A DNA stretch of 64,000 nucleotides from Paraburkholderia ginsengiterrae (lineage in GTDB: Bacteria > Pseudomonadota > Gammaproteobacteria > Burkholderiales > Burkholderiaceae). Below, piece by piece: positions 1 to 64,000 of this stretch (the stretch's first letter is position 1; each line of letters starts with the position of its first letter). The stretch spans positions 62,001 through 126,000 of the forward strand of contig NZ_LXKA01000360.1 of assembly GCF_001645125.1 (NCBI RefSeq), read 5' to 3'. The translations under genes and the position numbers were made by a program. The notes under the pieces are model-generated. The model made no database searches. It had not been told where the DNA came from and saw only the letters and a program-made list of their open reading frames with translations.

Positions 1-1
1 C

Positions 2-997
2 GTGATCTGGACGCACACGGAGCAGGAATGGCTGTCCGCCGCGCTCATGCTGCTGCTGAGCGGCCGCAAGGCGGGCCCGGGGGCATCGCCCCTGTTGCTC
101 GCGCAAAGCGTGTGGCTGCTCGATAAATGGCCTTCCTATGGCATCTTGCGCAGCTGGCTGTATCGCAAGCTGATGACGCGCGCCGATCAGCTCACCACGC
201 TCGCCAGCGAAAACGCCGGGCTGTGCCAGCGCTATTTCAATCGCGACGCCAAACCGCTGCTCTACGGCCTGAATACGCAGGACTTTCCGGTCAAGCCGCC
301 GGCCGAATGGAAGCCGCACAGCCCGATCCGCATTGCCGCCATCGGCAATGACCGCGACCGCGATTGGGAGACGCTCGTCAAGGCGTTCGGCCACGACGCG
401 CGCTACACGGTGAAGCTCGCGACCCGGCGCCGGATCCCCGCCGCGCTGCGCGCGTCGAACGTCGAGATCGCGCTGTTCTCGGGCATCAAGAAACAGCACG
501 AGCTGTACGACTGGGCCGATCTGATCGTCGTGCCGTTGCGGCCGAACACGCACGCGTCGGGCATCACGGTGATGCTGGAAGCGGCGGCGGTCGGCAAGCC
601 GATGGTGGTCACCAACGTCGGCGCGTTGCAGGATTATTTTCCGGCCGGCGAGGCGTTCTATATTCCGCCGTTCGACCCGCAGGCGTTGCGCGACGCCGTC
701 GATCAACTGGCCGCCGCGCCCGCGGACGCGTTGCGCCAGGCGCAGGCGGCCGCCGCCGGTCTGCTGGCGCGCGATCTGACCACGCAGCACTACGCGATGC
801 AGCACGTGTGGATCACGCAGGAGATGCTGCGCACGCGTGCCGCGTCGCAGGGACGTGCCGCGCCGGCCCCAGCCGATGCCCACGTCCACGCGCCGGCGCC
901 ACGCGCGCCTGCTGCAAAGGCACAGGCAGCGGCACCCGCGCAGGCGAGGGCGCAAAGCCCGCGCAGCGCCGCGCGCGAATCACGCGGAGGTGTCTGA
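2..997 (+). CDS. bceH: Glycosyltransferase, 5'-truncated by window edge (BceH-like)
   Basis: This is a family GT1/GT4-like glycosyltransferase that probably adds one sugar to the lipid-linked exopolysaccharide repeat unit on the cytoplasmic face. The frame is open at the window start, and 331 codons are visible, so the N-terminal acceptor domain is probably cut. The C-terminal nucleotide-sugar domain is recognisable from the stretch ending in ASGITVMLEAAAVGKPMVV (about residues 178-196), with the usual last Glu of the donor-binding helix. The final 55 residues are an Ala/Pro-rich tail. It ends 3 bases before the polymerase gene, as in the cepacian order bceH-bceI. The symbol is inferred from position and family. 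Confidence 0.75.
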   Translation: MIWTHTEQEWLSAALMLLLSGRKAGPGASPLLLAQSVWLLDKWPSYGILRSWLYRKLMTRADQLTTLASENAGLCQRYFNRDAKPLLYGLNTQDFPVKPPAEWKPHSPIRIAAIGNDRDRDWETLVKAFGHDARYTVKLATRRRIPAALRASNVEIALFSGIKKQHELYDWADLIVVPLRPNTHASGITVMLEAAAVGKPMVVTNVGALQDYFPAGEAFYIPPFDPQALRDAVDQLAAAPADALRQAQAAAAGLLARDLTTQHYAMQHVWITQEMLRTRAASQGRAAPAPADAHVHAPAPRAPAAKAQAAAPAQARAQSPRSAARESRGGV

Positions 998-1000
998 ACG

Positions 1001-2485
1001 ATGTCGACGATTCCCCGAGCCGGCGTAGCCGGCGCCGGCGGCCAGGCGCACGGCACGGCGCGCGGCAAGTCCGGCGGCCGGCAGGAATGGCTGCCGCCGG
1101 TCCTGCTGTGGCTGATCACGGCGGTCCTGATCGTCGCGCATCAGGGCACGGTGCTCACGCTCGCGTTTCCGGTGCTGGCCATCCTCACGGGGCTGTGGCT
1201 CTACTTCAAGAGCCCGGCGCGCTACATCGGCTTCATGTGGTGGCTGTGGTTCCTGAGCCCCGAAGTGCGGCGTCTGGCCGACTGGTCCAAAGGCTCGTTC
1301 ACGCCAACCAGCCTGATCCAGGTCGCGCCGCTCGCGGTGACGATGATCAGCGGGCTGTCGCTGCTGCGCTACTACAAGCTGCTGGGCCAGCGGCGCGGCC
1401 TGCCTGTGCTGCTGGTGCTGCTCGGCCTCATCTATGCGTTCCTCGTGGGCGTGATGTCGAGCGGCCCGCTCGCGGCCACCTATGACCTCGCGAACTGGCT
1501 GTATCCGATCCTGATCGGCTTTCACATCATGGCGCACACGCGCCAGTATCCGCAGTACCGCGACACCATCGTCAATACGTTTATCTGGGGCATGCTGGTG
1601 ATGGGCGGCTACGGCCTCATCCAGTTCTTCATCATGCCGCCGTGGGACGCGCTGTGGATGCTCGGCTCGGAGATGAACTCGCAGGGCGACCCGGTGCCGA
1701 TGGGCGTGCGCGTGTTCAGCACGATGAATTCGTCGGGACCGTTCGCGTTCGCCATGATGGGCGCGATGGTGTTCGTGATGGCCGCCACGCACCGGGTGCG
1801 CTGGGTCGCCGCGGCACTGGGCTTTTTCTCGTTCGCGCTGAGTCTGGTGCGCTCGACGTGGGGCGGCTGGGTGATCGCGCTCCTGATCCAGCTCGTCAAG
1901 TCGAACAACAAGGTGCGGGTGCGCATCATCGCCAGTGCGGTGCTGCTCGCCGGGCTGTGCGTGCCGTTGCTGGCGGTGGGGCCGGTCGCCGAGCGGATGC
2001 AGGCGCGCCTGAACACCATCGTCAACCTGAGCGACGATCAGAGCTATGCCGCGCGTAACGAGTTCTACGCGACCTTCGCCAAGACGGCGTTTACCGACGT
2101 GTCGGGCGAGGGCATGGGCGCGACCGGCACCTCGACCAAGCTCTCGAACGATGGCGGCCAGCTCGGGCAGTACGGCAACTTCGACAGCGGCGTGATGAAT
2201 ATCCCGTTCGTGCTCGGCTGGCCCGGCACGCTGCTCTACATGTCCGGCATTGTCTGGCTGGTCACGCGCGCGGTGCTCGCCTCGTTCAAGCTGCGCAACG
2301 ACAAATTCGTGTCCGCCTGCATGAGCCTGAGTCTCGCGACCTTCGCGATGCTGGTGTTCACGAACTCACTGGTCGGCACCGGCGGCCTGCTGCTTTTCAT
2401 GGGTGTTTTTTCGATTCTTTCCGCGGTCCACTACGACAAGATGAACCGCCGGCGCACGCTATTTTTCAACGGAGGCACTGCTTGA
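1001..2485 (+). CDS. bceI: Exopolysaccharide polymerase, Wzy family (BceI-like)
   Basis: A 494-residue polytopic inner-membrane protein of the Wzy/O-antigen polymerase-ligase type, which joins repeat units in the periplasm. Hydrophobic segments fill residues 25-330 and 400-480, separated by a hydrophilic periplasmic loop (about 340-390) containing the ARNEFY stretch typical of these enzymes. ATG start 3 bases after the upstream glycosyltransferase stop, with GGAGG just before. Its stop overlaps the TTG start of the next gene (TTGA), which implies translational coupling. Family call is firm; substrate (cepacian-like polymer) is inferred from the cluster. Confidence 0.8.
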   Translation: MSTIPRAGVAGAGGQAHGTARGKSGGRQEWLPPVLLWLITAVLIVAHQGTVLTLAFPVLAILTGLWLYFKSPARYIGFMWWLWFLSPEVRRLADWSKGSFTPTSLIQVAPLAVTMISGLSLLRYYKLLGQRRGLPVLLVLLGLIYAFLVGVMSSGPLAATYDLANWLYPILIGFHIMAHTRQYPQYRDTIVNTFIWGMLVMGGYGLIQFFIMPPWDALWMLGSEMNSQGDPVPMGVRVFSTMNSSGPFAFAMMGAMVFVMAATHRVRWVAAALGFFSFALSLVRSTWGGWVIALLIQLVKSNNKVRVRIIASAVLLAGLCVPLLAVGPVAERMQARLNTIVNLSDDQSYAARNEFYATFAKTAFTDVSGEGMGATGTSTKLSNDGGQLGQYGNFDSGVMNIPFVLGWPGTLLYMSGIVWLVTRAVLASFKLRNDKFVSACMSLSLATFAMLVFTNSLVGTGGLLLFMGVFSILSAVHYDKMNRRRTLFFNGGTA

Positions 2486-3711
2486 GAGTTGCCATTGTCA
2501 CGCACGTTGTACGCCATAACGACGGCCAGGGGCGCGTCAACCACGAGATTGCGCGCGCGGCCCTCGCCGAGAACATCGGCGTCACGCTGGTGGCCTCGCA
2601 CGTGGCGCCCGATCTGCTCGCGCATCCGAACGTTCGCTGGGTGCCGGTGAAGATCGGCCGCTGGTGGCCGACCAATCTGCTGCGCCAGCAGGTGTTCGCG
2701 CTCAAAAGCGCGCTGTGGCTGCGCGCGCACCGGCACGAATACGACGTGCTGCACGTGAACGGCTTTATCACGTGGATGCCCGCCGACGTCAACACCTCGC
2801 ACTTCGTGCATAGCGGCTGGTTCGGCAGCAAGTACTATCCGTTCGGGCTCACCAAGGGCGTGTGGTCCGCGTATCAGTCGATCTATACGCGCTGCAATGC
2901 GCTGCTGGAGCGCTGGGCGTACCGCCGCTCGAAAGTCATCACGGCCGTGTCGCAAAAAGTCGCCGACGAGATCCGCGCGATTGGTCTCACGCCCGATAAC
3001 CGGGTCGACGTGATCTACAACGGCGTCGATACGCGCGGCTTCGCGGCCGCCACGGGCGACCGCGAGAAATTCGGCCTGCCGAAAGACGCGTTCCTGCTGC
3101 TGTTCGTCGGCGACCTGCGCACGCCGCGCAAGAACCTCGGCACCGTGCTGGCCGCGCTCAAGTTGCTGCCCGACTACGTGCAGATCGCGGTGGCCGGCTA
3201 CCTGCCGGGCAGTCCGTATCCGGATGAGGCCAAGGCACTGGGTATCGCGCATCGCGTGCATTTTCTCGGGCTGGTGAAAGAGATGCCGGTGCTGATGCAT
3301 TCGGTCGACGCCTTCGTCTTTCCTTCGCGCTACGAAGCAATGAGCCTGTCGCTGCTCGAAGCGATGGCGGCCGGCTTGCCGGTGGTCACCGCGCGCACCG
3401 CCGGCGGCGCTGAAATCATCACGCCCGAATGCGGCATCGTGCTCGACGATCCGGACGATCCCAAGGCGCTGGCCCGCGCGGTCGCGCGCCTCGCGGATCG
3501 CCACGACGCGCGCCGCGCGATGGGCGTGGCCGCCAATGAACTCGCGACCGGCTTCGGCTGGGCGCGCATGGCCGCGCAGTACATCGCGCTGTACCGGCAG
3601 TTGGCGGGGCAGCAGGAAAATCGCCGGCGCAGCGAGGCGGAGGCGGCGGCTGTCGCCAAGACGGATGCACTAACGCTGAACACGCTGGCCGGCCAGAAGA
3701 GCGCCGAATGA
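2482..3711 (+). CDS. bceJ: Glycosyltransferase family 4 (BceJ-like)
   Basis: A 409-residue retaining GT-B glycosyltransferase of family 4. The N-terminal acceptor domain begins MRVAIVTHVV, and the C-terminal donor domain carries the E-x7-E signature (YEAMSLSLLEAMAAGLPVV, about residues 288-306) followed by the AGG phosphate loop. The start is TTG at 2482 with a GGAGG ribosome site at 2471, overlapping the polymerase stop by four bases. It has a Lys/Arg/Ala-rich C-terminal tail. Expected to extend the lipid-linked repeat unit; which sugar it transfers cannot be read from sequence. Confidence 0.8.
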   Translation: MRVAIVTHVVRHNDGQGRVNHEIARAALAENIGVTLVASHVAPDLLAHPNVRWVPVKIGRWWPTNLLRQQVFALKSALWLRAHRHEYDVLHVNGFITWMPADVNTSHFVHSGWFGSKYYPFGLTKGVWSAYQSIYTRCNALLERWAYRRSKVITAVSQKVADEIRAIGLTPDNRVDVIYNGVDTRGFAAATGDREKFGLPKDAFLLLFVGDLRTPRKNLGTVLAALKLLPDYVQIAVAGYLPGSPYPDEAKALGIAHRVHFLGLVKEMPVLMHSVDAFVFPSRYEAMSLSLLEAMAAGLPVVTARTAGGAEIITPECGIVLDDPDDPKALARAVARLADRHDARRAMGVAANELATGFGWARMAAQYIALYRQLAGQQENRRRSEAEAAAVAKTDALTLNTLAGQKSAE

Positions 3712-3791
3712 CGCGGCGGGTCTTACCCGACGCATCGGCGCAGGCATTGCTTGACTATCACACTCATTCAAAACGTACAGGGGTCACGACC

Positions 3792-4958
3792 ATGACGACG
3801 AGCTCAATCAAATCGCTGCAGATCGGGATGCACTGGTTTCCCGAGCGCGCGGGCGGCCTCGACCGCATGTACTACTCGCTGGTCGGCGCGCTGCCGGGCG
3901 CGGGCGTTGCGGTGCGCGGCGTGGTGGCCGGTTCGCCCAGGGTGGCCGCCGACACGGGCGGCGCGATCAACGGCTTCGGCTCGGCGGCGCAATCGCTGCC
4001 GCTGCGGCTGATGGCGGCGCGCCGCGCGCTGCGCCAGGAAATCAGCACGTCACGTCCGGACGTGATTTCATCGCACTTCGCGCTCTACACGTTTCCGGGT
4101 CTCGACGTGACGCGCGGTATTCCGCAGGTCTCGCACTTTCAGGGACCGTGGGCCGACGAGAGCCACGTGGAAGGCGCCGACTCGCTCGGCCAGCGCGCCA
4201 AGCGCTATCTGGAGCAGTCGGTGTATGCGCGCTCGTCGCGGCTGATCGTGCTGTCCGAAGCGTTCGGCAAGATTCTGACCTCGCGCTATCGCATCGCGCC
4301 GGACCGTGTGCGGGTCGTGCCGGGCTGCGTGGACGTCGAGCAGTTCAATCTGCCGATCACGCCCGCCGAGGCGCGCCTGAAGCTGCAGCTGCCGCAGGAC
4401 CGGCCGATCGTGCTGGCGGTGCGGCGGCTGGTGCGCCGCATGGGGCTTGAAGATCTGATCGACGCCATCAAACTGGTCAAGCAGCGCCATCCGGATGTGT
4501 TGCTGCTGATCGCGGGCAAGGGGCGGCTCGAAGGCGAGCTGCAGGCGCGCATCACCGAGGCGGGGCTCGAGAACAACGTCAAGCTGCTGGGCTTCGTGCC
4601 CGATCAGCATTTGGCGGCGCTGTACCGCGCGGCGAAGATCAGCGTCGTGCCGACGGTGGCGCTGGAGGGCTTCGGCCTGATTACGGTCGAATCGCTGGCC
4701 TCGGGCACGCCCGTGCTGGTCACGCCGGTGGGCGGCCTGCCGGAAGCGGTGGCGGGCTTGTCGCCGAATCTGGTGCTGCCGGAGACGGGCGCGAAGGCGA
4801 TCGCGCAGGGACTCGCGGGGGCGCTCGACGGCTCGCTGAAGTTGCCGGATGCCGACGCCTGCCGCCGTTATGCGCGCGAGAACTTCGACAACGCGGTGAT
4901 CGCGAGGCGCGTGGCGTCGGTGTATGAGGAAGCGATTGCGGCGGGCGGGGTGCATTGA
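3792..4958 (+). CDS. bceK: Glycosyltransferase family 4 (BceK-like)
   Basis: A 388-residue GT4 glycosyltransferase with an E-x7-E motif (LEGFGLITVESLASG) and a GGLPE loop in the donor-binding domain. An in-frame ATG at 3708 overlapping the previous stop would add 28 residues, but MTTSSIKSLQIGMHWFPERA at 3792 matches the usual beginning of the fold, so I prefer 3792. Last plus-strand gene of the first part of the exopolysaccharide cluster; transcription probably ends at the hairpin at 4997-5044. Confidence 0.75.
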   Translation: MTTSSIKSLQIGMHWFPERAGGLDRMYYSLVGALPGAGVAVRGVVAGSPRVAADTGGAINGFGSAAQSLPLRLMAARRALRQEISTSRPDVISSHFALYTFPGLDVTRGIPQVSHFQGPWADESHVEGADSLGQRAKRYLEQSVYARSSRLIVLSEAFGKILTSRYRIAPDRVRVVPGCVDVEQFNLPITPAEARLKLQLPQDRPIVLAVRRLVRRMGLEDLIDAIKLVKQRHPDVLLLIAGKGRLEGELQARITEAGLENNVKLLGFVPDQHLAALYRAAKISVVPTVALEGFGLITVESLASGTPVLVTPVGGLPEAVAGLSPNLVLPETGAKAIAQGLAGALDGSLKLPDADACRRYARENFDNAVIARRVASVYEEAIAAGGVH

Positions 4959-4996
4959 GTGTGAGACACGCCGGCTGACTCATCGGCCGGCGTAAC

Positions 4997-5044
4997 AAAA
5001 AGACGCGAGGCCTGGATCATGACGATCAGGCCTCGCGTCTTTTT
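4997..5044. terminator. Bidirectional intrinsic terminator between bceK and bceN
   Basis: A perfect 14-bp inverted repeat (AGACGCGAGGCCTG at 5001-5014 with its complement at 5027-5040) has AAAA on the left and TTTT on the right, so it works for both converging genes. Confidence 0.85.
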
Positions 5045-5123
5045 TGCTTTGAATCTCGCCTTGAAGAGTCCTTGGCGCCACTCATCGCGCGGCCGCCGCG
5101 GCAGCAGCGCACCGTCACACCGC

Positions 5124-6176
<1,053 letters not shown>

Positions 6177-6310
6177 TCAATATTGGTAAAAGATAAAAAA
6201 AGAAGCATTCGCGCCGGGTAGGGCGCATTTCATCGGCACACTCGGAAGCGCATCTCAGAAGCACGTTCCCTCAGCACGCGCGGTGCTCGAAACGCGCTTG
6301 AAAAAGCGCT

Positions 6311-7036
6311 TCAGGGCGTGCCGTCCAGCAGCCGCTGAACCAATGGTTCGACGACCTGAAAATCCTGTTGCGCCTTGAGCCGGTACAACGCGGGCTTGGG
6401 ATGCGCACCGTCGGACATCAACGTCTTCCAGTCGGGCAGGCCGCTGACGTACGCGAACTGGTCGACGAGCGGCACCTGCTGTTCGGCGGCCACGCGGCGT
6501 GTCATCGCGACCATCGCGGCAAGCCTCGCGTTGAGCCGGTTATCCGGCATCGGATTTGCGGTTTGCAGCACCGGCTGCTTGCCGAGCGCGCGAGCGGTTT
6601 TCACGAGCGTGGTTTCCGCCGTGTAGAACTGCTCGGGCGTCTGATTCCGCATCACTTCGTTGATGCCGTAATTGATCAACACGATCTGCGCGGGCGAGGC
6701 GGCGAGCCGTTCCTGCCACGGCAGGCCGGTCGTCGGCCCGGTGCGGCGGCCGCCCATGCCGTCGCGCAATTGCGTGGCCGTCGTTCCGCCCACGCCGTAG
6801 TTCGTGACCTGCACCCGTTCGCCGTGGCGCGCCTGCAGTTGGTCCTGCAGATACGTCACGGCGTTGTTCGCCTGCGGGCCGCAGTGGCCGTCGCTGCAGG
6901 TGATGCCGAGCGTCGTCGAATCACCGTAAGCCTCGATCAGCACGGGCGAATGCGCAGCGGCTGACGCGGCATGTGCAAGCGGTGCGATCGACGCCGCGAT
7001 CCACACACGTGCGACGAGCCATGCAAGGCGCCTCAT
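6311..7036 (-). CDS. Secreted SGNH/GDSL-family esterase of the EPS cluster
   Basis: A 241-residue protein with an N-terminal signal peptide (MRRLAWLVARVWIAASIAPLAHA). It shows the SGNH-hydrolase blocks: AYGDSTTLG (block I, nucleophile Ser), NYGVGGTT (block II), LINYGINEVM (block III) and SDGAHPKP (block V, Asp-x-x-His). Such enzymes remove or transfer O-acetyl or other acyl groups. Its ATG overlaps the stop of the upstream acyltransferase gene by four bases, so the two are translated together, suggesting that acylation of the polymer is both added and trimmed or transferred outside the membrane. The exact substrate is inferred. Confidence 0.75.
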   Translation of the reverse strand: MRRLAWLVARVWIAASIAPLAHAASAAAHSPVLIEAYGDSTTLGITCSDGHCGPQANNAVTYLQDQLQARHGERVQVTNYGVGGTTATQLRDGMGGRRTGPTTGLPWQERLAASPAQIVLINYGINEVMRNQTPEQFYTAETTLVKTARALGKQPVLQTANPMPDNRLNARLAAMVAMTRRVAAEQQVPLVDQFAYVSGLPDWKTLMSDGAHPKPALYRLKAQQDFQVVEPLVQRLLDGTP

Positions 7037-8169
7037 GCGCGGCTTTGCGGCGCAGTTTGTGCCGCTGCTTGTCGTCCTGCCTGTCGCGCTTGCGGCGTGG
7101 CGCTTGCGCGGCCGCCGGCAGCAGCCTGCAACGGCGCATGTGCGTTGCCGCCCGAGCCGAAAATCAGGCGCCTCTCAAACGCGAACCATGTGATGCTTGC
7201 GTAGCCGAGCGTGATCGCGAGTGCGAACGCGGCGGTCACGAAGCGGTTCATATGCAACGGCCAGAGCGCGTACAGCACGCTCAGGTGAATCAGATAGATC
7301 GTGTAGCTGATGGTGCCGATATAGACCAGCACTGGATTGCACAGCAGCCGTTTGACGATGCCCTTGCTTTGCAGGGCGATGACCACGACGGATGTGCACA
7401 GAACCAGCGAAACGCTATAAAGCGCGGCGTTCGACAGCGGCGTATTCGCCGCGCGAAAGCGCGGAAAGTGCAGATGCAGCCACGCGAGCACCGCCAGCGC
7501 CGCAAAAAAACCCAGCACGGCGAAGCCCTTGAACGGCTCGAGCGCATCGCGGTCGCGCCGCACCGCAACCGCCAGCAGCGCGCCGGCCGCGAGCAGGTCC
7601 ATGCGGAACGGCGTGAGGTAATAGATCGGCCAGAACGAGTCGAACCAGGGCGTGGCCACCGCGCGCAACACGGGCACCAGCAGGATCAACGCGGCCGCCA
7701 CATAGCCGAGCACACGCTCTGGCACGAGCAGGATCACGAACGGCCAGACGATATAGAACTGCTCTTCGACGGCCAGCGACCACAGCACATTCAGGCTGTC
7801 ATGGCCGCTCTGATTGAGCGCGTCGCCAATGTTGGTCGCAAAAAATGCGTACCACTGCCAGTGCTGCGCCCAGCCGAGGCCAAACAGAATCGACGACACC
7901 ACCATCAGAAGGACGTACGGCGGCAGAATGCGGCGCGCCCGGCGTGCGTAGAAATAGCCGAAATACGACTGCTGGCGCGCCTTGCGCTCGAGGAGGATGC
8001 CGGTGATCAGAAAACCGCTCAGCACAAAAAACAGATCGACGCCCATCCACAGCGGCGCTTTCAACGCGTGCTGCGCAAATACGGCGAGTACGGCGATCGC
8101 GCGCAGACCGTCGAGCTGCACGATGCGGCGGGAGTGGGAAGGCGCTAGGGGCAGTGCGCTGGCAGTCAT
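7033..8169 (-). CDS. bceO: Membrane acyltransferase 3 family (BceO-like)
   Basis: A 378-residue polytopic inner-membrane O-acyltransferase (acyltransferase 3 family, as in OafA and NodX). The N-terminus has the family hallmark RRIVQLDGLRAIAVLAVF with the catalytic-site His in VFAQHA, then GVDLFFVLSGFLITGIL, and about ten membrane helices follow. The ATG at 8169 is preferred over an upstream in-frame codon at 8256, because the extra 29 residues look non-coding. It overlaps the downstream SGNH gene (ATGA). Likely role: acetylation or succinylation of exopolysaccharide units. Confidence 0.8.
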   Translation of the reverse strand: MTASALPLAPSHSRRIVQLDGLRAIAVLAVFAQHALKAPLWMGVDLFFVLSGFLITGILLERKARQQSYFGYFYARRARRILPPYVLLMVVSSILFGLGWAQHWQWYAFFATNIGDALNQSGHDSLNVLWSLAVEEQFYIVWPFVILLVPERVLGYVAAALILLVPVLRAVATPWFDSFWPIYYLTPFRMDLLAAGALLAVAVRRDRDALEPFKGFAVLGFFAALAVLAWLHLHFPRFRAANTPLSNAALYSVSLVLCTSVVVIALQSKGIVKRLLCNPVLVYIGTISYTIYLIHLSVLYALWPLHMNRFVTAAFALAITLGYASITWFAFERRLIFGSGGNAHAPLQAAAGGRASATPQARQAGRQAAAQTAPQSRA

Positions 8170-8798
8170 GAACCGTCCATGGTGTGAAGCGGATTGGCCG
8201 GGCGAAGCGTCGCGCCAGGGTGACTGCAGCACAGGCGCGCCCGCTTCGCGTAGCAACGGAAGTGCAATCGATTCTAGGGAAAATAAAATCGTGAAAAAAC
8301 GGGAATGAATTGGATAAATGAATCAGATTGCAACAGGGTGTTTCGTTATCCATTCGCAATAGCTTTTTATGCTTGTGTCAAGCGGATGACGCAATGCGTA
8401 ATAAGTGCGCGTTACGCCGCCTCGCATCGGTAAGGATGGGTGCAAACGGACCGGCGGCGGCATCCGGAGCGGGCCGTTTCGTTTTAATAGAATTAAAAAT
8501 TGATTTCTTTCTCTACGCTTAAAGCGACGAATATTTTTGAATTATTTTCTATTTTCGTTGCGGCGTTTTTTCCGCGTAATGTGAGCCGCTGTGGGTTCAT
8601 CCACACGCTCGTCCACACGTTCTGTCGCGCACGCATCTGTCTCACGTCCCTGCCGGATGGCCGGCGGCCTGTGCCGCGGGCTTGTGCTGCGCGGGTTGTC
8701 GCGCACGGGTTGTAGCGCAATGAATACCGTCATTTCACGGAGTTCCGTCCCTGCGCGGGTCGCATCGCCCGTGCGCGGCGTTGATTGGAGGAAATACC
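8170..8798. promoter_or_regulatory. 629-bp divergent intergenic region between bceO and bceP
   Basis: No convincing gene is present. Two AT-rich patches (about 8270-8400 and 8480-8580) stand out from the local GC-rich background and are the likely places of the divergent promoters and of upstream regulator or nucleoid-protein binding. No clear sigma-54 element was found. Short open frames here have no ribosome site or recognisable product. Confidence 0.5.
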
Positions 8799-11000
8799 TT
8801 GCCCCGTTTCACGTTCAAAAGCTGGTTTGCCCTGTTAGCGTGTGCCGCCGGACTGGCTGCGGGATCGGCCAGTTTCGCGGTTCGCGCGGAAACCCCCTTG
8901 AACGCGAAGACTTCGTGGATCGGCAACACCTTCGGTTTCGGCGACGGCACCTGGGCGCAGATCAACATCACCGCCATCGCGGTGGCGCCGGACGGCAAGA
9001 TTTATACGAATGCGCCCTGGGACGAAAGCGGCGCGGAAGCGAGCGTCTATCAGAACGGCAAGATGCTCGGCTTCGCGGGCGGCACGCATGGCTGGGGCAA
9101 TGGCGGCGGCAATGCGGTCGCGGTGAATCGCAAATACGTGTTCGTGGCGATCGCGGTCGGCAATGAGAAGGGGCGCCTCGTCGAACAGGGCGTGTGGCCG
9201 GAGAAGGGTAAGCAGTGGTACGGCATTTCGCGCCGGCTGATCGACGATCCGAAACGCGTCGCGCCGTTCCAGCCCGCCGCGAAAAGCGCGGACCCGCATG
9301 CGCAACTGGCGGCCGGCTTCCTGATGATGAACGAGGTGCCGACCGGCACGAGCGCGGAAATCGGCGGCCTCGCGGCGAACGACACCACGCTCTATGCCGC
9401 CAACACGGCGCGCGATCGCATCGAGGTGTACGACGCCGAATCGATGCAGCAGAAAACCACCTGGAGCGTGCACGAGCCGGGCCGAATCGCGCTCGCGCCG
9501 GACGGCACGCTGTGGGTGCTGAGCGGCACGCGCAACGACCGCGCGCCGCATGTCGAGCACTACACGGCCGACGGCAAGCGTATCGACGAAAACGTCACGC
9601 TGCCGGCCGAGACGGTCGCGGTGGATCTCGCGGTGGACGCGCAAGGGCGCATCCTGATCGCCGATAACGGTCCGCGTCAGCAGGTGCTGTATTTCACCAC
9701 GACTAACGGCCGCTATGCCGAGTCGGGATCGCTCGGCGAGCGCGGCGGCATTTTCAGCGGTGTGGCGGGCAAGCCGGGACCGCGCCGCTTCAACGGACTG
9801 ACTGGCGTGGGCGTAGACGCGCGCGGCAACGTGGTGGTCTCGACCAACGGCATCGGTCCGCGTTACGAACCGATTGGCGCGGGCCTCGGCGCGACGCTCG
9901 AAAGCTACGCGCCCGACGGCAAGCAGAACTGGCAGGTGCAGGGGCTGCTGTTCGTCGACGGCGCATGGATCGATCCGGCGCGCCCGGACAGCGTCTATAC
10001 CGGCAACAAACGCTTCGAGCTCGATCTGTCGAAGCCCGCCGGACAGGACTGGACTTACGCGGGCTTCCTGTCGAACCGCTTCAAGTATCCGGACGATCCG
10101 GTCTTTCACACCGATCAGTATCCGGGTCTGCCGATCGCCCGCCGATTGAAGGGCCACACGTTCCTGTATCTGACGGACATGTATGCGGACCATCTGAAGA
10201 TCTATCGCTTCGATCCGCAGCATGACGGCGAAACAGCGATTCCGTCGGGCTTTATTGCGGGGCGCGAGCGCGCCGTGGCCAAGGTACCGAACGCGCCGCC
10301 GGGTGGCGACTGGATCTGGCGCGATGTGAACGGCGACGGCAAGTTCAACACCGATGAGTTCACGCCCAACACCACCGGCACGCATCTCGCTGGCGGCTGG
10401 GGCTGGTGGGTCGACACGGCCGGCGACATCTGGCGCACGCGCGACAACAAGGGCATCTACCGCTTCCGTTTCGGGGGACTCGACGCCAAAGGCAATCCGG
10501 TCTACGCGTACTCGAACATGACCCAGTACCCGGTGCCGCAGCCGTTCACGGAACTGCACCGCGCGATCTACGAGCCGGAAACGGACACGATGTACGTGAC
10601 CGGCTACACGCCGGATACACCGGTCGATCGCGGCTTCTGGAAGGAAGTGGGCCGCGTGCTGGTGCGCTACGACAAGTGGTCGAGCGGCAATCCGGTGCAG
10701 CGCTATGCGATCACGCTGCCGTGGCAGACGCAGAGCAAACCTATTGCGACCATCATCGGCCTGACTGTCGAGGGGCAATACCTGTTCGGCGTCGAACCGG
10801 TCGGCGCGGTGCATGTGTGGGACAAGGACAGCGGCAAGGAGGTCGGCGTGATCCGGCCCGGCCCGGAAGTGGGCCGCGCATCCGGATGGGTCGACGTGCC
10901 GAACGGCATCAGCGCCGCGAAACGCAGCAATGGCGAGTATCTCGTGTTCGTCGAGGAAGACGCGCGCGGCAAAGTGATGATGTACCGCTGGAAACCTTGA
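8799..11000 (+). CDS. bceP: Secreted beta-propeller (NHL-like) protein of the EPS cluster (BceP-like)
   Basis: A 733-residue exported protein. The start is TTG at 8799 behind GGAGGAA (8787-8793), giving the signal peptide MPRFTFKSWFALLACAAGLA ending near FAVRA. Repeated blade-like strands (ITAIAVAPDGKIY, GRIALAPDGTLW, VAVDLAVDAQGRILIADNG, GVGVDARGNVVVSTNG) indicate an NHL/SMP-30-like propeller. Residues 509-520 (DVNGDGKFNTDE) form a perfect EF-hand-type calcium loop inside the propeller. Position before the flippase gene matches bceP, whose function is unknown. It may bind or process the polymer outside the cytoplasm; this is inference. Confidence 0.7.
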   Translation: MPRFTFKSWFALLACAAGLAAGSASFAVRAETPLNAKTSWIGNTFGFGDGTWAQINITAIAVAPDGKIYTNAPWDESGAEASVYQNGKMLGFAGGTHGWGNGGGNAVAVNRKYVFVAIAVGNEKGRLVEQGVWPEKGKQWYGISRRLIDDPKRVAPFQPAAKSADPHAQLAAGFLMMNEVPTGTSAEIGGLAANDTTLYAANTARDRIEVYDAESMQQKTTWSVHEPGRIALAPDGTLWVLSGTRNDRAPHVEHYTADGKRIDENVTLPAETVAVDLAVDAQGRILIADNGPRQQVLYFTTTNGRYAESGSLGERGGIFSGVAGKPGPRRFNGLTGVGVDARGNVVVSTNGIGPRYEPIGAGLGATLESYAPDGKQNWQVQGLLFVDGAWIDPARPDSVYTGNKRFELDLSKPAGQDWTYAGFLSNRFKYPDDPVFHTDQYPGLPIARRLKGHTFLYLTDMYADHLKIYRFDPQHDGETAIPSGFIAGRERAVAKVPNAPPGGDWIWRDVNGDGKFNTDEFTPNTTGTHLAGGWGWWVDTAGDIWRTRDNKGIYRFRFGGLDAKGNPVYAYSNMTQYPVPQPFTELHRAIYEPETDTMYVTGYTPDTPVDRGFWKEVGRVLVRYDKWSSGNPVQRYAITLPWQTQSKPIATIIGLTVEGQYLFGVEPVGAVHVWDKDSGKEVGVIRPGPEVGRASGWVDVPNGISAAKRSNGEYLVFVEEDARGKVMMYRWKP

Positions 11001-11082
11001 TGAAGCGCGTGATGTTTTCATTCGCAGTGGAAAGCAAATCCGCAAACCCGCAAGGCAAACGTAGTCAAACCCAAGGCATCCG

Positions 11083-12549
11083 ATGGACAAAGGCATTCTC
11101 AAGAACGTAGCGATCAATTTTTTTGGGCTGGTGCTGCCGACCTTCGTTTCGCTCGTGACCGTGCCGTCGTATATCAAGCTGCTCGGCGTCGAGCGCTACG
11201 GCGTGATCAGTCTCGTGTGGACGCTGATCGGCTACTTCGGGATTCTCGATCTCGGCATGAGCATGGCCGCGCAGAATCACATTTCGAAGGCGCGCGCTTC
11301 CGGCGACCAGGAAGAGAGCGTGCGCGTGTTCTGGAGCGCGACGTGGCTCAATCTCGCCACCGGGGTGATCGGCGGATTGATCATCTATTTCGGCGCGTTT
11401 CTCTACACCGCGTATTTCAGCAAGGTGTCGCCGGAGTTGCAGCACGAGGTGTATATGGCGTTGCCCTGGCTCGCGGTGGCGATCCCGATTGCCAACGTGT
11501 CGTGGGTGTTCGCGGGGGCGATCAACGGCGCGGAGCGCTTCGGCCTCTATAACACCAACCAGACCATCGGCACGTTCCTGTTCCAGTTGCTGCCGCTCGG
11601 CGCCGCGTTGTGGATGGGCGCGACCTTGCAGAACGTACTGGCCGCCGCGGTGTTCGCGCGCATTCTGGCGGCGCTGCTGCTCGGCCGTTGCGCGCTGCAA
11701 GTGCTGGATATCCGCCGCGTTCTGCCGCCGCAATTCGGCGTGGCCAAGGGGCTGTTCAATTTCGGCGGCTGGATGCTGATTGCGAGCGTGACCACCATGG
11801 TCGCCGACTCGCTCGATCGCGTGATGCTGGGCACGAGTCTCGGCGCGCGGTTCGTCACGTACTACACGGTGCCGCAGAACCTCGTGACGCGTCTGAATAT
11901 CGTGCCGACGGCGCTGGTGCGCACGCTGTTTCCGCGCCTGTCAGCGGTGGGGCGCGCGGACGCCGACACCATCACGCAGCAGTCGCTCGAATTTCTCAAC
12001 GGGGTGTTCACGCCGGTCGCACTCGTAGCCATGCTGGTGCTCGAGCCGTTCCTGCACCTGTGGGTCGGCAATGAAATCGCCACCGTGGCCGCGCCCGTGG
12101 GCCGCATTCTGATCATCGCCGTGTGGCTGGTCGGGCAGGCGAACGTGACGCGCATCCTGATCCAGTCGCAGGTCAACCCGGCCACGGCTGCGCGCGTCGG
12201 TTTGTTCGAATTGCCCTTGTTTGCAGGGGCGTTATGGCTCGGCATCACGCACTTTGGCCTGACTGGCGCGGCCGTCGCGGTGGCCGGCCGGGCGCTGTTC
12301 GACTACGCGCTGCTGCTGCGCCTCTCGGCGATTCGCGCGCGGCAGATCGCGCTCGACATGCTCGCCCACCTCGCTTTCCTGCTGGCCGGCCTGTGGCTTG
12401 CCAGCTTTCTGCCGGGTCTCGCCGTGGCGATCGTCGCCGGCGTGTTGATGGTCGGCGCGAATCTCGCCTGGTCGTTCACGATGACCCCCGCCTTGCGCGA
12501 TCTTGCGCGTTCACTGCTGTTGCGTCTGAATCCGAGGAAAAGCGCATGA
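11083..12549 (+). CDS. bceQ: Wzx-type polysaccharide flippase (BceQ-like)
   Basis: A 488-residue polytopic protein of the MOP/Wzx superfamily that moves the lipid-linked repeat unit across the inner membrane. The N-terminal helix set (KNVAINFFGLVLPTFVSLVTVPSYIKLLGVERYG is the family-style opening, only partly quoted as residues 7-26) and about 12-14 membrane segments support the call. Its stop overlaps the ATG of the following double glycosyltransferase. The ribosome site is weak (AAGG at about 11071). Confidence 0.85.
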   Translation: MDKGILKNVAINFFGLVLPTFVSLVTVPSYIKLLGVERYGVISLVWTLIGYFGILDLGMSMAAQNHISKARASGDQEESVRVFWSATWLNLATGVIGGLIIYFGAFLYTAYFSKVSPELQHEVYMALPWLAVAIPIANVSWVFAGAINGAERFGLYNTNQTIGTFLFQLLPLGAALWMGATLQNVLAAAVFARILAALLLGRCALQVLDIRRVLPPQFGVAKGLFNFGGWMLIASVTTMVADSLDRVMLGTSLGARFVTYYTVPQNLVTRLNIVPTALVRTLFPRLSAVGRADADTITQQSLEFLNGVFTPVALVAMLVLEPFLHLWVGNEIATVAAPVGRILIIAVWLVGQANVTRILIQSQVNPATAARVGLFELPLFAGALWLGITHFGLTGAAVAVAGRALFDYALLLRLSAIRARQIALDMLAHLAFLLAGLWLASFLPGLAVAIVAGVLMVGANLAWSFTMTPALRDLARSLLLRLNPRKSA

Positions 12550-15002
12550 ACCAGGAAGTCCTTGAAGAAGCCGTGCTGCAACCCGCGAAGCGCAGCGCAC
12601 TGGCCGAACTCACCACCGTACCCGGCGTAGAGGCGCCGACGCGCCGCGCTGCGTTGCGTGGCAACAGGACGGCGCGCGTCGCGATCGTGCACGACTGGCT
12701 CGTCACCTATGCGGGCGCGGAGAAGGTGCTCGAACAGATCGTGGCGTGCTTTCCCGACGCGGACCTGTTCAGCCTCGTCGATTTCCTCGACGACCGCAGC
12801 TTTCTGCGCGGCAAGCCGGTTACGACCTCGTTCATCCAGAAGCTGCCGATGGCGCGCACGAAGTACCGCACGTATCTGCCGCTCATGCCGCTCGCGATCG
12901 AGCAGCTCGACGTGTCCGCGTACGACGTGGTGATCTCCAGCAGTCACGCGGTCGCCAAGGGTATTCTCACCGGCCCTGACCAGGTGCATATCAGCTACGT
13001 GCACTCGCCGATCCGCTATGCGTGGGACCTGCAGCATCAGTATCTGCAGCAGTCCAAACTGACCAATGGCCCGAAGTCGGCGCTCGCGCGGCTGATTCTG
13101 CATTACATCCGCAACTGGGATATCCGCACCTCGAATTCGGTGGACGGTTTCGTCGCCAACTCCGACTTCATTGCACGGCGGATCAAGAAGGTCTATCAGC
13201 GCGACGCGCAGGTGATCTTTCCGCCGGTCGATGTCGAAGCATTCTCGCTATGCACCGACAAGGAAGATTTTTATCTGACCGCTTCGCGGATGGTGCCGTA
13301 CAAGAAGATCGACCTGATCGTCGAGGCGTTCGCGCGCATGCCCGAGCGCAAGCTCGTCGTGATCGGCGACGGCCCCGATATGGCGAAAATCCGCGCGAAG
13401 GCGGGGCCGAACGTCGAGATCATGGGCTACCAGCCGTTCAAGGTGCTCAAGGAAAAGATGAGCCGTGCCAAGGCCTTCGTGTTCGCCGCCGAGGAAGACT
13501 TCGGCATTTCGGTGGTCGAGGCGCAGGCGTGCGGCACTCCGGTGATTGCCTACGGCAAGGGCGGGGCGCTCGAAACCGTGCGCGATCTGTCCGAGCCGCG
13601 GCCCACCGGCATGTTCTTCGACGAACAGAACGCCGAGTCGATCATCGCCGCGGTCGAGCGTTTCGACGGCCACGTCAAGCGTATTTCGCCGGTGGATTGC
13701 CGCGCGAACGCCGAGCAGTTTTCCGCCGCGCATTTCCGCGAGCGCTTCTTCGCGCATGTGCGGGCCTCGGTGCCGGCCTTGCGCACGGCGACGCTGCCGC
13801 CGTACGTTCCTTATAAGGCGCCGGCCGCCGCCAACGGGCCGCGCATTCTTGCCGTCGATCAGAGCGGTGTGCTCGGTGGTGCGGAGCTGTCGCTGCTGGA
13901 AATCGTCAAGGCCCTGCATTCGCGCATCCAGGTCGTGCTGTTCGACGACGGCCCGTTCCACACCGCGCTGGCGAAAACCGGCGTGGGCGTCGAAGTGCTG
14001 GAAGCGGGCGTGCTGCGCAACGTGCGCAAGCAGGGCGGTTCCTTGCCGAAGGGGCAGGCGATCAAGGGCTTGATTTCGCTTGTGCGCGCCACAGCCAAAC
14101 GGGCGCACAAGGCCGACGTGATCTACGCGAACACCCAGCGCGCGATGGTGATCGGCGCGCTCGCCGGCAAGCTGGCGAAGCGTCCGGTAGTGTGGCATTT
14201 GCGCGATATCGTGAGCCCCGAGCATTTTGGCCGCAAGCAGCTGGCGATCATCAAATGGTGCGCGCGGTTTGGCCTCGCGCACGTGATCGCCAATTCGGCG
14301 GCGTCGGCGCGCGCGTTCGCCGAGCTCACGCGCTTTGACGACAAGCGGATCGACGTGGTATTCAACGGCATCTCCGCCGCGCCGTTCGACGCGTTGCGCA
14401 CCGTGCCGCAGGCAACCCTGCGGCACCGCCTGAATCTGCCGGAGAATGCGTTCCTGGTCGGCTCATTCAGCCGCCTCGCGCGCTGGAAAGGGCAGCATGT
14501 GCTGCTCGAAGCGATGGTGCTCAATCCGCAGATGCATGCGGTGCTGGTGGGCGCGCCGCTCTTCGGTGAGGATCAGTACGAGATCGAATTGCACGCGTTC
14601 GTCGCTGCGCACGGCCTCGCCGGCCGGGTGCATTTTCTCGGCTTCCAGCACGATATCGCGGCCTGCATGTGCGCGGTCGACGCGGTCGTCCATACGTCGA
14701 TCACGCCGGAGCCGTTCGGCCGCGTGATCGTCGAAGGCATGCTGGCGCAGCGCCCGGTGGTGGCCGCGCGAGCGGGTGGCGTGCTGGAGATTATCGACGA
14801 CTACGAGAACGGCGTGCTGTGCACGCCGGGCGATGCCCACGGTCTGGCCGATACGCTCGCCGAGTTGCGTTCGAACGACGAGTTGCGCAACAAACTGGTC
14901 AGGAACGGCTATCAGACGGCGCTAAGCCGGTTCGGCACCGCGGCGTATGTGGAAGGCGTCGAGCGGATTCTGAAGCGGGTAGCGGGCCGGAAAAAGGCCT
15001 AG
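12546..15002 (+). CDS. bceR: Two-domain glycosyltransferase family 4 (BceR-like)
   Basis: An 818-residue protein with two complete GT4 modules. Module one (about residues 40-410) starts ARVAIVHDWLVTYAGAEK and carries E-x7-E in EEDFGISVVEAQACGTPV. Module two (about 430-818) starts GPRILAVDQSGVLGGAEL and carries PEPFGRVIVEGMLAQRPVV. About twice the normal GT4 length, it likely adds two successive sugars or side branches, as proposed for BceR. The start ATG overlaps the flippase stop. Transcription probably ends at the hairpin at 15053-15086. Confidence 0.85.
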   Translation: MNQEVLEEAVLQPAKRSALAELTTVPGVEAPTRRAALRGNRTARVAIVHDWLVTYAGAEKVLEQIVACFPDADLFSLVDFLDDRSFLRGKPVTTSFIQKLPMARTKYRTYLPLMPLAIEQLDVSAYDVVISSSHAVAKGILTGPDQVHISYVHSPIRYAWDLQHQYLQQSKLTNGPKSALARLILHYIRNWDIRTSNSVDGFVANSDFIARRIKKVYQRDAQVIFPPVDVEAFSLCTDKEDFYLTASRMVPYKKIDLIVEAFARMPERKLVVIGDGPDMAKIRAKAGPNVEIMGYQPFKVLKEKMSRAKAFVFAAEEDFGISVVEAQACGTPVIAYGKGGALETVRDLSEPRPTGMFFDEQNAESIIAAVERFDGHVKRISPVDCRANAEQFSAAHFRERFFAHVRASVPALRTATLPPYVPYKAPAAANGPRILAVDQSGVLGGAELSLLEIVKALHSRIQVVLFDDGPFHTALAKTGVGVEVLEAGVLRNVRKQGGSLPKGQAIKGLISLVRATAKRAHKADVIYANTQRAMVIGALAGKLAKRPVVWHLRDIVSPEHFGRKQLAIIKWCARFGLAHVIANSAASARAFAELTRFDDKRIDVVFNGISAAPFDALRTVPQATLRHRLNLPENAFLVGSFSRLARWKGQHVLLEAMVLNPQMHAVLVGAPLFGEDQYEIELHAFVAAHGLAGRVHFLGFQHDIAACMCAVDAVVHTSITPEPFGRVIVEGMLAQRPVVAARAGGVLEIIDDYENGVLCTPGDAHGLADTLAELRSNDELRNKLVRNGYQTALSRFGTAAYVEGVERILKRVAGRKKA

Positions 15003-15052
15003 AGCGGTTGTTGAGCAGGGGCCTGGCCGGGTCTCTGCCGTCGGTGCGGGGT

Positions 15053-15086
15053 GGAGCGAAGGTTCGTGTACCTTCGCTCCTTTTTT
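15053..15086 (+). terminator. Intrinsic terminator after bceR
   Basis: An 11-bp perfect stem (GGAGCGAAGGT at 15053-15063, complement at 15070-15080), a 6-nt loop and TTTTTT directly after. Confidence 0.85.
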
Positions 15087-15135
15087 ATTGCGGGTTGCAC
15101 ACCGCTCGCTGCAACCCGCGGTTCACGCCGCCGAC

Positions 15136-16356
15136 TCAGGCCTGCTTCAAGGCCGCTTTCGGTTTGAAGCTGGCCGACCACTTCATGGCCGGCAGTTCGA
15201 CCAGCCGGTAGAACACGTAAGCGACCGGCACGGCCACCAGCATGTAGCCGAACGACGGCCAGATCGACGTTTGCAGCGCCGAGCGGAACAGCAGCGAGGA
15301 CAGCAGCACGAAGATCGGCAGATGGATCAGATACAGCGAGAAGCTGAAATCGCCGAAGCGCGACAGCAGGCGCAGACCCGTGGATTCGCGCTGGTTCCCG
15401 TTGCGCCGGTCGAGCGCCTTGTACAGATAGAACGCGAAGCCGACGGCCCACAGTTGGAACGCCCCGTACTGGCCGAAATGGAACGCTGCGCAGCCCAGCG
15501 CGATGAACCCGGCGGCCAGCACATAGAGCCAGACCGACGAGCGGGCATTCGGCGCACCATGCGCACTGGCGTCGGCGATCCACGCGCCGAGCGCCCATGC
15601 GAACCAGTACGACGTGAAGAACTGAATGTCGTGGCGCTCCAGCACATACGCGGACACCACGTTGACAAGCGCGATGAACGCAAGCACGGGCGTCATGCCG
15701 ATGCGCCGGCGCAGCGCGAACAGGAGCGGGTAGATCGCATAGAACTGCACTTCGAGCGAGAGTGTCCAGAGCGCGCCGTTCGATCCGAACGTCTTGCCGG
15801 CCACGCCTTGCAGGGAAAACAGGTTGACGAGGAAAGCCTGCCAGCCGATTTCGCGGATCTTGTGACTGACGGGCGTCAGTTGCAGGCTATACCAGTCGAG
15901 CGCGAAGGTCAGCACCAGCGCCGCGAGCAGCACCGGATAAATCCGCGCGAAACGGCGTAGCCAGAAATTGCCGCTGTCGAGCCGGTACGCGGGATTGCCG
16001 GCGAGCCGCAGCGCGCCGCCGCGATGAATGCAATAGCCACTGATCACGAAGAAAATCGGCACGCCCGCCGAGCCCCACGCGATCGGGAACGTCAGATACG
16101 CGGCAAGCGCATTCAGACTGATGGCGTGTCCCACACTCTGGTGAAACGCCTGCATGCCGACCCATTCGACCTGGCGGCAATGAAAATACGCGACCAGCAG
16201 CGCGGCGAAACCCCGCATGGCGTCGATGACATGCTCTTTGCCGGCGCTTTCCGCGCGCGCCTCGCTCTGGGCGCGCGGTGCAGCCGCTGTTCGGGGCGTG
16301 CGGGGTGTGGAACTGGGCAGGGATGCGGCGGCGGCATCCAGTGCTGAGTCGCTCAT
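15136..16356 (-). CDS. bceS: Membrane acyltransferase 3 family (BceS-like)
   Basis: A 406-residue integral-membrane acyltransferase with the family opening HVIDAMRGFAALLVAYFHCRQ (catalytic-region His), VPIFFVISGYCIHRGG and about ten hydrophobic segments. It is distinct in sequence from the bceO product, so the polymer probably carries more than one acyl type or position. It converges on bceR and diverges from the small membrane gene at 16598; the 16357-16597 gap is AT-rich and probably carries both promoters. Confidence 0.8.
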   Translation of the reverse strand: MSDSALDAAAASLPSSTPRTPRTAAAPRAQSEARAESAGKEHVIDAMRGFAALLVAYFHCRQVEWVGMQAFHQSVGHAISLNALAAYLTFPIAWGSAGVPIFFVISGYCIHRGGALRLAGNPAYRLDSGNFWLRRFARIYPVLLAALVLTFALDWYSLQLTPVSHKIREIGWQAFLVNLFSLQGVAGKTFGSNGALWTLSLEVQFYAIYPLLFALRRRIGMTPVLAFIALVNVVSAYVLERHDIQFFTSYWFAWALGAWIADASAHGAPNARSSVWLYVLAAGFIALGCAAFHFGQYGAFQLWAVGFAFYLYKALDRRNGNQRESTGLRLLSRFGDFSFSLYLIHLPIFVLLSSLLFRSALQTSIWPSFGYMLVAVPVAYVFYRLVELPAMKWSASFKPKAALKQA

Positions 16357-16597
16357 GCGCGGTCCTTATTCTGGCGGAGGAAAAAGCGGATTCGCACGGG
16401 CGCCGTACGGGCCCGCGTTGCTTGACATGCTAGTGCACGACGCCGGCAAAAAATCGATAAAAAATTGCGTAGTGAATTGATTTAATCCTTCATTTTGTGA
16501 CGAAGTGTAATTGAGCATAAGCAATTGCCTCGGTGAATTATTTGGCGATTTTGTCATGCTAATTTAAGGCACGGATTCTCTGACCTGGGGTGAAGTC

Positions 16598-16741
16598 ATG
16601 AACCTGCACTTACTGGCCGGCATCGCCGTGCTGCTGATCCTTGTCGCCGCCTCCGCGTACCGCGAGGCGCTGCGCAACGAACCAATCCGCCGTTTCCGGA
16701 TGAGTCCGGGCAAGTTGCCGCAACTCGACGAGCACGAATGA
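16598..16741 (+). CDS. 47-residue single-pass membrane protein, unknown function
   Basis: A short gene: ATG at 16598 with a GGGGTGAA ribosome site 6-8 bases upstream, and TGA at 16739. The product MNLHLLAGIAVLLILVAASA... has one hydrophobic segment (residues 4-20) followed by a basic patch (RRFR) and an acidic end (DEHE), typical of a small inner-membrane peptide with its C-terminus in the cytoplasm. It lies between two exopolysaccharide genes on the strand of bceT, 254 bases ahead. No family recognised. The initiation site and clean hydrophobic profile make it likely real. Confidence 0.55.
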   Translation: MNLHLLAGIAVLLILVAASAYREALRNEPIRRFRMSPGKLPQLDEHE

Positions 16742-16995
16742 CGCAGGCCTGAAAGCTCGTTGTCAGGATGCGTAAAATTTTCAACATTGCCAAAAAATAA
16801 TTCGAATCCGATGCGTAATTGTTGCCATATTCTGGTCACAAAACGCGATATCTAAAATGAATGACTTTATTGATTGGGAATGAGGAAATTTCACCTGCTT
16901 ACGGGCTAGATTTTTTTGCTAGTCTTTTCGACGCCAACGATTGGCCGCCTGGCCCGCGAACACACTAATTTCTAACCGATGTGGGAATGCCTACC

Positions 16996-17913
16996 ATGCT
17001 GAAAGTCACCAAAGCCGTGTTTCCCGTAGCGGGCCTCGGGACACGATTCCTGCCGGCTACCAAAGCAAGTCCTAAGGAAATGCTGCCGGTTGTCGACAAG
17101 CCGCTCATTCAGTACGCGGTAGAAGAAGCGATTGCCGCCGGCATCACGGAGATGATCTTCGTGACCGGCCGCAGCAAGCGCGCCATTGAAGACCATTTCG
17201 ACAAGTCCTACGAGATCGAAGCCGAACTCGAGGCGCGCAACAAGCAGAAGCTGCTCGATCTCGTGCGCAGCATCAAGCCGGCCAACGTCGACTGTTTTTA
17301 CGTGCGTCAGGCCGAAGCGCTCGGTCTGGGCCACGCGGTGCTGTGCGCCGAAAAACTGGTGGGCGGCAGCCCGTTCGCCGTGATTCTGGCCGACGACCTG
17401 CTGCACAGCACGAAGCCGGTCATGAGCCAGCTCGTGGACACCTTCAATCACTATCACAGCTCGGTGATCGGCGTCGAAACCATCGCGCGCGAAGACAGCC
17501 GTTCGTACGGCGTCGTGGATGGCCGCGAGTGGGAAGACAATGTGATCAAGCTCTCGGGTATCGTCGAGAAGCCGGCACCGGACAAGGCGCCGTCGAATCT
17601 CGGCGTGGTGGGCCGCTATGTGCTCATGCCGACCATCTTCAAGCATATTCGCGCAGTGAAGCCAGGTGCGGGCGGCGAACTGCAATTGACCGACGCGGTG
17701 CAATCGCTGCTGACCGAAGAACAGGTGCTTGCGTATCGCTATTTCGGCACGCGTTTCGATTGCGGCAGCAAGCTCGGCTATCTGAAGGCAACGGTGGAGT
17801 TCGCGCTGCGCCATCCGGAAGTGAAGGCGGAATTCGAAGCGTATTTGCAGGCTTATATGCAGGGCAATATGCAGGCGAACGTGCCGGCACAGTACACGGC
17901 GGAAGCGGCCTGA
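16996..17913 (+). CDS. bceT: UTP-glucose-1-phosphate uridylyltransferase (GalU / BceT)
   Basis: A 305-residue enzyme making UDP-glucose from UTP and glucose-1-phosphate, for exopolysaccharide and lipopolysaccharide. The nucleotidyltransferase signature is intact: [20 protein letters not shown], then [13 protein letters not shown], and ILADDLL holds the metal-binding Asp. The ATG at 16996 is chosen because GGGAA lies 8 bases upstream; in-frame codons at 16981 and 16987 are alternatives. It corresponds to bceT at the end of the cepacian cluster, but could equally be called galU. Confidence 0.9.
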
Positions 17914-17961
17914 TTTGACTTTGAATTAGGCTTTGAGTTTGACATTGAATTTGAGTTTGAC
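17914..17961 (+). repeat. Degenerate TTTGAN hexamer array after bceT
   Basis: Directly after the bceT stop, eight consecutive in-register hexamers read TTTGAC, TTTGAA, TTAGGC, TTTGAG, TTTGAC, ATTGAA, TTTGAG, TTTGAC. It is AT-rich in a GC-rich setting and sits between the gene and its terminator. Confidence 0.8.
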
Positions 17962-18063
17962 TCACGCCGGGCGGTGAGCCCGGCGCCGGCGGCCGACGCG
18001 AGCATTAACAGCGCGTGGGCCGCCGCCGCGAACGCATCACGCAGAAGCAACACGCAAATTAAA

Positions 18064-18098
18064 ACGGGCGCCGCAAACCACGCGGCGCCCGTCTTTCT
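18064..18098. terminator. Intrinsic terminator between bceT and glcB
   Basis: An 11-bp perfect stem (ACGGGCGCCGC at 18064-18074, complement at 18082-18092) followed by CTTTCTTT on the right and preceded by AATTAAA on the left, so it can serve both converging genes. Confidence 0.75.
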
Positions 18099-18141
18099 TT
18101 GCACCGGTCCGCGCTTCACGCACGGCCCGGCCAATTCACCA

Positions 18142-20316
18142 TCAACCCAGTTTCTTCACTTCCAGCCGGAACTTGTGCAGCAACGGTTCCGTATAGCCGC
18201 TCGGCTGCTGGCGTCCTTCGAACACCAGCGCTTGCGCGGCCTTGAACGCGATCGTGTCGAAGCCCGGCGCCATCGGCTTGTAGAGCGGGTCGCCGGCATT
18301 CTGCGCGTCGACCACCTTCGCCATGCGCCTGAACGTCTCGTCGACCAGTTCACGCTTCACCACGCCGTGATACAGCCAGTTGGCGATGTGCTGGCTGGAA
18401 ATTCGCAGCGTGGCGCGGTCTTCCATCAGGCCGACGTTGTGAATGTCCGGCACCTTCGAACAACCCACGCCCTGATCGATCCAGCGCACCACGTAGCCGA
18501 GAATGCCCTGCACGTTGTTGTCGATTTCGGCGCGAATTTCATCGTCGCTCCATTTGGCCGATTCCACCACCGGAATCGTCAGCAGGCCGTCGAGGAGTTC
18601 GTCGCGCACCTTCGCGTAATCGGTGCGCTCCAGTTCCTGCTGGACAGCCTGCACGTCGATCTGATGGTAGTGCAGCGCATGCAGCGTCGCGGCGGTCGGC
18701 GAGGGCACCCATGCGGTATTCGCACCGGCCTTCGGATGCGCGATCTTCTGTTCGAGCATGGCGTGCATCAGGTCCGGCATCGCCCACATGCCCTTGCCGA
18801 TCTGCGAGCGGCCACGCAGGCCCGCGCTCAAACCGACCAGCACGTTGCTGCGCTCGTACGCGGTAATCCACGCGCTCGATTTCATGTCGCCCTTGCGCAT
18901 CATCGGGCCGGCTTGCATGGCCGAGTGCATTTCGTCGCCGGTGCGGTCGAGGAAACCCGTGTTGATGAACGCCACCCGCTCCGAAGCTTCGGCGATACAG
19001 GCGAGCAGGTTCACGCTGGTGCGGCGCTCCTCGTCCATGATGCCCATCTTGATGGTGTTGCGCGGCAGCTTCAACAGATCTTCGACGCGCGCGAACAGCT
19101 CGCTCGCGAACGCGACTTCGGCCGGGCCGTGCATTTTCGGCTTCACGATATAGATCGAGCCGGTGCGCGAGTTCAGCTTGTGGCGACGGTCGTGCAGCGC
19201 GCACAGCGTGGTGACGACGGCGTCGAGAATGCCTTCCGGAATCTCGTGGCCATCTTTCGTCAGCACCGCCGGGTTGGTCATCAAATGGCCGACGTTGCGC
19301 ACGAACAGCAGCGAGCGGCCATGCAGCCTGACGGACGTCTTGCCGTCCGCGCCGGTGTACTCGCGGTCGGCGTTGAGCCGGCGCGTGAAAGTCTTGCCGT
19401 TCTTCGTGACTTCTTCGGCCAGGTCGCCGTTCATCAGGCCGAGCCAGTTGCGGTAGAGCTGGACCTTGTCGTCGGCGTCCACGGCCGCGACCGAGTCTTC
19501 GCAGTCGATGATGGTGCTCACCGCCGCTTCCACCACCACGTCCTTCACGTGCGCCGAATCGGTCTTGCCGATCGAATCGTTCGCGTCGATCTGGATTTCG
19601 AAGTGCAGGCCGTTGTGTTTCAGCAGCACGGCGGACGGCGCGCTCGCGTCGCCCTGATAGCCGATGAACTGCGCCGGCGTCTGCAATGCGCTCGTGCCAT
19701 TCGCGAGCGTGACGGTCAGCTTGCCGCCGTCGACGCTGTAGCGCGTCGCGTCGGCATGCGAGCCGTTCGCGAGCGGCGCGGCCTGATCGAGAAACTTGCG
19801 GGCATAGGCGATCACCGCGGCGCCGCGCACCGGGTTGAAGGTTTTCTGCTTGTCGGCGCCGTTGGTCTCGGGAATCGCATCGGTGCCGTACAGCGCGTCG
19901 TACAGGCTGCCCCAGCGCGCGTTTGCCGCGTTCAGCGCATAGCGCTGATTCGACAGCGGCACGACGAGCTGCGGGCCGGCCTGTTCGGCGATCTCGGTGT
20001 CCACGTGGTCGGTCGTGGCCTTGACGCCGGCAGGCACGGGCACGATGTAGCCGATGCCTTCGAGAAACGCCCGGTAGGCGCGCAGATCGCGAATCGGACC
20101 CGGATTTGCGCGATGCCAATTGTCGAGTTCGGTTTGCAGACGGTCGCGCTCGGCGAGCAGCGCACGGTTCTTGGGCGCCAGCTCATGCACGAGGGCGTCG
20201 AAACCCGACCAGAATGCGGCGCTGTCGATCCCGGTGCCGGGCAGGGCTTCGGTTTCGACAAACTGGTCGAGGTTGGCGGCGACTTGCAGTCCGCCGCGCG
20301 GGTTCATCTGAGTCAT
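18142..20316 (-). CDS. glcB: Malate synthase G
   Basis: A 724-residue malate synthase of isoform G, condensing glyoxylate with acetyl-CoA to malate in the cytoplasm. The length and blocks such as [30 protein letters not shown] and [20 protein letters not shown] (with the conserved Cys and Asp of the active-site end) match this isoform. The ATG at 20316 has GGAG 6 bases upstream; an ATG four codons earlier lacks one. It follows glcG on the same strand by 129 bases, so the pair likely serves glycolate/glyoxylate use. Confidence 0.95.
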
Positions 20317-20445
20317 CGACTGCTCCATCTATCTGAATGGGGCCGATGAGGGGGCACCGGCCCGCGTTGTGCAACGGGTTAGCTTCTTTCTTTGATGACT
20401 GTCACGTCAAACGCGCTGCAAACTCGCATTCGACGCCATGCGACC

Positions 20446-20850
20446 TCAGGCGGCGATGGCCTGGATGCCGGCCTTGGCGATCTGTGCGTCCTGATCCGAC
20501 TTGACGCCCGATACGCCGACCGCGCCGACCACCTGGCCGTCGACGATCACCGGCACGCCGCCTTCCAGCGTGCCTTGCAGCGGCGCGCTCAGGAAGGCCG
20601 TGCGGCCGTTGTTGATCATGTCTTCGTAGACCTTGGTTTCGCGGCGGCCGATGGCCGACGTGCGGGCTTTTTCCGTCGCGATGTACGAACTGGCCGGCGC
20701 GCTGCCGTCCAGACGCAGCATTCCGAGCGGGTGGCCGCCGTCGTCGGCCACCACGATGGCAACGGCCCACTGGTTCTTCTCGGCTTCCGCACGGGCGGCT
20801 TCGAGGATTCGGGTCGTTTCGGCAACGGTCAGCACGGGTTTGCTCAGCAT
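20446..20850 (-). CDS. glcG: GlcG/HbpS family protein (DUF336)
   Basis: A 134-residue protein of the GlcG/HbpS family, small alpha/beta proteins often encoded next to glycolate oxidase or malate synthase genes; some members bind haem, but the physiological role is unsettled. Family features are IVVADDGGHPLGMLRLDGS, the IATEKARTSA helix and GGVPVIVDGQVVGAVGVSG. It precedes glcB on the same strand. No signal peptide, so it should be cytoplasmic. Confidence 0.85.
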   Translation of the reverse strand: MLSKPVLTVAETTRILEAARAEAEKNQWAVAIVVADDGGHPLGMLRLDGSAPASSYIATEKARTSAIGRRETKVYEDMINNGRTAFLSAPLQGTLEGGVPVIVDGQVVGAVGVSGVKSDQDAQIAKAGIQAIAA

Positions 20851-21460
20851 AATGAATTTCCTAGTTCGTTTATGGTAGGGAATCTTCTACAAGTGTTATC
20901 CGGTGGCGTGCGTCCGGCGCCGTTCAGATGCATCTGGCAACGGATAGTTGACCGTGTCTGCCCTGGCAAGGTTTGCCTGCAACGGCTCGAGCGGCTCGGT
21001 GGCCCATCCCTCGAAGGTGTCTCGCGCCGTCTTTCTGACCCGCTGCGCTCGTGACGCATAGCGAAGGTCGTTGCGCAGCGGGTGCCCCGATTCCTTGATG
21101 AACGCGCCACCGCCGTTCGCGGCTTGCACGATGGCGCCGGCGCCGATAGCCGGCCACGGCGCGTGGACAGTGCGCCGTGGCCCGCGCGGGGCCGACCTGT
21201 GGCGCATTCAGGGAATAATCGGGCGCTACGCAGAGGGATTTTACGTCCAAGTGCGGCCGGATGTAACGGCGGCGGCGCATAGGGGGTATTCAGCGGCGCG
21301 TCGAACCCGGGCGCAGGCGAAGCCACGCGGTACAAGGGGTTTCGCACGGGCCTCGCGCGCGAGGTTGCGGCCGGCGGGCTGGGAGGGAAAGTCCGTCGCG
21401 CTTTACAATCGGGTTTTGAACTGAAGAATGCGCACGCGTTCCCACGTGCGCCACCCCACC
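20851..21460. other. 610-bp intergenic stretch without a supported gene
   Basis: Several open frames exist on both strands, but none has a good ribosome site, a familiar product or convincing codon pattern. The left edge should hold the glcG promoter (minus strand) and the right edge the promoter of the MOSC gene. A decayed gene cannot be excluded. Confidence 0.5.
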
Positions 21461-22345
21461 ATGCCGACCATCAGTGAGCTGTTCGTCTATCCGATCAAAT
21501 CCTGCGCGGGCATCGCGTTGCGCGAAGCACGCCTGTTCGCCACCGGCCTCGAATACGACCGATGCTGGATGGTCACGGATGCGGCCGGCGCCATGCTCAC
21601 GCAGCGCGCCTATCCACGCATGGCGCTGATCAAGGTCGAGCTCGGCGAGCAGGACCTGGTGATTCGCGCGCCTGGCATGAGCGACTTGCGCACGCCGCTC
21701 GACGCCGCGCAACTCGACGCGCCGCGCGCGGTGCAGACCGAGGTTTGGGGCGACGCGGCGTACGGTCTCGACACCGGCGAAGCCAGCGCGGCCTGGTTCT
21801 CGAGCTTTCTCGGCGTGCCGGCGCGGCTGTTGCGTTTCAATCCCGAGCGCGAGCGGATTGTCGATCCGGATTACACGGAGCGCGTCGGCGGCGCCACCAC
21901 CCATTTCGCCGATGGTTTTCCGCTGTTGGTGATCGGCCAGGCGTCGCTCGACGATCTGAACCGGCGGTTGAACAGCAAGGGCGCGCCGTCAATTCCGATC
22001 GACCGCTTCCGTCCCAATGTCGTGCTGGAGGGGCTCGACGCCTACGAAGAGGACTATGTGGAGACCCTCAGCGTCGAAGGCGGCGGCGAGGGTGAGGGCG
22101 TGCAGCTGCAACTGGTCAAGCTGTGCGCGCGCTGTCCGATGCCCACCATCGACCAGGCAAAGGGGGCGCCCGATCCAGCATGGCCGCACGAACCGACCGA
22201 CACGATGAGCACCTACCGGGCCAATCCGCAGCGCGGCGGCGCGATCACGTTCGGCAACAACGCGCTCGTTGCGAGCGGAGCCGGGGCGTGGCTGCGCGTG
22301 GGGCAAGTGGTGGAAGCGGAGCTGGGGTTCGGGGATTTCCAATGA
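21461..22345 (+). CDS. MOSC-domain protein (YcbX-like)
   Basis: A 294-residue protein with an N-terminal MOSC beta-barrel (ISELFVYPIKSCAGIALREA, then LEYDRCWMVTDAAGAMLTQR, residues 4-50) and a C-terminal MOSC domain (about 140-290) with the conserved Cys in CARCPMPTID. Such proteins use molybdenum cofactor, for example in reduction of N-hydroxylated compounds (YcbX/YiiM type). There is no C-terminal ferredoxin domain, so electrons must come from a partner. An upstream start at 21428 is possible; MPTISELF at 21461 fits the family. Its closeness to the molybdoenzyme genes further on may be coincidence. Confidence 0.8.
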   Translation: MPTISELFVYPIKSCAGIALREARLFATGLEYDRCWMVTDAAGAMLTQRAYPRMALIKVELGEQDLVIRAPGMSDLRTPLDAAQLDAPRAVQTEVWGDAAYGLDTGEASAAWFSSFLGVPARLLRFNPERERIVDPDYTERVGGATTHFADGFPLLVIGQASLDDLNRRLNSKGAPSIPIDRFRPNVVLEGLDAYEEDYVETLSVEGGGEGEGVQLQLVKLCARCPMPTIDQAKGAPDPAWPHEPTDTMSTYRANPQRGGAITFGNNALVASGAGAWLRVGQVVEAELGFGDFQ

Positions 22346-22422
22346 CCGACGCGGCATGACCCGAGCCACACGAACCCGGCGACCGGCAGCGCGCCTGACC
22401 ATGAAACGAAAGGAGAGACCTC

Positions 22423-22911
22423 ATGCCAAGCGTTGAGCGAACGCGACTGGCTCTGCTGATCGACTCAGTCTGGCGTATGGCGCTTTGGCTCGGATTTCGG
22501 CTCGCTCGCGTCTGGTGGCACCTTCGGCGGCCTCACCATGAGGGCGCGCTGGTCGCCATTTACGTCGGGCGGGCGCTGTTGCTGGTGAAGTCATCGTACC
22601 GGACTGAGTGGGGTTTGCCTGGCGGCAGCATCCATCCCGGCGAGTCGCCGGACCTGGCGGCGCAGCGCGAATTGGAGGAGGAGATTGGTCTCCCGTCGCA
22701 CCCATTAAGCCCCGCGGGCAGTGTCAGCGGCATCTGGGACGGGCGGCGGGACCGGGTGCATTTCTTTGAGTTGCACCTCGATCGCCTGCCGGAGCTGCGG
22801 CTTGATAACCGCGAGATCATCGCCGCGCGGCTCGCGTCGCCGGAGGAATTGCACAGCATCGCGCTGACTGCGCCGGTCGCTATGTTTCTCGGCAAAGATC
22901 TCAGCCGGTAG
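22423..22911 (+). CDS. Nudix hydrolase
   Basis: A 162-residue Nudix protein. The box is complete: G-x5-E-x7-REL-EE-x-G-L in GGSIHPGESPDLAAQRELEE (about residues 67-86) followed by EIGL. The N-terminus (about 1-40) is hydrophobic and basic, possibly a membrane-associating helix, which is unusual for Nudix enzymes. The substrate, some nucleoside diphosphate derivative, cannot be predicted. ATG start with AAGGAGAG about 10 bases upstream. Confidence 0.85.
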   Translation: MPSVERTRLALLIDSVWRMALWLGFRLARVWWHLRRPHHEGALVAIYVGRALLLVKSSYRTEWGLPGGSIHPGESPDLAAQRELEEEIGLPSHPLSPAGSVSGIWDGRRDRVHFFELHLDRLPELRLDNREIIAARLASPEELHSIALTAPVAMFLGKDLSR

Positions 22912-23016
22912 TTGGCTGTACCTGGCAATCCTTGCGATGGTGGCTGGCTGTTTCCTGATGGTTTCCAGAGCTGCATGGGTCGATCGTGGGAGGCGATGCC
23001 TATTGGACTGCTCAGT

Positions 23017-23844
23017 TCACGCGGCACGCGCGACCGCCTCGCGCGCCGTACGTGCTTCAGCCCGCCTTTCATCCTGCTGGAGCGCCGCAGCATCGTCCCG
23101 TGCCCCGTCCACCGCCTCGGCAAACGCCACGCTTTCCCCAACCGCGCCACCTACCAGAATCACCGCTGGACTGCCAAACCCCGCGCGGCTCGCCGCAGCC
23201 GCAACCTGGTCCAGACGGCTTAGCAACCGCCGCTCGTTAGCGCCTCCGGCCCATTGCACGACAGCGGCCGGCGTATCACCCGGCAGACACGCAAGCAAAG
23301 CACCAGCAATGCTGTCGATGCGCCGCATCCCCATATAAATCGCCAGCGTGGTGCGGGTCGCCGCCAGCGCGGCCCAGTCCGGCTCGCCGTGATCCTCGGT
23401 GTGCGCGGTGACGAAGCTCACACCGTGGCAATGGCGTCGGTGCGTGAGCGACATACCGAGTCCGGCGGCGGCGGCGAAACCCGACGAGATGCCATTGACG
23501 ATCTCCACCGGAATGCCCGCGCCGCGCAAGACCGCGAGTTCTTCACCGGCGCGCCCGAACAGCAGCGCTTCGCCGCCTTTCACCCGCACCACGTGCAGGC
23601 CCTTGAGCGCATAGCGCCGCATCAGGCGCTCGATGAACGCCTGCGGCGTCGAGCGGCAGCCGCCGCGTTTGCCGACCCGGATAACACGCGCCTGTGGCGC
23701 CAGCGTCACGATCTCGGGATTCGCGAGGTCGTCGAGCAGCACGACGTCGGCGGCCGCGAGCGCGCGGGCGGCTTTGAGCGTGAGCAGGTCGAGCTCGCCT
23801 GGGCCTGCGCTCAATAGAGTGACCTTGCCGGTGTTCGTGTTCAT
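23017..23844 (-). CDS. cobA: Uroporphyrinogen-III C-methyltransferase (siroheme branch)
   Basis: A 275-residue SUMT that twice methylates uroporphyrinogen III to precorrin-2, the entry to siroheme, the cofactor of the NirB encoded divergently. Motifs: VTLLSAGPGELDLLTLKAA (SAM-binding loop, residues 6-24), VVRVKGGEALLFGRAGEE and the GISSGFAAAAGLG loop. The GGDP of most members reads GGEA here. ATG at 23844 with AAGGA 7 bases upstream. The CysG oxidase/ferrochelatase module is absent, so those steps must be encoded elsewhere. It is preceded by a sigma-54-like promoter and an attenuator-like terminator. Confidence 0.9.
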   Translation of the reverse strand: MNTNTGKVTLLSAGPGELDLLTLKAARALAAADVVLLDDLANPEIVTLAPQARVIRVGKRGGCRSTPQAFIERLMRRYALKGLHVVRVKGGEALLFGRAGEELAVLRGAGIPVEIVNGISSGFAAAAGLGMSLTHRRHCHGVSFVTAHTEDHGEPDWAALAATRTTLAIYMGMRRIDSIAGALLACLPGDTPAAVVQWAGGANERRLLSRLDQVAAAASRAGFGSPAVILVGGAVGESVAFAEAVDGARDDAAALQQDERRAEARTAREAVARAA

Positions 23845-23902
23845 CGCGGTGTCCTTACTTTCTCTGTCTGCCGGCGCGGTTGCTGCCTGCTGCGCCGCGC
23901 CC

Positions 23903-23947
23903 AATAAAAAATGGCGTCCGCTCGTGAGAATCACGAGGGGACGCCGT
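23903..23947 (-). terminator. Leader terminator (putative attenuator) ahead of cobA
   Basis: On the minus strand, GGCGTCC (23945-23939) and CTCGTGA (23937-23931) pair with TCACGAG and GGACGCC across a single mismatch, giving about 14 bp, followed by ATTTTTTATT. It lies about 60 bases before the cobA start, so it would stop transcription before the gene unless bypassed. Its 5' side shares GGACAACGGCGTCCCC (23952-23937) with the nirB leader terminator. Confidence 0.75.
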
Positions 23948-23975
23948 TGTCCGCTTACTGCCTGATGAATGCCTG

Positions 23976-24013
23976 GCTTCGATGCCGTGCTTTTATGCCG
24001 TGCTTCATGCCGT
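23976..24013 (-). repeat. Three tandem 12-13-bp repeats in the cobA leader
   Basis: Plus-strand units GCTTCGATGCCGT, GCTTTTATGCCGT and GCTTCATGCCGT follow each other. In the cobA leader RNA they read ACGGCAU..AAGC three times, between the predicted start of transcription and the terminator hairpin. Confidence 0.75.
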
Positions 24014-24051
24014 TCCGGCTGCGTTGCCGCAACGGCCTAGCCGAGCTTTAT

Positions 24052-24066
24052 GCAAGTACCACGCCA
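24052..24066 (-). promoter_or_regulatory. Sigma-54-like promoter for cobA
   Basis: Minus strand reads TGGCGT-GGTAC-TTGC followed by A: the -24 GG and -12 GC are at the standard spacing. The -24 box differs from TGGCAC at two positions. Transcription would start near 24040. Confidence 0.55.
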
Positions 24067-24133
24067 CCCATCGGCTAGACACGCCCGATACCCCGCCGCG
24101 CCTCGCAAATAGCCCTGAAAACGCGTACCGGAC

Positions 24134-24193
24134 GCACCGCTCGCGTGCCCGCACTTCGCACGTGCACAGTGCTGCGTCGCACCATCCGTGTGC
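24134..24193. promoter_or_regulatory. Cluster of four NtrC-type enhancer cores
   Basis: Four exact GCAC-N7-GTGC dyads occur at 24134-24148, 24151-24165, 24158-24172 and 24179-24193. This is the core of the NtrC site (TGCACC-N5-GGTGCA). They lie between the two facing sigma-54-like promoters, about 70-140 bases from one and 100-160 from the other, a normal enhancer distance. Confidence 0.7.
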
Positions 24194-24294
24194 CTGGCTG
24201 CATCAAGACGAGCCTTGGGCAAACTTCATAACAGACTCGCCCGACTGGCCGCAAACCCTTATGCCACGGACGTTGCAAGGAAATAAAAAGCAAT

Positions 24295-24309
24295 TGGCAC
24301 AGCCTTTGC
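24295..24309 (+). promoter_or_regulatory. Sigma-54 promoter for nirB-nirD-nasA
   Basis: TGGCAC-AGCCT-TTGC matches the -24/-12 consensus at every core position with standard spacing. Transcription would start near 24321, leaving a leader of about 196 bases before nirB. Confidence 0.8.
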
Positions 24310-24344
24310 GTTACACCCAGCCATCGGATCAACGTGGATCCGGC

Positions 24345-24448
24345 GCGAGTGCAACACAAAGTGCTCGCCGCAATACAGGTCAGGACAACGGCGTCCCCCG
24401 AATTCAGTCATCGGCATCGACTGGGTTCGCGGGACGCCGTTTTTATTT
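24345..24448 (+). terminator. Leader hairpin and terminator (putative attenuator) ahead of nirB
   Basis: A first hairpin pairs GCGAGTGC (24345-24352) with GTGCTCGC (24361-24368) around the loop AACACAAA, with two G-U pairs. A second, long hairpin pairs AACGGCGTCCC (24387-24397) with GGGACGCCGTT (24431-24441), with inner helices CGAA/TTCG and CAGTC/GACTG, and runs into TTTTTATTT. It ends about 70 bases before the nirB start. This two-hairpin layout resembles nas leaders controlled by antitermination, but the loops do not match the ANTAR-type hexaloop consensus I know. Confidence 0.75.
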
Positions 24449-24516
24449 CCGGAATCGCGTTCGCCCGATGCCCCAGGGCGGCGCACCAAGCCCAGCACAT
24501 TGAGGAAACCGCGCTC

Positions 24517-27057
24517 ATGAAAATCATCGTAATCGGTCACGGGATGGTCGGTCACAAACTGGTCGAGTGCCTCGCCCAGGACGCCGCGCATGGCCTCGAC
24601 ATCACGGTGCTGTGCGAAGAGTCGCGGCCGGCCTACGACCGCGTGCATCTGTCCGAGTTCTTCGCGGGCAAGACGGCGGACGACCTGTCGCTCGTCGAGC
24701 CGGGTTTCTTCGAGCGCCAGAACGTGCTGCTCAAGCTCAACGCGAAGGCCGTGTCGATCGATCGCGAAGCGCGCACCGTGACGGTGTCGACCGGCGAAAC
24801 GCTGCCGTACGACAAACTGGTGTTCGCCACCGGCTCCTATCCGTTCGTGCCGCCGGTGCCGGGCCGCGAGCGCGCCGATTGCTTCGTCTACCGAACCATC
24901 GACGACCTCGAGGCGATGCAGGAGTGCGGCGCGCGCTCGAAGACCGGCACAGTGGTCGGGGGCGGGCTGCTCGGTCTCGAATGCGCGAAGGCGCTGCGCG
25001 ATATGGGCCTGGAAACGCATGTGGTCGAATTCGCGCCGCGTCTGATGGCCGTGCAGGTGGACGAGGGCGGGGGCCGCGTCCTGCGCACCAGGATCGAAGA
25101 ACTCGGCGTGACGGTGCACACGCAGAAGAACACCAGCGCGATCGTCGACGGCGAAGAGGGCACGCACCGCATGCAATTCGCGGACGGCAGCCATCTCGAC
25201 ACCGACATGATCGTGTTTTCCGCGGGGATTCGTCCACGTGACGACCTTGCGCGAGCCTGCGGTCTGACGCTTGGCGCGCGCGGCGGCATTGTGATCGACA
25301 ACGCCTGCCGCACCAGCGACGAGCACATCTACGCGATCGGCGAGTGCGCGCTGTGGAACGGGCAGCTCTTCGGTCTCGTCGCACCCGGCTATGACATGGC
25401 CCGCGCGGTGGCGAAACAGCTGGTGGGCGAGGCCGTCGAGTTCGCCGGCGCCGACATGAGCACCAAGCTCAAGCTGATGGGCGTGGATGTGGCAAGCATC
25501 GGCGACGCGCACGGCAACACGCCGGGCAGCCGCGCGTATCAGTTCAGCGACGAACGCAAGCAGCTCTACAAGAAGCTGGTGGTCTCCGAGTGCGGCAAGT
25601 ATCTGCTGGGCGGCGTGATGGTCGGCGATGCCAGCGAATACGGCACGCTGCTGCAGATGATGCTGAACCGCATCGAGCTGCCGGCATCGCCTGAGTTCCT
25701 GATCCTGCCGCAAGCGGACGGCAGCGCGAAGCCCGCGCTCGGCGTGGAGGCTTTGCCCGCCGCCGCGCAGATCTGCTCGTGCAACAACGTCTCCAAGGGC
25801 GAGCTGTGCGCCGCGGTAGGCGCAGGCGCGACCGACATCGGCGCGCTCAAGTGCGCGACGAGCGCCGGCACCGCGTGCGGCGGCTGCGTGCCGCTCGTCA
25901 CGCAGGTGATGAAGGCCGAGATGAAGAAGCAGGGCCTCGCGGTCAACAACCACGTGTGCGAGCACTTCCCGTATTCGCGCCAGGAGCTGTATCACATCGT
26001 GCGCGTGGAAGGCGTGCGCAGCTTCGGTGAATTGCTTTCGAAGCACGGTCACGGGCTCGGCTGCGATATCTGCAAACCGGTGGTGGCGAGCATTCTCGCG
26101 TCGTGCTGGAACGAGTTCGTGCTGAAGAAAGAGCACGCCTCGCTGCAGGACACGAACGACTACTACCTCGCCAACATCCAGCGCGACGGCACCTATTCGG
26201 TGGTGCCGCGCATGGCGGGCGGCGAAGTGACGCCGGACGGGCTGATCGCGGTCGGCCAGATCGCGAAGAAATATGGCCTCTACACCAAGATCACCGGTGG
26301 TCAGCGCGTCGACCTGTTCGGCGCGCGCGTCGAACAATTGCCGCGCATCTGGGAAGAGCTGATCGCCGCCGGTTTCGAGTCGGGGCATGCATACGGCAAG
26401 TCGCTGCGCACCGTGAAGTCGTGTGTCGGTTCGACGTGGTGCCGCTATGGCGTGGGCGATTCGGTGGGTCTCGCGGTCGAGCTCGAGAACCGCTACAAGG
26501 GGCTGCGCACGCCGCACAAGATCAAGTTCGGCGTATCGGGCTGCACCCGCGAGTGCGCGGAAGCGCAGGGCAAGGACGTCGGCATCATCGCCACGGACAA
26601 AGGCTGGAACCTCTACGTGTGCGGCAACGGCGGCATGAAGCCGCGCCATGCGGAACTGCTCGCGTCGGACCTCGACAAGGACACGCTGGTGCGCTACATC
26701 GACCGCTTCCTGATGTTCTACGTGCGTACCGCCGACCGCCTGCAACGCACCAGCGTCTGGCGCGACAACCTCGAGGGCGGCCTTGACTATCTGATCGACG
26801 TGGTGGTCAACGATCACCTCGGCGTAGCCGATGAACTCGAAACGGAAATGCAACACGTGGTCGCCACCTACGAGTGCGAGTGGAAGAAGGCCGTCAACGA
26901 TCCCGAAACCCGCAAGCGTTTCCGTCACTTCGTGAACAGCGGCGAATCGGATGCCAACGTCACCTTCGTCGAAGAGCGCGGGCAGATCCGGCCGGCCACG
27001 GTGGCCGAGCGGCGCTCGAAGCTCGCCACGATTCCGGTCGTAGCCGAAACAGTCTGA
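24517..27057 (+). CDS. nirB: Assimilatory nitrite reductase large subunit
   Basis: An 846-residue NAD(P)H-dependent nitrite reductase, reducing nitrite to ammonium in the cytoplasm. Domain order: FAD/NAD(P) oxidoreductase (VIGHGMVGHKLVE at 4-16; GGGLLGLECAKAL near 148-160), two BFD-like [2Fe-2S] segments (ICSCNNVSKGELC near 420; LGCDICKPVVAS near 515), then the siroheme/[4Fe-4S] half. Cluster ligands are C636 and C642 (CVGSTWC) and C676 and C680 (CTREC). ATG at 24517 has GAGGA 10 bases upstream; the frame is open further up but that part is leader. nirD follows by 40 bases. Confidence 0.95.
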   Translation: MKIIVIGHGMVGHKLVECLAQDAAHGLDITVLCEESRPAYDRVHLSEFFAGKTADDLSLVEPGFFERQNVLLKLNAKAVSIDREARTVTVSTGETLPYDKLVFATGSYPFVPPVPGRERADCFVYRTIDDLEAMQECGARSKTGTVVGGGLLGLECAKALRDMGLETHVVEFAPRLMAVQVDEGGGRVLRTRIEELGVTVHTQKNTSAIVDGEEGTHRMQFADGSHLDTDMIVFSAGIRPRDDLARACGLTLGARGGIVIDNACRTSDEHIYAIGECALWNGQLFGLVAPGYDMARAVAKQLVGEAVEFAGADMSTKLKLMGVDVASIGDAHGNTPGSRAYQFSDERKQLYKKLVVSECGKYLLGGVMVGDASEYGTLLQMMLNRIELPASPEFLILPQADGSAKPALGVEALPAAAQICSCNNVSKGELCAAVGAGATDIGALKCATSAGTACGGCVPLVTQVMKAEMKKQGLAVNNHVCEHFPYSRQELYHIVRVEGVRSFGELLSKHGHGLGCDICKPVVASILASCWNEFVLKKEHASLQDTNDYYLANIQRDGTYSVVPRMAGGEVTPDGLIAVGQIAKKYGLYTKITGGQRVDLFGARVEQLPRIWEELIAAGFESGHAYGKSLRTVKSCVGSTWCRYGVGDSVGLAVELENRYKGLRTPHKIKFGVSGCTRECAEAQGKDVGIIATDKGWNLYVCGNGGMKPRHAELLASDLDKDTLVRYIDRFLMFYVRTADRLQRTSVWRDNLEGGLDYLIDVVVNDHLGVADELETEMQHVVATYECEWKKAVNDPETRKRFRHFVNSGESDANVTFVEERGQIRPATVAERRSKLATIPVVAETV

Positions 27058-27097
27058 ATTCAAACGTGTTTTATCACCTTCACTGAGGAGTCCCGCC

Positions 27098-27451
27098 ATG
27101 AACAACGATCGCCTGCCTCTGTCCTGGACCGCCATCTGCCCGCTCGACGACATCGTGCCCAACACGGGTGTCTGCGCGCTCGTCAAGGGCGAGCAGGTCG
27201 CGGTGTTCCATGTGGACAACGGCGAGCCTGAAGGCATCGTGTACGCGATCGAGAACTTCGATCCGGGCTCGCAGGCCGCGGTGCTTTCGCGCGGGCTGAT
27301 CGGCAATCTCGGTGAACGCGTCGTGGTCGCCTCGCCGATCTACAAGCATCACTTCGATCTGCGCACCGGCGAGTGCCTCGAAACACCGGGATATTCCGTC
27401 AGCGCGTTCGCCGCGCGAGTGGAAAACGGCCAGGTGTGGGTCGAAATCTGA
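27098..27451 (+). CDS. nirD: Nitrite reductase small subunit
   Basis: A 117-residue Rieske-fold subunit of assimilatory nitrite reductase. It lacks the Cys/His ligands of true Rieske proteins (the site reads SPIYKHHFDL), as is usual for NirD, so it is structural rather than redox-active. The start ATG has GAGGAG about 8 bases upstream. Lies 40 bases after nirB and 43 before nasA, forming one operon. Confidence 0.95.
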   Translation: MNNDRLPLSWTAICPLDDIVPNTGVCALVKGEQVAVFHVDNGEPEGIVYAIENFDPGSQAAVLSRGLIGNLGERVVVASPIYKHHFDLRTGECLETPGYSVSAFAARVENGQVWVEI

Positions 27452-27494
27452 CTGACCGCTTTTCCGCCAACCCTTTCCACAGACCTTGCCCGCC

Positions 27495-30400
27495 ATGTCC
27501 GCCACTACCGTAAAAACCGTGTGCCCCTACTGCGGCGTTGGCTGCGGAATGGTGCTGCACGTCGAGGACGGCCAGGTCGTGAAAATCGCCGGCGACAAGG
27601 AGCATCCGGCCAACTTCGGCCGGCTGTGCACGAAGGGCCAGTCGGCACACGTCGCCTTGCGCAAATCGGGGCGGCTCGAAGACGCGTTCGTGCGTCATGC
27701 GCGCGGCCAGGACCCGGCGCCGTTGCCGATGGCCGAGGCGCTCAGCACCACGGCGGCGCGGTTGCGCGGCTTGCTCGACGAACACGGACCGGATGCGTTG
27801 TCGTTCTACGTATCCGGACAGATGTCGATCGAGGCGCAGTATCTCGTCAACAAGCTGGCGAAAGGCTTTGTCGGCACCAACAACATCGAATCCAACTCGC
27901 GCCTGTGCATGGCGAGCGCGGGCAGCGGCTACAAGCTGTCGCTCGGCGCGGATGGCCCGCCGGGATCGTACGACGACATCGACCACGCCAATCTGTTCTT
28001 CGTGATCGGCGCGAATATGGCCGACTGTCACCCGATTCTGTTCCTGCGCATGATGGATCGCGTGAAAGCCGGCGCCAAACTGATCGTCGTCGATCCGCGC
28101 CGCAACACCACAGCGGAGAAGGCCGATCTGTTCATGCAGATCAAACCGGGCACCGATCTCGCGTTGCTCAACGGCCTGCTGCATCTGCTGCAAGAAAACG
28201 GCCATACGGACGCAGCATTTATCGCTGAAGCCACCGAAGGCTGGGAGGCGATGCCCGCGTTTCTCGCGGACTACACGCCGGACAACGTCGCACGAATCAC
28301 GGGCCTGTCAGTCGAGTCCATTCGCGATGCCGCGCGGATGATCGGCACCGCGAAGGAATGGATCAGCTGCTGGACCATGGGCCTGAATCAAAGCACGCAC
28401 GGCACGTGGCATACCAACGCGATCTGCAATCTGCATCTGGCGACGGGCAAGATCTGCCGCCGCGGCAGCGGCCCGTTCTCGCTGACGGGCCAGCCCAACG
28501 CGATGGGCGGCCGCGAAATGGGTTACATGGGGTCGGGCTTGCCGGGCCAGCGCTCGGTGCTGGTCGCGGAAGACCGCGCGTTTATCGAGGACCTGTGGGG
28601 CATTCCTGACGGCACGCTGACCACCCAGGTCGGCAACGGCACGATCGACATGTTCTCGCGGATGGCTGCGGGCGAGATCAAGGCGTGCTGGATCATCTGC
28701 ACGAATCCGGTGGCGAGTGTCGCCAATCGCCAGAATGTGATTGACGGTTTGCGCGCGGCGGAACTCGTGATCGCCCAGGACGCGTACCTCGACACCGAGA
28801 CCAATCGCTACGCCGACGTGCTGCTGCCCGGCGCGCTCTGGGCCGAAGCCGAAGGCGTGATGATCAACTCCGAGCGCAACCTCACGCTGATGCAAAAGGG
28901 CATCGAGCCGCCGGGTGCCGCGCTGCCGGACTGGCAGATCATCGCGCGGGTCGCCTGCGAAATGGGTTTCGCCGATGCCTTTACCTACGCGAGCGCCGAG
29001 GAGATCTTCGCCGAAATCACGCGTGCTTCGAATCCGAAAACCGGCTACGACCTGCGCGGCGCGAGCCATCGCCGGTTGAAAGAGACACCGCTGCAATGGC
29101 CGCTTGCCTCGGACGACTCGGCCGATCGCAATCCGGTTCGCTACCTCAACGACGGCGTGAGCCAGACGCTGAAGGAAGGTCCCGACGGCAGCCGTCCGCG
29201 CCTCGTGTTCCCGACCGCGAGCGGCAAGGCCATGTTCTTCGCCCGCGCTTATGTCGCCCCGGCGGAATTGCCCGACCGTGAATTTCCGATCGTGCTGAAC
29301 ACCGGCCGCTTGCAGCATCAATGGCACACCATGACCAAGACCGGCAAGGTCGCGATGCTCAATAAGCTGAACCCCGGCCCGTTCGTCGAGATTCATCCCG
29401 AAGACGCCGCCACGCTCGGCATCGAGGCGGCGGACTCTGTCGAGATTCGCTCGCGCCGCGGCCGCGCGGTGCTGCCGGCGGTAGTGACGGACCGCGTGAG
29501 CCCCGGCAACTGTTTTGCGCCGATGCACTGGAACGACGTCTTCGGCGACGACCTGTGCGTCAACGCGGTGACGAGCGACGCGATCGATCCGGTTTCGCAG
29601 CAGCCCGAACTTAAATTCTGCGCGGTTGCGCTGAGCCCGGTAGTGGTCGAACACATCGAGCCGGCTCCGCGTAGCACCGATGAGACGCTCATCGACGAGG
29701 CTGTTGCCGTTGCCGCGAGCGCGCTTCCGGCAAATACCGTATCGGCAAACGCCAAGGATCTGGATATGCCTCGTATCAATGCACTCACCAGTCTGTTGCA
29801 ATTGCCACCCACGCCCGCGCCGTCATTCACCGACACGGAGCGGGCCTATCTGGCCGGCTTCGTGAGCGGACTGCGTTCGGCAGAAGAGCAGATCATCGAC
29901 AGCGTGCCGGTTCTGCCGGGCAATGCACCGCTCGAGTCGGCCAGCCGTCTCTATGTGGACGGTCTGCTCGCCGGTCTCTATAGCCGCAGCACGAGCGCCG
30001 CGCGCCCCGCATCGGCCGCTACGCTGCCGGCCGCTTCGGAGCATGGTGTGCGCATCGTGCGCGCACGCCCCAAGGTCACGCTGCTGTGGGCCTCGCAAAC
30101 CGGCAACACCGAATCGCTCACCGACCGCTATGCCACGCGTTTGATGGAATCCGGTTTTGAGATCCGTACGTCGTGCATGGCGGATTACCAGATCTCGACG
30201 CTCGTCAAAGCCCAATACGTGCTGATGATGACGAGCACGTTCGGCGACGGCGATCCGCCCGACAATGCACAAAGCCTGTGGACGCAACTGGGCGGCGGCA
30301 GCGCGCCGCGTCTGGACGGCGTGCGCTTCGCAGTGCTCGCACTCGGCGACCGCAACTACGACGACTTCTGCGGCCACGGCCGTCGGCTCGACGAGCGGCT

Positions 30401-31688
30401 CGCCGCACAAGGCGCGTTGCGTCTGATGGACCGCGTCGATTGCGACAGCGAGTATCAGGAGAGCGCGGACGGGTGGCTCGAACGCATCATCGTGCGCATC
30501 AAGGAAGAAGATGCGGCGCTGCATGCGGTGCCACCGGACGGCATGATCAACGCGGTCGTGCCGGGCGCGGTGCCGAGCAAGACGCGTCCGGCCGCGTCGC
30601 GGCTCGTGAGCAATCTGCGCCTGAACCGGCAGGGTGCGGCCAAGGACACGCGCTATTTTTCGCTGAACACCGGCGACTCGGGCCTTGAATACGAAGCGGG
30701 TGATGCGCTCGGCGTGTGGCCGAGCAACTGTCCCGAACTGGTGGACGAGCTGATCGGCTTGAGCGGCTTGAGTGCGAACGCCACGGTGAACGTGGCGGGC
30801 GCGGGCGAAATGCGCCTCGCCGACGCACTCGGCAAGCACTACGAAATCGCGCGCCCGAACCCGGACCTGCTGGCGTTCGTCGCCGCCCGCAGCAACAACG
30901 CTGCGCTGCGCGATCTGCTTACGCCGGAACGCAAGGTCGACCTCAAGCAGTGGCTGTGGGGCCAGCAGATCGCCGACGTTCTCCACGAATTTCCGGCGAG
31001 CCTCACGGCCACGGAATTGACCGGCATGCTCAAGCGTCTGCAACCGCGTTTGTACTCGATCGCCTCGAGTCCGAAAGCGCATCCGGGCGAGGTTCATCTG
31101 ACGGTTGCCGCCGTGCGCTACAGCAATGGCCGCCGGCATCGCAAAGGCGTGTCGTCGACGTTTCTCGCCGACCGCGCCGGCGACGTCAATGTGCCGGTGT
31201 TCGTGCAGAAGTCCGCACACTTTCGTCCTCCTCACAGTTCCGACACGCCGATGATCATGGTCGGTCCCGGCACCGGCGTTGCACCGTTTCGCAGCTTCCT
31301 GCACGAACGCCGTGCACGCGGCGACAAGGGGCGCAACTGGCTGTTCTTCGGCGAGCAGCATGCTGCTACCGATTTCTACTACCGCGATGAACTCGAAGCG
31401 ATGCGCGACAGCGGGGTGCTCTCGCGTCTCGACGTGGCGTTCTCACGCGATCAGACCGAGAAGATCTACGTGCAGGACCGCATGCGCGAGCAGGGCGCTC
31501 AAATGTGGTCGTGGCTCGAGCAGGGCGCGCACTTCTACGTGTGCGGCGACGCCAACCGGATGGCGAAGGACGTCGACGCGGCGCTCAAGGAAGTGGTCTC
31601 GCTGCACGGCGGCATGAGCGAAGAGAAGGCGAACGAATACGTGAGCCGTCTCGCGCAGGAAAAGCGCTACGCACGCGACGTTTATTGA
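27495..31688 (+). CDS. nasA: Assimilatory nitrate reductase fused to CysJ-type flavoprotein reductase
   Basis: A 1397-residue fusion. The N-terminal 740 residues are a molybdopterin-guanine-dinucleotide nitrate reductase: [4Fe-4S] ligands C10, C13, C17 and C45, and the likely Mo ligand C138 (SNSRLCMASAG), then the dinucleotide-binding domain (about 600-720). A linker (about 770-850) resembling the start of CysJ leads to a flavodoxin-like FMN domain (LLWASQTGNTE near 862), an FAD domain and an NAD(P) domain (MVGPGTGVAPFRSFL near 1254). Electrons can therefore pass from NAD(P)H to nitrate within one chain, without a separate NasB or ferredoxin. The ATG at 27495 is preferred to TTG at 27486. Third gene of the nir-nas operon. 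Confidence 0.95.
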   Translation: MSATTVKTVCPYCGVGCGMVLHVEDGQVVKIAGDKEHPANFGRLCTKGQSAHVALRKSGRLEDAFVRHARGQDPAPLPMAEALSTTAARLRGLLDEHGPDALSFYVSGQMSIEAQYLVNKLAKGFVGTNNIESNSRLCMASAGSGYKLSLGADGPPGSYDDIDHANLFFVIGANMADCHPILFLRMMDRVKAGAKLIVVDPRRNTTAEKADLFMQIKPGTDLALLNGLLHLLQENGHTDAAFIAEATEGWEAMPAFLADYTPDNVARITGLSVESIRDAARMIGTAKEWISCWTMGLNQSTHGTWHTNAICNLHLATGKICRRGSGPFSLTGQPNAMGGREMGYMGSGLPGQRSVLVAEDRAFIEDLWGIPDGTLTTQVGNGTIDMFSRMAAGEIKACWIICTNPVASVANRQNVIDGLRAAELVIAQDAYLDTETNRYADVLLPGALWAEAEGVMINSERNLTLMQKGIEPPGAALPDWQIIARVACEMGFADAFTYASAEEIFAEITRASNPKTGYDLRGASHRRLKETPLQWPLASDDSADRNPVRYLNDGVSQTLKEGPDGSRPRLVFPTASGKAMFFARAYVAPAELPDREFPIVLNTGRLQHQWHTMTKTGKVAMLNKLNPGPFVEIHPEDAATLGIEAADSVEIRSRRGRAVLPAVVTDRVSPGNCFAPMHWNDVFGDDLCVNAVTSDAIDPVSQQPELKFCAVALSPVVVEHIEPAPRSTDETLIDEAVAVAASALPANTVSANAKDLDMPRINALTSLLQLPPTPAPSFTDTERAYLAGFVSGLRSAEEQIIDSVPVLPGNAPLESASRLYVDGLLAGLYSRSTSAARPASAATLPAASEHGVRIVRARPKVTLLWASQTGNTESLTDRYATRLMESGFEIRTSCMADYQISTLVKAQYVLMMTSTFGDGDPPDNAQSLWTQLGGGSAPRLDGVRFAVLALGDRNYDDFCGHGRRLDERLAAQGALRLMDRVDCDSEYQESADGWLERIIVRIKEEDAALHAVPPDGMINAVVPGAVPSKTRPAASRLVSNLRLNRQGAAKDTRYFSLNTGDSGLEYEAGDALGVWPSNCPELVDELIGLSGLSANATVNVAGAGEMRLADALGKHYEIARPNPDLLAFVAARSNNAALRDLLTPERKVDLKQWLWGQQIADVLHEFPASLTATELTGMLKRLQPRLYSIASSPKAHPGEVHLTVAAVRYSNGRRHRKGVSSTFLADRAGDVNVPVFVQKSAHFRPPHSSDTPMIMVGPGTGVAPFRSFLHERRARGDKGRNWLFFGEQHAATDFYYRDELEAMRDSGVLSRLDVAFSRDQTEKIYVQDRMREQGAQMWSWLEQGAHFYVCGDANRMAKDVDAALKEVVSLHGGMSEEKANEYVSRLAQEKRYARDVY

Positions 31689-31768
31689 TGGCGGGAGCAG
31701 GTGCGTTGAAACGCATCGCACGCGCTTTTGCGAAGGTTCAGAAGTCGGTTTCAAGAGACGCGCCTCAA

Positions 31769-31783
31769 TGGCATGAAGGTTGC
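31769..31783 (+). promoter_or_regulatory. Sigma-54-like promoter for narK
   Basis: TGGCAT-GAAGG-TTGC has the -24 GG and -12 GC at standard spacing, one base off consensus, 97 bases before narK. An inverted repeat TGCGTT-GA-AACGCA (31702-31715) lies about 54 bases upstream and could be a regulator site; no GCAC-N7-GTGC core was found here. Confidence 0.6.
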
Positions 31784-31879
31784 GTATCCTGGTCAGTTTT
31801 CAACATCGTGATCATTCCGGTGCGTCGCGCGAAGCGCAATCTGCCGGATAGTCGAAAATCAGTTTTTTAAGGATATCTG

Positions 31880-33247
31880 ATGAAAAACGTGATGAGCTCC
31901 CTGAAGAGTGGAGACTGGCGCGCGCTGGTGGCGTGTTTCCTCTATTTCGACACCGGCTTCACCGTCTGGGTCCTGTACGGGCCGCTTGCGCCGTTCATCA
32001 GCAAGAGCGTGGCGATGACGCCCGCTCAACAAGGTCTGCTGGTTGCCGTGCCTGTTCTCTCTGCGGCGATCCTGCGCGTGACGCTCGGCAATCTGTATCA
32101 ATCCGCGCACGGCAAACGCATTGCGTTGATGGGGGTGCTGTTGTCCGCGGTGCCGACCATCGTGCTGCCTCTCTTGCCGTCGGTGCCGTCGTACACGGTG
32201 CTGCTGGTGCTCGGCGTGTTCCTCGGAGTCGGAGGCGCGAGTTTCGCCGTGGCGCTGCCGATGGCCGGCAGCAACTATCCGCCGAAGGTGCAGGGCCTCG
32301 TGCTGGGGCTCGCCGCGGCCGGCAATATCGGCGCGGTACTCGACGGTTTCCTGTTCCCGCAACTGGCCACGCATTATGGCTGGCAGATGGCCGCTGGCGG
32401 TGCACTGCCGTTGCTGGCGATCGCGGCGATCACGCTCTACTTCTGGGCCAACGATTCGAGCGTCAAAACGGGCAGCGTGCTGCGTGCCTTCGGCAGCTTC
32501 GCGGTGACGCTGGTTGGTCTGATCGTGCTCGTGCTGCTGGTCGAAGCCGGCCTGTTCGGCGCGGGCAAGGCCGGTGTGCTGCTGTTGCCGGTGATCGGCG
32601 CGCTGCTCGCCATCGCCGTGCTGCCCCAGCGCTACCGCGCGGTGCTCGCCGAGCGTGACACGTGGGCGATCATGCTGGTCTACAGCATCACGTTCGGCGG
32701 GTTTGTCGGCATGTCCTCGTACGTGTCGTTGCTGTTGACCAACCTCTATCAACTCTCGAAGATCGACGCGGGCCTCTTCATGGCCTTGCTCGCCGCGACC
32801 GGCGCGATGGTGCGCCCGCTTGGCGGCCTGATCGCTGACAAGGTGTCCGGCGTGCGCGCGCTGACCTTACTGCTCGCGATCATCTCGGTGGGCGATTTCA
32901 TCTTCGCCGCGGTCATGCCTGGCATGGTGGGCGGCATCGCGCTGCTGCTGTGCCTGTACGTGGCGTTCGGTCTCGGCAATGGCGCGACGTTCCAGCTGGT
33001 TCCGCATCGCTGGGCCGGACGCACGGGCCTGATGTCGGGCATCGTCGGCGCTGCGGGTGGCATTGGCGGTTTCTATCTGCCGGTCGTGATGGGCATCGCG
33101 AAAGAAAGCACGGGGAGCTATCAGATGGGCTTTGCAACGTTCGGCACGCTGGCCGCGTGTGCGTTCGTCGCCATCGTGGCGTTGCGCCGTCCGTGGATGG
33201 CGTGGTCGATGAATACGGGTGTGATGCACGCGCACGCCACGGAGTAA
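31880..33247 (+). CDS. narK: Nitrate/nitrite transporter, MFS NarK family
   Basis: A 455-residue, 12-helix major facilitator of the nitrate/nitrite porter family, importing nitrate for the NasA encoded upstream. The two glycine-rich nitrate signatures are recognisable: LGLAAAGNIGAVLDGFLFPQ in helix 5 and GIVGAAGGIGGFYLPVVMG in helix 11. AAGGATAT precedes the ATG by 5 bases. The 191-base gap after nasA contains a sigma-54-like promoter, so it may be transcribed separately from nirBD-nasA. Confidence 0.9.
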   Translation: MKNVMSSLKSGDWRALVACFLYFDTGFTVWVLYGPLAPFISKSVAMTPAQQGLLVAVPVLSAAILRVTLGNLYQSAHGKRIALMGVLLSAVPTIVLPLLPSVPSYTVLLVLGVFLGVGGASFAVALPMAGSNYPPKVQGLVLGLAAAGNIGAVLDGFLFPQLATHYGWQMAAGGALPLLAIAAITLYFWANDSSVKTGSVLRAFGSFAVTLVGLIVLVLLVEAGLFGAGKAGVLLLPVIGALLAIAVLPQRYRAVLAERDTWAIMLVYSITFGGFVGMSSYVSLLLTNLYQLSKIDAGLFMALLAATGAMVRPLGGLIADKVSGVRALTLLLAIISVGDFIFAAVMPGMVGGIALLLCLYVAFGLGNGATFQLVPHRWAGRTGLMSGIVGAAGGIGGFYLPVVMGIAKESTGSYQMGFATFGTLAACAFVAIVALRRPWMAWSMNTGVMHAHATE

Positions 33248-33315
33248 CGCGAGACGGCCCGCGTTTCGGCGCGGGCATCGCGCGACGAGACCAATCGACA
33301 TCGCAAGAAGTGGAT

Positions 33316-33993
33316 ATGAGCATCACGATAGAACGGGTTCAGGCGCCGCGCGAAGTGGAAGTCACGAGTGAGGTGCTGAGCTCGTTGATCAATCTGGCGG
33401 GGCGGCAGCGGATGCTGTCGCAACGCATCGTATTGAAGGCGATGCTGGCGTTTCAGCAGTTCGACGGCGCACTCGCGACCGCGCGGGAGACCTTGCGGAC
33501 CTTCGAAGACAGTCACACGATGCTGGTGGAAGGCCGCGACGGTTTGCCCGGGCTGTTTTCGCCCGCGTTGCGCGACGCGTTTCACGGCAGCGGCAAGGTG
33601 GCTGCGCGGATTGCGAATTTCATCACGCTGGCGACGGCAGCGCTGGAAGCGATCGGCCAGGCTTCGCCGCGCGCGGAAGCGGCGCTGACCGCGTTGATTC
33701 AAGCCGTCGATCCGTTACTGGCACATCTGCACGACGTCACCGCCGTCTATGAACAGGAAAGCCGGCGCATTGCACGTCAGCAAAAGAAGGAGCAGCAGGC
33801 GCTGATCGAGCGGATCAAGGCGATCGCGAAGGAGGCCCATATCGTCTCGTTCAATGGTCAGATCGTGGCGAGCCGCGCGCAGGTGACCGGCCGCGAATTC
33901 GCCGTCGTGGCGGGGGTGATGACCACGATCACGAAGGAACTGGAGGCGGTGGTGAGCGCTTTTGTGAAGAAAACAGCGGCGAAGGAGGGCTGA
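33316..33993 (+). CDS. Soluble P-box (NarX/PilJ-type) protein with a shortened chemoreceptor-like helix
   Basis: A 225-residue, mostly helical protein without a signal peptide or membrane segment. Residues 24-38 (LINLAGRQRMLSQRI) are a textbook P-box as in the nitrate-binding helices of NarX, NarQ, NIT domains and PilJ. Residues about 150-215 (KKEQQALIERIKAIAKEAHI and SRAQVTGREFAVVAGVMTTI) resemble the tip-proximal helices of methyl-accepting proteins, but the full hairpin is missing. It lies 68 bases after narK, so a nitrate- or nitrite-sensing role in this locus is a reasonable inference. No ANTAR or DNA-binding domain is seen. The frame is open far upstream within narK, but ATG 33316 (after AAGAAGTGGAT) gives the natural start. 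Confidence 0.7.
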   Translation: MSITIERVQAPREVEVTSEVLSSLINLAGRQRMLSQRIVLKAMLAFQQFDGALATARETLRTFEDSHTMLVEGRDGLPGLFSPALRDAFHGSGKVAARIANFITLATAALEAIGQASPRAEAALTALIQAVDPLLAHLHDVTAVYEQESRRIARQQKKEQQALIERIKAIAKEAHIVSFNGQIVASRAQVTGREFAVVAGVMTTITKELEAVVSAFVKKTAAKEG

Positions 33994-34160
33994 GAGGCGC
34001 CCATTTCCGGTCTAACATGACTTTTTCGAATGTTCGCCCCGCAAATTATTCGCTTGTAAGTCACCCTATCGAGTAGAAAAATTCGGTCCATGCACCTTTG
34101 GCATGACGGACATAGCCAGAGGCCATGCGTTCTTCGCACCACGCATTTCTGGAGACGACC

Positions 34161-35597
34161 ATGCGACTCGATCGGAACTTCGCTAACGGCCGGTTCATCG
34201 AACCCGCGGCTGGCGCCGCTGACTGCGAGCTCATCGCCGTCACCAACCCCGCCACCGAGGCCGTGATCGCCCACGTCACGGCCGCCACTGAGGCTGAGGC
34301 GATCGCCGCGGTCGACGCCGCCGCCGTCGCGCAAAAAGGCTGGCGCAAGCTGCCCTCGGCCGAACGCGGCGCCTACCTGCACAAACTGGCCGATGCGCTG
34401 ACCGAACTGGCGCCCGCCATCGGCGCGGCGCTCGCGCTGGAGTCGGGCAAGAGCGTGGCGGACGCCACCAACGAGGCGATTTACGCCGGCCAGATCACCC
34501 GTTATCACGCGGAGTGGGCGCGCCGCATCGAAGGCGAAGTGATTCCGAGCGATACGCCAGACGAAAACCTCGTGCTGCATCGCGAGCCGATCGGCGTGGT
34601 GGCATGCCTGATCCCGTTCAACTACCCCGTCTACACGTTCATGCGAAAAGTGGCGCCGGCGCTGATCGCCGGCAACACGGTGGTGGTGCGCCCGAGCAAC
34701 AACACCCCGACGTCCGCATTCGAAATCGCCAAAGCCGTGGAAAAGGCCGGCTTGCCCGCCGGCGTGGTGAACATTCTGGCGATGAACCACGCCACTGCCG
34801 AAGCGCTGTGCACGCATCCCAAGGTCGGCATGATCACGCTGACGGGCAGCGTCGGCGCGGGCCGCAAGGTGCTGGACTATTGCAAGGCGAACATCGCCAA
34901 ACCGTCGCTCGAACTCGGCGGCAAGACGCCCGCGATCATCGAGGCCGACGCCGATCTGGAGAAAGCGGCGCGCGACCTGGTCGCCTCCAAGACCACGCAC
35001 TGCGGCCAGCTTTGCACGGCAATCGAACGGGTGTACGTGCAGGAAAGCGTGCATGACAGTTTCGTTGCGCTGCTGAAAAAGCACATGAGCGCGGTGGAAA
35101 CCGGCGATCGCAGCGAACAGCCCGCGCTGATGGGGCCGCTCGTCAACGAAGCGTCGCGCCAGTCGATTCACGCGATGGTGGAACGCGCGGTCGCGGCGGG
35201 CGCCACGCTCGAAACGGGCGGCAAGCTGCCTGAGGGCAAGGGTTTCTTCTATCCGGCCACGTTGCTGTCGAACTGCCGCCAGGACATGGAAATCATTCAG
35301 GAAGAAACGTTCGGCCCGATCATGCCGGTGGTCAAATACCGCACGCTCGACGAAGCGCTGGAGATGGCCAACGACCATCAATTCGGGTTGTCCTCCGTCC
35401 TTTATACGGAGAACTACCGGAACACGATGAAGATTGCCAACGGCATTGAAGCAGGCGAGCTGTACGTGAACCGCACGCCGGCCGATCCGTATCAGGGCTT
35501 CCATGCCGGCTGGAAACGTTCGGGCCTCGGTGGCGACGACGGCAAGCACGGCATGCTCGAGTTTACCCAGACCCGTCTCGTGGTCATGAAGTACTGA
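34161..35597 (+). CDS. NAD(P)-dependent aldehyde dehydrogenase (AldA-like)
   Basis: A 478-residue aldehyde dehydrogenase oxidising an aldehyde to its acid. The nucleophile is C285 (GQLCTAIERV), the general base lies in LELGGKTPA (about residue 251), and the cofactor loop is LTGSVGAGRKVL. It is closest in feel to lactaldehyde/glycolaldehyde dehydrogenases. The ATG at 34161 follows TGGAG; an in-frame ATG at 34125 has no such site. It heads an apparent operon with an MFS carrier, an enolase-superfamily dehydratase and a GMC oxidase, suggesting breakdown of a sugar or sugar acid; the compound is unknown. Confidence 0.85.
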   Translation: MRLDRNFANGRFIEPAAGAADCELIAVTNPATEAVIAHVTAATEAEAIAAVDAAAVAQKGWRKLPSAERGAYLHKLADALTELAPAIGAALALESGKSVADATNEAIYAGQITRYHAEWARRIEGEVIPSDTPDENLVLHREPIGVVACLIPFNYPVYTFMRKVAPALIAGNTVVVRPSNNTPTSAFEIAKAVEKAGLPAGVVNILAMNHATAEALCTHPKVGMITLTGSVGAGRKVLDYCKANIAKPSLELGGKTPAIIEADADLEKAARDLVASKTTHCGQLCTAIERVYVQESVHDSFVALLKKHMSAVETGDRSEQPALMGPLVNEASRQSIHAMVERAVAAGATLETGGKLPEGKGFFYPATLLSNCRQDMEIIQEETFGPIMPVVKYRTLDEALEMANDHQFGLSSVLYTENYRNTMKIANGIEAGELYVNRTPADPYQGFHAGWKRSGLGGDDGKHGMLEFTQTRLVVMKY

Positions 35598-35605
35598 ATC
35601 TGAAG

Positions 35606-35646
35606 CGGCGCGCGCCGCACGAATTCGCACGAGCGCGCGCCGTTTT
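35606..35646 (+). terminator. Hairpin after the aldehyde dehydrogenase gene
   Basis: A 10-bp stem (CGGCGCGCGC at 35606-35615, complement at 35633-35642) with a 17-nt loop, then TTTTC. It may terminate or attenuate transcription into the carrier gene. Confidence 0.55.
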
Positions 35647-35696
35647 CGCCATCGTCAACCCGCGGCGAATCCGCTGCCAATCCATAACAACACATA

Positions 35697-35738
35697 TTGG
35701 AGACTCACTGGCCCGACGCGCGGGCGCTGTGTCTCCAA
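35697..35738 (+). repeat. Inverted repeat in the MFS carrier leader, touching its ribosome site
   Basis: TTGGAGAC (35697-35704) and GTCTCCAA (35731-35738) are perfect complements, with further inner pairing (CCCG/CGGG). The right arm ends on the first bases of the ribosome site AAGGAG (35737-35742) of the GTG at 35750. Confidence 0.65.
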
Positions 35739-35749
35739 GGAGCGCTCAC

Positions 35750-37072
35750 GTGTCATCCCCGTCAGTTCGAAGCAACGCCTCGCCTGCATTAAACGAGGCG
35801 CAGGCCGTCCAGCAGAACAGCAACGCGCAACGCTATATCCAGCTCATGCTGCTGGTGATCGCGGCCGGCGCGATCTACCCGATCCTGTATCTCCGGCAGG
35901 TCTATCAGCCGACCATGCTCGAGGTGTTCCACATCACCGACAGTCAGCTCGGCTATCTGTACTCGTCGCTGGGCACGATCTTCCTGCTGAGTTATCTGCC
36001 AAGCGGCTGGCTCGCCGACCGGATCGCGCCGCGTTTGCTGATCTGCTTTTCGCTGATCGCGACCGGCGTGCTCGGGCTGTGGTATTCGACCGCGCCGGCA
36101 TTCCCGATGCTGATGCTGATCTTCGGCGGCTGGGGTTTGTCGACCGGCCTGACGTTCTGGGCCGCTGTCATCAAGCGCGTGACGATGATTGCCGGCGCGA
36201 ACGAGCAGGGCCGTTTCTTCGGCTTGCTGGACGGCGGGCGTGGCCTGATCGAAGCCATGCTCGCGACTATCGCGATCACGCTGTTCGCCTGGGTCACGCA
36301 GACGAAAGGCGAGCCGGTTGCGGCCGGTTTCAAGCTTGTGGTCTACCTGTACGCGTTTCTGTGCATTGCGCTGGGCGTGGTGCTCGGTCTCGTCAAAGGG
36401 CCGCAGACTGCCGAAGACGCTGACTCCGGCCGCGCGGCTCGCCCGCACAGCAACGTGCTGGTCGACCTGAAAACCCTCGCGAAGATTCCCGAACTGTGGC
36501 TCGTGGCCGCGATCGTGTTCTGCGGCTATCAGGTGTTCTGGGCCACCTATAGTTTCTCCGCCTATCTGCATGAAGGCGGGATCGGCCTGTCGGTCGTGAT
36601 GGCCGGCACGATCACCACGCTCAAGCTGTGGATGCGGCCAATCGGCGGCATTGGCGGCGGCTTTCTCGGCGACCGTTATTCAAAGGTGTCGGTGCTCGTG
36701 ATCGCGCTCTTTCTTGCCGCGCTGTCGCTCGTGGGCCTGATGGCGGCGCCGGGTATTGCGAGCCACGTGCTGCTGGTGTTCCTCGTGCTGTTCATCGGCA
36801 TTCTGACGTACGCGATTCGCGGCCTGTACTGGTCGCTGCTGGACCGCTGCAACATTCCGGCCGCCACTATGGGTCTGGCAATCGGCCTGATCTCCGTGGT
36901 CGGCTATTCGCCGGACGTGTTCCTGCCGCTCATCAATGGCTACTTGACGCAGAACTTCCCGGGCGTCTTTGGCTATCAACTGTATTTCGGCTATGTGGCC
37001 GCCATGGCGGCGCTCGGCGGGTTCGCCGGGCTCGCGCTGAGAAACATGCTCAACCAGAAAGAGGGTGCGTAA
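35750..37072 (+). CDS. MFS transporter (sugar acid/organic acid type)
   Basis: A 440-residue, 12-helix major facilitator. The GTG at 35750 is preceded by AAGGAG at 8 bases; an upstream GTG at 35729 lies inside a hairpin. The helix 2-3 loop has the MFS motif GWLADRIAPR. In this operon it most likely imports the substrate of the dehydratase and oxidases; specificity is not deducible. Its TAA is followed at once by the ATG of the next gene, implying coupled translation. Confidence 0.8.
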   Translation: MSSPSVRSNASPALNEAQAVQQNSNAQRYIQLMLLVIAAGAIYPILYLRQVYQPTMLEVFHITDSQLGYLYSSLGTIFLLSYLPSGWLADRIAPRLLICFSLIATGVLGLWYSTAPAFPMLMLIFGGWGLSTGLTFWAAVIKRVTMIAGANEQGRFFGLLDGGRGLIEAMLATIAITLFAWVTQTKGEPVAAGFKLVVYLYAFLCIALGVVLGLVKGPQTAEDADSGRAARPHSNVLVDLKTLAKIPELWLVAAIVFCGYQVFWATYSFSAYLHEGGIGLSVVMAGTITTLKLWMRPIGGIGGGFLGDRYSKVSVLVIALFLAALSLVGLMAAPGIASHVLLVFLVLFIGILTYAIRGLYWSLLDRCNIPAATMGLAIGLISVVGYSPDVFLPLINGYLTQNFPGVFGYQLYFGYVAAMAALGGFAGLALRNMLNQKEGA

Positions 37073-38290
37073 ATGAAAGTCGTCTCGCTCGAAACGCATA
37101 TCGTCGCCGTTCCGCCGCCGCACGTGGGCGGCATGTACTGGATCTTCGTCAAGCTCAAGACCGCTTGCGGTATCGAGGGCGTCGGCGAAATCTATTCGGC
37201 GACGTTTCATCCGAAAGCGATGACCCACATCATCGACGACGTGTTCAGCCGCTATCTGCTCGACAAGGACCCGCACCATGTCGAACGGCTCTGGCGCGAA
37301 GCGTATTCGAGCGGCTTCACACAACGCCCCGATCTGACCATGATGGGCGTGGTCAGCGGCCTGGAAATGGCGTGCTGGGACATCATCGGCAAGGCGGCGA
37401 ACAAGCCAGTGTACGAGCTGCTCGGCGGCATGGTGAATCAGCGCCTGCGTTCGTACACCTATCTGTACCCGAAGAACAGCCGCGGCGAATATGACTACGA
37501 CGATCCCGATCTGGCCGCCGAATGCGCCGCGCAGAACGTGAAGCTCGGCTTTACCGCGGTGAAGTTCGATCCGGCGGGCCCGTACACGGCTTATTCGGGT
37601 CACCAGCTGTCGCTGGAAGTGCTCGACCGTTGCGAGACTTTCTGCCGCCGCGTGCGCGAAGCGGTGGGCAGCAAAGCCGATCTGCTGTTCGGCACGCACG
37701 GGCAGATGGTGCCGTCGTCGGCGATCCGCCTCGCGAAGCGCCTGGAAAAATACGATCCGCTGTGGTTCGAGGAACCGGTGCCCCCGGGGCAGGAAGGCGC
37801 GATGGCGCAAGTCGCGCAGCACACCAGCATTCCGATCGCCGCGGGTGAGCGCCTGACCACCAAGTACGAATTCTTCAAGCTGCTGGAGGCGGGCGCCGCG
37901 TCGATCCTGCAACTGAACGTGGCGCGCGTGGGCGGCCTGCTCGAAGCCAAGAAGGTCGCCACATTGGCCGAGGTGTACTACGCGCAGATCGCGCCGCACC
38001 TGTACAACGGGCCGATCGGCGCGGCGGCCAGCATTCAGCTTGCCACCTGCACGCCGAACTTCCTGATTCAGGAAAGCATCGGCACGTGGGACGGTTTCCA
38101 CGCGGAAGTGCTGAAGAAGCCGATTCAATGGGAAGACGGCTACATCATTCCGTCGCAGGAACCCGGCCTCGGCGTCGAACTGAACATGGACGTGGTCAGG
38201 GCGCACACGCCTTACACCGGCGAGCGTCTGCATCTGCAGATGGCGCCGCAACCCGCCGACGTGAAAGACCTCGCACCGGCCAAGGGCTGA
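37073..38290 (+). CDS. Mandelate racemase/enolase-superfamily protein (acid-sugar dehydratase type)
   Basis: A 405-residue protein of the mandelate racemase/galactonate dehydratase subgroup. The capping domain is residues 1-125, the barrel about 130-360. Acidic metal ligands are visible at E233 or E234 (WFEEPVPP) and E259 (AGERLTT), and the catalytic His at H309 (APHLYNGP). From the usual 26-residue spacing, the first metal ligand (normally Asp) falls on G207 of GTHGQ, so that Asp appears to be missing, while H209 aligns with the dehydratase His. It may use another ligand or belong to a divergent subgroup. Starts right after the carrier stop. Confidence 0.75.
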   Translation: MKVVSLETHIVAVPPPHVGGMYWIFVKLKTACGIEGVGEIYSATFHPKAMTHIIDDVFSRYLLDKDPHHVERLWREAYSSGFTQRPDLTMMGVVSGLEMACWDIIGKAANKPVYELLGGMVNQRLRSYTYLYPKNSRGEYDYDDPDLAAECAAQNVKLGFTAVKFDPAGPYTAYSGHQLSLEVLDRCETFCRRVREAVGSKADLLFGTHGQMVPSSAIRLAKRLEKYDPLWFEEPVPPGQEGAMAQVAQHTSIPIAAGERLTTKYEFFKLLEAGAASILQLNVARVGGLLEAKKVATLAEVYYAQIAPHLYNGPIGAAASIQLATCTPNFLIQESIGTWDGFHAEVLKKPIQWEDGYIIPSQEPGLGVELNMDVVRAHTPYTGERLHLQMAPQPADVKDLAPAKG

Positions 38291-38346
38291 GCGCGGTCAG
38301 CAGCATACCTAATCAATGGATTGAGCGCCGACTGGCGACATAGAGC

Positions 38347-40008
38347 ATGAACTACGATTACATCATCGTCGGCGCGGGTTCCGCGGGCTGCATTCTCGCC
38401 AATCGTCTGTCGGCGTCGGGCCAATATTCGGTGCTGCTGCTGGAGGCGGGCGGTAAGGACAGCTCGTTCTGGTTCAAGATTCCGGTGGGTTTCACCAAGA
38501 CGTACTACAACGAAACCTATAACTGGATGTACTACAGCGAGCCCGAGAAGGAACTCGACAACCGGCCGATCTATTGTCCGCGCGGCAAGGTGCAGGGCGG
38601 CTCGGGCTCGATCAACGCGATGATTTATGTGCGCGGCCAGCCGCACGATTTCGACGACTGGGCCGCCGCCGGCAATGCGGGCTGGGCGTTTCGCGACGTG
38701 CTGCCGTACTTCCGCAAGCTCGAATCGCATCCGCTCGGCAACACCGAGTATCACGGCGCCGACGGCCCGATCCGCATCTCGCCGATGAAAGACGCGGTGC
38801 ACCCGATCTGCCATGTGTTCCTGCGAGGCTGCGAGCAGGCCGGCTACCAGCGCAGCGACGACTTCAACGGCGCGCGATTCGAAGGCGCCGGCATCTATGA
38901 CGTGAACACGCGCAACGGGCAGCGCTCGTCGAGCAGTTTCGAGTATCTGCACCCGGTGCTGTCGCGCAAGAATCTGACCGTCGAACGCGACGTGCTGGCA
39001 AGCCGCGTGCTCTTCGACGGCAACCAGCGCGCGATCGGCGTGAGCGTCGTGCAGAACGGCACCACGCGCCGCTTCATGGCGAACCGCGAGGTGATTCTGT
39101 CGGCCGGCGCGGTCGATTCGCCGAAGCTGCTGCAGCTCTCGGGCGTGGGCGCCGGCGCCTTGCTCGCGCGGCATCGTATTCCGGTGGTCAAGGAACTGCC
39201 CGCGGTGGGGCAGAACCTGCAGGACCATCTGTGCGTGAGCTTCTACTATCGTGCGAACGTGAAGACGCTGAACGACGAGATGCGGCCTTTGCTCGGCAAG
39301 CTCAAGCTCGGCCTGCAATATCTGCTGACGCGCAAGGGTCCGCTCGCGATGAGCGTGAACCAGTCGGGCGGCTTCTTCAAGGGCCGCGAGAGCGAAGCGC
39401 AGCCGAACCTGCAGCTCTACTTCAACCCGCTGTCGTACCGGATTCCGAAGAGCAGCAAGGCGAGTCTCGAACCTGAGCCGTATTCGGGCTTCTTGCTGGC
39501 CTTCAATCCGTGCCGGCCAACCAGCCGCGGCTCGATCGAGATCGCGTCGAATCGCGCCGAGGACGCCGCGAAGATTCGCATCAACGCGCTGACCACGGAG
39601 AAGGATATCGACGAGGCGATCCAGGGCTGCGAACTGGTGCGCAAGGTGATGGCATCGCCCGCGTTGCAGTCGATCACCGTCGAAGAGATCTCGCCCGGAC
39701 CGCAAGTGAACACGCGGGAAGCGTTCCTGCAATATTTCCGCGAGCAGTCGGGGTCGATCTATCACCTGTGCGGCTCGTGCGCGATGGGCGACGATCCGGC
39801 CACGTCGGTGGTGGACGCACGCCTGAAAGTGCACGGCATTGCCAGCTTGCGCGTGGTCGACGCGTCGATCTTTCCGAACATCACGTCGGGCAATATCAAT
39901 GCGCCGACCATGATGGTGGCGGAGAAGGGTGCGGAAATGATCCTCCAGGACGCCGCGCGCGAAGCCGCCTCCGAAGCCCACTCCGCGGAGCCGCTTGCCG
40001 CAGCGTAA
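38347..40008 (+). CDS. GMC-family FAD oxidoreductase (choline/alcohol dehydrogenase-like)
   Basis: A 553-residue glucose-methanol-choline oxidoreductase oxidising an alcohol group with FAD. Dinucleotide motif YDYIIVGAGSAGCILANRLS (residues 3-22), GMC signature GKVQGGSGSINAMIYVRGQP, and the active-site His in SIYHLCGSCAMG near the C-terminus (about residue 476). It is cytoplasmic, with no signal peptide. Last gene of the operon; a strong hairpin follows. With the aldehyde dehydrogenase it could take an alcohol to the acid level. Confidence 0.85.
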   Translation: MNYDYIIVGAGSAGCILANRLSASGQYSVLLLEAGGKDSSFWFKIPVGFTKTYYNETYNWMYYSEPEKELDNRPIYCPRGKVQGGSGSINAMIYVRGQPHDFDDWAAAGNAGWAFRDVLPYFRKLESHPLGNTEYHGADGPIRISPMKDAVHPICHVFLRGCEQAGYQRSDDFNGARFEGAGIYDVNTRNGQRSSSSFEYLHPVLSRKNLTVERDVLASRVLFDGNQRAIGVSVVQNGTTRRFMANREVILSAGAVDSPKLLQLSGVGAGALLARHRIPVVKELPAVGQNLQDHLCVSFYYRANVKTLNDEMRPLLGKLKLGLQYLLTRKGPLAMSVNQSGGFFKGRESEAQPNLQLYFNPLSYRIPKSSKASLEPEPYSGFLLAFNPCRPTSRGSIEIASNRAEDAAKIRINALTTEKDIDEAIQGCELVRKVMASPALQSITVEEISPGPQVNTREAFLQYFREQSGSIYHLCGSCAMGDDPATSVVDARLKVHGIASLRVVDASIFPNITSGNINAPTMMVAEKGAEMILQDAAREAASEAHSAEPLAAA

Positions 40009-40047
40009 CGGCAACGGCTGGCGGTTCGCCTTCCGTTCTGCAAAGAG

Positions 40048-40078
40048 AAACGCGCCGGATTGACCGGCGCGTTTTTTT
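40048..40078. terminator. Bidirectional terminator between the GMC gene and a LysR gene
   Basis: An 11-bp perfect stem (AAACGCGCCGG at 40048-40058, complement at 40064-40074), a 5-nt loop and a run of seven T on the plus strand. Confidence 0.85.
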
Positions 40079-41024
40079 ATTCCGCTTCGCTTAACGGCGC
40101 CGATTCCGACGAATCCAGCGCCCGTCCGCTCAGCCAGATTTCCTGCTGCAGCCAGTCGCGGAACTGCGCGACGTGCGGCGGCTCCTCCTGCTCCGCACGC
40201 GTGACGAACCAGTACGACTGATGCCCGTCCAGGTGCACGTTGAGCACCTGGACGAGTTGGCCTTCCGCGAGTTCGCGCGCGATCATGTGACGGTCGGCGA
40301 TCGTCACGCCAAGCCCGTCGATCGCCGCGCGAATCGCGTGATCGAGCAGGTCGAATTCATAACCGCCGCGCGTGTCGACGTTGTCGATTCCCGCCGCCTT
40401 CAGCCAGTGCTGCCAGGTGAGGTAGCGCTGATCCGCGCTCGCCAGCACATGCAGCAGCGTGAACTGGTTCAGGTCGATCTGCGGGCGGCCGGCTTCCCGC
40501 GCCAGCAAGGCGGGCGAGCAGACGGCGATATGCCGCTCGCTCATCAGCAGACGGTTGTCGACACCTTCCCACTCGCCGTTGCCGAAGCGGATCGCGCAGT
40601 CGAGCACGCCGGATTCCGCGAGATTGTCGTCGACGCGGGTCGACAGGCTCAGCTCCAGATGCGGATGCGCGTCACGCAGGCGCCCGAGGCGCGGCATCAG
40701 CCAGCGGCTCGTAAAGGTGGGCGGTGCGTTGATGCGCAGGCGGTTACGGTGGGTTTTCTCCTGCAGGGCGCGGACCGTCAGCTCGATACGGTCGAACGAC
40801 TGCTGCAGCGCTTGCAGCAGAACGCGGCCCGCGGCCGAGAGTTCAAGGTGGTGATGATGGCGCTGCAGGAGCGTTTCGCCCAGTTGCCCCTCGAGTTGCC
40901 GGACTTGCCGGCTAACCGCGCTTTGCGTGACGTTGAGCAGCTCCGCGGCGCGGGTGAAGCTGCCCGTGCGGCCGGCGACTTCGAAGGCTTTTAGCGCGTT
41001 CAGCGCGGGCATTTTGCGTTTCAA
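40077..41024 (-). CDS. LysR-family transcriptional regulator (GcvA-like)
   Basis: A 315-residue LysR regulator: winged helix-turn-helix at residues 8-65 (ALKAFEVAGRTGSFTRAAEL, VTQSAVSRQVRQLE) and an effector-binding domain at 95-300, of the GcvA type (PPTFTSRWLMPRL). It converges on the catabolic operon, whose products' substrate may be its ligand, but the operon promoter is 6 kb away, so the link is tentative. Confidence 0.85.
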   Translation of the reverse strand: MKRKMPALNALKAFEVAGRTGSFTRAAELLNVTQSAVSRQVRQLEGQLGETLLQRHHHHLELSAAGRVLLQALQQSFDRIELTVRALQEKTHRNRLRINAPPTFTSRWLMPRLGRLRDAHPHLELSLSTRVDDNLAESGVLDCAIRFGNGEWEGVDNRLLMSERHIAVCSPALLAREAGRPQIDLNQFTLLHVLASADQRYLTWQHWLKAAGIDNVDTRGGYEFDLLDHAIRAAIDGLGVTIADRHMIARELAEGQLVQVLNVHLDGHQSYWFVTRAEQEEPPHVAQFRDWLQQEIWLSGRALDSSESAPLSEAE

Positions 41025-41170
41025 GATGGTCTACCGGAACGTGAGGCGCGCTGGCGCGAGGTCCCGGTATTCTATCTACTTGGCCCGCCGCAGAACGGCG
41101 CGATCATGGGTTGATGGTTTTGGCCGCGTTGAGGCTGACGAGCGGGCAATGGCGCTGCGCCCGCGAGACT

Positions 41171-41581
41171 TCAATCCGCCAGCCGCTTGTCCGCCAGAGC
41201 GCTCTGGCAATCCGCGATCACCTGCCGGACGAGGCGGGCTTGAGGATCGAGTTCGTCGGTGTCGAGAATCTCTTCGACCGCATCTCTCGCCCAGTCCGCT
41301 TCGACAAAGCGCGCGTGCCGCCGGGCGATTTCCACCGCCATGGCCGACAACTTCGCGATACTGAGCCAGTCGGCCTCGCGCGATCGCCGGTCGAGCCATT
41401 TATGCGCGGACTGCACGTGAAACGCCGCGTCGGGCCAGTCTTCGTTCAGATAATAAGCGCCGAGACTGCCGCAGGTGAGCCAGCACAACAGCTCCACACG
41501 GTCACGTGGACTCAGAGAATGGCGTACATCACTCATGGCGACGCTCGCTGCTGAAATAGGCATTCCGGTGAGGACGCCCAA
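41171..41581 (-). CDS. Hypothetical cytoplasmic protein
   Basis: A 136-residue, largely helical protein with no recognised domain; tryptophan- and acidic-rich (AHKWLDRRSREADWLSIAKL). Start is TTG at 41581 with GGAGG 7 bases upstream, much stronger than the site of the internal ATG at 41536. It lies alone between two regulator-containing groups, with about 120 bases upstream and 146 downstream. Confidence 0.6.
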   Translation of the reverse strand: MGVLTGMPISAASVAMSDVRHSLSPRDRVELLCWLTCGSLGAYYLNEDWPDAAFHVQSAHKWLDRRSREADWLSIAKLSAMAVEIARRHARFVEADWARDAVEEILDTDELDPQARLVRQVIADCQSALADKRLAD

Positions 41582-41702
41582 CTGCCGTCCTCCGCTTTAA
41601 TTGAACAATATCACGCACAATTCAAGCCCGGCAATGCCTGAACTACCCTGGCGCGCCAGCCGCCGCAGCCGGCTCCTCGCGCCCGCGAGCAAGTTCGCGC
41701 CG

Positions 41703-42485
41703 CTAGCGGGTGGCCACGATGAAAAGCCGGGGGAACGGCAGCAGCACCGTGCCGTCGGCGAGCGCCGGATAGGCCTGCGCGATCGCGTCCCGGTAACGTT
41801 GCAGAAACGCGGCCTGCTCGCCGCCGGCTTCGTCCAGTTCGGCCAGAAACGGCCTCAGCGCGCTGCCCTTGAACCATTCGACCACCGCATCCGCGCCACC
41901 CGCGAGCGGGTGATGGTAGACGGTGCGCCACACGTCGACCCGCGCGCAGAGCGGCTTGAGCAACGCGTAGTACCAGCCGGCGTCGTGGCGCAGCGTGCGC
42001 TCCACGCCCTTGAGCCGCTGCGCCCACGGGCCGTCCGCCGAGATTTCGCGCAGCAGGCGGTGTGCGGGTTCGTCCAGGTTGTCCGGCATCTGCACGGCGA
42101 GGCTGCCGCCCGGCGCGAGCTTTTCCACGAGCGAGGGAAACAGCCGTTCGTGGTCTGGCACCCATTGCAGCACCGCATTGGCGAGAATGACGTCGTACGG
42201 TCCCGGCGCGTCCCACGTCGTCAGGTCGGACACGTCGAACTGGAATTGCGGCAGGCGCCGGCGGGCCGCGTCGATCATGTCGTGCGAGCTGTCCAGACCG
42301 CTCACCACGGCGCCCGGCAGGTGCGCCGCGAGCGTTTCGGTCGAATTGCCGGGGCCGCAGCCGAGGTCCACCGCGACGCGTGCGTCCGTCGCCGGCACGG
42401 CGGCCAGCAGATCCCTGACCGGACGGGTGCGCTCGTTCTCAAACAACACGTACTGCTTCGCGTGCCAATCCTTGTTCGACGTCAT
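41703..42485 (-). CDS. tam: Trans-aconitate 2-methyltransferase
   Basis: A 260-residue class I SAM-dependent methyltransferase. It begins KDWHAKQYVLFENERTRPVR, a hallmark of Tam, followed by the SAM motif VAVDLGCGPGNST (about residues 31-43) and NAVLQWVPDH. It methylates trans-aconitate, a spontaneous isomer that inhibits aconitase. ATG at 42485 with GGGAG 6 bases upstream; an open extension to 42596 overlaps the promoter. Divergent from a LysR gene, which may regulate it. Confidence 0.9.
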   Translation of the reverse strand: MTSNKDWHAKQYVLFENERTRPVRDLLAAVPATDARVAVDLGCGPGNSTETLAAHLPGAVVSGLDSSHDMIDAARRRLPQFQFDVSDLTTWDAPGPYDVILANAVLQWVPDHERLFPSLVEKLAPGGSLAVQMPDNLDEPAHRLLREISADGPWAQRLKGVERTLRHDAGWYYALLKPLCARVDVWRTVYHHPLAGGADAVVEWFKGSALRPFLAELDEAGGEQAAFLQRYRDAIAQAYPALADGTVLLPFPRLFIVATR

Positions 42486-42540
42486 CTCGTACTCCCTGGT
42501 TTGTGATGGCCGGACCGGCCGCCGGCCGCCTGGCGTGCGC

Positions 42541-42567
42541 GGTCTGCCTGGTCTGCCTGGTCTGCGT
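42541..42567 (+). repeat. Three 9-bp tandem repeats between tam and lysR
   Basis: GGTCTGCCT, GGTCTGCCT, GGTCTGCGT in direct succession, in the 172-bp divergent promoter region. Confidence 0.8.
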
Positions 42568-42657
42568 GGCGTTGCGAACCGATCCGATCCATGCATTCTC
42601 AGCGTCGCCCGGGGCGGAGTAAAATGAATTTATTCTTCCGATTCCTTCATTTTTCTA

Positions 42658-43554
42658 ATGAAAATCGACACGCTCGGCGTTCAGGCGTTTGTTGCGATTG
42701 CGGATCGCGGCAGCTTCCAGGGCGCGGCCGATTCGCTGCACGTCACGCAAACCGCCATCACGCAGCGCCTGCGCAAGCTCGAAACGTTTCTCGGCGTCAC
42801 GCTGATCGAGCGGACCACGCGCTCCATGGCGCTGACCGAAATCGGCCGCAGTTTCCTGCCGCAGGCGCGCCGCCTGCTCGGCGAACTCGCCGATGCGCTG
42901 GTGGAAATTCGCGAGACCGGCGAGGCGCGCCGCGGCGACGTGTCGATCGCCTGCGTGCCGACCGTGGGCGTGCAATATTTGCCGCGCATCCTGCAGGCGT
43001 ATTCCGCACGCTACCCGCATAACCGCGTGAAGATTCTCGATCACGCGTCGTCGGCGGTGGAGGAGGCCGTGTTGCGCCGGGAGGTGGAATTCGGCATCAA
43101 CATTGCGCGCGACCGTCATCCGGATCTGGCCAGTGTGCCGCTCACGGAAGACCGTTACGTGCTGATCTGCCACGAAGATCATCCACTGGCGAAGCGGCGG
43201 CGTATTGCGTGGCGGCAACTGCAACCCTATCCGCTGATTTTTGCCGGCGAGGTGAGCGGCAACCGCGCGTTGCTCGACGTCGCGCTCGAACGCAGCGAAC
43301 TGGCCTTGCGCTCCTTCTACGAAGTTCAGCGCAGCTCCACGGCGGTGGGCCTCGTCGCGCAAGGTGTGGGGGCGGCGGTGGTGCCGGCGCTCGCGCTGCA
43401 GAAAGGCGCGTATCCGGCCGTGCGCATCGTCGAACTCACGCAGCCGGTCGTGTCGCGCACACTGGTGCTCGTGACGCGCAAGGCCGCGCAGTTGTCGCCG
43501 GCGGCGCAGGCGCTGTACGACATGATCCTCGAACAGGCGACCCTGAAGGCGTGA
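42658..43554 (+). CDS. LysR-family transcriptional regulator (CynR/CysB-like effector domain)
   Basis: A 298-residue LysR protein: DNA-binding domain at residues 1-62 (TLGVQAFVAIADRGSFQGAA, VTQTAITQRLRKLE) and effector domain at 90-295 (VSIACVPTVGVQYLPRILQA). Starts 172 bases from divergent tam, the usual arrangement for a LysR regulator and its target. It converges on the GntR gene with only 10 bases between. Confidence 0.85.
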   Translation: MKIDTLGVQAFVAIADRGSFQGAADSLHVTQTAITQRLRKLETFLGVTLIERTTRSMALTEIGRSFLPQARRLLGELADALVEIRETGEARRGDVSIACVPTVGVQYLPRILQAYSARYPHNRVKILDHASSAVEEAVLRREVEFGINIARDRHPDLASVPLTEDRYVLICHEDHPLAKRRRIAWRQLQPYPLIFAGEVSGNRALLDVALERSELALRSFYEVQRSSTAVGLVAQGVGAAVVPALALQKGAYPAVRIVELTQPVVSRTLVLVTRKAAQLSPAAQALYDMILEQATLKA

Positions 43555-43564
43555 AGGCCGCGCG

Positions 43565-44212
43565 CTACAGGCACTGCGAGCGCAAACTCGTCGCCGCGTG
43601 GCTCAGATCGCGCTCGATGGCCCGTCGCACGCCGGCCGCATCGCGCGCTTTCGCGGCGCTCAGCAGATCGTCGTGCGCGTCGTTGAGCGTGCCGGCGAAC
43701 TGGGCCTCGCCGAACAGCAGATTCGAAATCGGGCCGACCTGGAGCCACACGGTTTCGATCAGTTCCAGCAGCAAGGGCGAGCCGGCCGCGCGGTAGAGAA
43801 TCAGATGGAACGCCTCGTTGGCGTCGAGATAGCCCTTGGCGTCGGCGTCTTGCAGCGCTTGCGCCATTTGCGCATTCAGCCGTTCGAGTGTCTCCAGGTC
43901 GTGCGGGGTGAGATTCGGCACGCCCAGCTCGGCGGCCTGGCCTTCGAGAATCAGGCGCACGCGCAGCACGTCGTCGAACTGTTCCTTCGACAGATGCGGC
44001 ACCGTCACCCCGCAATTGGGCACGTTGACGAGCGCCGACTCAGCGGCGAGGCGCTGCAACGCGGAGCGCACCGGCATTTCGCCCACGCCGAGTTCGGCCG
44101 CGACGTGGCGGATCTTGATGCGCTCGCCCGGCACGAAGCGGCCGATCGTCAGCCATTGCCGCAGCGTGTCGTAGGTCTGATCCTGCAGCGTGTGATGGCG
44201 CGAAGTTTTCAT
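43565..44212 (-). CDS. GntR-family regulator with FCD domain
   Basis: A 215-residue regulator: winged helix-turn-helix at residues 5-70 (TYDTLRQWLTIGRFVPGERI; ELGVGEMPVRSALQRLAAES) and an FCD ligand domain at 80-210 with the Asp and three His of the metal site (DANEAFH, NDAHDDLL, DLSHAA). Third gene of the minus-strand operon with the aminotransferase and glutamine synthetase-like genes. The two GATC-centred palindromes at 47074 and 47114 upstream of that operon are its likely operators. Confidence 0.85.
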   Translation of the reverse strand: MKTSRHHTLQDQTYDTLRQWLTIGRFVPGERIKIRHVAAELGVGEMPVRSALQRLAAESALVNVPNCGVTVPHLSKEQFDDVLRVRLILEGQAAELGVPNLTPHDLETLERLNAQMAQALQDADAKGYLDANEAFHLILYRAAGSPLLLELIETVWLQVGPISNLLFGEAQFAGTLNDAHDDLLSAAKARDAAGVRRAIERDLSHAATSLRSQCL

Positions 44213-44224
44213 GCCCGCGCCACC

Positions 44225-45610
44225 TCAGATCAGTTCGCCAAGACAGGCGTCGAAGGCGGCGACCAGCTTGTCGACGTCCTCCACCGACGTGTCGGGGCAC
44301 ACCAGGATCATGTTGTGAAACGGCGTGATCAGCACGCCGCGGTTCAGCAGATACAGATGCACGACGTGCTCCAGTTCCGCGTCGAGCTGGCGTCCTGCTT
44401 CGGTGCCGTTGCGCGGCGGTGTCGGCATGAACTGGAACTCGGTGCGGGCGCCGACGCGCGTCACGCACCACGCGAGGCCGTGCCGCGCGATCGCCTCTTT
44501 GAGGCCGCTTTCGATGCGCGCGGCGAGCGCGAACATGTGCTCGTAGGCGGCGTCGGTCATGACCTCGGCGAGCGTGGCGCGGATCGCGCTCGTCGCCAGC
44601 AGGTTCGCGGTGAGCGTGGTGCCGATGCCCGAGTGGCCCGGCGGCGCGTCGCGCTTGGCCTGTTGCGCGCGGGCGGCGAGTTCGGCGCTGAAGCCGTACA
44701 CCGCGCACGGAAAGCCGCCGCCGACCGGTTTGCCGAGCACGAACAAGTCGGGTTCGAGTCCGTGCGCCCGCGTATAGCCGCCGGGACCGCAGCTGATCGT
44801 GTGCGTTTCGTCGATGGCGAGCAGCGTGCCGTAGCGGCGCATCAGCGCTTGTGCTTGCCGCCAGTAGTCCGGCTCGGGCAGCACCATGCCGATGTTGGTC
44901 ATCGCGGGCTCGGCGAGCACGCAGGCCACGTCGCCGTCTTTCAGCGCGTTCTCGAGCGCGGCGAGGTCGTTGAATTCGATCACGCGCGTGCTGCCGAGGA
45001 GGTCGTGCACCTGGCCGATCAAACTGTCGCGCTGCTGCGGCTGGCCGTCGACCAGATCGACGAACACGTCGTCCACGGTGCCGTGATAGCAGCCGTTGAA
45101 AATGACGATCTGTTTGCGCCCGGTCGCCGCGCGCGCCCAGCGCAACGCGAAACGGTTCGCGTCGCTCGCGGTCATCGCGAATTGCCAGTAGGGCAGGCCG
45201 AAACGGCGCGCGAGTTCTTCGCCGAGCCACGCCGCGTCTTCATTCGGCAGCATCGCCGTCAGGCCGCGTTCGGCCTGAGCGGCGAGCGCGCGCGCCACCG
45301 GCGCCGGCGAGTGGCCGAACATCGCGCCGGTGTCGCCAAGACAGAAGTCCGCATAGCGGTGGCCGTCGACGTCGGTAAAGGACGCGCCGCGCGCCGCCTC
45401 GACATACAGCGAGAAGGGCGTCGACCAGTCGTTCATCCAGTGCAGCGGCACGCCGAACAGCAGATGGCGCGCCGCGCGTTCGGACAGCGCGCGCGACTTC
45501 GGCATGGCTTCGACAAACGCGCGGCGTTCGCGCTCGACCAGCGCCTGCGCGCGCGCCCAGTTGATGCCGTGACGGGTATTCAATTCCACGCTCTCCAATG
45601 AAGTTGTCAT
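44225..45610 (-). CDS. Class III pyridoxal-phosphate aminotransferase
   Basis: A 461-residue fold-type I aminotransferase of the omega-amino-acid/glutamate-semialdehyde group. PLP features: AMTASDANRFALRWARAATG (phosphate loop), DETHTISCGPGG and the Schiff-base Lys in LFVLGKPVGGGFP. It starts 14 bases after the glutamine synthetase-like gene and precedes the GntR gene by 13, so the three form one operon. A role in amine or unusual amino-acid catabolism is likely; the substrate is unknown. Confidence 0.8.
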   Translation of the reverse strand: MTTSLESVELNTRHGINWARAQALVERERRAFVEAMPKSRALSERAARHLLFGVPLHWMNDWSTPFSLYVEAARGASFTDVDGHRYADFCLGDTGAMFGHSPAPVARALAAQAERGLTAMLPNEDAAWLGEELARRFGLPYWQFAMTASDANRFALRWARAATGRKQIVIFNGCYHGTVDDVFVDLVDGQPQQRDSLIGQVHDLLGSTRVIEFNDLAALENALKDGDVACVLAEPAMTNIGMVLPEPDYWRQAQALMRRYGTLLAIDETHTISCGPGGYTRAHGLEPDLFVLGKPVGGGFPCAVYGFSAELAARAQQAKRDAPPGHSGIGTTLTANLLATSAIRATLAEVMTDAAYEHMFALAARIESGLKEAIARHGLAWCVTRVGARTEFQFMPTPPRNGTEAGRQLDAELEHVVHLYLLNRGVLITPFHNMILVCPDTSVEDVDKLVAAFDACLGELI

Positions 45611-45623
45611 TCAGCAGCCGCGC

Positions 45624-46973
45624 TCAAACGAGCAGTTGCAGATGCTCGCGTTCCCACGCGGTAATGCCTTGCGAGAAGGTCTCGAATTCTTTTTCCTTCA
45701 CCGCGCAATAGGCCTGCACGAATTTGTCGCCGAGCACTTCGGCGAGCTCTGTGCAGGTCGACAGCGCCTTGAGCGCGTCTTCGAGTCCGCGCGGCAGCTC
45801 GTATTCGAGGTCGTAGGCGCTTTCGATCATCGGTGACGACGCTTCGAGTTGCTCGACCATGCCGAGATAGCCGCAGGCGAGGGTGGCCGCCATCGCCAGA
45901 TACGGGTTCACGTCGACGCCCGGCACGCGGTTCTCGAGCCGCCGGCCGTCCGGGCCGGAGTTCGGCACGCGGATGCCGCAGGTGCGGTTGTCGTAACCCC
46001 AGCGCACATTGATCGGCGCGGCGGTGAAACGCGACAGGCGGCGGTACGAGTTCACATACGGCGCGAACATCGGCATGGCTTTCGGCATGTACTTTTGCAA
46101 GCCGGCGATGTAGTTGAAAAACAGCGGGCTCGCCGAGCCATCCGGCAGCGAAAAGATGTTCTGGCCGCTGCCGCTGTCGACGATGCTCTGGTGGATGTGC
46201 ATCGCGCTGCCCGGCTCGTGCTCCATCGGCTTGGCCATGAAGGTGGCGAAAATGCCGTGGCGGAAGGCGGTCTCGCGAACCGCGCGCTTGAACAGGAACA
46301 CGCGGTCGGCAAGGTCGAGCGCGTTGCCGTGCGAAAAGTTGATCTCCATCTGACCGGCGCCGACTTCGTGCACCAGCGTCTCGACGCCTAGGTGGGTCAT
46401 TTCGCAAAAGCGCGACAATTCCTGGAAGAACGGATCGAACTCGTTCACCGCGTCGATCGAGAACGACTGGCGGCCGGCTTCGCTGCGCCCCGCGCGGCCG
46501 AGCGGCGGGCGCAGCGGCTCATGCGGATTCTGGTTCTGCGCGATCAGATAGAACTCCATCTCTGGCGCTACCACCGGCTGCCAGCCGCGCGCTTCGTAGA
46601 GCTTCAACACGCGGCGCAACACCGCGCGCGGCGAGATGGCGATCGGCTCGCCGTCGAGCCCGACGCAATCGTGGATCACAAACGCCACCTGCTCGATCGC
46701 CCACGGCACGAGCCGCACCGTGTTCGGATCGGGAATGCAGACCATGTCCGGATCGCTCGGGCCGACAAAGCGCTCGAAGTCGGCGAATTCGCCGTTGACG
46801 GTGATCATCAACAGCGCATTCGACATGTGCATCTTGCCTTCCGAGAGAAACAGGTTCTTCGGCACGATCTTGCCGCGCGCGACGCCGGTCATGTCCGGTA
46901 TCACGCACTCGACTTCATGGATTCGGTGCTGCTCCAGGAATTCGCGCAGATCGTTGCGTAGGTCGCTTTGCAA
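45624..46973 (-). CDS. Glutamine synthetase-family ligase (gamma-glutamylpolyamine synthetase-like)
   Basis: A 449-residue member of the glutamine synthetase superfamily, of the shorter PuuA/GlnA3-like type. It shows the N-terminal beta-grasp (CVIPDMTGVARGKIVPKNLF), the Glu-rich metal sites (MEFYLIAQ; AGQMEINFSHGNAL) and the ATP/glutamate block AKPMEHEPGSAMHIHQSI. The start is TTG at 46973 with TGGAG 6 bases upstream; the frame runs on into the operator region but that part is not coding. It probably gamma-glutamylates an amine ahead of the aminotransferase step. It is not the housekeeping GlnA, which is longer and has the Tyr adenylylation loop. Confidence 0.8.
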   Translation of the reverse strand: MQSDLRNDLREFLEQHRIHEVECVIPDMTGVARGKIVPKNLFLSEGKMHMSNALLMITVNGEFADFERFVGPSDPDMVCIPDPNTVRLVPWAIEQVAFVIHDCVGLDGEPIAISPRAVLRRVLKLYEARGWQPVVAPEMEFYLIAQNQNPHEPLRPPLGRAGRSEAGRQSFSIDAVNEFDPFFQELSRFCEMTHLGVETLVHEVGAGQMEINFSHGNALDLADRVFLFKRAVRETAFRHGIFATFMAKPMEHEPGSAMHIHQSIVDSGSGQNIFSLPDGSASPLFFNYIAGLQKYMPKAMPMFAPYVNSYRRLSRFTAAPINVRWGYDNRTCGIRVPNSGPDGRRLENRVPGVDVNPYLAMAATLACGYLGMVEQLEASSPMIESAYDLEYELPRGLEDALKALSTCTELAEVLGDKFVQAYCAVKEKEFETFSQGITAWEREHLQLLV

Positions 46974-47073
46974 GGTTGACTCCAGTCGGTTGATGAAGAC
47001 GGCACGAAGCGCGTTCGACAGCGAGGCGCGACGGAAGGCCGGTTCGGTAAAGCTGGGCGTTTTTGCATGGTGA

Positions 47074-47087
47074 GATTTGATCAAATC
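47074..47087. promoter_or_regulatory. Palindromic operator 1 (GATTTGATCAAATC)
   Basis: Perfect 14-bp palindrome in the gap between the glutamine synthetase-like gene and the GST gene; likely site for the operon's GntR protein. Confidence 0.65.
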
Positions 47088-47113
47088 ATGCCATGAAAAA
47101 AATCTTTTGGGAA

Positions 47114-47125
47114 ATTTGATCAAAT
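47114..47125. promoter_or_regulatory. Palindromic operator 2 (ATTTGATCAAAT)
   Basis: Perfect 12-bp palindrome with the same core as operator 1. Centres are 39 bases apart, close to a whole number of helical turns, so two dimers could sit on one face of the DNA. Confidence 0.65.
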
Positions 47126-47220
47126 CCAGCAGACGGGAGACGGGAGGCGCGGCTGGACTGGCACTCGTGGGACAAACTGTGCCTGTCGGTTCCCTCGAGC
47201 GGGTTTTAAGCTTTGACCCC

Positions 47221-47853
47221 ATGATCCAGATCCTCGGCAAGACCTCATCCATCAACGTTCGCAAAGTGCTGTGGACCTGCGCGGAGCTTGCGCTGCCGTT
47301 CGAACAGGAAAACTGGGGCTCCGGATTTCGCGCGACCGGCGTGCCGGAATTTCTCGCCCTGAATCCCAACGCGATGGTCCCCGTCATCAAGGACGGAGAG
47401 TTCGTGCTGTGGGAGTCCAATTCGATCATCCGCTATCTGGCGGGGCGCTATCAGGGGGAGTCGCTGGATCTACTCTATCCGCGCGATCCCTGCGAGCGCG
47501 CCCGCTGCGACCAATGGATCGACTGGCAGGCGAGCGAGCTGAACCGCGCCTGGAGCTATGCGTTCCTCGCCCTGGTCCGGCACTCTCCGGCGCATCAGGA
47601 TCCGCGCCAGATCGAGCTGTCTGCCGCGAACTGGGCGCGGCATATGGGGATTGTCGAAAACCAGCTGGAAAAGACCGGTGCGTTTATCGCCGGGCCCGCG
47701 TTTTCGCTCGCGGACATTCCGATTGCGCTATCGATCAACCGCTGGCTGGAAACGCCGGTGGAGCACGGCGGCATGCCCGCCGTGACGGCCTACATGGAGC
47801 GGCTGGGCGCGCGTGAAGGCTTTCGAAAGTATTGCCGCAATGGCACGCCCTGA
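47221..47853 (+). CDS. Glutathione S-transferase family protein
   Basis: A 210-residue GST: N-terminal thioredoxin-like domain ([40 protein letters not shown] with the cis-Pro and the glutathione-contacting ESN), C-terminal helical domain (about 85-205). The conjugated substrate is unknown. Divergent from the glutamine synthetase-like operon across the two palindromes, which could control both sides. Confidence 0.85.
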
Positions 47854-47921
47854 GATTCTGCGCTGCATGCCCCGACTCGCCTACAATGGCCGTTTTTGCG
47901 ACACCGATTGAAGGTTCCACG

Positions 47922-48281
47922 ATGCGGGTTTCGAAGTTTTTGCTGGCCACGATGGCCGCGTGTTTCACCCTGGGTTTCACACTGGACGCGAGCGCCGAGA
48001 TGACAGCCGCGCAATACAGGCAATGGGCGCATAGCGACAACAACTCGGTCTACGCGGCCTACATTACCGGCACGATCAACGCGCTGGGGTGGGCGAACGG
48101 CGACCTGGTGTCGAAGAAGCGGCCGCCGCTGTACTGCCCGCCGGAAAATCTCGCCATTGGCAACCAGAACGTGTATCCGTTGCTCGACGAGTTCTTCAAG
48201 AATCATCCGAGCATTTCGGACGACTTTCCGATCGGCCTCGCCATTCTCCGCTCGTTGCAAGCGGCGTTTCCCTGCCGATAG
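47922..48281 (+). CDS. Secreted Rap1a/Tai-like protein
   Basis: A 119-residue exported protein with signal peptide MRVSKFLLATMAACFTLGFT ending near SAEM. The mature part has the pattern of the Rap1a/Tai family, periplasmic immunity proteins against type VI amidase effectors: a YITGTINAL helix, a YCPPENL Cys site, LLDEFFKNHPS and a final AAFPC. No effector or type VI gene is near, so it may be an orphan immunity protein or a domesticated relative. ATG at 47922 follows AAGG at 9 bases. Confidence 0.6.
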   Translation: MRVSKFLLATMAACFTLGFTLDASAEMTAAQYRQWAHSDNNSVYAAYITGTINALGWANGDLVSKKRPPLYCPPENLAIGNQNVYPLLDEFFKNHPSISDDFPIGLAILRSLQAAFPCR

Positions 48282-48329
48282 CGGCTGATTGCCGCTGACT
48301 GCCTGGGGCCGGCACGGCCCCAGCAGAAA

Positions 48330-48351
48330 ACGGGGCCGCGTGAGGCCCCGT
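48330..48351 (-). terminator. Terminator after fabV
   Basis: An 8-bp GC stem (ACGGGGCC at 48330-48337 with 48344-48351) followed on the minus strand by TTTTC. A second hairpin with the same GGGGCC core lies next to it (48303-48323). Confidence 0.7.
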
Positions 48352-48357
48352 CAAGAC

Positions 48358-49554
48358 TCAAACCTGAACGAGCTTCGGAATCTGCACGTCCGGATTGACG
48401 TCCGCTTCGTAATCCACGCCCGCGATTTCGAAGCCGAACAGACGCAGAAAATCCGTCTTGTAGCCGCTGAAGTCGGTGAGTTCGTAGATGTTCTCGTTGG
48501 TGACCTGCGTCCAGAGCTCCTGCACACGCCCCTGGACTTCCGGATCGAGTTCCTTGTAGTCCGCGCGCAGACGGCCTTCACCGTCGATATGCGGCGCCGC
48601 GCCGTACAGGCTGTCCTTGTAGAGGCCATAGACCTGTTCGATGCAGCCTTCGTGCGTGCCTTTCTCCTTCATGACCTTGAAGAGCAGCGACAGGTACAGC
48701 GGCATCATCGGAATTGCGGAGCTGGCCTGGGTCACGACCGCCTTCAGCACAGCTACGCGCGCGTCGCCGCCTTTCGCCGCAAGCTTCTCGCGAATGCCGA
48801 GCACTTTCTGGTCGAGGTCTTTCTTGGCTGCGCCAATCGAGCCGTTCCAGTAGATGTCGTGCGTGATCTTCTCGCCCAGATAGGTGAAGGCGGTGGTCTT
48901 CGCGCCGTCCGCGAGCACGCCGGCTTCGAGCAGGGCGTCGATCCACATTTGCCAGTCTTCGCCGCCCATTACCGCGACGGTGTGGTCGATTTCTTCCTGG
49001 GTGGCGGGTTCGAGTACCGTTTCCTTGATGATTTCCTTGTCCGTGTCGATGCCGCGCAGATTCACGGACTGACCGACCGGCTTGAGCGTGGAGCTGAACA
49101 CTACGCCGCTCTTCGGATGCGTGCGCTTGGGCGCGGCGAGGCTGTACACCACCAGATCGACCTGGCCGAGATCGCGCTTGATGACTTCGATGGTGCGCGC
49201 CTTGACTTCGTCGGAGAACGCGTCGCCGTTGATGCTGGTCGCGTACAGGCCTTTTTCCGTGGCGAATTTCTCGAACGCGGCGGTGTTGTACCAGCCGGCG
49301 GTGCCCGCCTTGGTTTCGCTGCCCGCGCGCTCGAAGAACACGCCGAGGGTGGCGGCGTCGGAGCCGAACGCCGCGCTGATGCGGGCGGCGAGGCCGTAGC
49401 CCGTGGACGCGCCGATCACGAGCACCTTCTTCGGGCCGTTGGCGATGGGGCCGCGTGCCTTGACGTATTCGATCTGTTCCTTGACGTTGGCCTCGCAGCC
49501 GGTCGGATGGGTGGAAACGCAGATGAAGCCACGCACGCGCGGTTTGATGATCAT
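48358..49554 (-). CDS. fabV: Enoyl-ACP/trans-2-enoyl-CoA reductase, FabV type
   Basis: A 398-residue NADH-dependent enoyl-ACP reductase completing fatty-acid elongation in the cytoplasm. Start [20 protein letters not shown] with the NAD loop [16 protein letters not shown] (44-59). The diagnostic active site Y235-x8-K244 ([10 protein letters not shown]) is intact and at the published FabV numbering. FabV enzymes are known for low triclosan sensitivity. ATG at 49554 with AGAGG 6 bases upstream; the frame is open much further up but that region belongs to the opposite strand's gene. Confidence 0.95.
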
Positions 49555-49728
49555 GAAGCACCTCTTGTCGGAATTGGCGACATTATAGTGAAACGAGATT
49601 ATTGCGGACACGCTGCGCCGGTTTGCGGGGGGCCGAGCCATGCCCGAACCACATCCGGCCCGCAAAAAATCAGCCGCCGCCGCGCATCTTGGTAGGATGG
49701 CGCCTTTCCAAGCAGACGGTAAAGCAGT

Positions 49729-51987
49729 GTGAAGCGCCTGATTCCCCTCATTCTGGAAACCCTCGACAAAGGGTTGACCGCGGCGAACCCGTTGATCGCC
49801 CAAGCGTGGTGGCGCGTGCGCCATCCCACCTGGCGTGGGGTGGCGAGAGCTTGCGTCGCGCTGCCGGTGCTGCTGCTTCTGTATGTGCTGATCCTGATTC
49901 CGTTCACCCCGAGCATCGGCGACATTCGCAAGGCCAAGATCGAACAGCCCGCGCAAATCCTGTCGGCCGACGGCAAGCTGCTCGCCAAGTTCAAGCCTTC
50001 CAACCGCGAGTGGGTCAAGCTCACGGACATCTCGCCGAACGTGGTGAACGCCCTGATCGCCACCGAAGATCACCGCTTCTACCAGCATTGGGGCCTCGAC
50101 TGGCGGCGCACCGCCTCGGCCGCGTTGCATACGTTCTCCGGCGACCGCCAGGGCGGCTCGACCATCACCCAGCAGCTCGCGCGCAACCTTTATCCGGACG
50201 AGATCGGCCGCGCGCCGACGCTCACGCGCAAGCTCAAGGAAGCGATCACGGCCTTCAAGATCGAGGCGCTCTACACCAAGGACGAGATTCTCGAGACCTA
50301 CCTGAACACGGTGCCGTTCCTCTATAACGCCTACGGCATCGAGATGGCGGCGCGCACCTATTTCGACAAGCCGGCCTCGGATCTGAACGTGCTGGAAAGC
50401 GCGACGCTTGCCGGCATGCTCAAGGGCAACAGCTACTACAACCCGGTGCTGAATCCGGAGCGCGCATTGCAGCGGCGCAATACGGTGCTCGCGCAAATGG
50501 TCAAGTTCGGCAAGCTCACGCCGGCGGCCTTCGAGACGCTCAAGCGCCGCCCGCTGCGCATCGATTTCGAGCGGCAGACCGAGCCGCCTGGACCCGCGCC
50601 GCACTTCGCGCAGCAGCTGCGCAAGTGGCTGGCGGCCTGGGCCGATCGCAACGACTACAACATGTACTCCGACGGCCTGGTGGTGCGCACCACCATCGAT
50701 TCGCGCATGCAGGCCATGGCCACCCAGGCCGTGACATTGCAGGGCAATCAGCTGCAAGGCATCGCGAACTCGGCGTGGGGGGCGCGCTCGGGCTGTTCGA
50801 ACGGCCGCGACCTGCTGCAGACTTTCCTGCGCGAAACGCCCGACTACCGTGCCGCCAAAGACGCCGGCCTGGCCGATGAGGATGCGCTCAAGCGCGTGTC
50901 GTCCGACCGCGATCTGGTGAAGTCGGTGTGCGAGACCAAGACCCGCGTGCAGGCGGACTTCCTCGCCATGGACCCGCGCACCGGCGAGATCAAGGCGTGG
51001 GTGGGCAGCCGCGACTTCAGCCAGGATCCGTTCGACCACGTTCAGCAGGCGCGGCGCCAGCCCGGCTCGACCTTCAAGCCGTTCGTCTACGCCGCGGCCT
51101 TCGAAGCGGGCGCGAAACCGGCCGACACCTTCATCGACAAGCCGGTGGAAATCCCGCTCGCCGGCGGCGAAGTCTGGCGCCCCAACGACGAGGACGAACC
51201 GAGCGAACGCGCGATCAGCCTGCGCGACGGCCTCGCGTATTCGCGCAACCGGATTACCGCGCAATTGATGGAGACGGTCGGCCCCAACAAGGTCGCGCGC
51301 CTCGCCCGCGCAATGGGCGTGCGCGACAGCGAACTCGACCCGGTGCCGTCGCTCGCTCTCGGCACGAGCCCGGTCACGCTGAAGGAGATGGTGTCGGCCT
51401 ACGGCACGATCGCCAACCTCGGCGGCTACGTGGAGCCGGTGATGGTCACGCGCATCGAGGACCGCAAGGGCGAGGTGCTGGCCGAGTTCGCGCCGGCGTC
51501 GCCCAAACAGGAACTGCCCGCCGACGCCGACCGGATGCTGATCGACATCATGCGCGACGTGGTGAACCGGGGCACGGGTTCGAGCATTCGCAGCCGCTTC
51601 GGCGTGCGCGGCGACGTGGCGGGCAAGACGGGCACGACCCAGGGCAACGCGGACGGCTGGTTCATCCTGATTCATCCGCAGCTCGTGGCGGGGGCGTGGG
51701 TCGGCTTTAACGACAGCCGTGTGACCTTGCGCAGCGATTACTGGGGCCAGGGAGCGCACAGCGCGCTGCCGATCGTCGGCGATTTCTTCCAGCGCGCGCA
51801 GCGCTCGCGGCTGGTGGACAGCCGCGTCAAGTTCGCCACCGACCAGGAGCCAGGCTGGTTTGCTGAGCGCTCGGACCGCTTGCGTGAGTGGTTCCGGCAG
51901 CTGTTCGCGCCCGCACCGGCGAAGCCCGAGGCGGTGGTGGCGCAGCGCGGCGAGGTGCGCCGTGCGCCTGCGGCCGCGTCGGCTTGA
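49729..51987 (+). CDS. Class A penicillin-binding protein (transglycosylase/transpeptidase)
   Basis: A 752-residue bifunctional cell-wall synthase. One membrane anchor (residues 37-59), GT51 transglycosylase (catalytic E113 in [24 protein letters not shown]), then the penicillin-binding domain with S447-x-x-K450 (GSTFKPF), SRN near 500, and KTG at 633-635. Starts with GTG at 49729 and only a weak ribosome site. The TGA at 51985 is followed in the same frame by 90 further codons of Ala/Pro-rich tail, so this protein may be truncated relative to its relatives. Confidence 0.9.
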
Positions 51988-52260
51988 ACCGCGCCATCTG
52001 CGGAATCTGCCGCATCTGGCGCAGCGGTTGGAGTGGGTGGAGTGGTTGGCGCCCCGGCGTCCGCTGCGGCGATCGAGCCGCGGGCCTTGCCGCAGCCGCC
52101 GCTGCTTCCAGCGCCGGGATCGGCGCCGGTGGCGGCGAGCGGGGCGGTCGACGGTGAAACGCACGGGGGCGGGGAGCCGGCCTCCGCGCCCACGCCCACG
52201 CCGGACGACGTCGTGCCGCCGGACGCGGGTGGCACAGCCGGCGCGTCGCCGGGGACCTGA
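51988..52260 (+). other. In-frame continuation after the penicillin-binding protein stop
   Basis: After the TGA at 51985-51987 the same frame stays open for 90 codons to TGA 52258. The translation is Ala/Pro/Gly-rich (for example [18 protein letters not shown], then [17 protein letters not shown]) and continues the composition of the protein's last residues (RRAPAAASA). The simplest reading is a lost tail, through a recent nonsense change or a base error; readthrough is possible. Confidence 0.6.
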
Positions 52261-52396
52261 GCGACCTGAGCGGCCGGCAACGTGCCCCCGATTATTTAGA
52301 CGGGGGCAACAGTGTTTTCAGATCGTGAGGCTGATCTCCTGCGCGTGTTTGCGGATAATTGCGCCATTGGTCAATCCGCATGATGTGCAGGCAAAC

Positions 52397-52780
52397 ATGT
52401 TCAACACGATCTCAGGCCGGACGCCGGAACGGGAGGCAACATCCGGCGCGCCTAGTGGCATAACCCCGCAGCGCACGCCGTTATCGCGGCACGCGCGCGC
52501 CCTCGTCGCGGCACTCGCCGCCTGCGCGAGCCTCGTGGGCTGCGCATCGGGCGGCGACGTGGTCGCCACGGACAAACCCGGCACCTACACGGTGGCGGCC
52601 AACGCCACGGGCGGCCGGATGGCATGGGCCCGCGCTCACGAACACGCGATGAACGAGGCGCGCGACTACTGCGAGCAGCGCGGCATGCAGATCAGCGTCA
52701 CGTCGGAGACCGTCAGCGGCGTACAGATGCTGACGGAGCACGGATCGTCGATGAACTTCGAATGTCATCCGAAGTTCTAG
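52397..52780 (+). CDS. Putative lipoprotein, unknown function
   Basis: A 127-residue protein with a lipobox LVGC (Cys about residue 49) after the hydrophobic stretch ALVAALAACAS. The 30 residues before it are long for a signal peptide, so the true start may be later, though no better codon was seen. The mature domain (about 75 residues: GGRMAWARAHEHAMNEARDY, CEQRGMQISVTS) resembles short outer-membrane or periplasmic lipoproteins of unknown role. It converges with the regulator gene, overlapping it by 4 bases. Confidence 0.65.
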   Translation: MFNTISGRTPEREATSGAPSGITPQRTPLSRHARALVAALAACASLVGCASGGDVVATDKPGTYTVAANATGGRMAWARAHEHAMNEARDYCEQRGMQISVTSETVSGVQMLTEHGSSMNFECHPKF

Positions 52781-54207
52781 CTATCGGCCGCGTTGGGTAT
52801 CCCGTATGCGAGCATGAGCCGGTATAGCGTGACACGCGAGATGCCGAGCGCCGTCGCGGTTTCACCGATCCGGTAACCGTGGCGCCGCAACGCGGTGGTG
52901 ATCGCGCCGCGCTCGGCCTGCTCGCGAGCCAGATCGAGCGTCGGCACCTGGCAGTCGGCCGGCGATTCGAGGTCGAGGTCATGGGGCGTGAGGAGCCTGC
53001 CTTCGGCCATCACGAGCGCACGGCGCACGCGATTGCTCAATTCCCGCACATTGCCGGGCCACGCGTTGTTGTACATGGCGGTGATCGCCGACGGCGTGAA
53101 ACCGCGAATCTTGCGTGTGCTTTCGGTCTTGTACTTCTGCAGGATGTGATGCGCGAGGATTTCGATGTCCCTGCCGCGAGCGCGCAGCGGCGGCTGGTCG
53201 ATGCGCAGCACGCACAGACGGTGGAACAGATCGGCACGGAAGCGTCCATCACGTATCGCCGCCTGCAAATCGACGTGGGTTGCCGAAATCACGCGCACGT
53301 CGACGGGCAGCGATTCGCAGCCGCCAACCCGCTCGATCCGGCCTTCCTGCAGAAAGCGCAACAGGCTCGCCTGTGCCTCGAGCGGCATGTCACCGATCTC
53401 ATCGAGGAATAACGTGCCCCCGTTGGCCGCTTCGACCCGGCCAATCTTGCGCTGCTCAGCGCCGGTGAACGCACCGCGTTCGTAGCCGAACAGTTCGGAC
53501 TGCATCAGATGCTGCGGAATCGCCCCGCAGTTGATCGCGACGAACGGTGCCTTGCGCCGCGACGAGAGCTCGTGGATGGCGCGCGAGGTGAGTTCCTTGC
53601 CGGTGCCGGATTCCCCGGCAATGAACACGCTAGCCGTGGTATTGGCGACCTTGCGGATGGTACTGAAGAGTTGCCGCATCGCGTCGCACGCTCCGACCAT
53701 TTCTGCGCCGAAAGTCATCGGGGCTTCGGTCGTCTCGGCGGGATTGTCCGCGCAGTCGAGTGCGGCCATGCCGCGGGCGTGACCGAGCACATGGACCAGC
53801 CATTCGGACGACAGCGGCAGCGTGATGTAGTCGAAACAGTAATTGCGGATCAGCTCGCGCACCGTACGGTTTTCCGGGTGACCGTCTTCCGTGAGCGCCA
53901 CCCAGCCGATGGCCGGCTGGCTCAGGCATGCTTTGAGCACGTCATGGTCGCGCGCCGTGAAGCCGCTGAAGTCGATGAGCCCGGCCGCGACGCCGGTTTT
54001 ATTCGTCGCCGTTTGCGCGCCAGAGGCGGTTTTCACCAACGTGACGTCCCAGCCGGCCGTGCGCGTGATGGCGAGGATTTTCTCGCTCGGCACGCGCGCA
54101 ATATAAATCAGACGAGGGCGGAGCGCCGCCTGGCGCCGCGGCGCGGATGATGCGGCATCGGCCGTCGCGCAGGTGGCCGTTTCGCGAAGGTTGGTTGAAT
54201 CTGACAC
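52777..54207 (-). CDS. Sigma-54-dependent activator with degenerate receiver domain
   Basis: A 476-residue enhancer-binding protein. The N-terminal domain (about 30-145) has a receiver-like shape with an Asp at the usual place (LIDFSGF, D79), but it lacks the acidic pair after strand 1 and the Lys of strand 5 (ITLP instead of x-x-KP), resembling VpsR-type domains. The AAA+ domain has Walker A GESGTGKE (198-205), the sigma-54 loop GAFTGA (245-250) and Walker B LFLDEIGD. A Fis-type helix-turn-helix ends the protein. GTG at 54207 is preferred over GTG at 54276, as the extra residues are AT-rich. It follows tadC, so it probably controls pilus genes. Confidence 0.85.
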   Translation of the reverse strand: MSDSTNLRETATCATADAASSAPRRQAALRPRLIYIARVPSEKILAITRTAGWDVTLVKTASGAQTATNKTGVAAGLIDFSGFTARDHDVLKACLSQPAIGWVALTEDGHPENRTVRELIRNYCFDYITLPLSSEWLVHVLGHARGMAALDCADNPAETTEAPMTFGAEMVGACDAMRQLFSTIRKVANTTASVFIAGESGTGKELTSRAIHELSSRRKAPFVAINCGAIPQHLMQSELFGYERGAFTGAEQRKIGRVEAANGGTLFLDEIGDMPLEAQASLLRFLQEGRIERVGGCESLPVDVRVISATHVDLQAAIRDGRFRADLFHRLCVLRIDQPPLRARGRDIEILAHHILQKYKTESTRKIRGFTPSAITAMYNNAWPGNVRELSNRVRRALVMAEGRLLTPHDLDLESPADCQVPTLDLAREQAERGAITTALRRHGYRIGETATALGISRVTLYRLMLAYGIPNAADS

Positions 54208-54294
54208 GTTGCACCCCCGATTTTTTATTGTGTCGTAGCACGTCTGCGAGCCGTCCGCGTGGCGAAGTCGCTTCACGCGCGCCTCATCGGGTCT

Positions 54295-55254
54295 CTAACT
54301 GCCCATGCTCGGCAGAAGCGTCCGGTAGATGTGAATGAATGCAGGTCCCAGCAGCACCGTGAGGAGCGCGGGGAAAATGCAGAAAATGAGCGGAAACAGC
54401 AATTTCAGCGCGATCTTCGAGGCCTGCTCCTCAGCCCGCATCTTGCGGCGCGTGCGCAGCGTGTCGGATAGCACGCGCAATGAGGAGCCGATGCTGGTGC
54501 CGAAACGTTCGGCCTGGATCAGCATCGCGCAGAACGCTTCGACATCCTCAACGCCGGTGCGCAGTGTCAGGTTGCGCAGCGCTTTCTCCTTGGTGAACCC
54601 CGAGCGCATTTCAAGCAGCATCAGTTGAAATTCACTGGCGACGACCGGGCTGCGCAGTTCGATTTCATCCGCCACCTTCATCAATGCCGCATCGAGGCTG
54701 AGACCGGCTTCGACGCAGACGGTCAGCAGGTCGAGCGCGTCGGGAAAATCTTCGAAAATCGCCCGCTTGCGCCATGCAATGCGGCGTGCCAGCACGATGT
54801 TCGGGATGTAGTAGCCGATCCCGGCAAGCGCCGCGAGCATGCCGAACAGCATGTACGGCTCCTCGGCGAGCGCCGTGTTGACGAGCCAGCCCAGCGCGCT
54901 TAGCGGCAGCGCGAGCGCCAGCAGGGTCTTGGCGGCAAAGTAGAGGGCGGCGGCGCCTGGCGTGCGCCAGCCCGCATTCATCATCTCCACGCGCAGGGCC
55001 GAGTTTTCCCAGCCTTCGGCGGGGATGGACAGCTTCGAAATAGGCTGCGAAATCTCCGCGAGCTTTTCGAGCCAGGCGGTTCCCGTCGACGTGGAACCGG
55101 GCTCGGACATGGGCATCGTCGCGCCGCTGGCCTGTTCAATGCGCCGTCGCATATCGCGCGGCGAGACCAGGATTATGATGACGCACACCACACCGAACAC
55201 CACGGCGAACAGGCCGGCCAGCAACAGCAGATGCATCGAGTCGAGCGTTTGCAT
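54295..55254 (-). CDS. tadC: Tad pilus inner-membrane platform protein TadC
   Basis: A 319-residue type II secretion F-domain protein of the Tad pilus platform. Hydrophobic segments are at both ends (about 5-30, 95-145, 285-315), and the GspF-like domain (FPDALDLLTVCVEAGLSLDA and FGTSIGSSLRVLSDTLRTRR) lies between. ATG at 55254 has AGGAG 6 bases upstream; an earlier in-frame start at 55287 is weaker. Works with TadB and the TadA ATPase. Confidence 0.9.
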   Translation of the reverse strand: MQTLDSMHLLLLAGLFAVVFGVVCVIIILVSPRDMRRRIEQASGATMPMSEPGSTSTGTAWLEKLAEISQPISKLSIPAEGWENSALRVEMMNAGWRTPGAAALYFAAKTLLALALPLSALGWLVNTALAEEPYMLFGMLAALAGIGYYIPNIVLARRIAWRKRAIFEDFPDALDLLTVCVEAGLSLDAALMKVADEIELRSPVVASEFQLMLLEMRSGFTKEKALRNLTLRTGVEDVEAFCAMLIQAERFGTSIGSSLRVLSDTLRTRRKMRAEEQASKIALKLLFPLIFCIFPALLTVLLGPAFIHIYRTLLPSMGS

Positions 55255-55303
55255 GACAGCTCCTAAATAGCTTGATTCATGGCGCAACAGCGCAGTTGCG
55301 CCG

Positions 55304-56281
55304 TCAGACGCGAATCTTCACAATGCGCCGCATCCACAGCACGCCGGAGAACATCGACCCCGCCACCACCTCGATCATTTTCAGACCGGCCGGATCGTGC
55401 CACAGCACTTCGAGGAAAGTCGGGTTGACGAACATCATCAGCGCCGCGGTGCCAAACGGCAGCAAGCCGAGAATCCACGCCGACAACTTGCCTTCCGCCG
55501 AGAGCACGCGGATCTTGTCGAACAGCTTCAGACGCTCGCGGATCAGCGAGGCGATACTGTCCAGCACCTCCGCGAGATTGCCGCCGGTTTCGCGCTGGAT
55601 CAGCACGGCGATCACGAAGTAGCGCAAATCGCGGATCGGTACGCGCGTGGCGAGGTTCATCAAGGCCTCGTTCAGCGAGACGCCGTAGTTGATTTCGTCG
55701 AACGTGATGCGGAATTCACCGCCCATGGGCTCGGCGAACTCGCTGCCCACCATGCCGATGGCCCCCGAGAATGCGTGCCCCGCGCGCAGCGCGCGGCTGA
55801 TCATGTCGGCCACCTCGGGCAACTGCCGTTCGAGTTGACGCAGCCGCTTGGCGCGCCGCCTGGCCACATAGAGGATCGGCAGGACCGAGCTCGCGAGAGC
55901 AACGAGTGCGGCGATCGACAGCGGGACCGGGGCGAAACTGCCGCAAGCCAGCACCGCGACGGGAAGCAGCAGGGTCGTGCCGATCAGCCGCGCAATCGAC
56001 CACTTGACCCCCGACTGCTGGATCCACAGGTCGAGCGACTGGATGCGCGGCACCTGCATGAGCAGTTTGTCGATCGTTTGCGACTCGCTCAGCATGCGTT
56101 GCTTGAGGATCGTCAGGCGCTCCTTGTGAACCTGCCCGCCTGCGGACAGGGCGCGGATGCGCGATTCGATCCGGCGGGCAGCGGGACCATGACGATTGTT
56201 CCACCACTGGTAGCTGCCTTCGAGCGCGAGTACCACCGCGATGAACAGCAGAATGGCGAAGGCATAGAAGATCGGGTTCAT
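55304..56281 (-). CDS. tadB: Tad pilus inner-membrane platform protein TadB
   Basis: A 325-residue GspF-domain membrane protein, partner of TadC. An N-terminal anchor (residues 2-22), a basic cytoplasmic stretch, the F domain (LPEVADMISRALRAGHAFSG; ETGGNLAEVLDSIASLIRER) and C-terminal helices. It starts 99 bases after tadA and ends 49 before tadC. Confidence 0.9.
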   Translation of the reverse strand: MNPIFYAFAILLFIAVVLALEGSYQWWNNRHGPAARRIESRIRALSAGGQVHKERLTILKQRMLSESQTIDKLLMQVPRIQSLDLWIQQSGVKWSIARLIGTTLLLPVAVLACGSFAPVPLSIAALVALASSVLPILYVARRRAKRLRQLERQLPEVADMISRALRAGHAFSGAIGMVGSEFAEPMGGEFRITFDEINYGVSLNEALMNLATRVPIRDLRYFVIAVLIQRETGGNLAEVLDSIASLIRERLKLFDKIRVLSAEGKLSAWILGLLPFGTAALMMFVNPTFLEVLWHDPAGLKMIEVVAGSMFSGVLWMRRIVKIRV

Positions 56282-56380
56282 GCAAGTCTCCTGAAACCGC
56301 GGCGAATCGGCGTGAAAATCGGCGAGCGATCTTGTGAGAGATTCGGTGCCGGATTCACCGCGCGGATCATGTCAGCAAGG

Positions 56381-57748
56381 TTAGGCGGTTTCGAACTGTC
56401 GTCCTGGGTCGTAGGTCTGTTCAGGCAGCCCTACGCCGAAGGCCTGCAGGCGCTCGGCGAATTTGGGCCGCACGCCGGTCGCGCAGAACCGTCCCCGCAC
56501 GTTGCCGTTCTCATCGATGCCGGTCCGCTTGAACGTGAAGATTTCCTGCATGTTGACGACGTCGCCCTCCATGCCGGTGATCTCCTGAATGCTGACGATC
56601 TTGCGCCGGCCGTCGGTCAGCCGGGCCGCCTGGACCACCACCGCGATAGCCGACGAAATCTGCTGGCGCATGGTCTTGGGCGGCAGCGACAGGCCGCCGA
56701 GGTTGATCATGTTTTCGAGGCGGGTCAGCGCGTCGCGCGGCGTATTCGCGTGAATCGTGGCAAGCGATCCCTCGTGGCCGGTGTTCATCGCGTTGAGCAT
56801 GTCGAGCGCTTCCGCGCCACGCACTTCGCCGAGGATGATGCGATCGGGCCGCATGCGCAGCGCGTTGCGCACCAGCGTGCGCTGCGTGATCTCGCCGCGC
56901 CCCTCGATGTTTGGCGGGCGGGTTTCGAGACGCAGCACATGTTGCTGGCGCATCTGCAGTTCCGCGGCGTCCTCGATGGTGACGATGCGCTCGTCGTCCG
57001 GAATGAAGCCCGACAGCACGTTGAGCAGCGTCGTCTTGCCGCTGCCAGTGCCGCCCGAGACCAGCACGTTGACCTTCGCGCGGGCGAGGGCGTCGAGCAC
57101 CTGCGCCATCGGCGGCGTGAGGCTCTGCAACTCGATCAGATCGGCGATCTGCAGCGGATTGACCGCAAAACGCCGGATCGACAGGAGCGGCCCGTCCACC
57201 GCGGAGGGCGGAATGATCGCGTTCACCCGCGAGCCGTCCGGCAGGCGCGCGTCGACCATCGGACTGGATTCGTCGATGCGCCGCCCGACCCGCGAGACGA
57301 TCTTTTCGATCACCTTCATCAGGTGCGCATCGTCGTAGAACGTCACGTCGGTCATCTCCAGCCGCCCTTTGCGTTCGACATAGGTATGCGCGTGGGTGTT
57401 GACAAGAATGTCGGACACCGTTGGATCGCGCAGCAGGCTTTCCAGCGGACCGAAGCCGAACATCTCGTCATACACGTCGATCACGAGCTGGCGGCGCTCG
57501 AGGTCGTTGGCCGGCGCCTTCTGTTCGTCGAGAATGCGCGCGATGAGCGCGCCGATCTCATGGCGCACCTGGTCGGCCGGCATCCGGGCGAGACGTTCCA
57601 GTTCGACGCGTTCGAGCACACACTGATGGACCTCGCGTTTGAGCTCCTGATAGGCGGCGCGCGCCATCTGGTTCGGCGAATACAGGCCGTGTTCACGTTC
57701 GCCGAAAGGCTGCACGCGTTGGGCTGAAATCTGGTCACGCAGCGACAT
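56381..57748 (-). CDS. tadA: Tad pilus assembly ATPase TadA/CpaF
   Basis: A 455-residue secretion ATPase of the CpaF family that powers Flp pilus assembly at the inner membrane. Walker [16 protein letters not shown] (residues 231-245), Asp/Glu boxes ([11 protein letters not shown]), the Walker B region ([20 protein letters not shown]) and the His box ([18 protein letters not shown]). ATG at 57748 with AAGGAGAA upstream. Starts 21 bases after cpaE. Confidence 0.95.
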
Positions 57749-57769
57749 GTCGTTCTCCTTGTGAGTGCG

Positions 57770-58978
57770 CTACATTGCTTTGAGTTTCGGTGCCGGGCTG
57801 CGACCGAAGAAGCGGGAGAGCAGGGGTTCGCTGCGCACACTGCCTCCTTCGGATCCAGCGGCCTGGCTGACGATGTTGCTCGCGAGCGCAAGCAGACTGC
57901 GCGAGACTGCGCAATTGCGGCTCATCTTGGTAATCGGCATTCCGTGATTCATCGACTCGGACACGTTCTCGGCGTCTTCGGGAACCACCTGATAAGGACG
58001 CATGCCGAGCACTTCCTCGAGCGCGGCGCGCGCGCGTTCGCCATGCCGGGTGTAGCGGTTCAGCAGCAGCCGGGTACGGTCGGCCGGATAGGCGAGCGAT
58101 GCGAGAATTTCCTGCAGACGTCGGCCCGCCCGCACATGCGGCATGCTCGCCTGCAGCACGATATGAATCTGGTCGCTGCGATCCAGCGCGAGGATGGATA
58201 GCGGATTGAGGGTCTGGCCGAGGTCGAAGACCACCACGTCGTAGCGCGGCGCGGCGACGCCCAGAATCCATTCGAGCCGCTCCTCCTTGATCTCCGCGGC
58301 CTTGATCGGGTCCCCGGCGCCGGCGAGCAGATGGAAGGTGTCGCTCACGTGCACGAGGCAGGCGTCGAAGAAGGCCGCGTCCATCCGGTCGACCTGCGCG
58401 CACATTTGCGGCAAGGTGGAGGGCGGTTTTTCGTCGGAGACGAGAAAGGCGGCGTCGCCGAAAAGCTGATTAAGGTCGACCAGCAGCACACGTTTTTGCT
58501 GGCTATCGGAAATGGCCTGCGCCACGTTGCTGGCGATAAAGCTGGTGCCCGCGCCGCCCTTGCACGAGAGGAACGACACAATCTGCGTCTCGTGCCCGCC
58601 ATGGATCGCACGCTGATTCTCGATGCGCAACAGCGCTTCCCCTAGCGAGTGCTTGTCGAGCGGCCAGCTCAGCACGTCGCGAAATCCGGCGCGCATGGCT
58701 TCGATCAGCGTTTGCGGCGACGCATCCGGAATCAGCAGAATGCACGTGACCCGCGCGTGCTGATGGCACAGCTTGCCGATCGCGGGAAGCTCGCTGGTAT
58801 CCATGACCGACGCGTCGACGATCAGCACGTCGAACGCGTCGAGGCTGTCGCCACGCTCCATCAGCAGCGATGGTTTGCCGGCCATGCGGGTGGTGCGGTA
58901 ATTGCCGCATTCGCCGATCATCTGCACGATCTGCGAAAGCCGCGTGGTGTCGTCCGAAGTGGTGAGAATATTGATCAT
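57770..58978 (-). CDS. cpaE: Tad pilus localisation protein CpaE/TadZ (MinD-like)
   Basis: A 402-residue protein with an atypical receiver-like domain (1-120; LDAFDVLIVDASVMDTSE) and a ParA/MinD-type ATPase domain. The deviant Walker A is KGGAGTS (140-146). These proteins place the pilus machine at the cell pole. It begins 25 bases after tadF. Confidence 0.9.
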   Translation of the reverse strand: MINILTTSDDTTRLSQIVQMIGECGNYRTTRMAGKPSLLMERGDSLDAFDVLIVDASVMDTSELPAIGKLCHQHARVTCILLIPDASPQTLIEAMRAGFRDVLSWPLDKHSLGEALLRIENQRAIHGGHETQIVSFLSCKGGAGTSFIASNVAQAISDSQQKRVLLVDLNQLFGDAAFLVSDEKPPSTLPQMCAQVDRMDAAFFDACLVHVSDTFHLLAGAGDPIKAAEIKEERLEWILGVAAPRYDVVVFDLGQTLNPLSILALDRSDQIHIVLQASMPHVRAGRRLQEILASLAYPADRTRLLLNRYTRHGERARAALEEVLGMRPYQVVPEDAENVSESMNHGMPITKMSRNCAVSRSLLALASNIVSQAAGSEGGSVRSEPLLSRFFGRSPAPKLKAM

Positions 58979-59003
58979 GGTCGTGGCTGCCTGGCTGTGG
59001 TCG

Positions 59004-59471
59004 TTAATTGCAGACGGTGCCGCCTGTCGAGCTCGTGAGGCTCTCGCGTGGCAACGTGGTGGTGAGCGGCGGCATGGTGAGCGTGAGCGGCATGAACGGA
59101 AACATGGTTTTCACCTTGACATTGGTGACGCTGACAGTCACCGTGCTGCAACTGCTGCGGGCGGTCGGCGCATCGGAGTCGCACCCGGAAGGCAAATAGG
59201 AAACTGAAATATTCGAGGTGCTCAGCAACGGCAGCAGCGCGGTCATTCTCGTCTTGATGACACTCGCGTTGGCGTCGCATACGACAGCTGTGCGCGCACC
59301 AAGGCGAACCGCTTCGGTGGCCGTGCTCCAGTAGAACAGCACACGCGAGAATTCGCAGACGCCAATCAGCAGGCTCAGGAAAATGCCCAGCACCAGCGCC
59401 AGTTCGACGGTTGTGGCACCGCGTTGGCGCCACTGCCGTGGCGAGGTGCGCGACGGAGATAGCGTGTTCAT
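59004..59471 (-). CDS. TadE/TadF-like minor pseudopilin
   Basis: A 155-residue protein with a basic N-terminus and one hydrophobic helix starting at the TadE signature RGATTVELALVLGIFLSLLI (residues 17-36). The periplasmic part holds several Cys likely in disulphides. ATG overlaps the preceding tadE stop by four bases. Confidence 0.85.
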   Translation of the reverse strand: MNTLSPSRTSPRQWRQRGATTVELALVLGIFLSLLIGVCEFSRVLFYWSTATEAVRLGARTAVVCDANASVIKTRMTALLPLLSTSNISVSYLPSGCDSDAPTARSSCSTVTVSVTNVKVKTMFPFMPLTLTMPPLTTTLPRESLTSSTGGTVCN

Positions 59472-59983
59472 AGCACCTGCCTCATGACGGTCGTGATGTC
59501 GTTGAAACTGATCGAGCCGAGGCCGCGAAACGGTTCGATCGGCGCGTAGCTGTAGCCGGTGATCTTGACTGCGACCAGGTTGACGGTGCCCGCGGCCGTG
59601 CCCGAACTGGCACCGTTGTTCGAGTCGTAGGTCGGGACACTGCCGAACGTCATGCCCGGACAACCCGTCGAACTCACCCGGTCGCAGATCACCACCATGC
59701 TGGTCTTCAAACCGCTGACCAGCACGGAGCCGCTGCAGTCGGTGGTGCCGTATACCGCGAGACATTGCGCCTGGGCGACCGGATACGCGATGTCGCTCGG
59801 CGAAAACTCGGACAGATAGCGTGCAGCGTCGCGCGTTGCCTTGGTGAGGGCGTCGTACTGGTAGATCGCGTAGCCGAATTCCGTTACGCCGGTCACGAGC
59901 AGCACGAGCGGGATCAGCACGAGGCCAAACTCCACCGCGGCCACGCCGCGCATCTTCCGCCGTGAAAGCAGGGTTCTTTTCAT
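59468..59983 (-). CDS. tadE: TadE-like minor pseudopilin
   Basis: A 171-residue protein with the TadE motif RGVAAVEFGLVLIPLVLLVT (residues 12-31; the Glu is the one needed for processing by the prepilin peptidase) and a periplasmic domain with paired Cys. Ends in an ATGA overlap with the next gene; begins 9 bases after tadG. Confidence 0.9.
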   Translation of the reverse strand: MKRTLLSRRKMRGVAAVEFGLVLIPLVLLVTGVTEFGYAIYQYDALTKATRDAARYLSEFSPSDIAYPVAQAQCLAVYGTTDCSGSVLVSGLKTSMVVICDRVSSTGCPGMTFGSVPTYDSNNGASSGTAAGTVNLVAVKITGYSYAPIEPFRGLGSISFNDITTVMRQVL

Positions 59984-59992
59984 GACACGCTC

Positions 59993-61255
59993 CTATTGCA
60001 CCAGCACGGGAACCAGCGGTCCGGCGCCGGTGCCGGCGCCCGGCGCGCCTTGCGTGGCGCACGGGCTGCCGGCCGAATTCGACAGGCCGAGATACTCGAG
60101 AAACACAGCATTGATATCGCCGCCTTGCTGCATCGGGTTGACCATCAGCACACAGGCCCAGCCGTTCACCGGCACCTGGTGCGTGCCAGGGTTCGTAAAG
60201 CCGGTGCAATCGACCATCGGCGCGAGCACCAGCCGGCGATCGGCGCCCGCCTTGTACACAGATTGCGCGGAGGGGCTGCCTTGCGTCTTGTAGCCGGTGA
60301 CGTTGTCCCCCTGGTACGGCGCGTACTTGGTGCGCTCCTGGACAAAATCGGGGTAGGCGTTGCCGTTTGGATTGGACGCGGTGGTGTACGCGTAGCCGGT
60401 AAAGTCGGTCACACCGGTGGAGCCGCCGGCATAGATGCCGAAGCGCGTATTCCAGTCCTTGTCGAGCGACGACTTGTTGCCGGTGGTGCCGATCTGGGTG
60501 CCGTTCGCGGGCAGGCTGCATTGGCCGGCACCGGACAGCAGCGAGCCCAGCGAGCTCGCACCGCTGTTGCCCGGCGTCAGGTTGGCCCAGCCGAAGTTGC
60601 CGCCGCCGTAGGTGCCGTTGCCCTGGCTGTCCACCTTGGAGGTCAGCCATTGGCCGATCGTGTAGGACGACACGCCGGCCGAGGCCGGTGTGCAGACGAA
60701 CACCGGGATGGCGCAGGTGGTTTGCGCGGCACCCACCGTGGCGACAGCTGCCGCGGACACTGACGAGCTTGCCAGCTTCGCGGCGTTGGCCGCGCTCATG
60801 CCCGGCAGCGCACCGAACACCTGCACGAACCAGTTGGCGATGCCGGTGAGCTGGGTGGTGCACTGTGCGTACTTGATATTAGCGAGCGAATAGGTGATCG
60901 AGTCTTTGCTCTCGAAGGTATCGCTCGTGGAATCGCTGTACAGCACAGTGCTGTCCGTCACCGCCGAGACAGCGGTGCTCTGGAAGAAAGCACTGTTGGC
61001 GTGTGCGGCGGCGATGCCGGCCGCCTCGGACACCGACAAAGGGGTGGCGCCGGTGAGGTCGCGCGCCGCGGCCAGCGCACAGGCGTCGGCGCTGTTCTGC
61101 AACTCGCTCTTGGTCACATACAGCTTGCCGAGATCGAGCACCAGGCCGACGAAGCCGATCAGCGCGACGAGCGACAACGCGACGATGATCGCCACCGCGC
61201 CGCGCTCGCGCCTGCGAGCCGCACCGTATTTCCGTGATTGCATGACGCGACGCAT
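59993..61255 (-). CDS. tadG: TadG-like pilus protein
   Basis: A 420-residue protein with an N-terminal helix of the TadE/TadG type (RERGAVAIIVALSLVALIGF, about 16-35) followed by DLGKLYVTKSELQNSADACALAAA, typical of TadG-related proteins, and a long Gly/Ser-rich periplasmic region. No clear von Willebrand MIDAS motif was seen, so it is a short TadG form. Sits directly before tadE. Confidence 0.8.
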   Translation of the reverse strand: MRRVMQSRKYGAARRRERGAVAIIVALSLVALIGFVGLVLDLGKLYVTKSELQNSADACALAAARDLTGATPLSVSEAAGIAAAHANSAFFQSTAVSAVTDSTVLYSDSTSDTFESKDSITYSLANIKYAQCTTQLTGIANWFVQVFGALPGMSAANAAKLASSSVSAAAVATVGAAQTTCAIPVFVCTPASAGVSSYTIGQWLTSKVDSQGNGTYGGGNFGWANLTPGNSGASSLGSLLSGAGQCSLPANGTQIGTTGNKSSLDKDWNTRFGIYAGGSTGVTDFTGYAYTTASNPNGNAYPDFVQERTKYAPYQGDNVTGYKTQGSPSAQSVYKAGADRRLVLAPMVDCTGFTNPGTHQVPVNGWACVLMVNPMQQGGDINAVFLEYLGLSNSAGSPCATQGAPGAGTGAGPLVPVLVQ

Positions 61256-61278
61256 GGCGCCCCCCTACCTTTCGTGTG

Positions 61279-61587
61279 TTACTGACTGCCGGCCCCGCTG
61301 CCGCTGCCGACACCGATGACGAACGCGTTCGGTGCCGGGGCGGGTTGCTGGAAGGACTTGTCATACGTGTCCATCGCCGCGGCGGCGGCCTTGCCGTCCA
61401 TGCCCGGTGCCGGCGGAGCATGCTCGCCCGCGTGCGGATCGATGATCTGCGCCTCCTTGACGGACTTGAGGGCTTCGCCGAAATGCTTGTCCCAGATCGG
61501 CGTGCTGGTCATGCAACCGCTCAGCGCCACGCAGGCCGGCACGATGAGCGCGGTCCAGCGCGCGAAAGCAAAGTGTTCGTGTTTCAT
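61279..61587 (-). CDS. Small lipoprotein of the tad locus
   Basis: A 102-residue lipoprotein: signal MKHEHFAFARWTALIVPACV with lipobox LSGC (Cys about residue 25), then a helix (DKHFGEALKSVKEAQIIDPH) and a Pro/Ala/Gly-rich tail. Found between the secretin and pseudopilin genes; it may be the pilotin or a secretin-associated lipoprotein, by position only. AGGGGAA precedes the ATG. Confidence 0.75.
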   Translation of the reverse strand: MKHEHFAFARWTALIVPACVALSGCMTSTPIWDKHFGEALKSVKEAQIIDPHAGEHAPPAPGMDGKAAAAAMDTYDKSFQQPAPAPNAFVIGVGSGSGAGSQ

Positions 61588-61608
61588 GAGATTCCCCTTG
61601 GCATCACA

Positions 61609-63576
61609 TCAACGGTCGGCCGTGTGGCTCGACGTGTCCGCTTTGGCGACGTCCTGCCGTCCCTGGTGGGAGGCGATCCGCGCCGCGGCGCTTTCGATAC
61701 GGGCAGCGCGGGCGGCCTGCTCAGCCGTCGCGGACGGTGGCGCTTCCGCGAGCAGGACCGACGTGCTGGGCGCAGGGTCCGGCACGGGCGTCGCGGTGAC
61801 GGTGCTGCGTGCTTCGGCCTGCGGATCGGACGGCGGCAACGCCATCGCTGCCGGTGCCGCCGGTGCTTGCGGCGCCGGGGCGGGCTGCGGTGCCGGCGGG
61901 CTCATCGTGGCAGGAGCGGCGGCCGGAGCAGGCATGGGCGACACATCCGGGGTAGCGTTGCCGGGTGCGGCACGCATTTTCGGGTTACGGCCTTCCATGT
62001 TGCCGGTCGCGTAGACGTCGACGTCGTTCACATGCGAGAAGGTGTCCGTGGGCAGCGGCAGGTCCGCGGTTTGCAGCGGCTTGACCAGATGCGGCGTGAT
62101 GATGAACACGAGCTCCGTCAGATCCTGCTGGAACGACGTGCTGCGCGCCAGCGCACCGAGCACCGGCACTTCGCCGATGCCGGGAATCGCCTTCAGCGCG
62201 CCGGTCACGTTGCTCTTCATCAGTCCGCCAATCGCGAACGACTCGCCGTCATGCATCTGCACGACAGTGGAGGCCCGGCGCGTCGTGATGAGCGGCAGGA
62301 TCGACACGCCGCTCACGTTGGAGGCGCTTAGCGTGACGCCGGTTGGCGACAGTTCGGACACCTCAGGTGCGACCTTCAGGCTGATATGGCCGTTGGCGAG
62401 CACGGTCGGCGTGAATTTCAGGCCCACGCCGAATTCCTCTTCCTGCAGCGTGATGCTCGTCACGCCGGTACCGCTGCTTTGCGGCACCGGAATGAAGATC
62501 TTGCCGCCGGCGAGGAAGGTGGCTTCCTGGCCGCTGATCGCGACGAGATTCGGCTCGGCGAGAATCTTGACCAGGTCGTCCGTCTTCTGCGCGTCGAAGG
62601 CGAGATTGAACGGCCGGTTGTTCGCCTTGCTCACCGCCACGGCGCTCGTGACGCCGGCCAGCAGATTGCTGACCAGCGCGCCGGTCCATGAACCGAAACC
62701 GCCCTGAATGTTGAGCGCCGCGCCCATCTGGTTGATGAGCGTCTTCGACACCTCGGCGACCTTCACTTCGAGCATCACCTGCTGCGGGGCGTCAACCGTC
62801 ATCATGTTGATGACCTCGGAGGCCTTGCTGGTGGTCGAGCTCTGCTGGGACACGTTGGCCGTGCCGCCGAGCGTGCCGGTGCCGCTTTGCTGCTGCTGGG
62901 TGGCCTGCGCTTCCGCGTAGGCCTTCGCGATTTCCAGCGCCTGCTGGGCTGCCGGCGAGCTCGACACATGCCCGCCCAGCACCAGATTGCCCGCCGCGGT
63001 CGAGACGCGAATGCCGCGCTCGGCGGGCAGCAGCTGCGTCAGCGACTGTTGCAGGCCGTTGGGGTCGATGTTGACGATCACGTCGATCATCTGGCATCCG
63101 CCGCTGCGTCCCTGCACGATCATGTTGGTCGTACCGACCGCCATGCCGACGAGGTAGAGCGTGCGCGGCGTCACCAGCGTGGCCTGCACGATGGTCGGAT
63201 TGCCGAGCGTGCGGTTGCGTGCCGGTTCGGCGAGCGGGAACAAGGTCGACTTGCCGACCGGCACGACCACGCTGCTCATTTCGTGAATGTCCCCGGTGCA
63301 ACTCGGTCCGCGCAGCGGGGCGGCCGCAGCGGCCGCCCCGGCTGCTCCGCCCGCCGGGATCGGCGCCATGCTGACCATCATCGGCGTTGCGCCGCGGCCC
63401 GCCGGCATCGGCAGATTCGGCCGAGCCTTGGCGAGAGCAGGAAGCTCCACCGCTTCCTGTGCCACGCCGCTTTGCGCGACCAGCAATCCGGTGCACAGCG
63501 CCGAGGCGAGCATGACGCCGCCCAGCGAGCGGTTGCGCATCGCGCTACCGGATGAAATACCGTGTTTCGTTTTCAT
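61609..63576 (-). CDS. cpaC: Tad outer-membrane secretin CpaC/RcpA
   Basis: A 655-residue secretin forming the outer-membrane pore for the Flp pilus. Signal peptide (about residues 13-40), a BON/N-terminal pilus domain (PVGKSTLFPLAEPARNRTLG), a Gln-rich linker (AQATQQQQSGTGTLGG), and the secretin core with VLLEVKVAEVS-like strands and LITTRRASTVVQMHDGESFA, then GLMKSNVTGALKAIPGIGEV. The last 120 residues are an Ala/Pro-rich tail, longer than in many relatives. ATG at 63576 with AGGAA; an internal ATG 12 codons later is possible. Confidence 0.9.
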   Translation of the reverse strand: MKTKHGISSGSAMRNRSLGGVMLASALCTGLLVAQSGVAQEAVELPALAKARPNLPMPAGRGATPMMVSMAPIPAGGAAGAAAAAAPLRGPSCTGDIHEMSSVVVPVGKSTLFPLAEPARNRTLGNPTIVQATLVTPRTLYLVGMAVGTTNMIVQGRSGGCQMIDVIVNIDPNGLQQSLTQLLPAERGIRVSTAAGNLVLGGHVSSSPAAQQALEIAKAYAEAQATQQQQSGTGTLGGTANVSQQSSTTSKASEVINMMTVDAPQQVMLEVKVAEVSKTLINQMGAALNIQGGFGSWTGALVSNLLAGVTSAVAVSKANNRPFNLAFDAQKTDDLVKILAEPNLVAISGQEATFLAGGKIFIPVPQSSGTGVTSITLQEEEFGVGLKFTPTVLANGHISLKVAPEVSELSPTGVTLSASNVSGVSILPLITTRRASTVVQMHDGESFAIGGLMKSNVTGALKAIPGIGEVPVLGALARSTSFQQDLTELVFIITPHLVKPLQTADLPLPTDTFSHVNDVDVYATGNMEGRNPKMRAAPGNATPDVSPMPAPAAAPATMSPPAPQPAPAPQAPAAPAAMALPPSDPQAEARSTVTATPVPDPAPSTSVLLAEAPPSATAEQAARAARIESAAARIASHQGRQDVAKADTSSHTADR

Positions 63577-63680
63577 TTTCCTGCCCCCGTTTGCCGACCT
63601 CGGTGGATCGTGACTTAGGTTATTTGCCTTGATGGTGGCGCTGGCGGCGCCTGGTCCTTATTGACGCCGCCGCCTTCCGC

Positions 63681-64000
63681 CTAGAAACATTCCACACTGC
63701 CCAGCACACCTGACAACACGCCAACGCAGTCCCGCTTTGGCGCAGGGCGGGCCGCGTAGTGCACACGAGCGGGGTGCACCGGCGCCGCCACCGGAGCCGA
63801 AGCCGGAACCGGCGTGCCGAGCAGCGACACCTTGGTGGCGCCGTCGGTCGGCAGCGTTGCCTTGTCGACCTGATTGCGCAGCACCAGCGACAGCGTGCCG
63901 ACACTGCGAGCCAGATCGAGTTTTTCCGCCTGCTCGGGTGAGACTTCGAGCGTGACGGCGTTGACGACCTTCGGCGCCGTATCGTCGCGATTGACCTGCT
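63681..64000 (-). CDS. cpaB: Tad pilus protein CpaB/RcpC, 5' part beyond window
   Basis: The C-terminal 105 residues of a CpaB-type periplasmic pilus protein: APKVVNAVTLEVSPEQAEKL, then LARSVGTLSLVLRNQVDKAT, matching the family's SAF/beta-clip end, and a Pro/Ala-rich tail ending VECF. The start lies past base 64000. cpaC follows 104 bases downstream. Confidence 0.85.
   Translation of the reverse strand, partial: QVNRDDTAPKVVNAVTLEVSPEQAEKLDLARSVGTLSLVLRNQVDKATLPTDGATKVSLLGTPVPASAPVAAPVHPARVHYAARPAPKRDCVGVLSGVLGSVECF

Follow-up and report, generated by a model that had tools for sequence, protein, structure and literature searches.

According to its published plan, an ANTAR-responsive leader RNA carries two hairpins with hexaloops having A at position 1 and G at position 4 (A1/G4), and the second of these hairpins is mutually exclusive with a terminator (PMC3369931, PMC3369936). 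In Pseudomonas, as described in PMC12830290, NasT reads the nalA leader of nirBD, which is made from a sigma-54 promoter under NtrC. For the ntrC mutant of B. cenocepacia H111 the fold changes given in PMC5491218 include −11.4 for uroporphyrinogen-III methyltransferase, −8.1 for nasT, −6.5 for nirB and −6.6 for a nitrate/nitrite transporter, and by analogy these values support an NtrC step and have no bearing on antitermination. Expression of narK in B. diazoefficiens, for which NasT hairpins have been predicted, is reported to have risen, not fallen, without nasT (PMC6759348).

The window analysed here, a stretch of 64,000 nucleotides from Paraburkholderia ginsengiterrae, has nirB and cobA in divergent orientation, each behind a leader of its own. 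We consider it highly likely that NasT reads both leaders and that they work as ANTAR-responsive attenuators.

Layout of the two leaders

The genes and leader features are collected in Table 1. The frame downstream of nirD, in which a nitrate reductase and a CysJ-like flavoprotein share a single 1400 residues, is matched by the NCBIfam NasC and CysJ models, both under their cut-offs. Among the matches listed, the best named relatives of CobA are from Paraburkholderia, with 90% identity in the first row.

Table 1. Genes and predicted leader features at the nirB-cobA locus, in positions of the window
Feature	Positions	Strand	Basis
nirB, nitrite reductase large subunit	24517..27057	+	TIGR02374, 1137.7 bits; start assigned in this analysis
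nirD, nitrite reductase small subunit	27098..27451	+	TIGR02378 above cut-off
assimilatory nitrate reductase fused to CysJ-like flavoprotein	27486..31688	+	Pfam domains
sigma-54-type −24/−12 promoter of nirB, TGGCACAGCCTTTGC	24295..24309	+	exact TGGCRYN5TTGC match
P1 hairpin, nirB leader	24324..24343	+	CGGATC[AACGTG]GATCCG at 24325-24342; loop 24331-24336, A1/G4
hairpin inside nirB P1-P2 linker	24343..24371	+	predicted folds; linker 24344-24382, 39 nt
P2 antiterminator hairpin, nirB (putative)	24383..24396	+	GGAC[AACGGC]GTCC, loop 24387-24392, A1/G4; overlaps terminator 5' arm
intrinsic terminator, nirB leader	24387..24444	+	fold; stems kept in relatives
NtrC-like site cluster between both sigma-54-type promoters	24134..24193		four overlapping one-mismatch matches
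sigma-54-type promoter of cobA, TGGCGTGGTACTTGC	24052..24066	−	TGGCRYN5TTGC match
P1 hairpin, cobA leader	24009..24036	−	core 24029-24016 CGGC[AACGCA]GCCG, A1/G4, within longer interrupted stem
P2 antiterminator hairpin, cobA (putative)	23939..23952	−	GGAC[AACGGC]GTCC, loop 23948-23943
intrinsic terminator, cobA leader	23906..23945	−	fold; stems kept in relatives
cobA, uroporphyrinogen-III C-methyltransferase (siroheme synthesis)	23017..23844	−	NF004790, TIGR01469 above cut-offs; start assigned here

The two leaders share the 16-mer GGACAACGGCGTCCCC, found exactly where a preliminary description had placed it (24383-24398 on the plus strand and 23952-23937 on the minus strand), and even with two mismatches allowed no third match turns up in the window (0.10 expected per shuffle, two matches in none of 100 shuffles). 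In predicted folds of RNA ending before the 3' arm of the terminator, the 16-mer itself makes the hairpin GGAC[AACGGC]GTCC, with A1 and G4 in its hexaloop and a 3' arm that doubles as the 5' arm of the terminator, GGCGTCC being common to both. The 16-mer hairpin is, by these features, an ANTAR P2 antiterminator. Predicted folds of the growing transcript have P2 standing in both leaders until the 3' arm of the terminator is made, when P2 is replaced. The same description had also claimed an intrinsic terminator begun by the 16-mer in each leader, a different remainder of the two terminator hairpins and a short hairpin upstream of each, and all of this is borne out, the terminators folding at −38.4 kcal/mol (z −6.8) before nirB and −25.7 kcal/mol (z −5.4) before cobA.

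Each leader thus has a pair of A1/G4 hexaloop hairpins with stems of at least 3 bp, and in each the 3' arm of P2 overlaps the 5' arm of the terminator, the two having exclusive predicted folds. Since two A1/G4 hexaloops, the second exclusive with the terminator, are the published plan, the earlier claim of loops at odds with the ANTAR rule is wrong: the P1/P2 loops, AACGTG/AACGGC before nirB and AACGCA/AACGGC before cobA, obey it. It seems that the terminator loops, which in the predicted folds are of 9 and 3 nt and not hexaloops, had been judged in place of those of P1 and P2.

The sigma-54 consensus is TGGCRYN5TTGC, and in this form it has 4 exact matches in the window against 1.3 expected, a number that 5 of 100 shuffles reach. 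One such site ends 15 nt before the nirB P1 stem and another 15 nt before the longer cobA P1 stem, so that with starts presumed from these sites either RNA should carry P1 close to its 5' end. Of the 17 one-mismatch matches to an NtrC-like consensus in the window, 4 fall in the cluster between the promoters, a weak signal given a chance expectation of 13 for the whole window. For cobA, a first P1 candidate, GGC[ATCGAA]GCC at 23987-23976 on the minus strand, was dropped, relatives putting P1 upstream, beside the promoter.

Conservation of the leaders and their likely reader

The family was surveyed by searching 150 genomes with the N-terminal 300 residues of NirB, which gave a match in 146, many of them just distant flavoproteins, and loci were taken from 70 of the searched genomes (30 + 40). 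Divergent cobA and nirB occur in 11 of these 70 loci, all 11 with P2 on both strands, and under a first rule of P2 with an overlapping terminator all 11 nirB leaders and 8 of the 11 cobA leaders (not those of L045, L049 and L050) are recognised. The other 59 loci are mostly without such a leader directly before nirB, and in many a leader precedes an upstream narK-like gene. With further loci added, 121 P2 sites were listed at 119 distinct places (two entered twice), 19 of the 119 having no reference gene downstream; most of the 19 are probably chance matches. Two sites without a downstream reference gene, L107 and L109, combine P2 with a promoter-like site, an A1/G4 P1 and a T-run, and these may serve genes outside the reference set.

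P1, P2 and terminator are kept in many relatives, conservation of the hairpins having been named beforehand as a point on which the reading could fail. When hexaloop hairpins of at least 5 bp were counted up to 170 nt before P2, with the loop unchosen, A1/G4 was found at 74 of 121 sites and the next class at 6 (72 and 6 of 115 once like contexts were merged). Among 30 cobA leaders the strongest hexaloop hairpin is A1/G4 in 26, and L078 has a strong A1/G4 hairpin besides; a clear A1/G4 P1 was not found in three of the 30 (L049, L050, L096), and no run of four T was found at the place searched in 13, whose terminators are therefore doubtful.

Of the 53 nirB/narK leaders with enough flank, forty were aligned, a set that leans to clear cases as the 13 left out include leaders of odd layout or less clear P1. 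In this alignment 98.8% of P1 and P2 cells pair, as against at most 51.3% with the partners slid by 1-3 columns; for P1 the figure is 97.9%, with both-side changes in five of its six pairs. P2 pairs in all 40 and hardly varies, so covariation does not probe it. None of 500 shuffles, which ignore kinship, reaches any of five pairing measures. Pairing of P1 and terminator cells together stands at 98.9% in nirB/narK leaders and 92.5% in all 30 cobA leaders, for which two of the measures are attained in 12 and 11 of 500 shuffles.

Eighty named loci around cobA (79 with usable sequence, 1.5 kb each) formed a second set, which has P2 before cobA in 61 of 79 and on the divergent strand in 67, with 50 and 57 of these absent from the earlier set. 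The 61 on the cobA side have a terminator in 56 cases, a sigma-54-like site in 54 and an A1/G4 hairpin of at least 4 bp in 46, with A1/G4 as the top class in 41; the corresponding numbers for the 67 on the divergent strand are 67, 67, 65 and 57, the sigma-54 pattern applied being a loose one. P2 before cobA was not found in 18 of the 79, including all 8 from Pandoraea, within 1.5 kb that need not include nirB; in the first set, L057 and L069 have the nirB leader. Loci with a P2-less cobA, the rise of narK in B. diazoefficiens and the long linkers discussed below are among the points that speak against the NasT-attenuator reading.

The genome has one ANTAR protein (68.4 bits, cut-off 27.3), of 191 aa, with a receiver domain (PF00072, 37.0 bits) and an ANTAR domain (PF03861, 66.4 bits). 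The adjoining gene encodes an NMT1-type protein (PF13379, 298.2 bits), as would be expected for NasS, and the two are here called NasT-like and NasS-like. The best solved relatives of the NasT-like protein are 1s8n ('putative antiterminator') and, over most of its length, 6wsh/6ww6, while its ANTAR part matches 4akk (nitrate regulatory protein) and 1qo0 (AmiR); 6WW6 is described in PMC8934654 as EutV with RNA. Of the 150 genomes, 93 have both the P2 pattern and an ANTAR protein, 1 has the pattern alone, 10 have ANTAR alone and 46 have neither, an association inflated by small genomes without both and by relatedness. The exact P2 pattern is thus missing from 10 of 103 ANTAR-bearing genomes, and a reversed control pattern is now and then present by chance.

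The preliminary description had suggested that the antitermination factor could be of a new kind, in which case a non-ANTAR protein would recognise either the shared 16-mer or the loops of the terminators. The 16-mer is indeed real and the terminator loops are not hexaloops in the predicted folds, but the P1 and P2 loops obey the ANTAR rule, are conserved and co-occur with ANTAR proteins, P2 overlaps the terminator, and the sole ANTAR protein of the genome is NasT-like, so that a new factor is extremely unlikely.

The RNA is further tied to NasT as its likely reader by 15 of the 30 cobA leaders, behind which cobA and then nasT follow within the 1.5 kb examined. In these 15 loci (within L076-L095, genera g10 and g12) nasT stands after cobA behind the same cobA leader, and NasT may there be under its own antitermination. 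Some 9-10 of the 15 (L076, L078-L081, L084, L085, L088, L093, L094) are without the run of four T, and such leaders may leak, leaving a basal expression of NasT. Two other loci, L114 and L115 (genera g24 and g3), encode ANTAR domains in open frames roughly as long as NasR (506 and 528 aa), and a same-strand P2 site follows the end of each frame after about 360-375 nt.

Within the genome the P2 pattern occurs four times, before nirB, before cobA and at two contig ends before narK-like genes, where both leaders (L102:1-370 on contig C343 and L103:1-370 on contig C368) have a sigma-54-like site, a P1 (loops AAAGTC and AAAGGC) and a T-run. Both contigs end inside the gene, and the first 38 residues of the two narK-like genes are identical; a relative that is complete and likewise follows a leader of this build (L104) reaches 294.8 bits against the NarK family, a little short of the cut-off of 311.7. 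A looser P2 pattern has 15 matches in the genome, four of them the known leaders, and the remaining 11 have no P1 and no leader build, one having sigma-54-like matches. A covariance model of the nirB/narK leaders (R1) returns eight rows from the genome, namely the four leaders, two rows opposite known leaders on the other strand and two with E of 0.43 and 0.80. The nirB leader and both narK leaders are in the R1 alignment and match by construction; that of cobA, which is outside it, is matched weakly (27.4 bits, E 1.7e-4), which makes a common origin likely.

This weak match, together with the strength of both terminators, would also suit unregulated terminators that just insulate or damp both operons, the 16-mer being left from a duplicated terminator. 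The terminators sit between a promoter-like site and the gene, however, and the P1 loop and pairing are kept, which makes this explanation very unlikely. With the leaders read as NasT-responsive, what was an 'unknown factor' becomes a testable NasT regulon of four leaders, those of nirB, cobA and the two narK-like genes.

The best Rfam match of both window leaders is P11 (RF00625), which we take to be the same RNA as nalA, at 29.8 and 25.6 bits, below the gathering cut-off of 70. Rfam lists P11 as a small RNA of Pseudomonas, and the leaders might accordingly be mainly trans-acting small RNAs produced by termination; the exclusion of P2 and terminator points instead to action in cis, as does the nalA work as summarised in PMC12830290, and we give a mainly trans-acting role hardly any credence.

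The P1-P2 linker

P1 and P2 are separated by 39 nt in the nirB leader and, in the cobA leader, by 63 nt counted from the P1 core or 56 nt from the longer stem. In eut leaders this linker is put at 5-12 nt, and with EutV a 14-nt linker drastically reduced induction while 20 extra nt abolished antitermination (PMC3369931, PMC8934654). Neither window leader has this eut-like spacing, spacing being no defining feature of ANTAR leaders; the Ramesh search model, as given in PMC3369931, allows a variable linker.

Among the sites sampled, the long linker is common to most of the family. At 66 family sites with a terminator P1 was recognised in 53, with a median linker of 43 nt and at least 27 nt in 52 of the 53, whereas among 60 P2 sites outside the family (30 with a terminator; the best 30 of each search plus P11 matches, downstream genes unchecked) P1 was recognised in 25, with a median of 12 nt, at most 16 nt in 17 and at least 36 nt in 8, all these sites coming from related genomes and so not being independent. 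The named set gives 38-84 nt on the divergent strand (38-43 nt in 52 of 65) and 25-94 nt before cobA, and two cobA leaders without a recognised terminator have linkers of 20 nt (L085) and 22 nt (L084). A P1 hidden near P2 was looked for in the family and rejected: at sites with a recognised terminator, to which this comparison was confined, A1/G4 hairpins of at least 4 bp lie 2-20 nt before P2 in 1 of 66 and 25-90 nt before it in 37 of 66, as against 14 of 30 and 9 of 30 outside the family. The locus L137, which is matched by P11 above the cut-off (126 bits) and has GGAC[AAAGGC]GTCC and a terminator, differs from the window leaders in having an A1/G4 hairpin 3 nt from P2, where they have 39 and 63 nt; a weaker candidate there, CTC[AACGTG]GAG, lies by eye about 29 nt before P2, and so the P1 of L137 is uncertain.

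Compared with shuffles, the folding of the linker has a mean z of −1.45 in 16 nirB, −1.38 in 29 narK and −0.89 in 23 cobA leaders, and the unpaired part of the linker is not clearly shorter than in shuffles in these nirB, narK and cobA leaders (medians 12, 14 and 11; shuffle means 9.7, 11.7 and 11.5). These modelled folds hint weakly that collapse of the linker into a hairpin may explain the joint working of P1 and P2. A wider proposal, which we put forward tentatively and as something short of the expected outcome, is that in this family NasT contacts its two hexaloops over a long, near-fixed linker outside the limits seen with EutV, that the linker, which in many cases folds, is a working part (a spacer, a pause or a second contact) and not filler, and that the ANTAR spacing rule is protein-specific. 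The long linker also offers a natural test of the way in which an ANTAR dimer engages two hexaloops, which the paper on the structure of EutV with RNA discusses as unresolved. Among the matches listed in the open-access literature there was no long-linker ANTAR leader and no leader for a separate cobA transcript; the supplementary hit tables of PMC3369931 do name Burkholderia.

Proposed mechanism and comparison with described systems

From P1, P2, the terminators, their mutual exclusion in predicted folds, conservation and the NasT-like and NasS-like genes, all of which can be read from the DNA, we infer a mechanism that extends to NtrC and NasT binding, the ligand, the transcription starts, the extent of the operons and the switch itself. 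Under nitrogen limitation sigma-54 RNA polymerase with NtrC would start both divergent transcripts, P1 being made first and P2 next, and the terminator would replace P2 once its own 3' arm is made. Without nitrate or nitrite NasS would hold NasT, the terminator would form and short leaders only would result. With nitrate or nitrite, freed NasT would bind the A1/G4 hexaloops and stabilise P2, and the polymerase would read through into nirBD-nasA in one direction and cobA in the opposite one, so that production of nitrite reductase would coincide with that of the enzyme supplying its siroheme cofactor. One nitrate/nitrite signal acting through NasT would thus probably open both operons, and the earlier suggestion of matching attenuators on divergent operons of one pathway under one antitermination signal gains support at the level of sequence. 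The arrangement points to a coupling of siroheme supply to nitrite reductase through an RNA switch present in two copies.

The mechanism and the pathway are already known. Pseudomonas nalA (nirBD-PA1779-cobA) resembles the present locus in its sigma-54 promoter, NtrC, leader terminator and nirBD and cobA targets, as described in PMC12830290 and, by its title, in Romeo 2012; there cobA belongs to the nirBD operon, whereas here nirB and cobA are divergent with one leader each. The nasF leader read by NasR in Klebsiella oxytoca, as presented in PMC3369936, is alike in the A1/G4 loops of P1 and P2, in the overlap of P2 with the terminator and in the nitrate signal, but its reader is one NIT-ANTAR protein in place of the NasT-like and NasS-like proteins found here. 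EutV and the eut leaders of Enterococcus faecalis share the dual hexaloop exclusive with a terminator, and the NasT-like protein matches 6wsh/6ww6; the signal there is another one, and the eut linker is reported as 5-12 nt. In Paracoccus denitrificans, according to PMC3795266, nitrate or nitrite frees NasT from NasS and NasT binds the nasA leader RNA, a likeness drawn by description with the leader sequence uncompared, and the operon layout is different. What appears to be new is a matter of detail, that is, separate attenuators on divergent cobA and nirB and, for the sites sampled, a family linker with a median of 43 nt as against 12 nt outside. Set against these systems, the locus carries, from its predicted RNA features, two attenuators of the ANTAR/NasT type whose P1-P2 linker is expanded.
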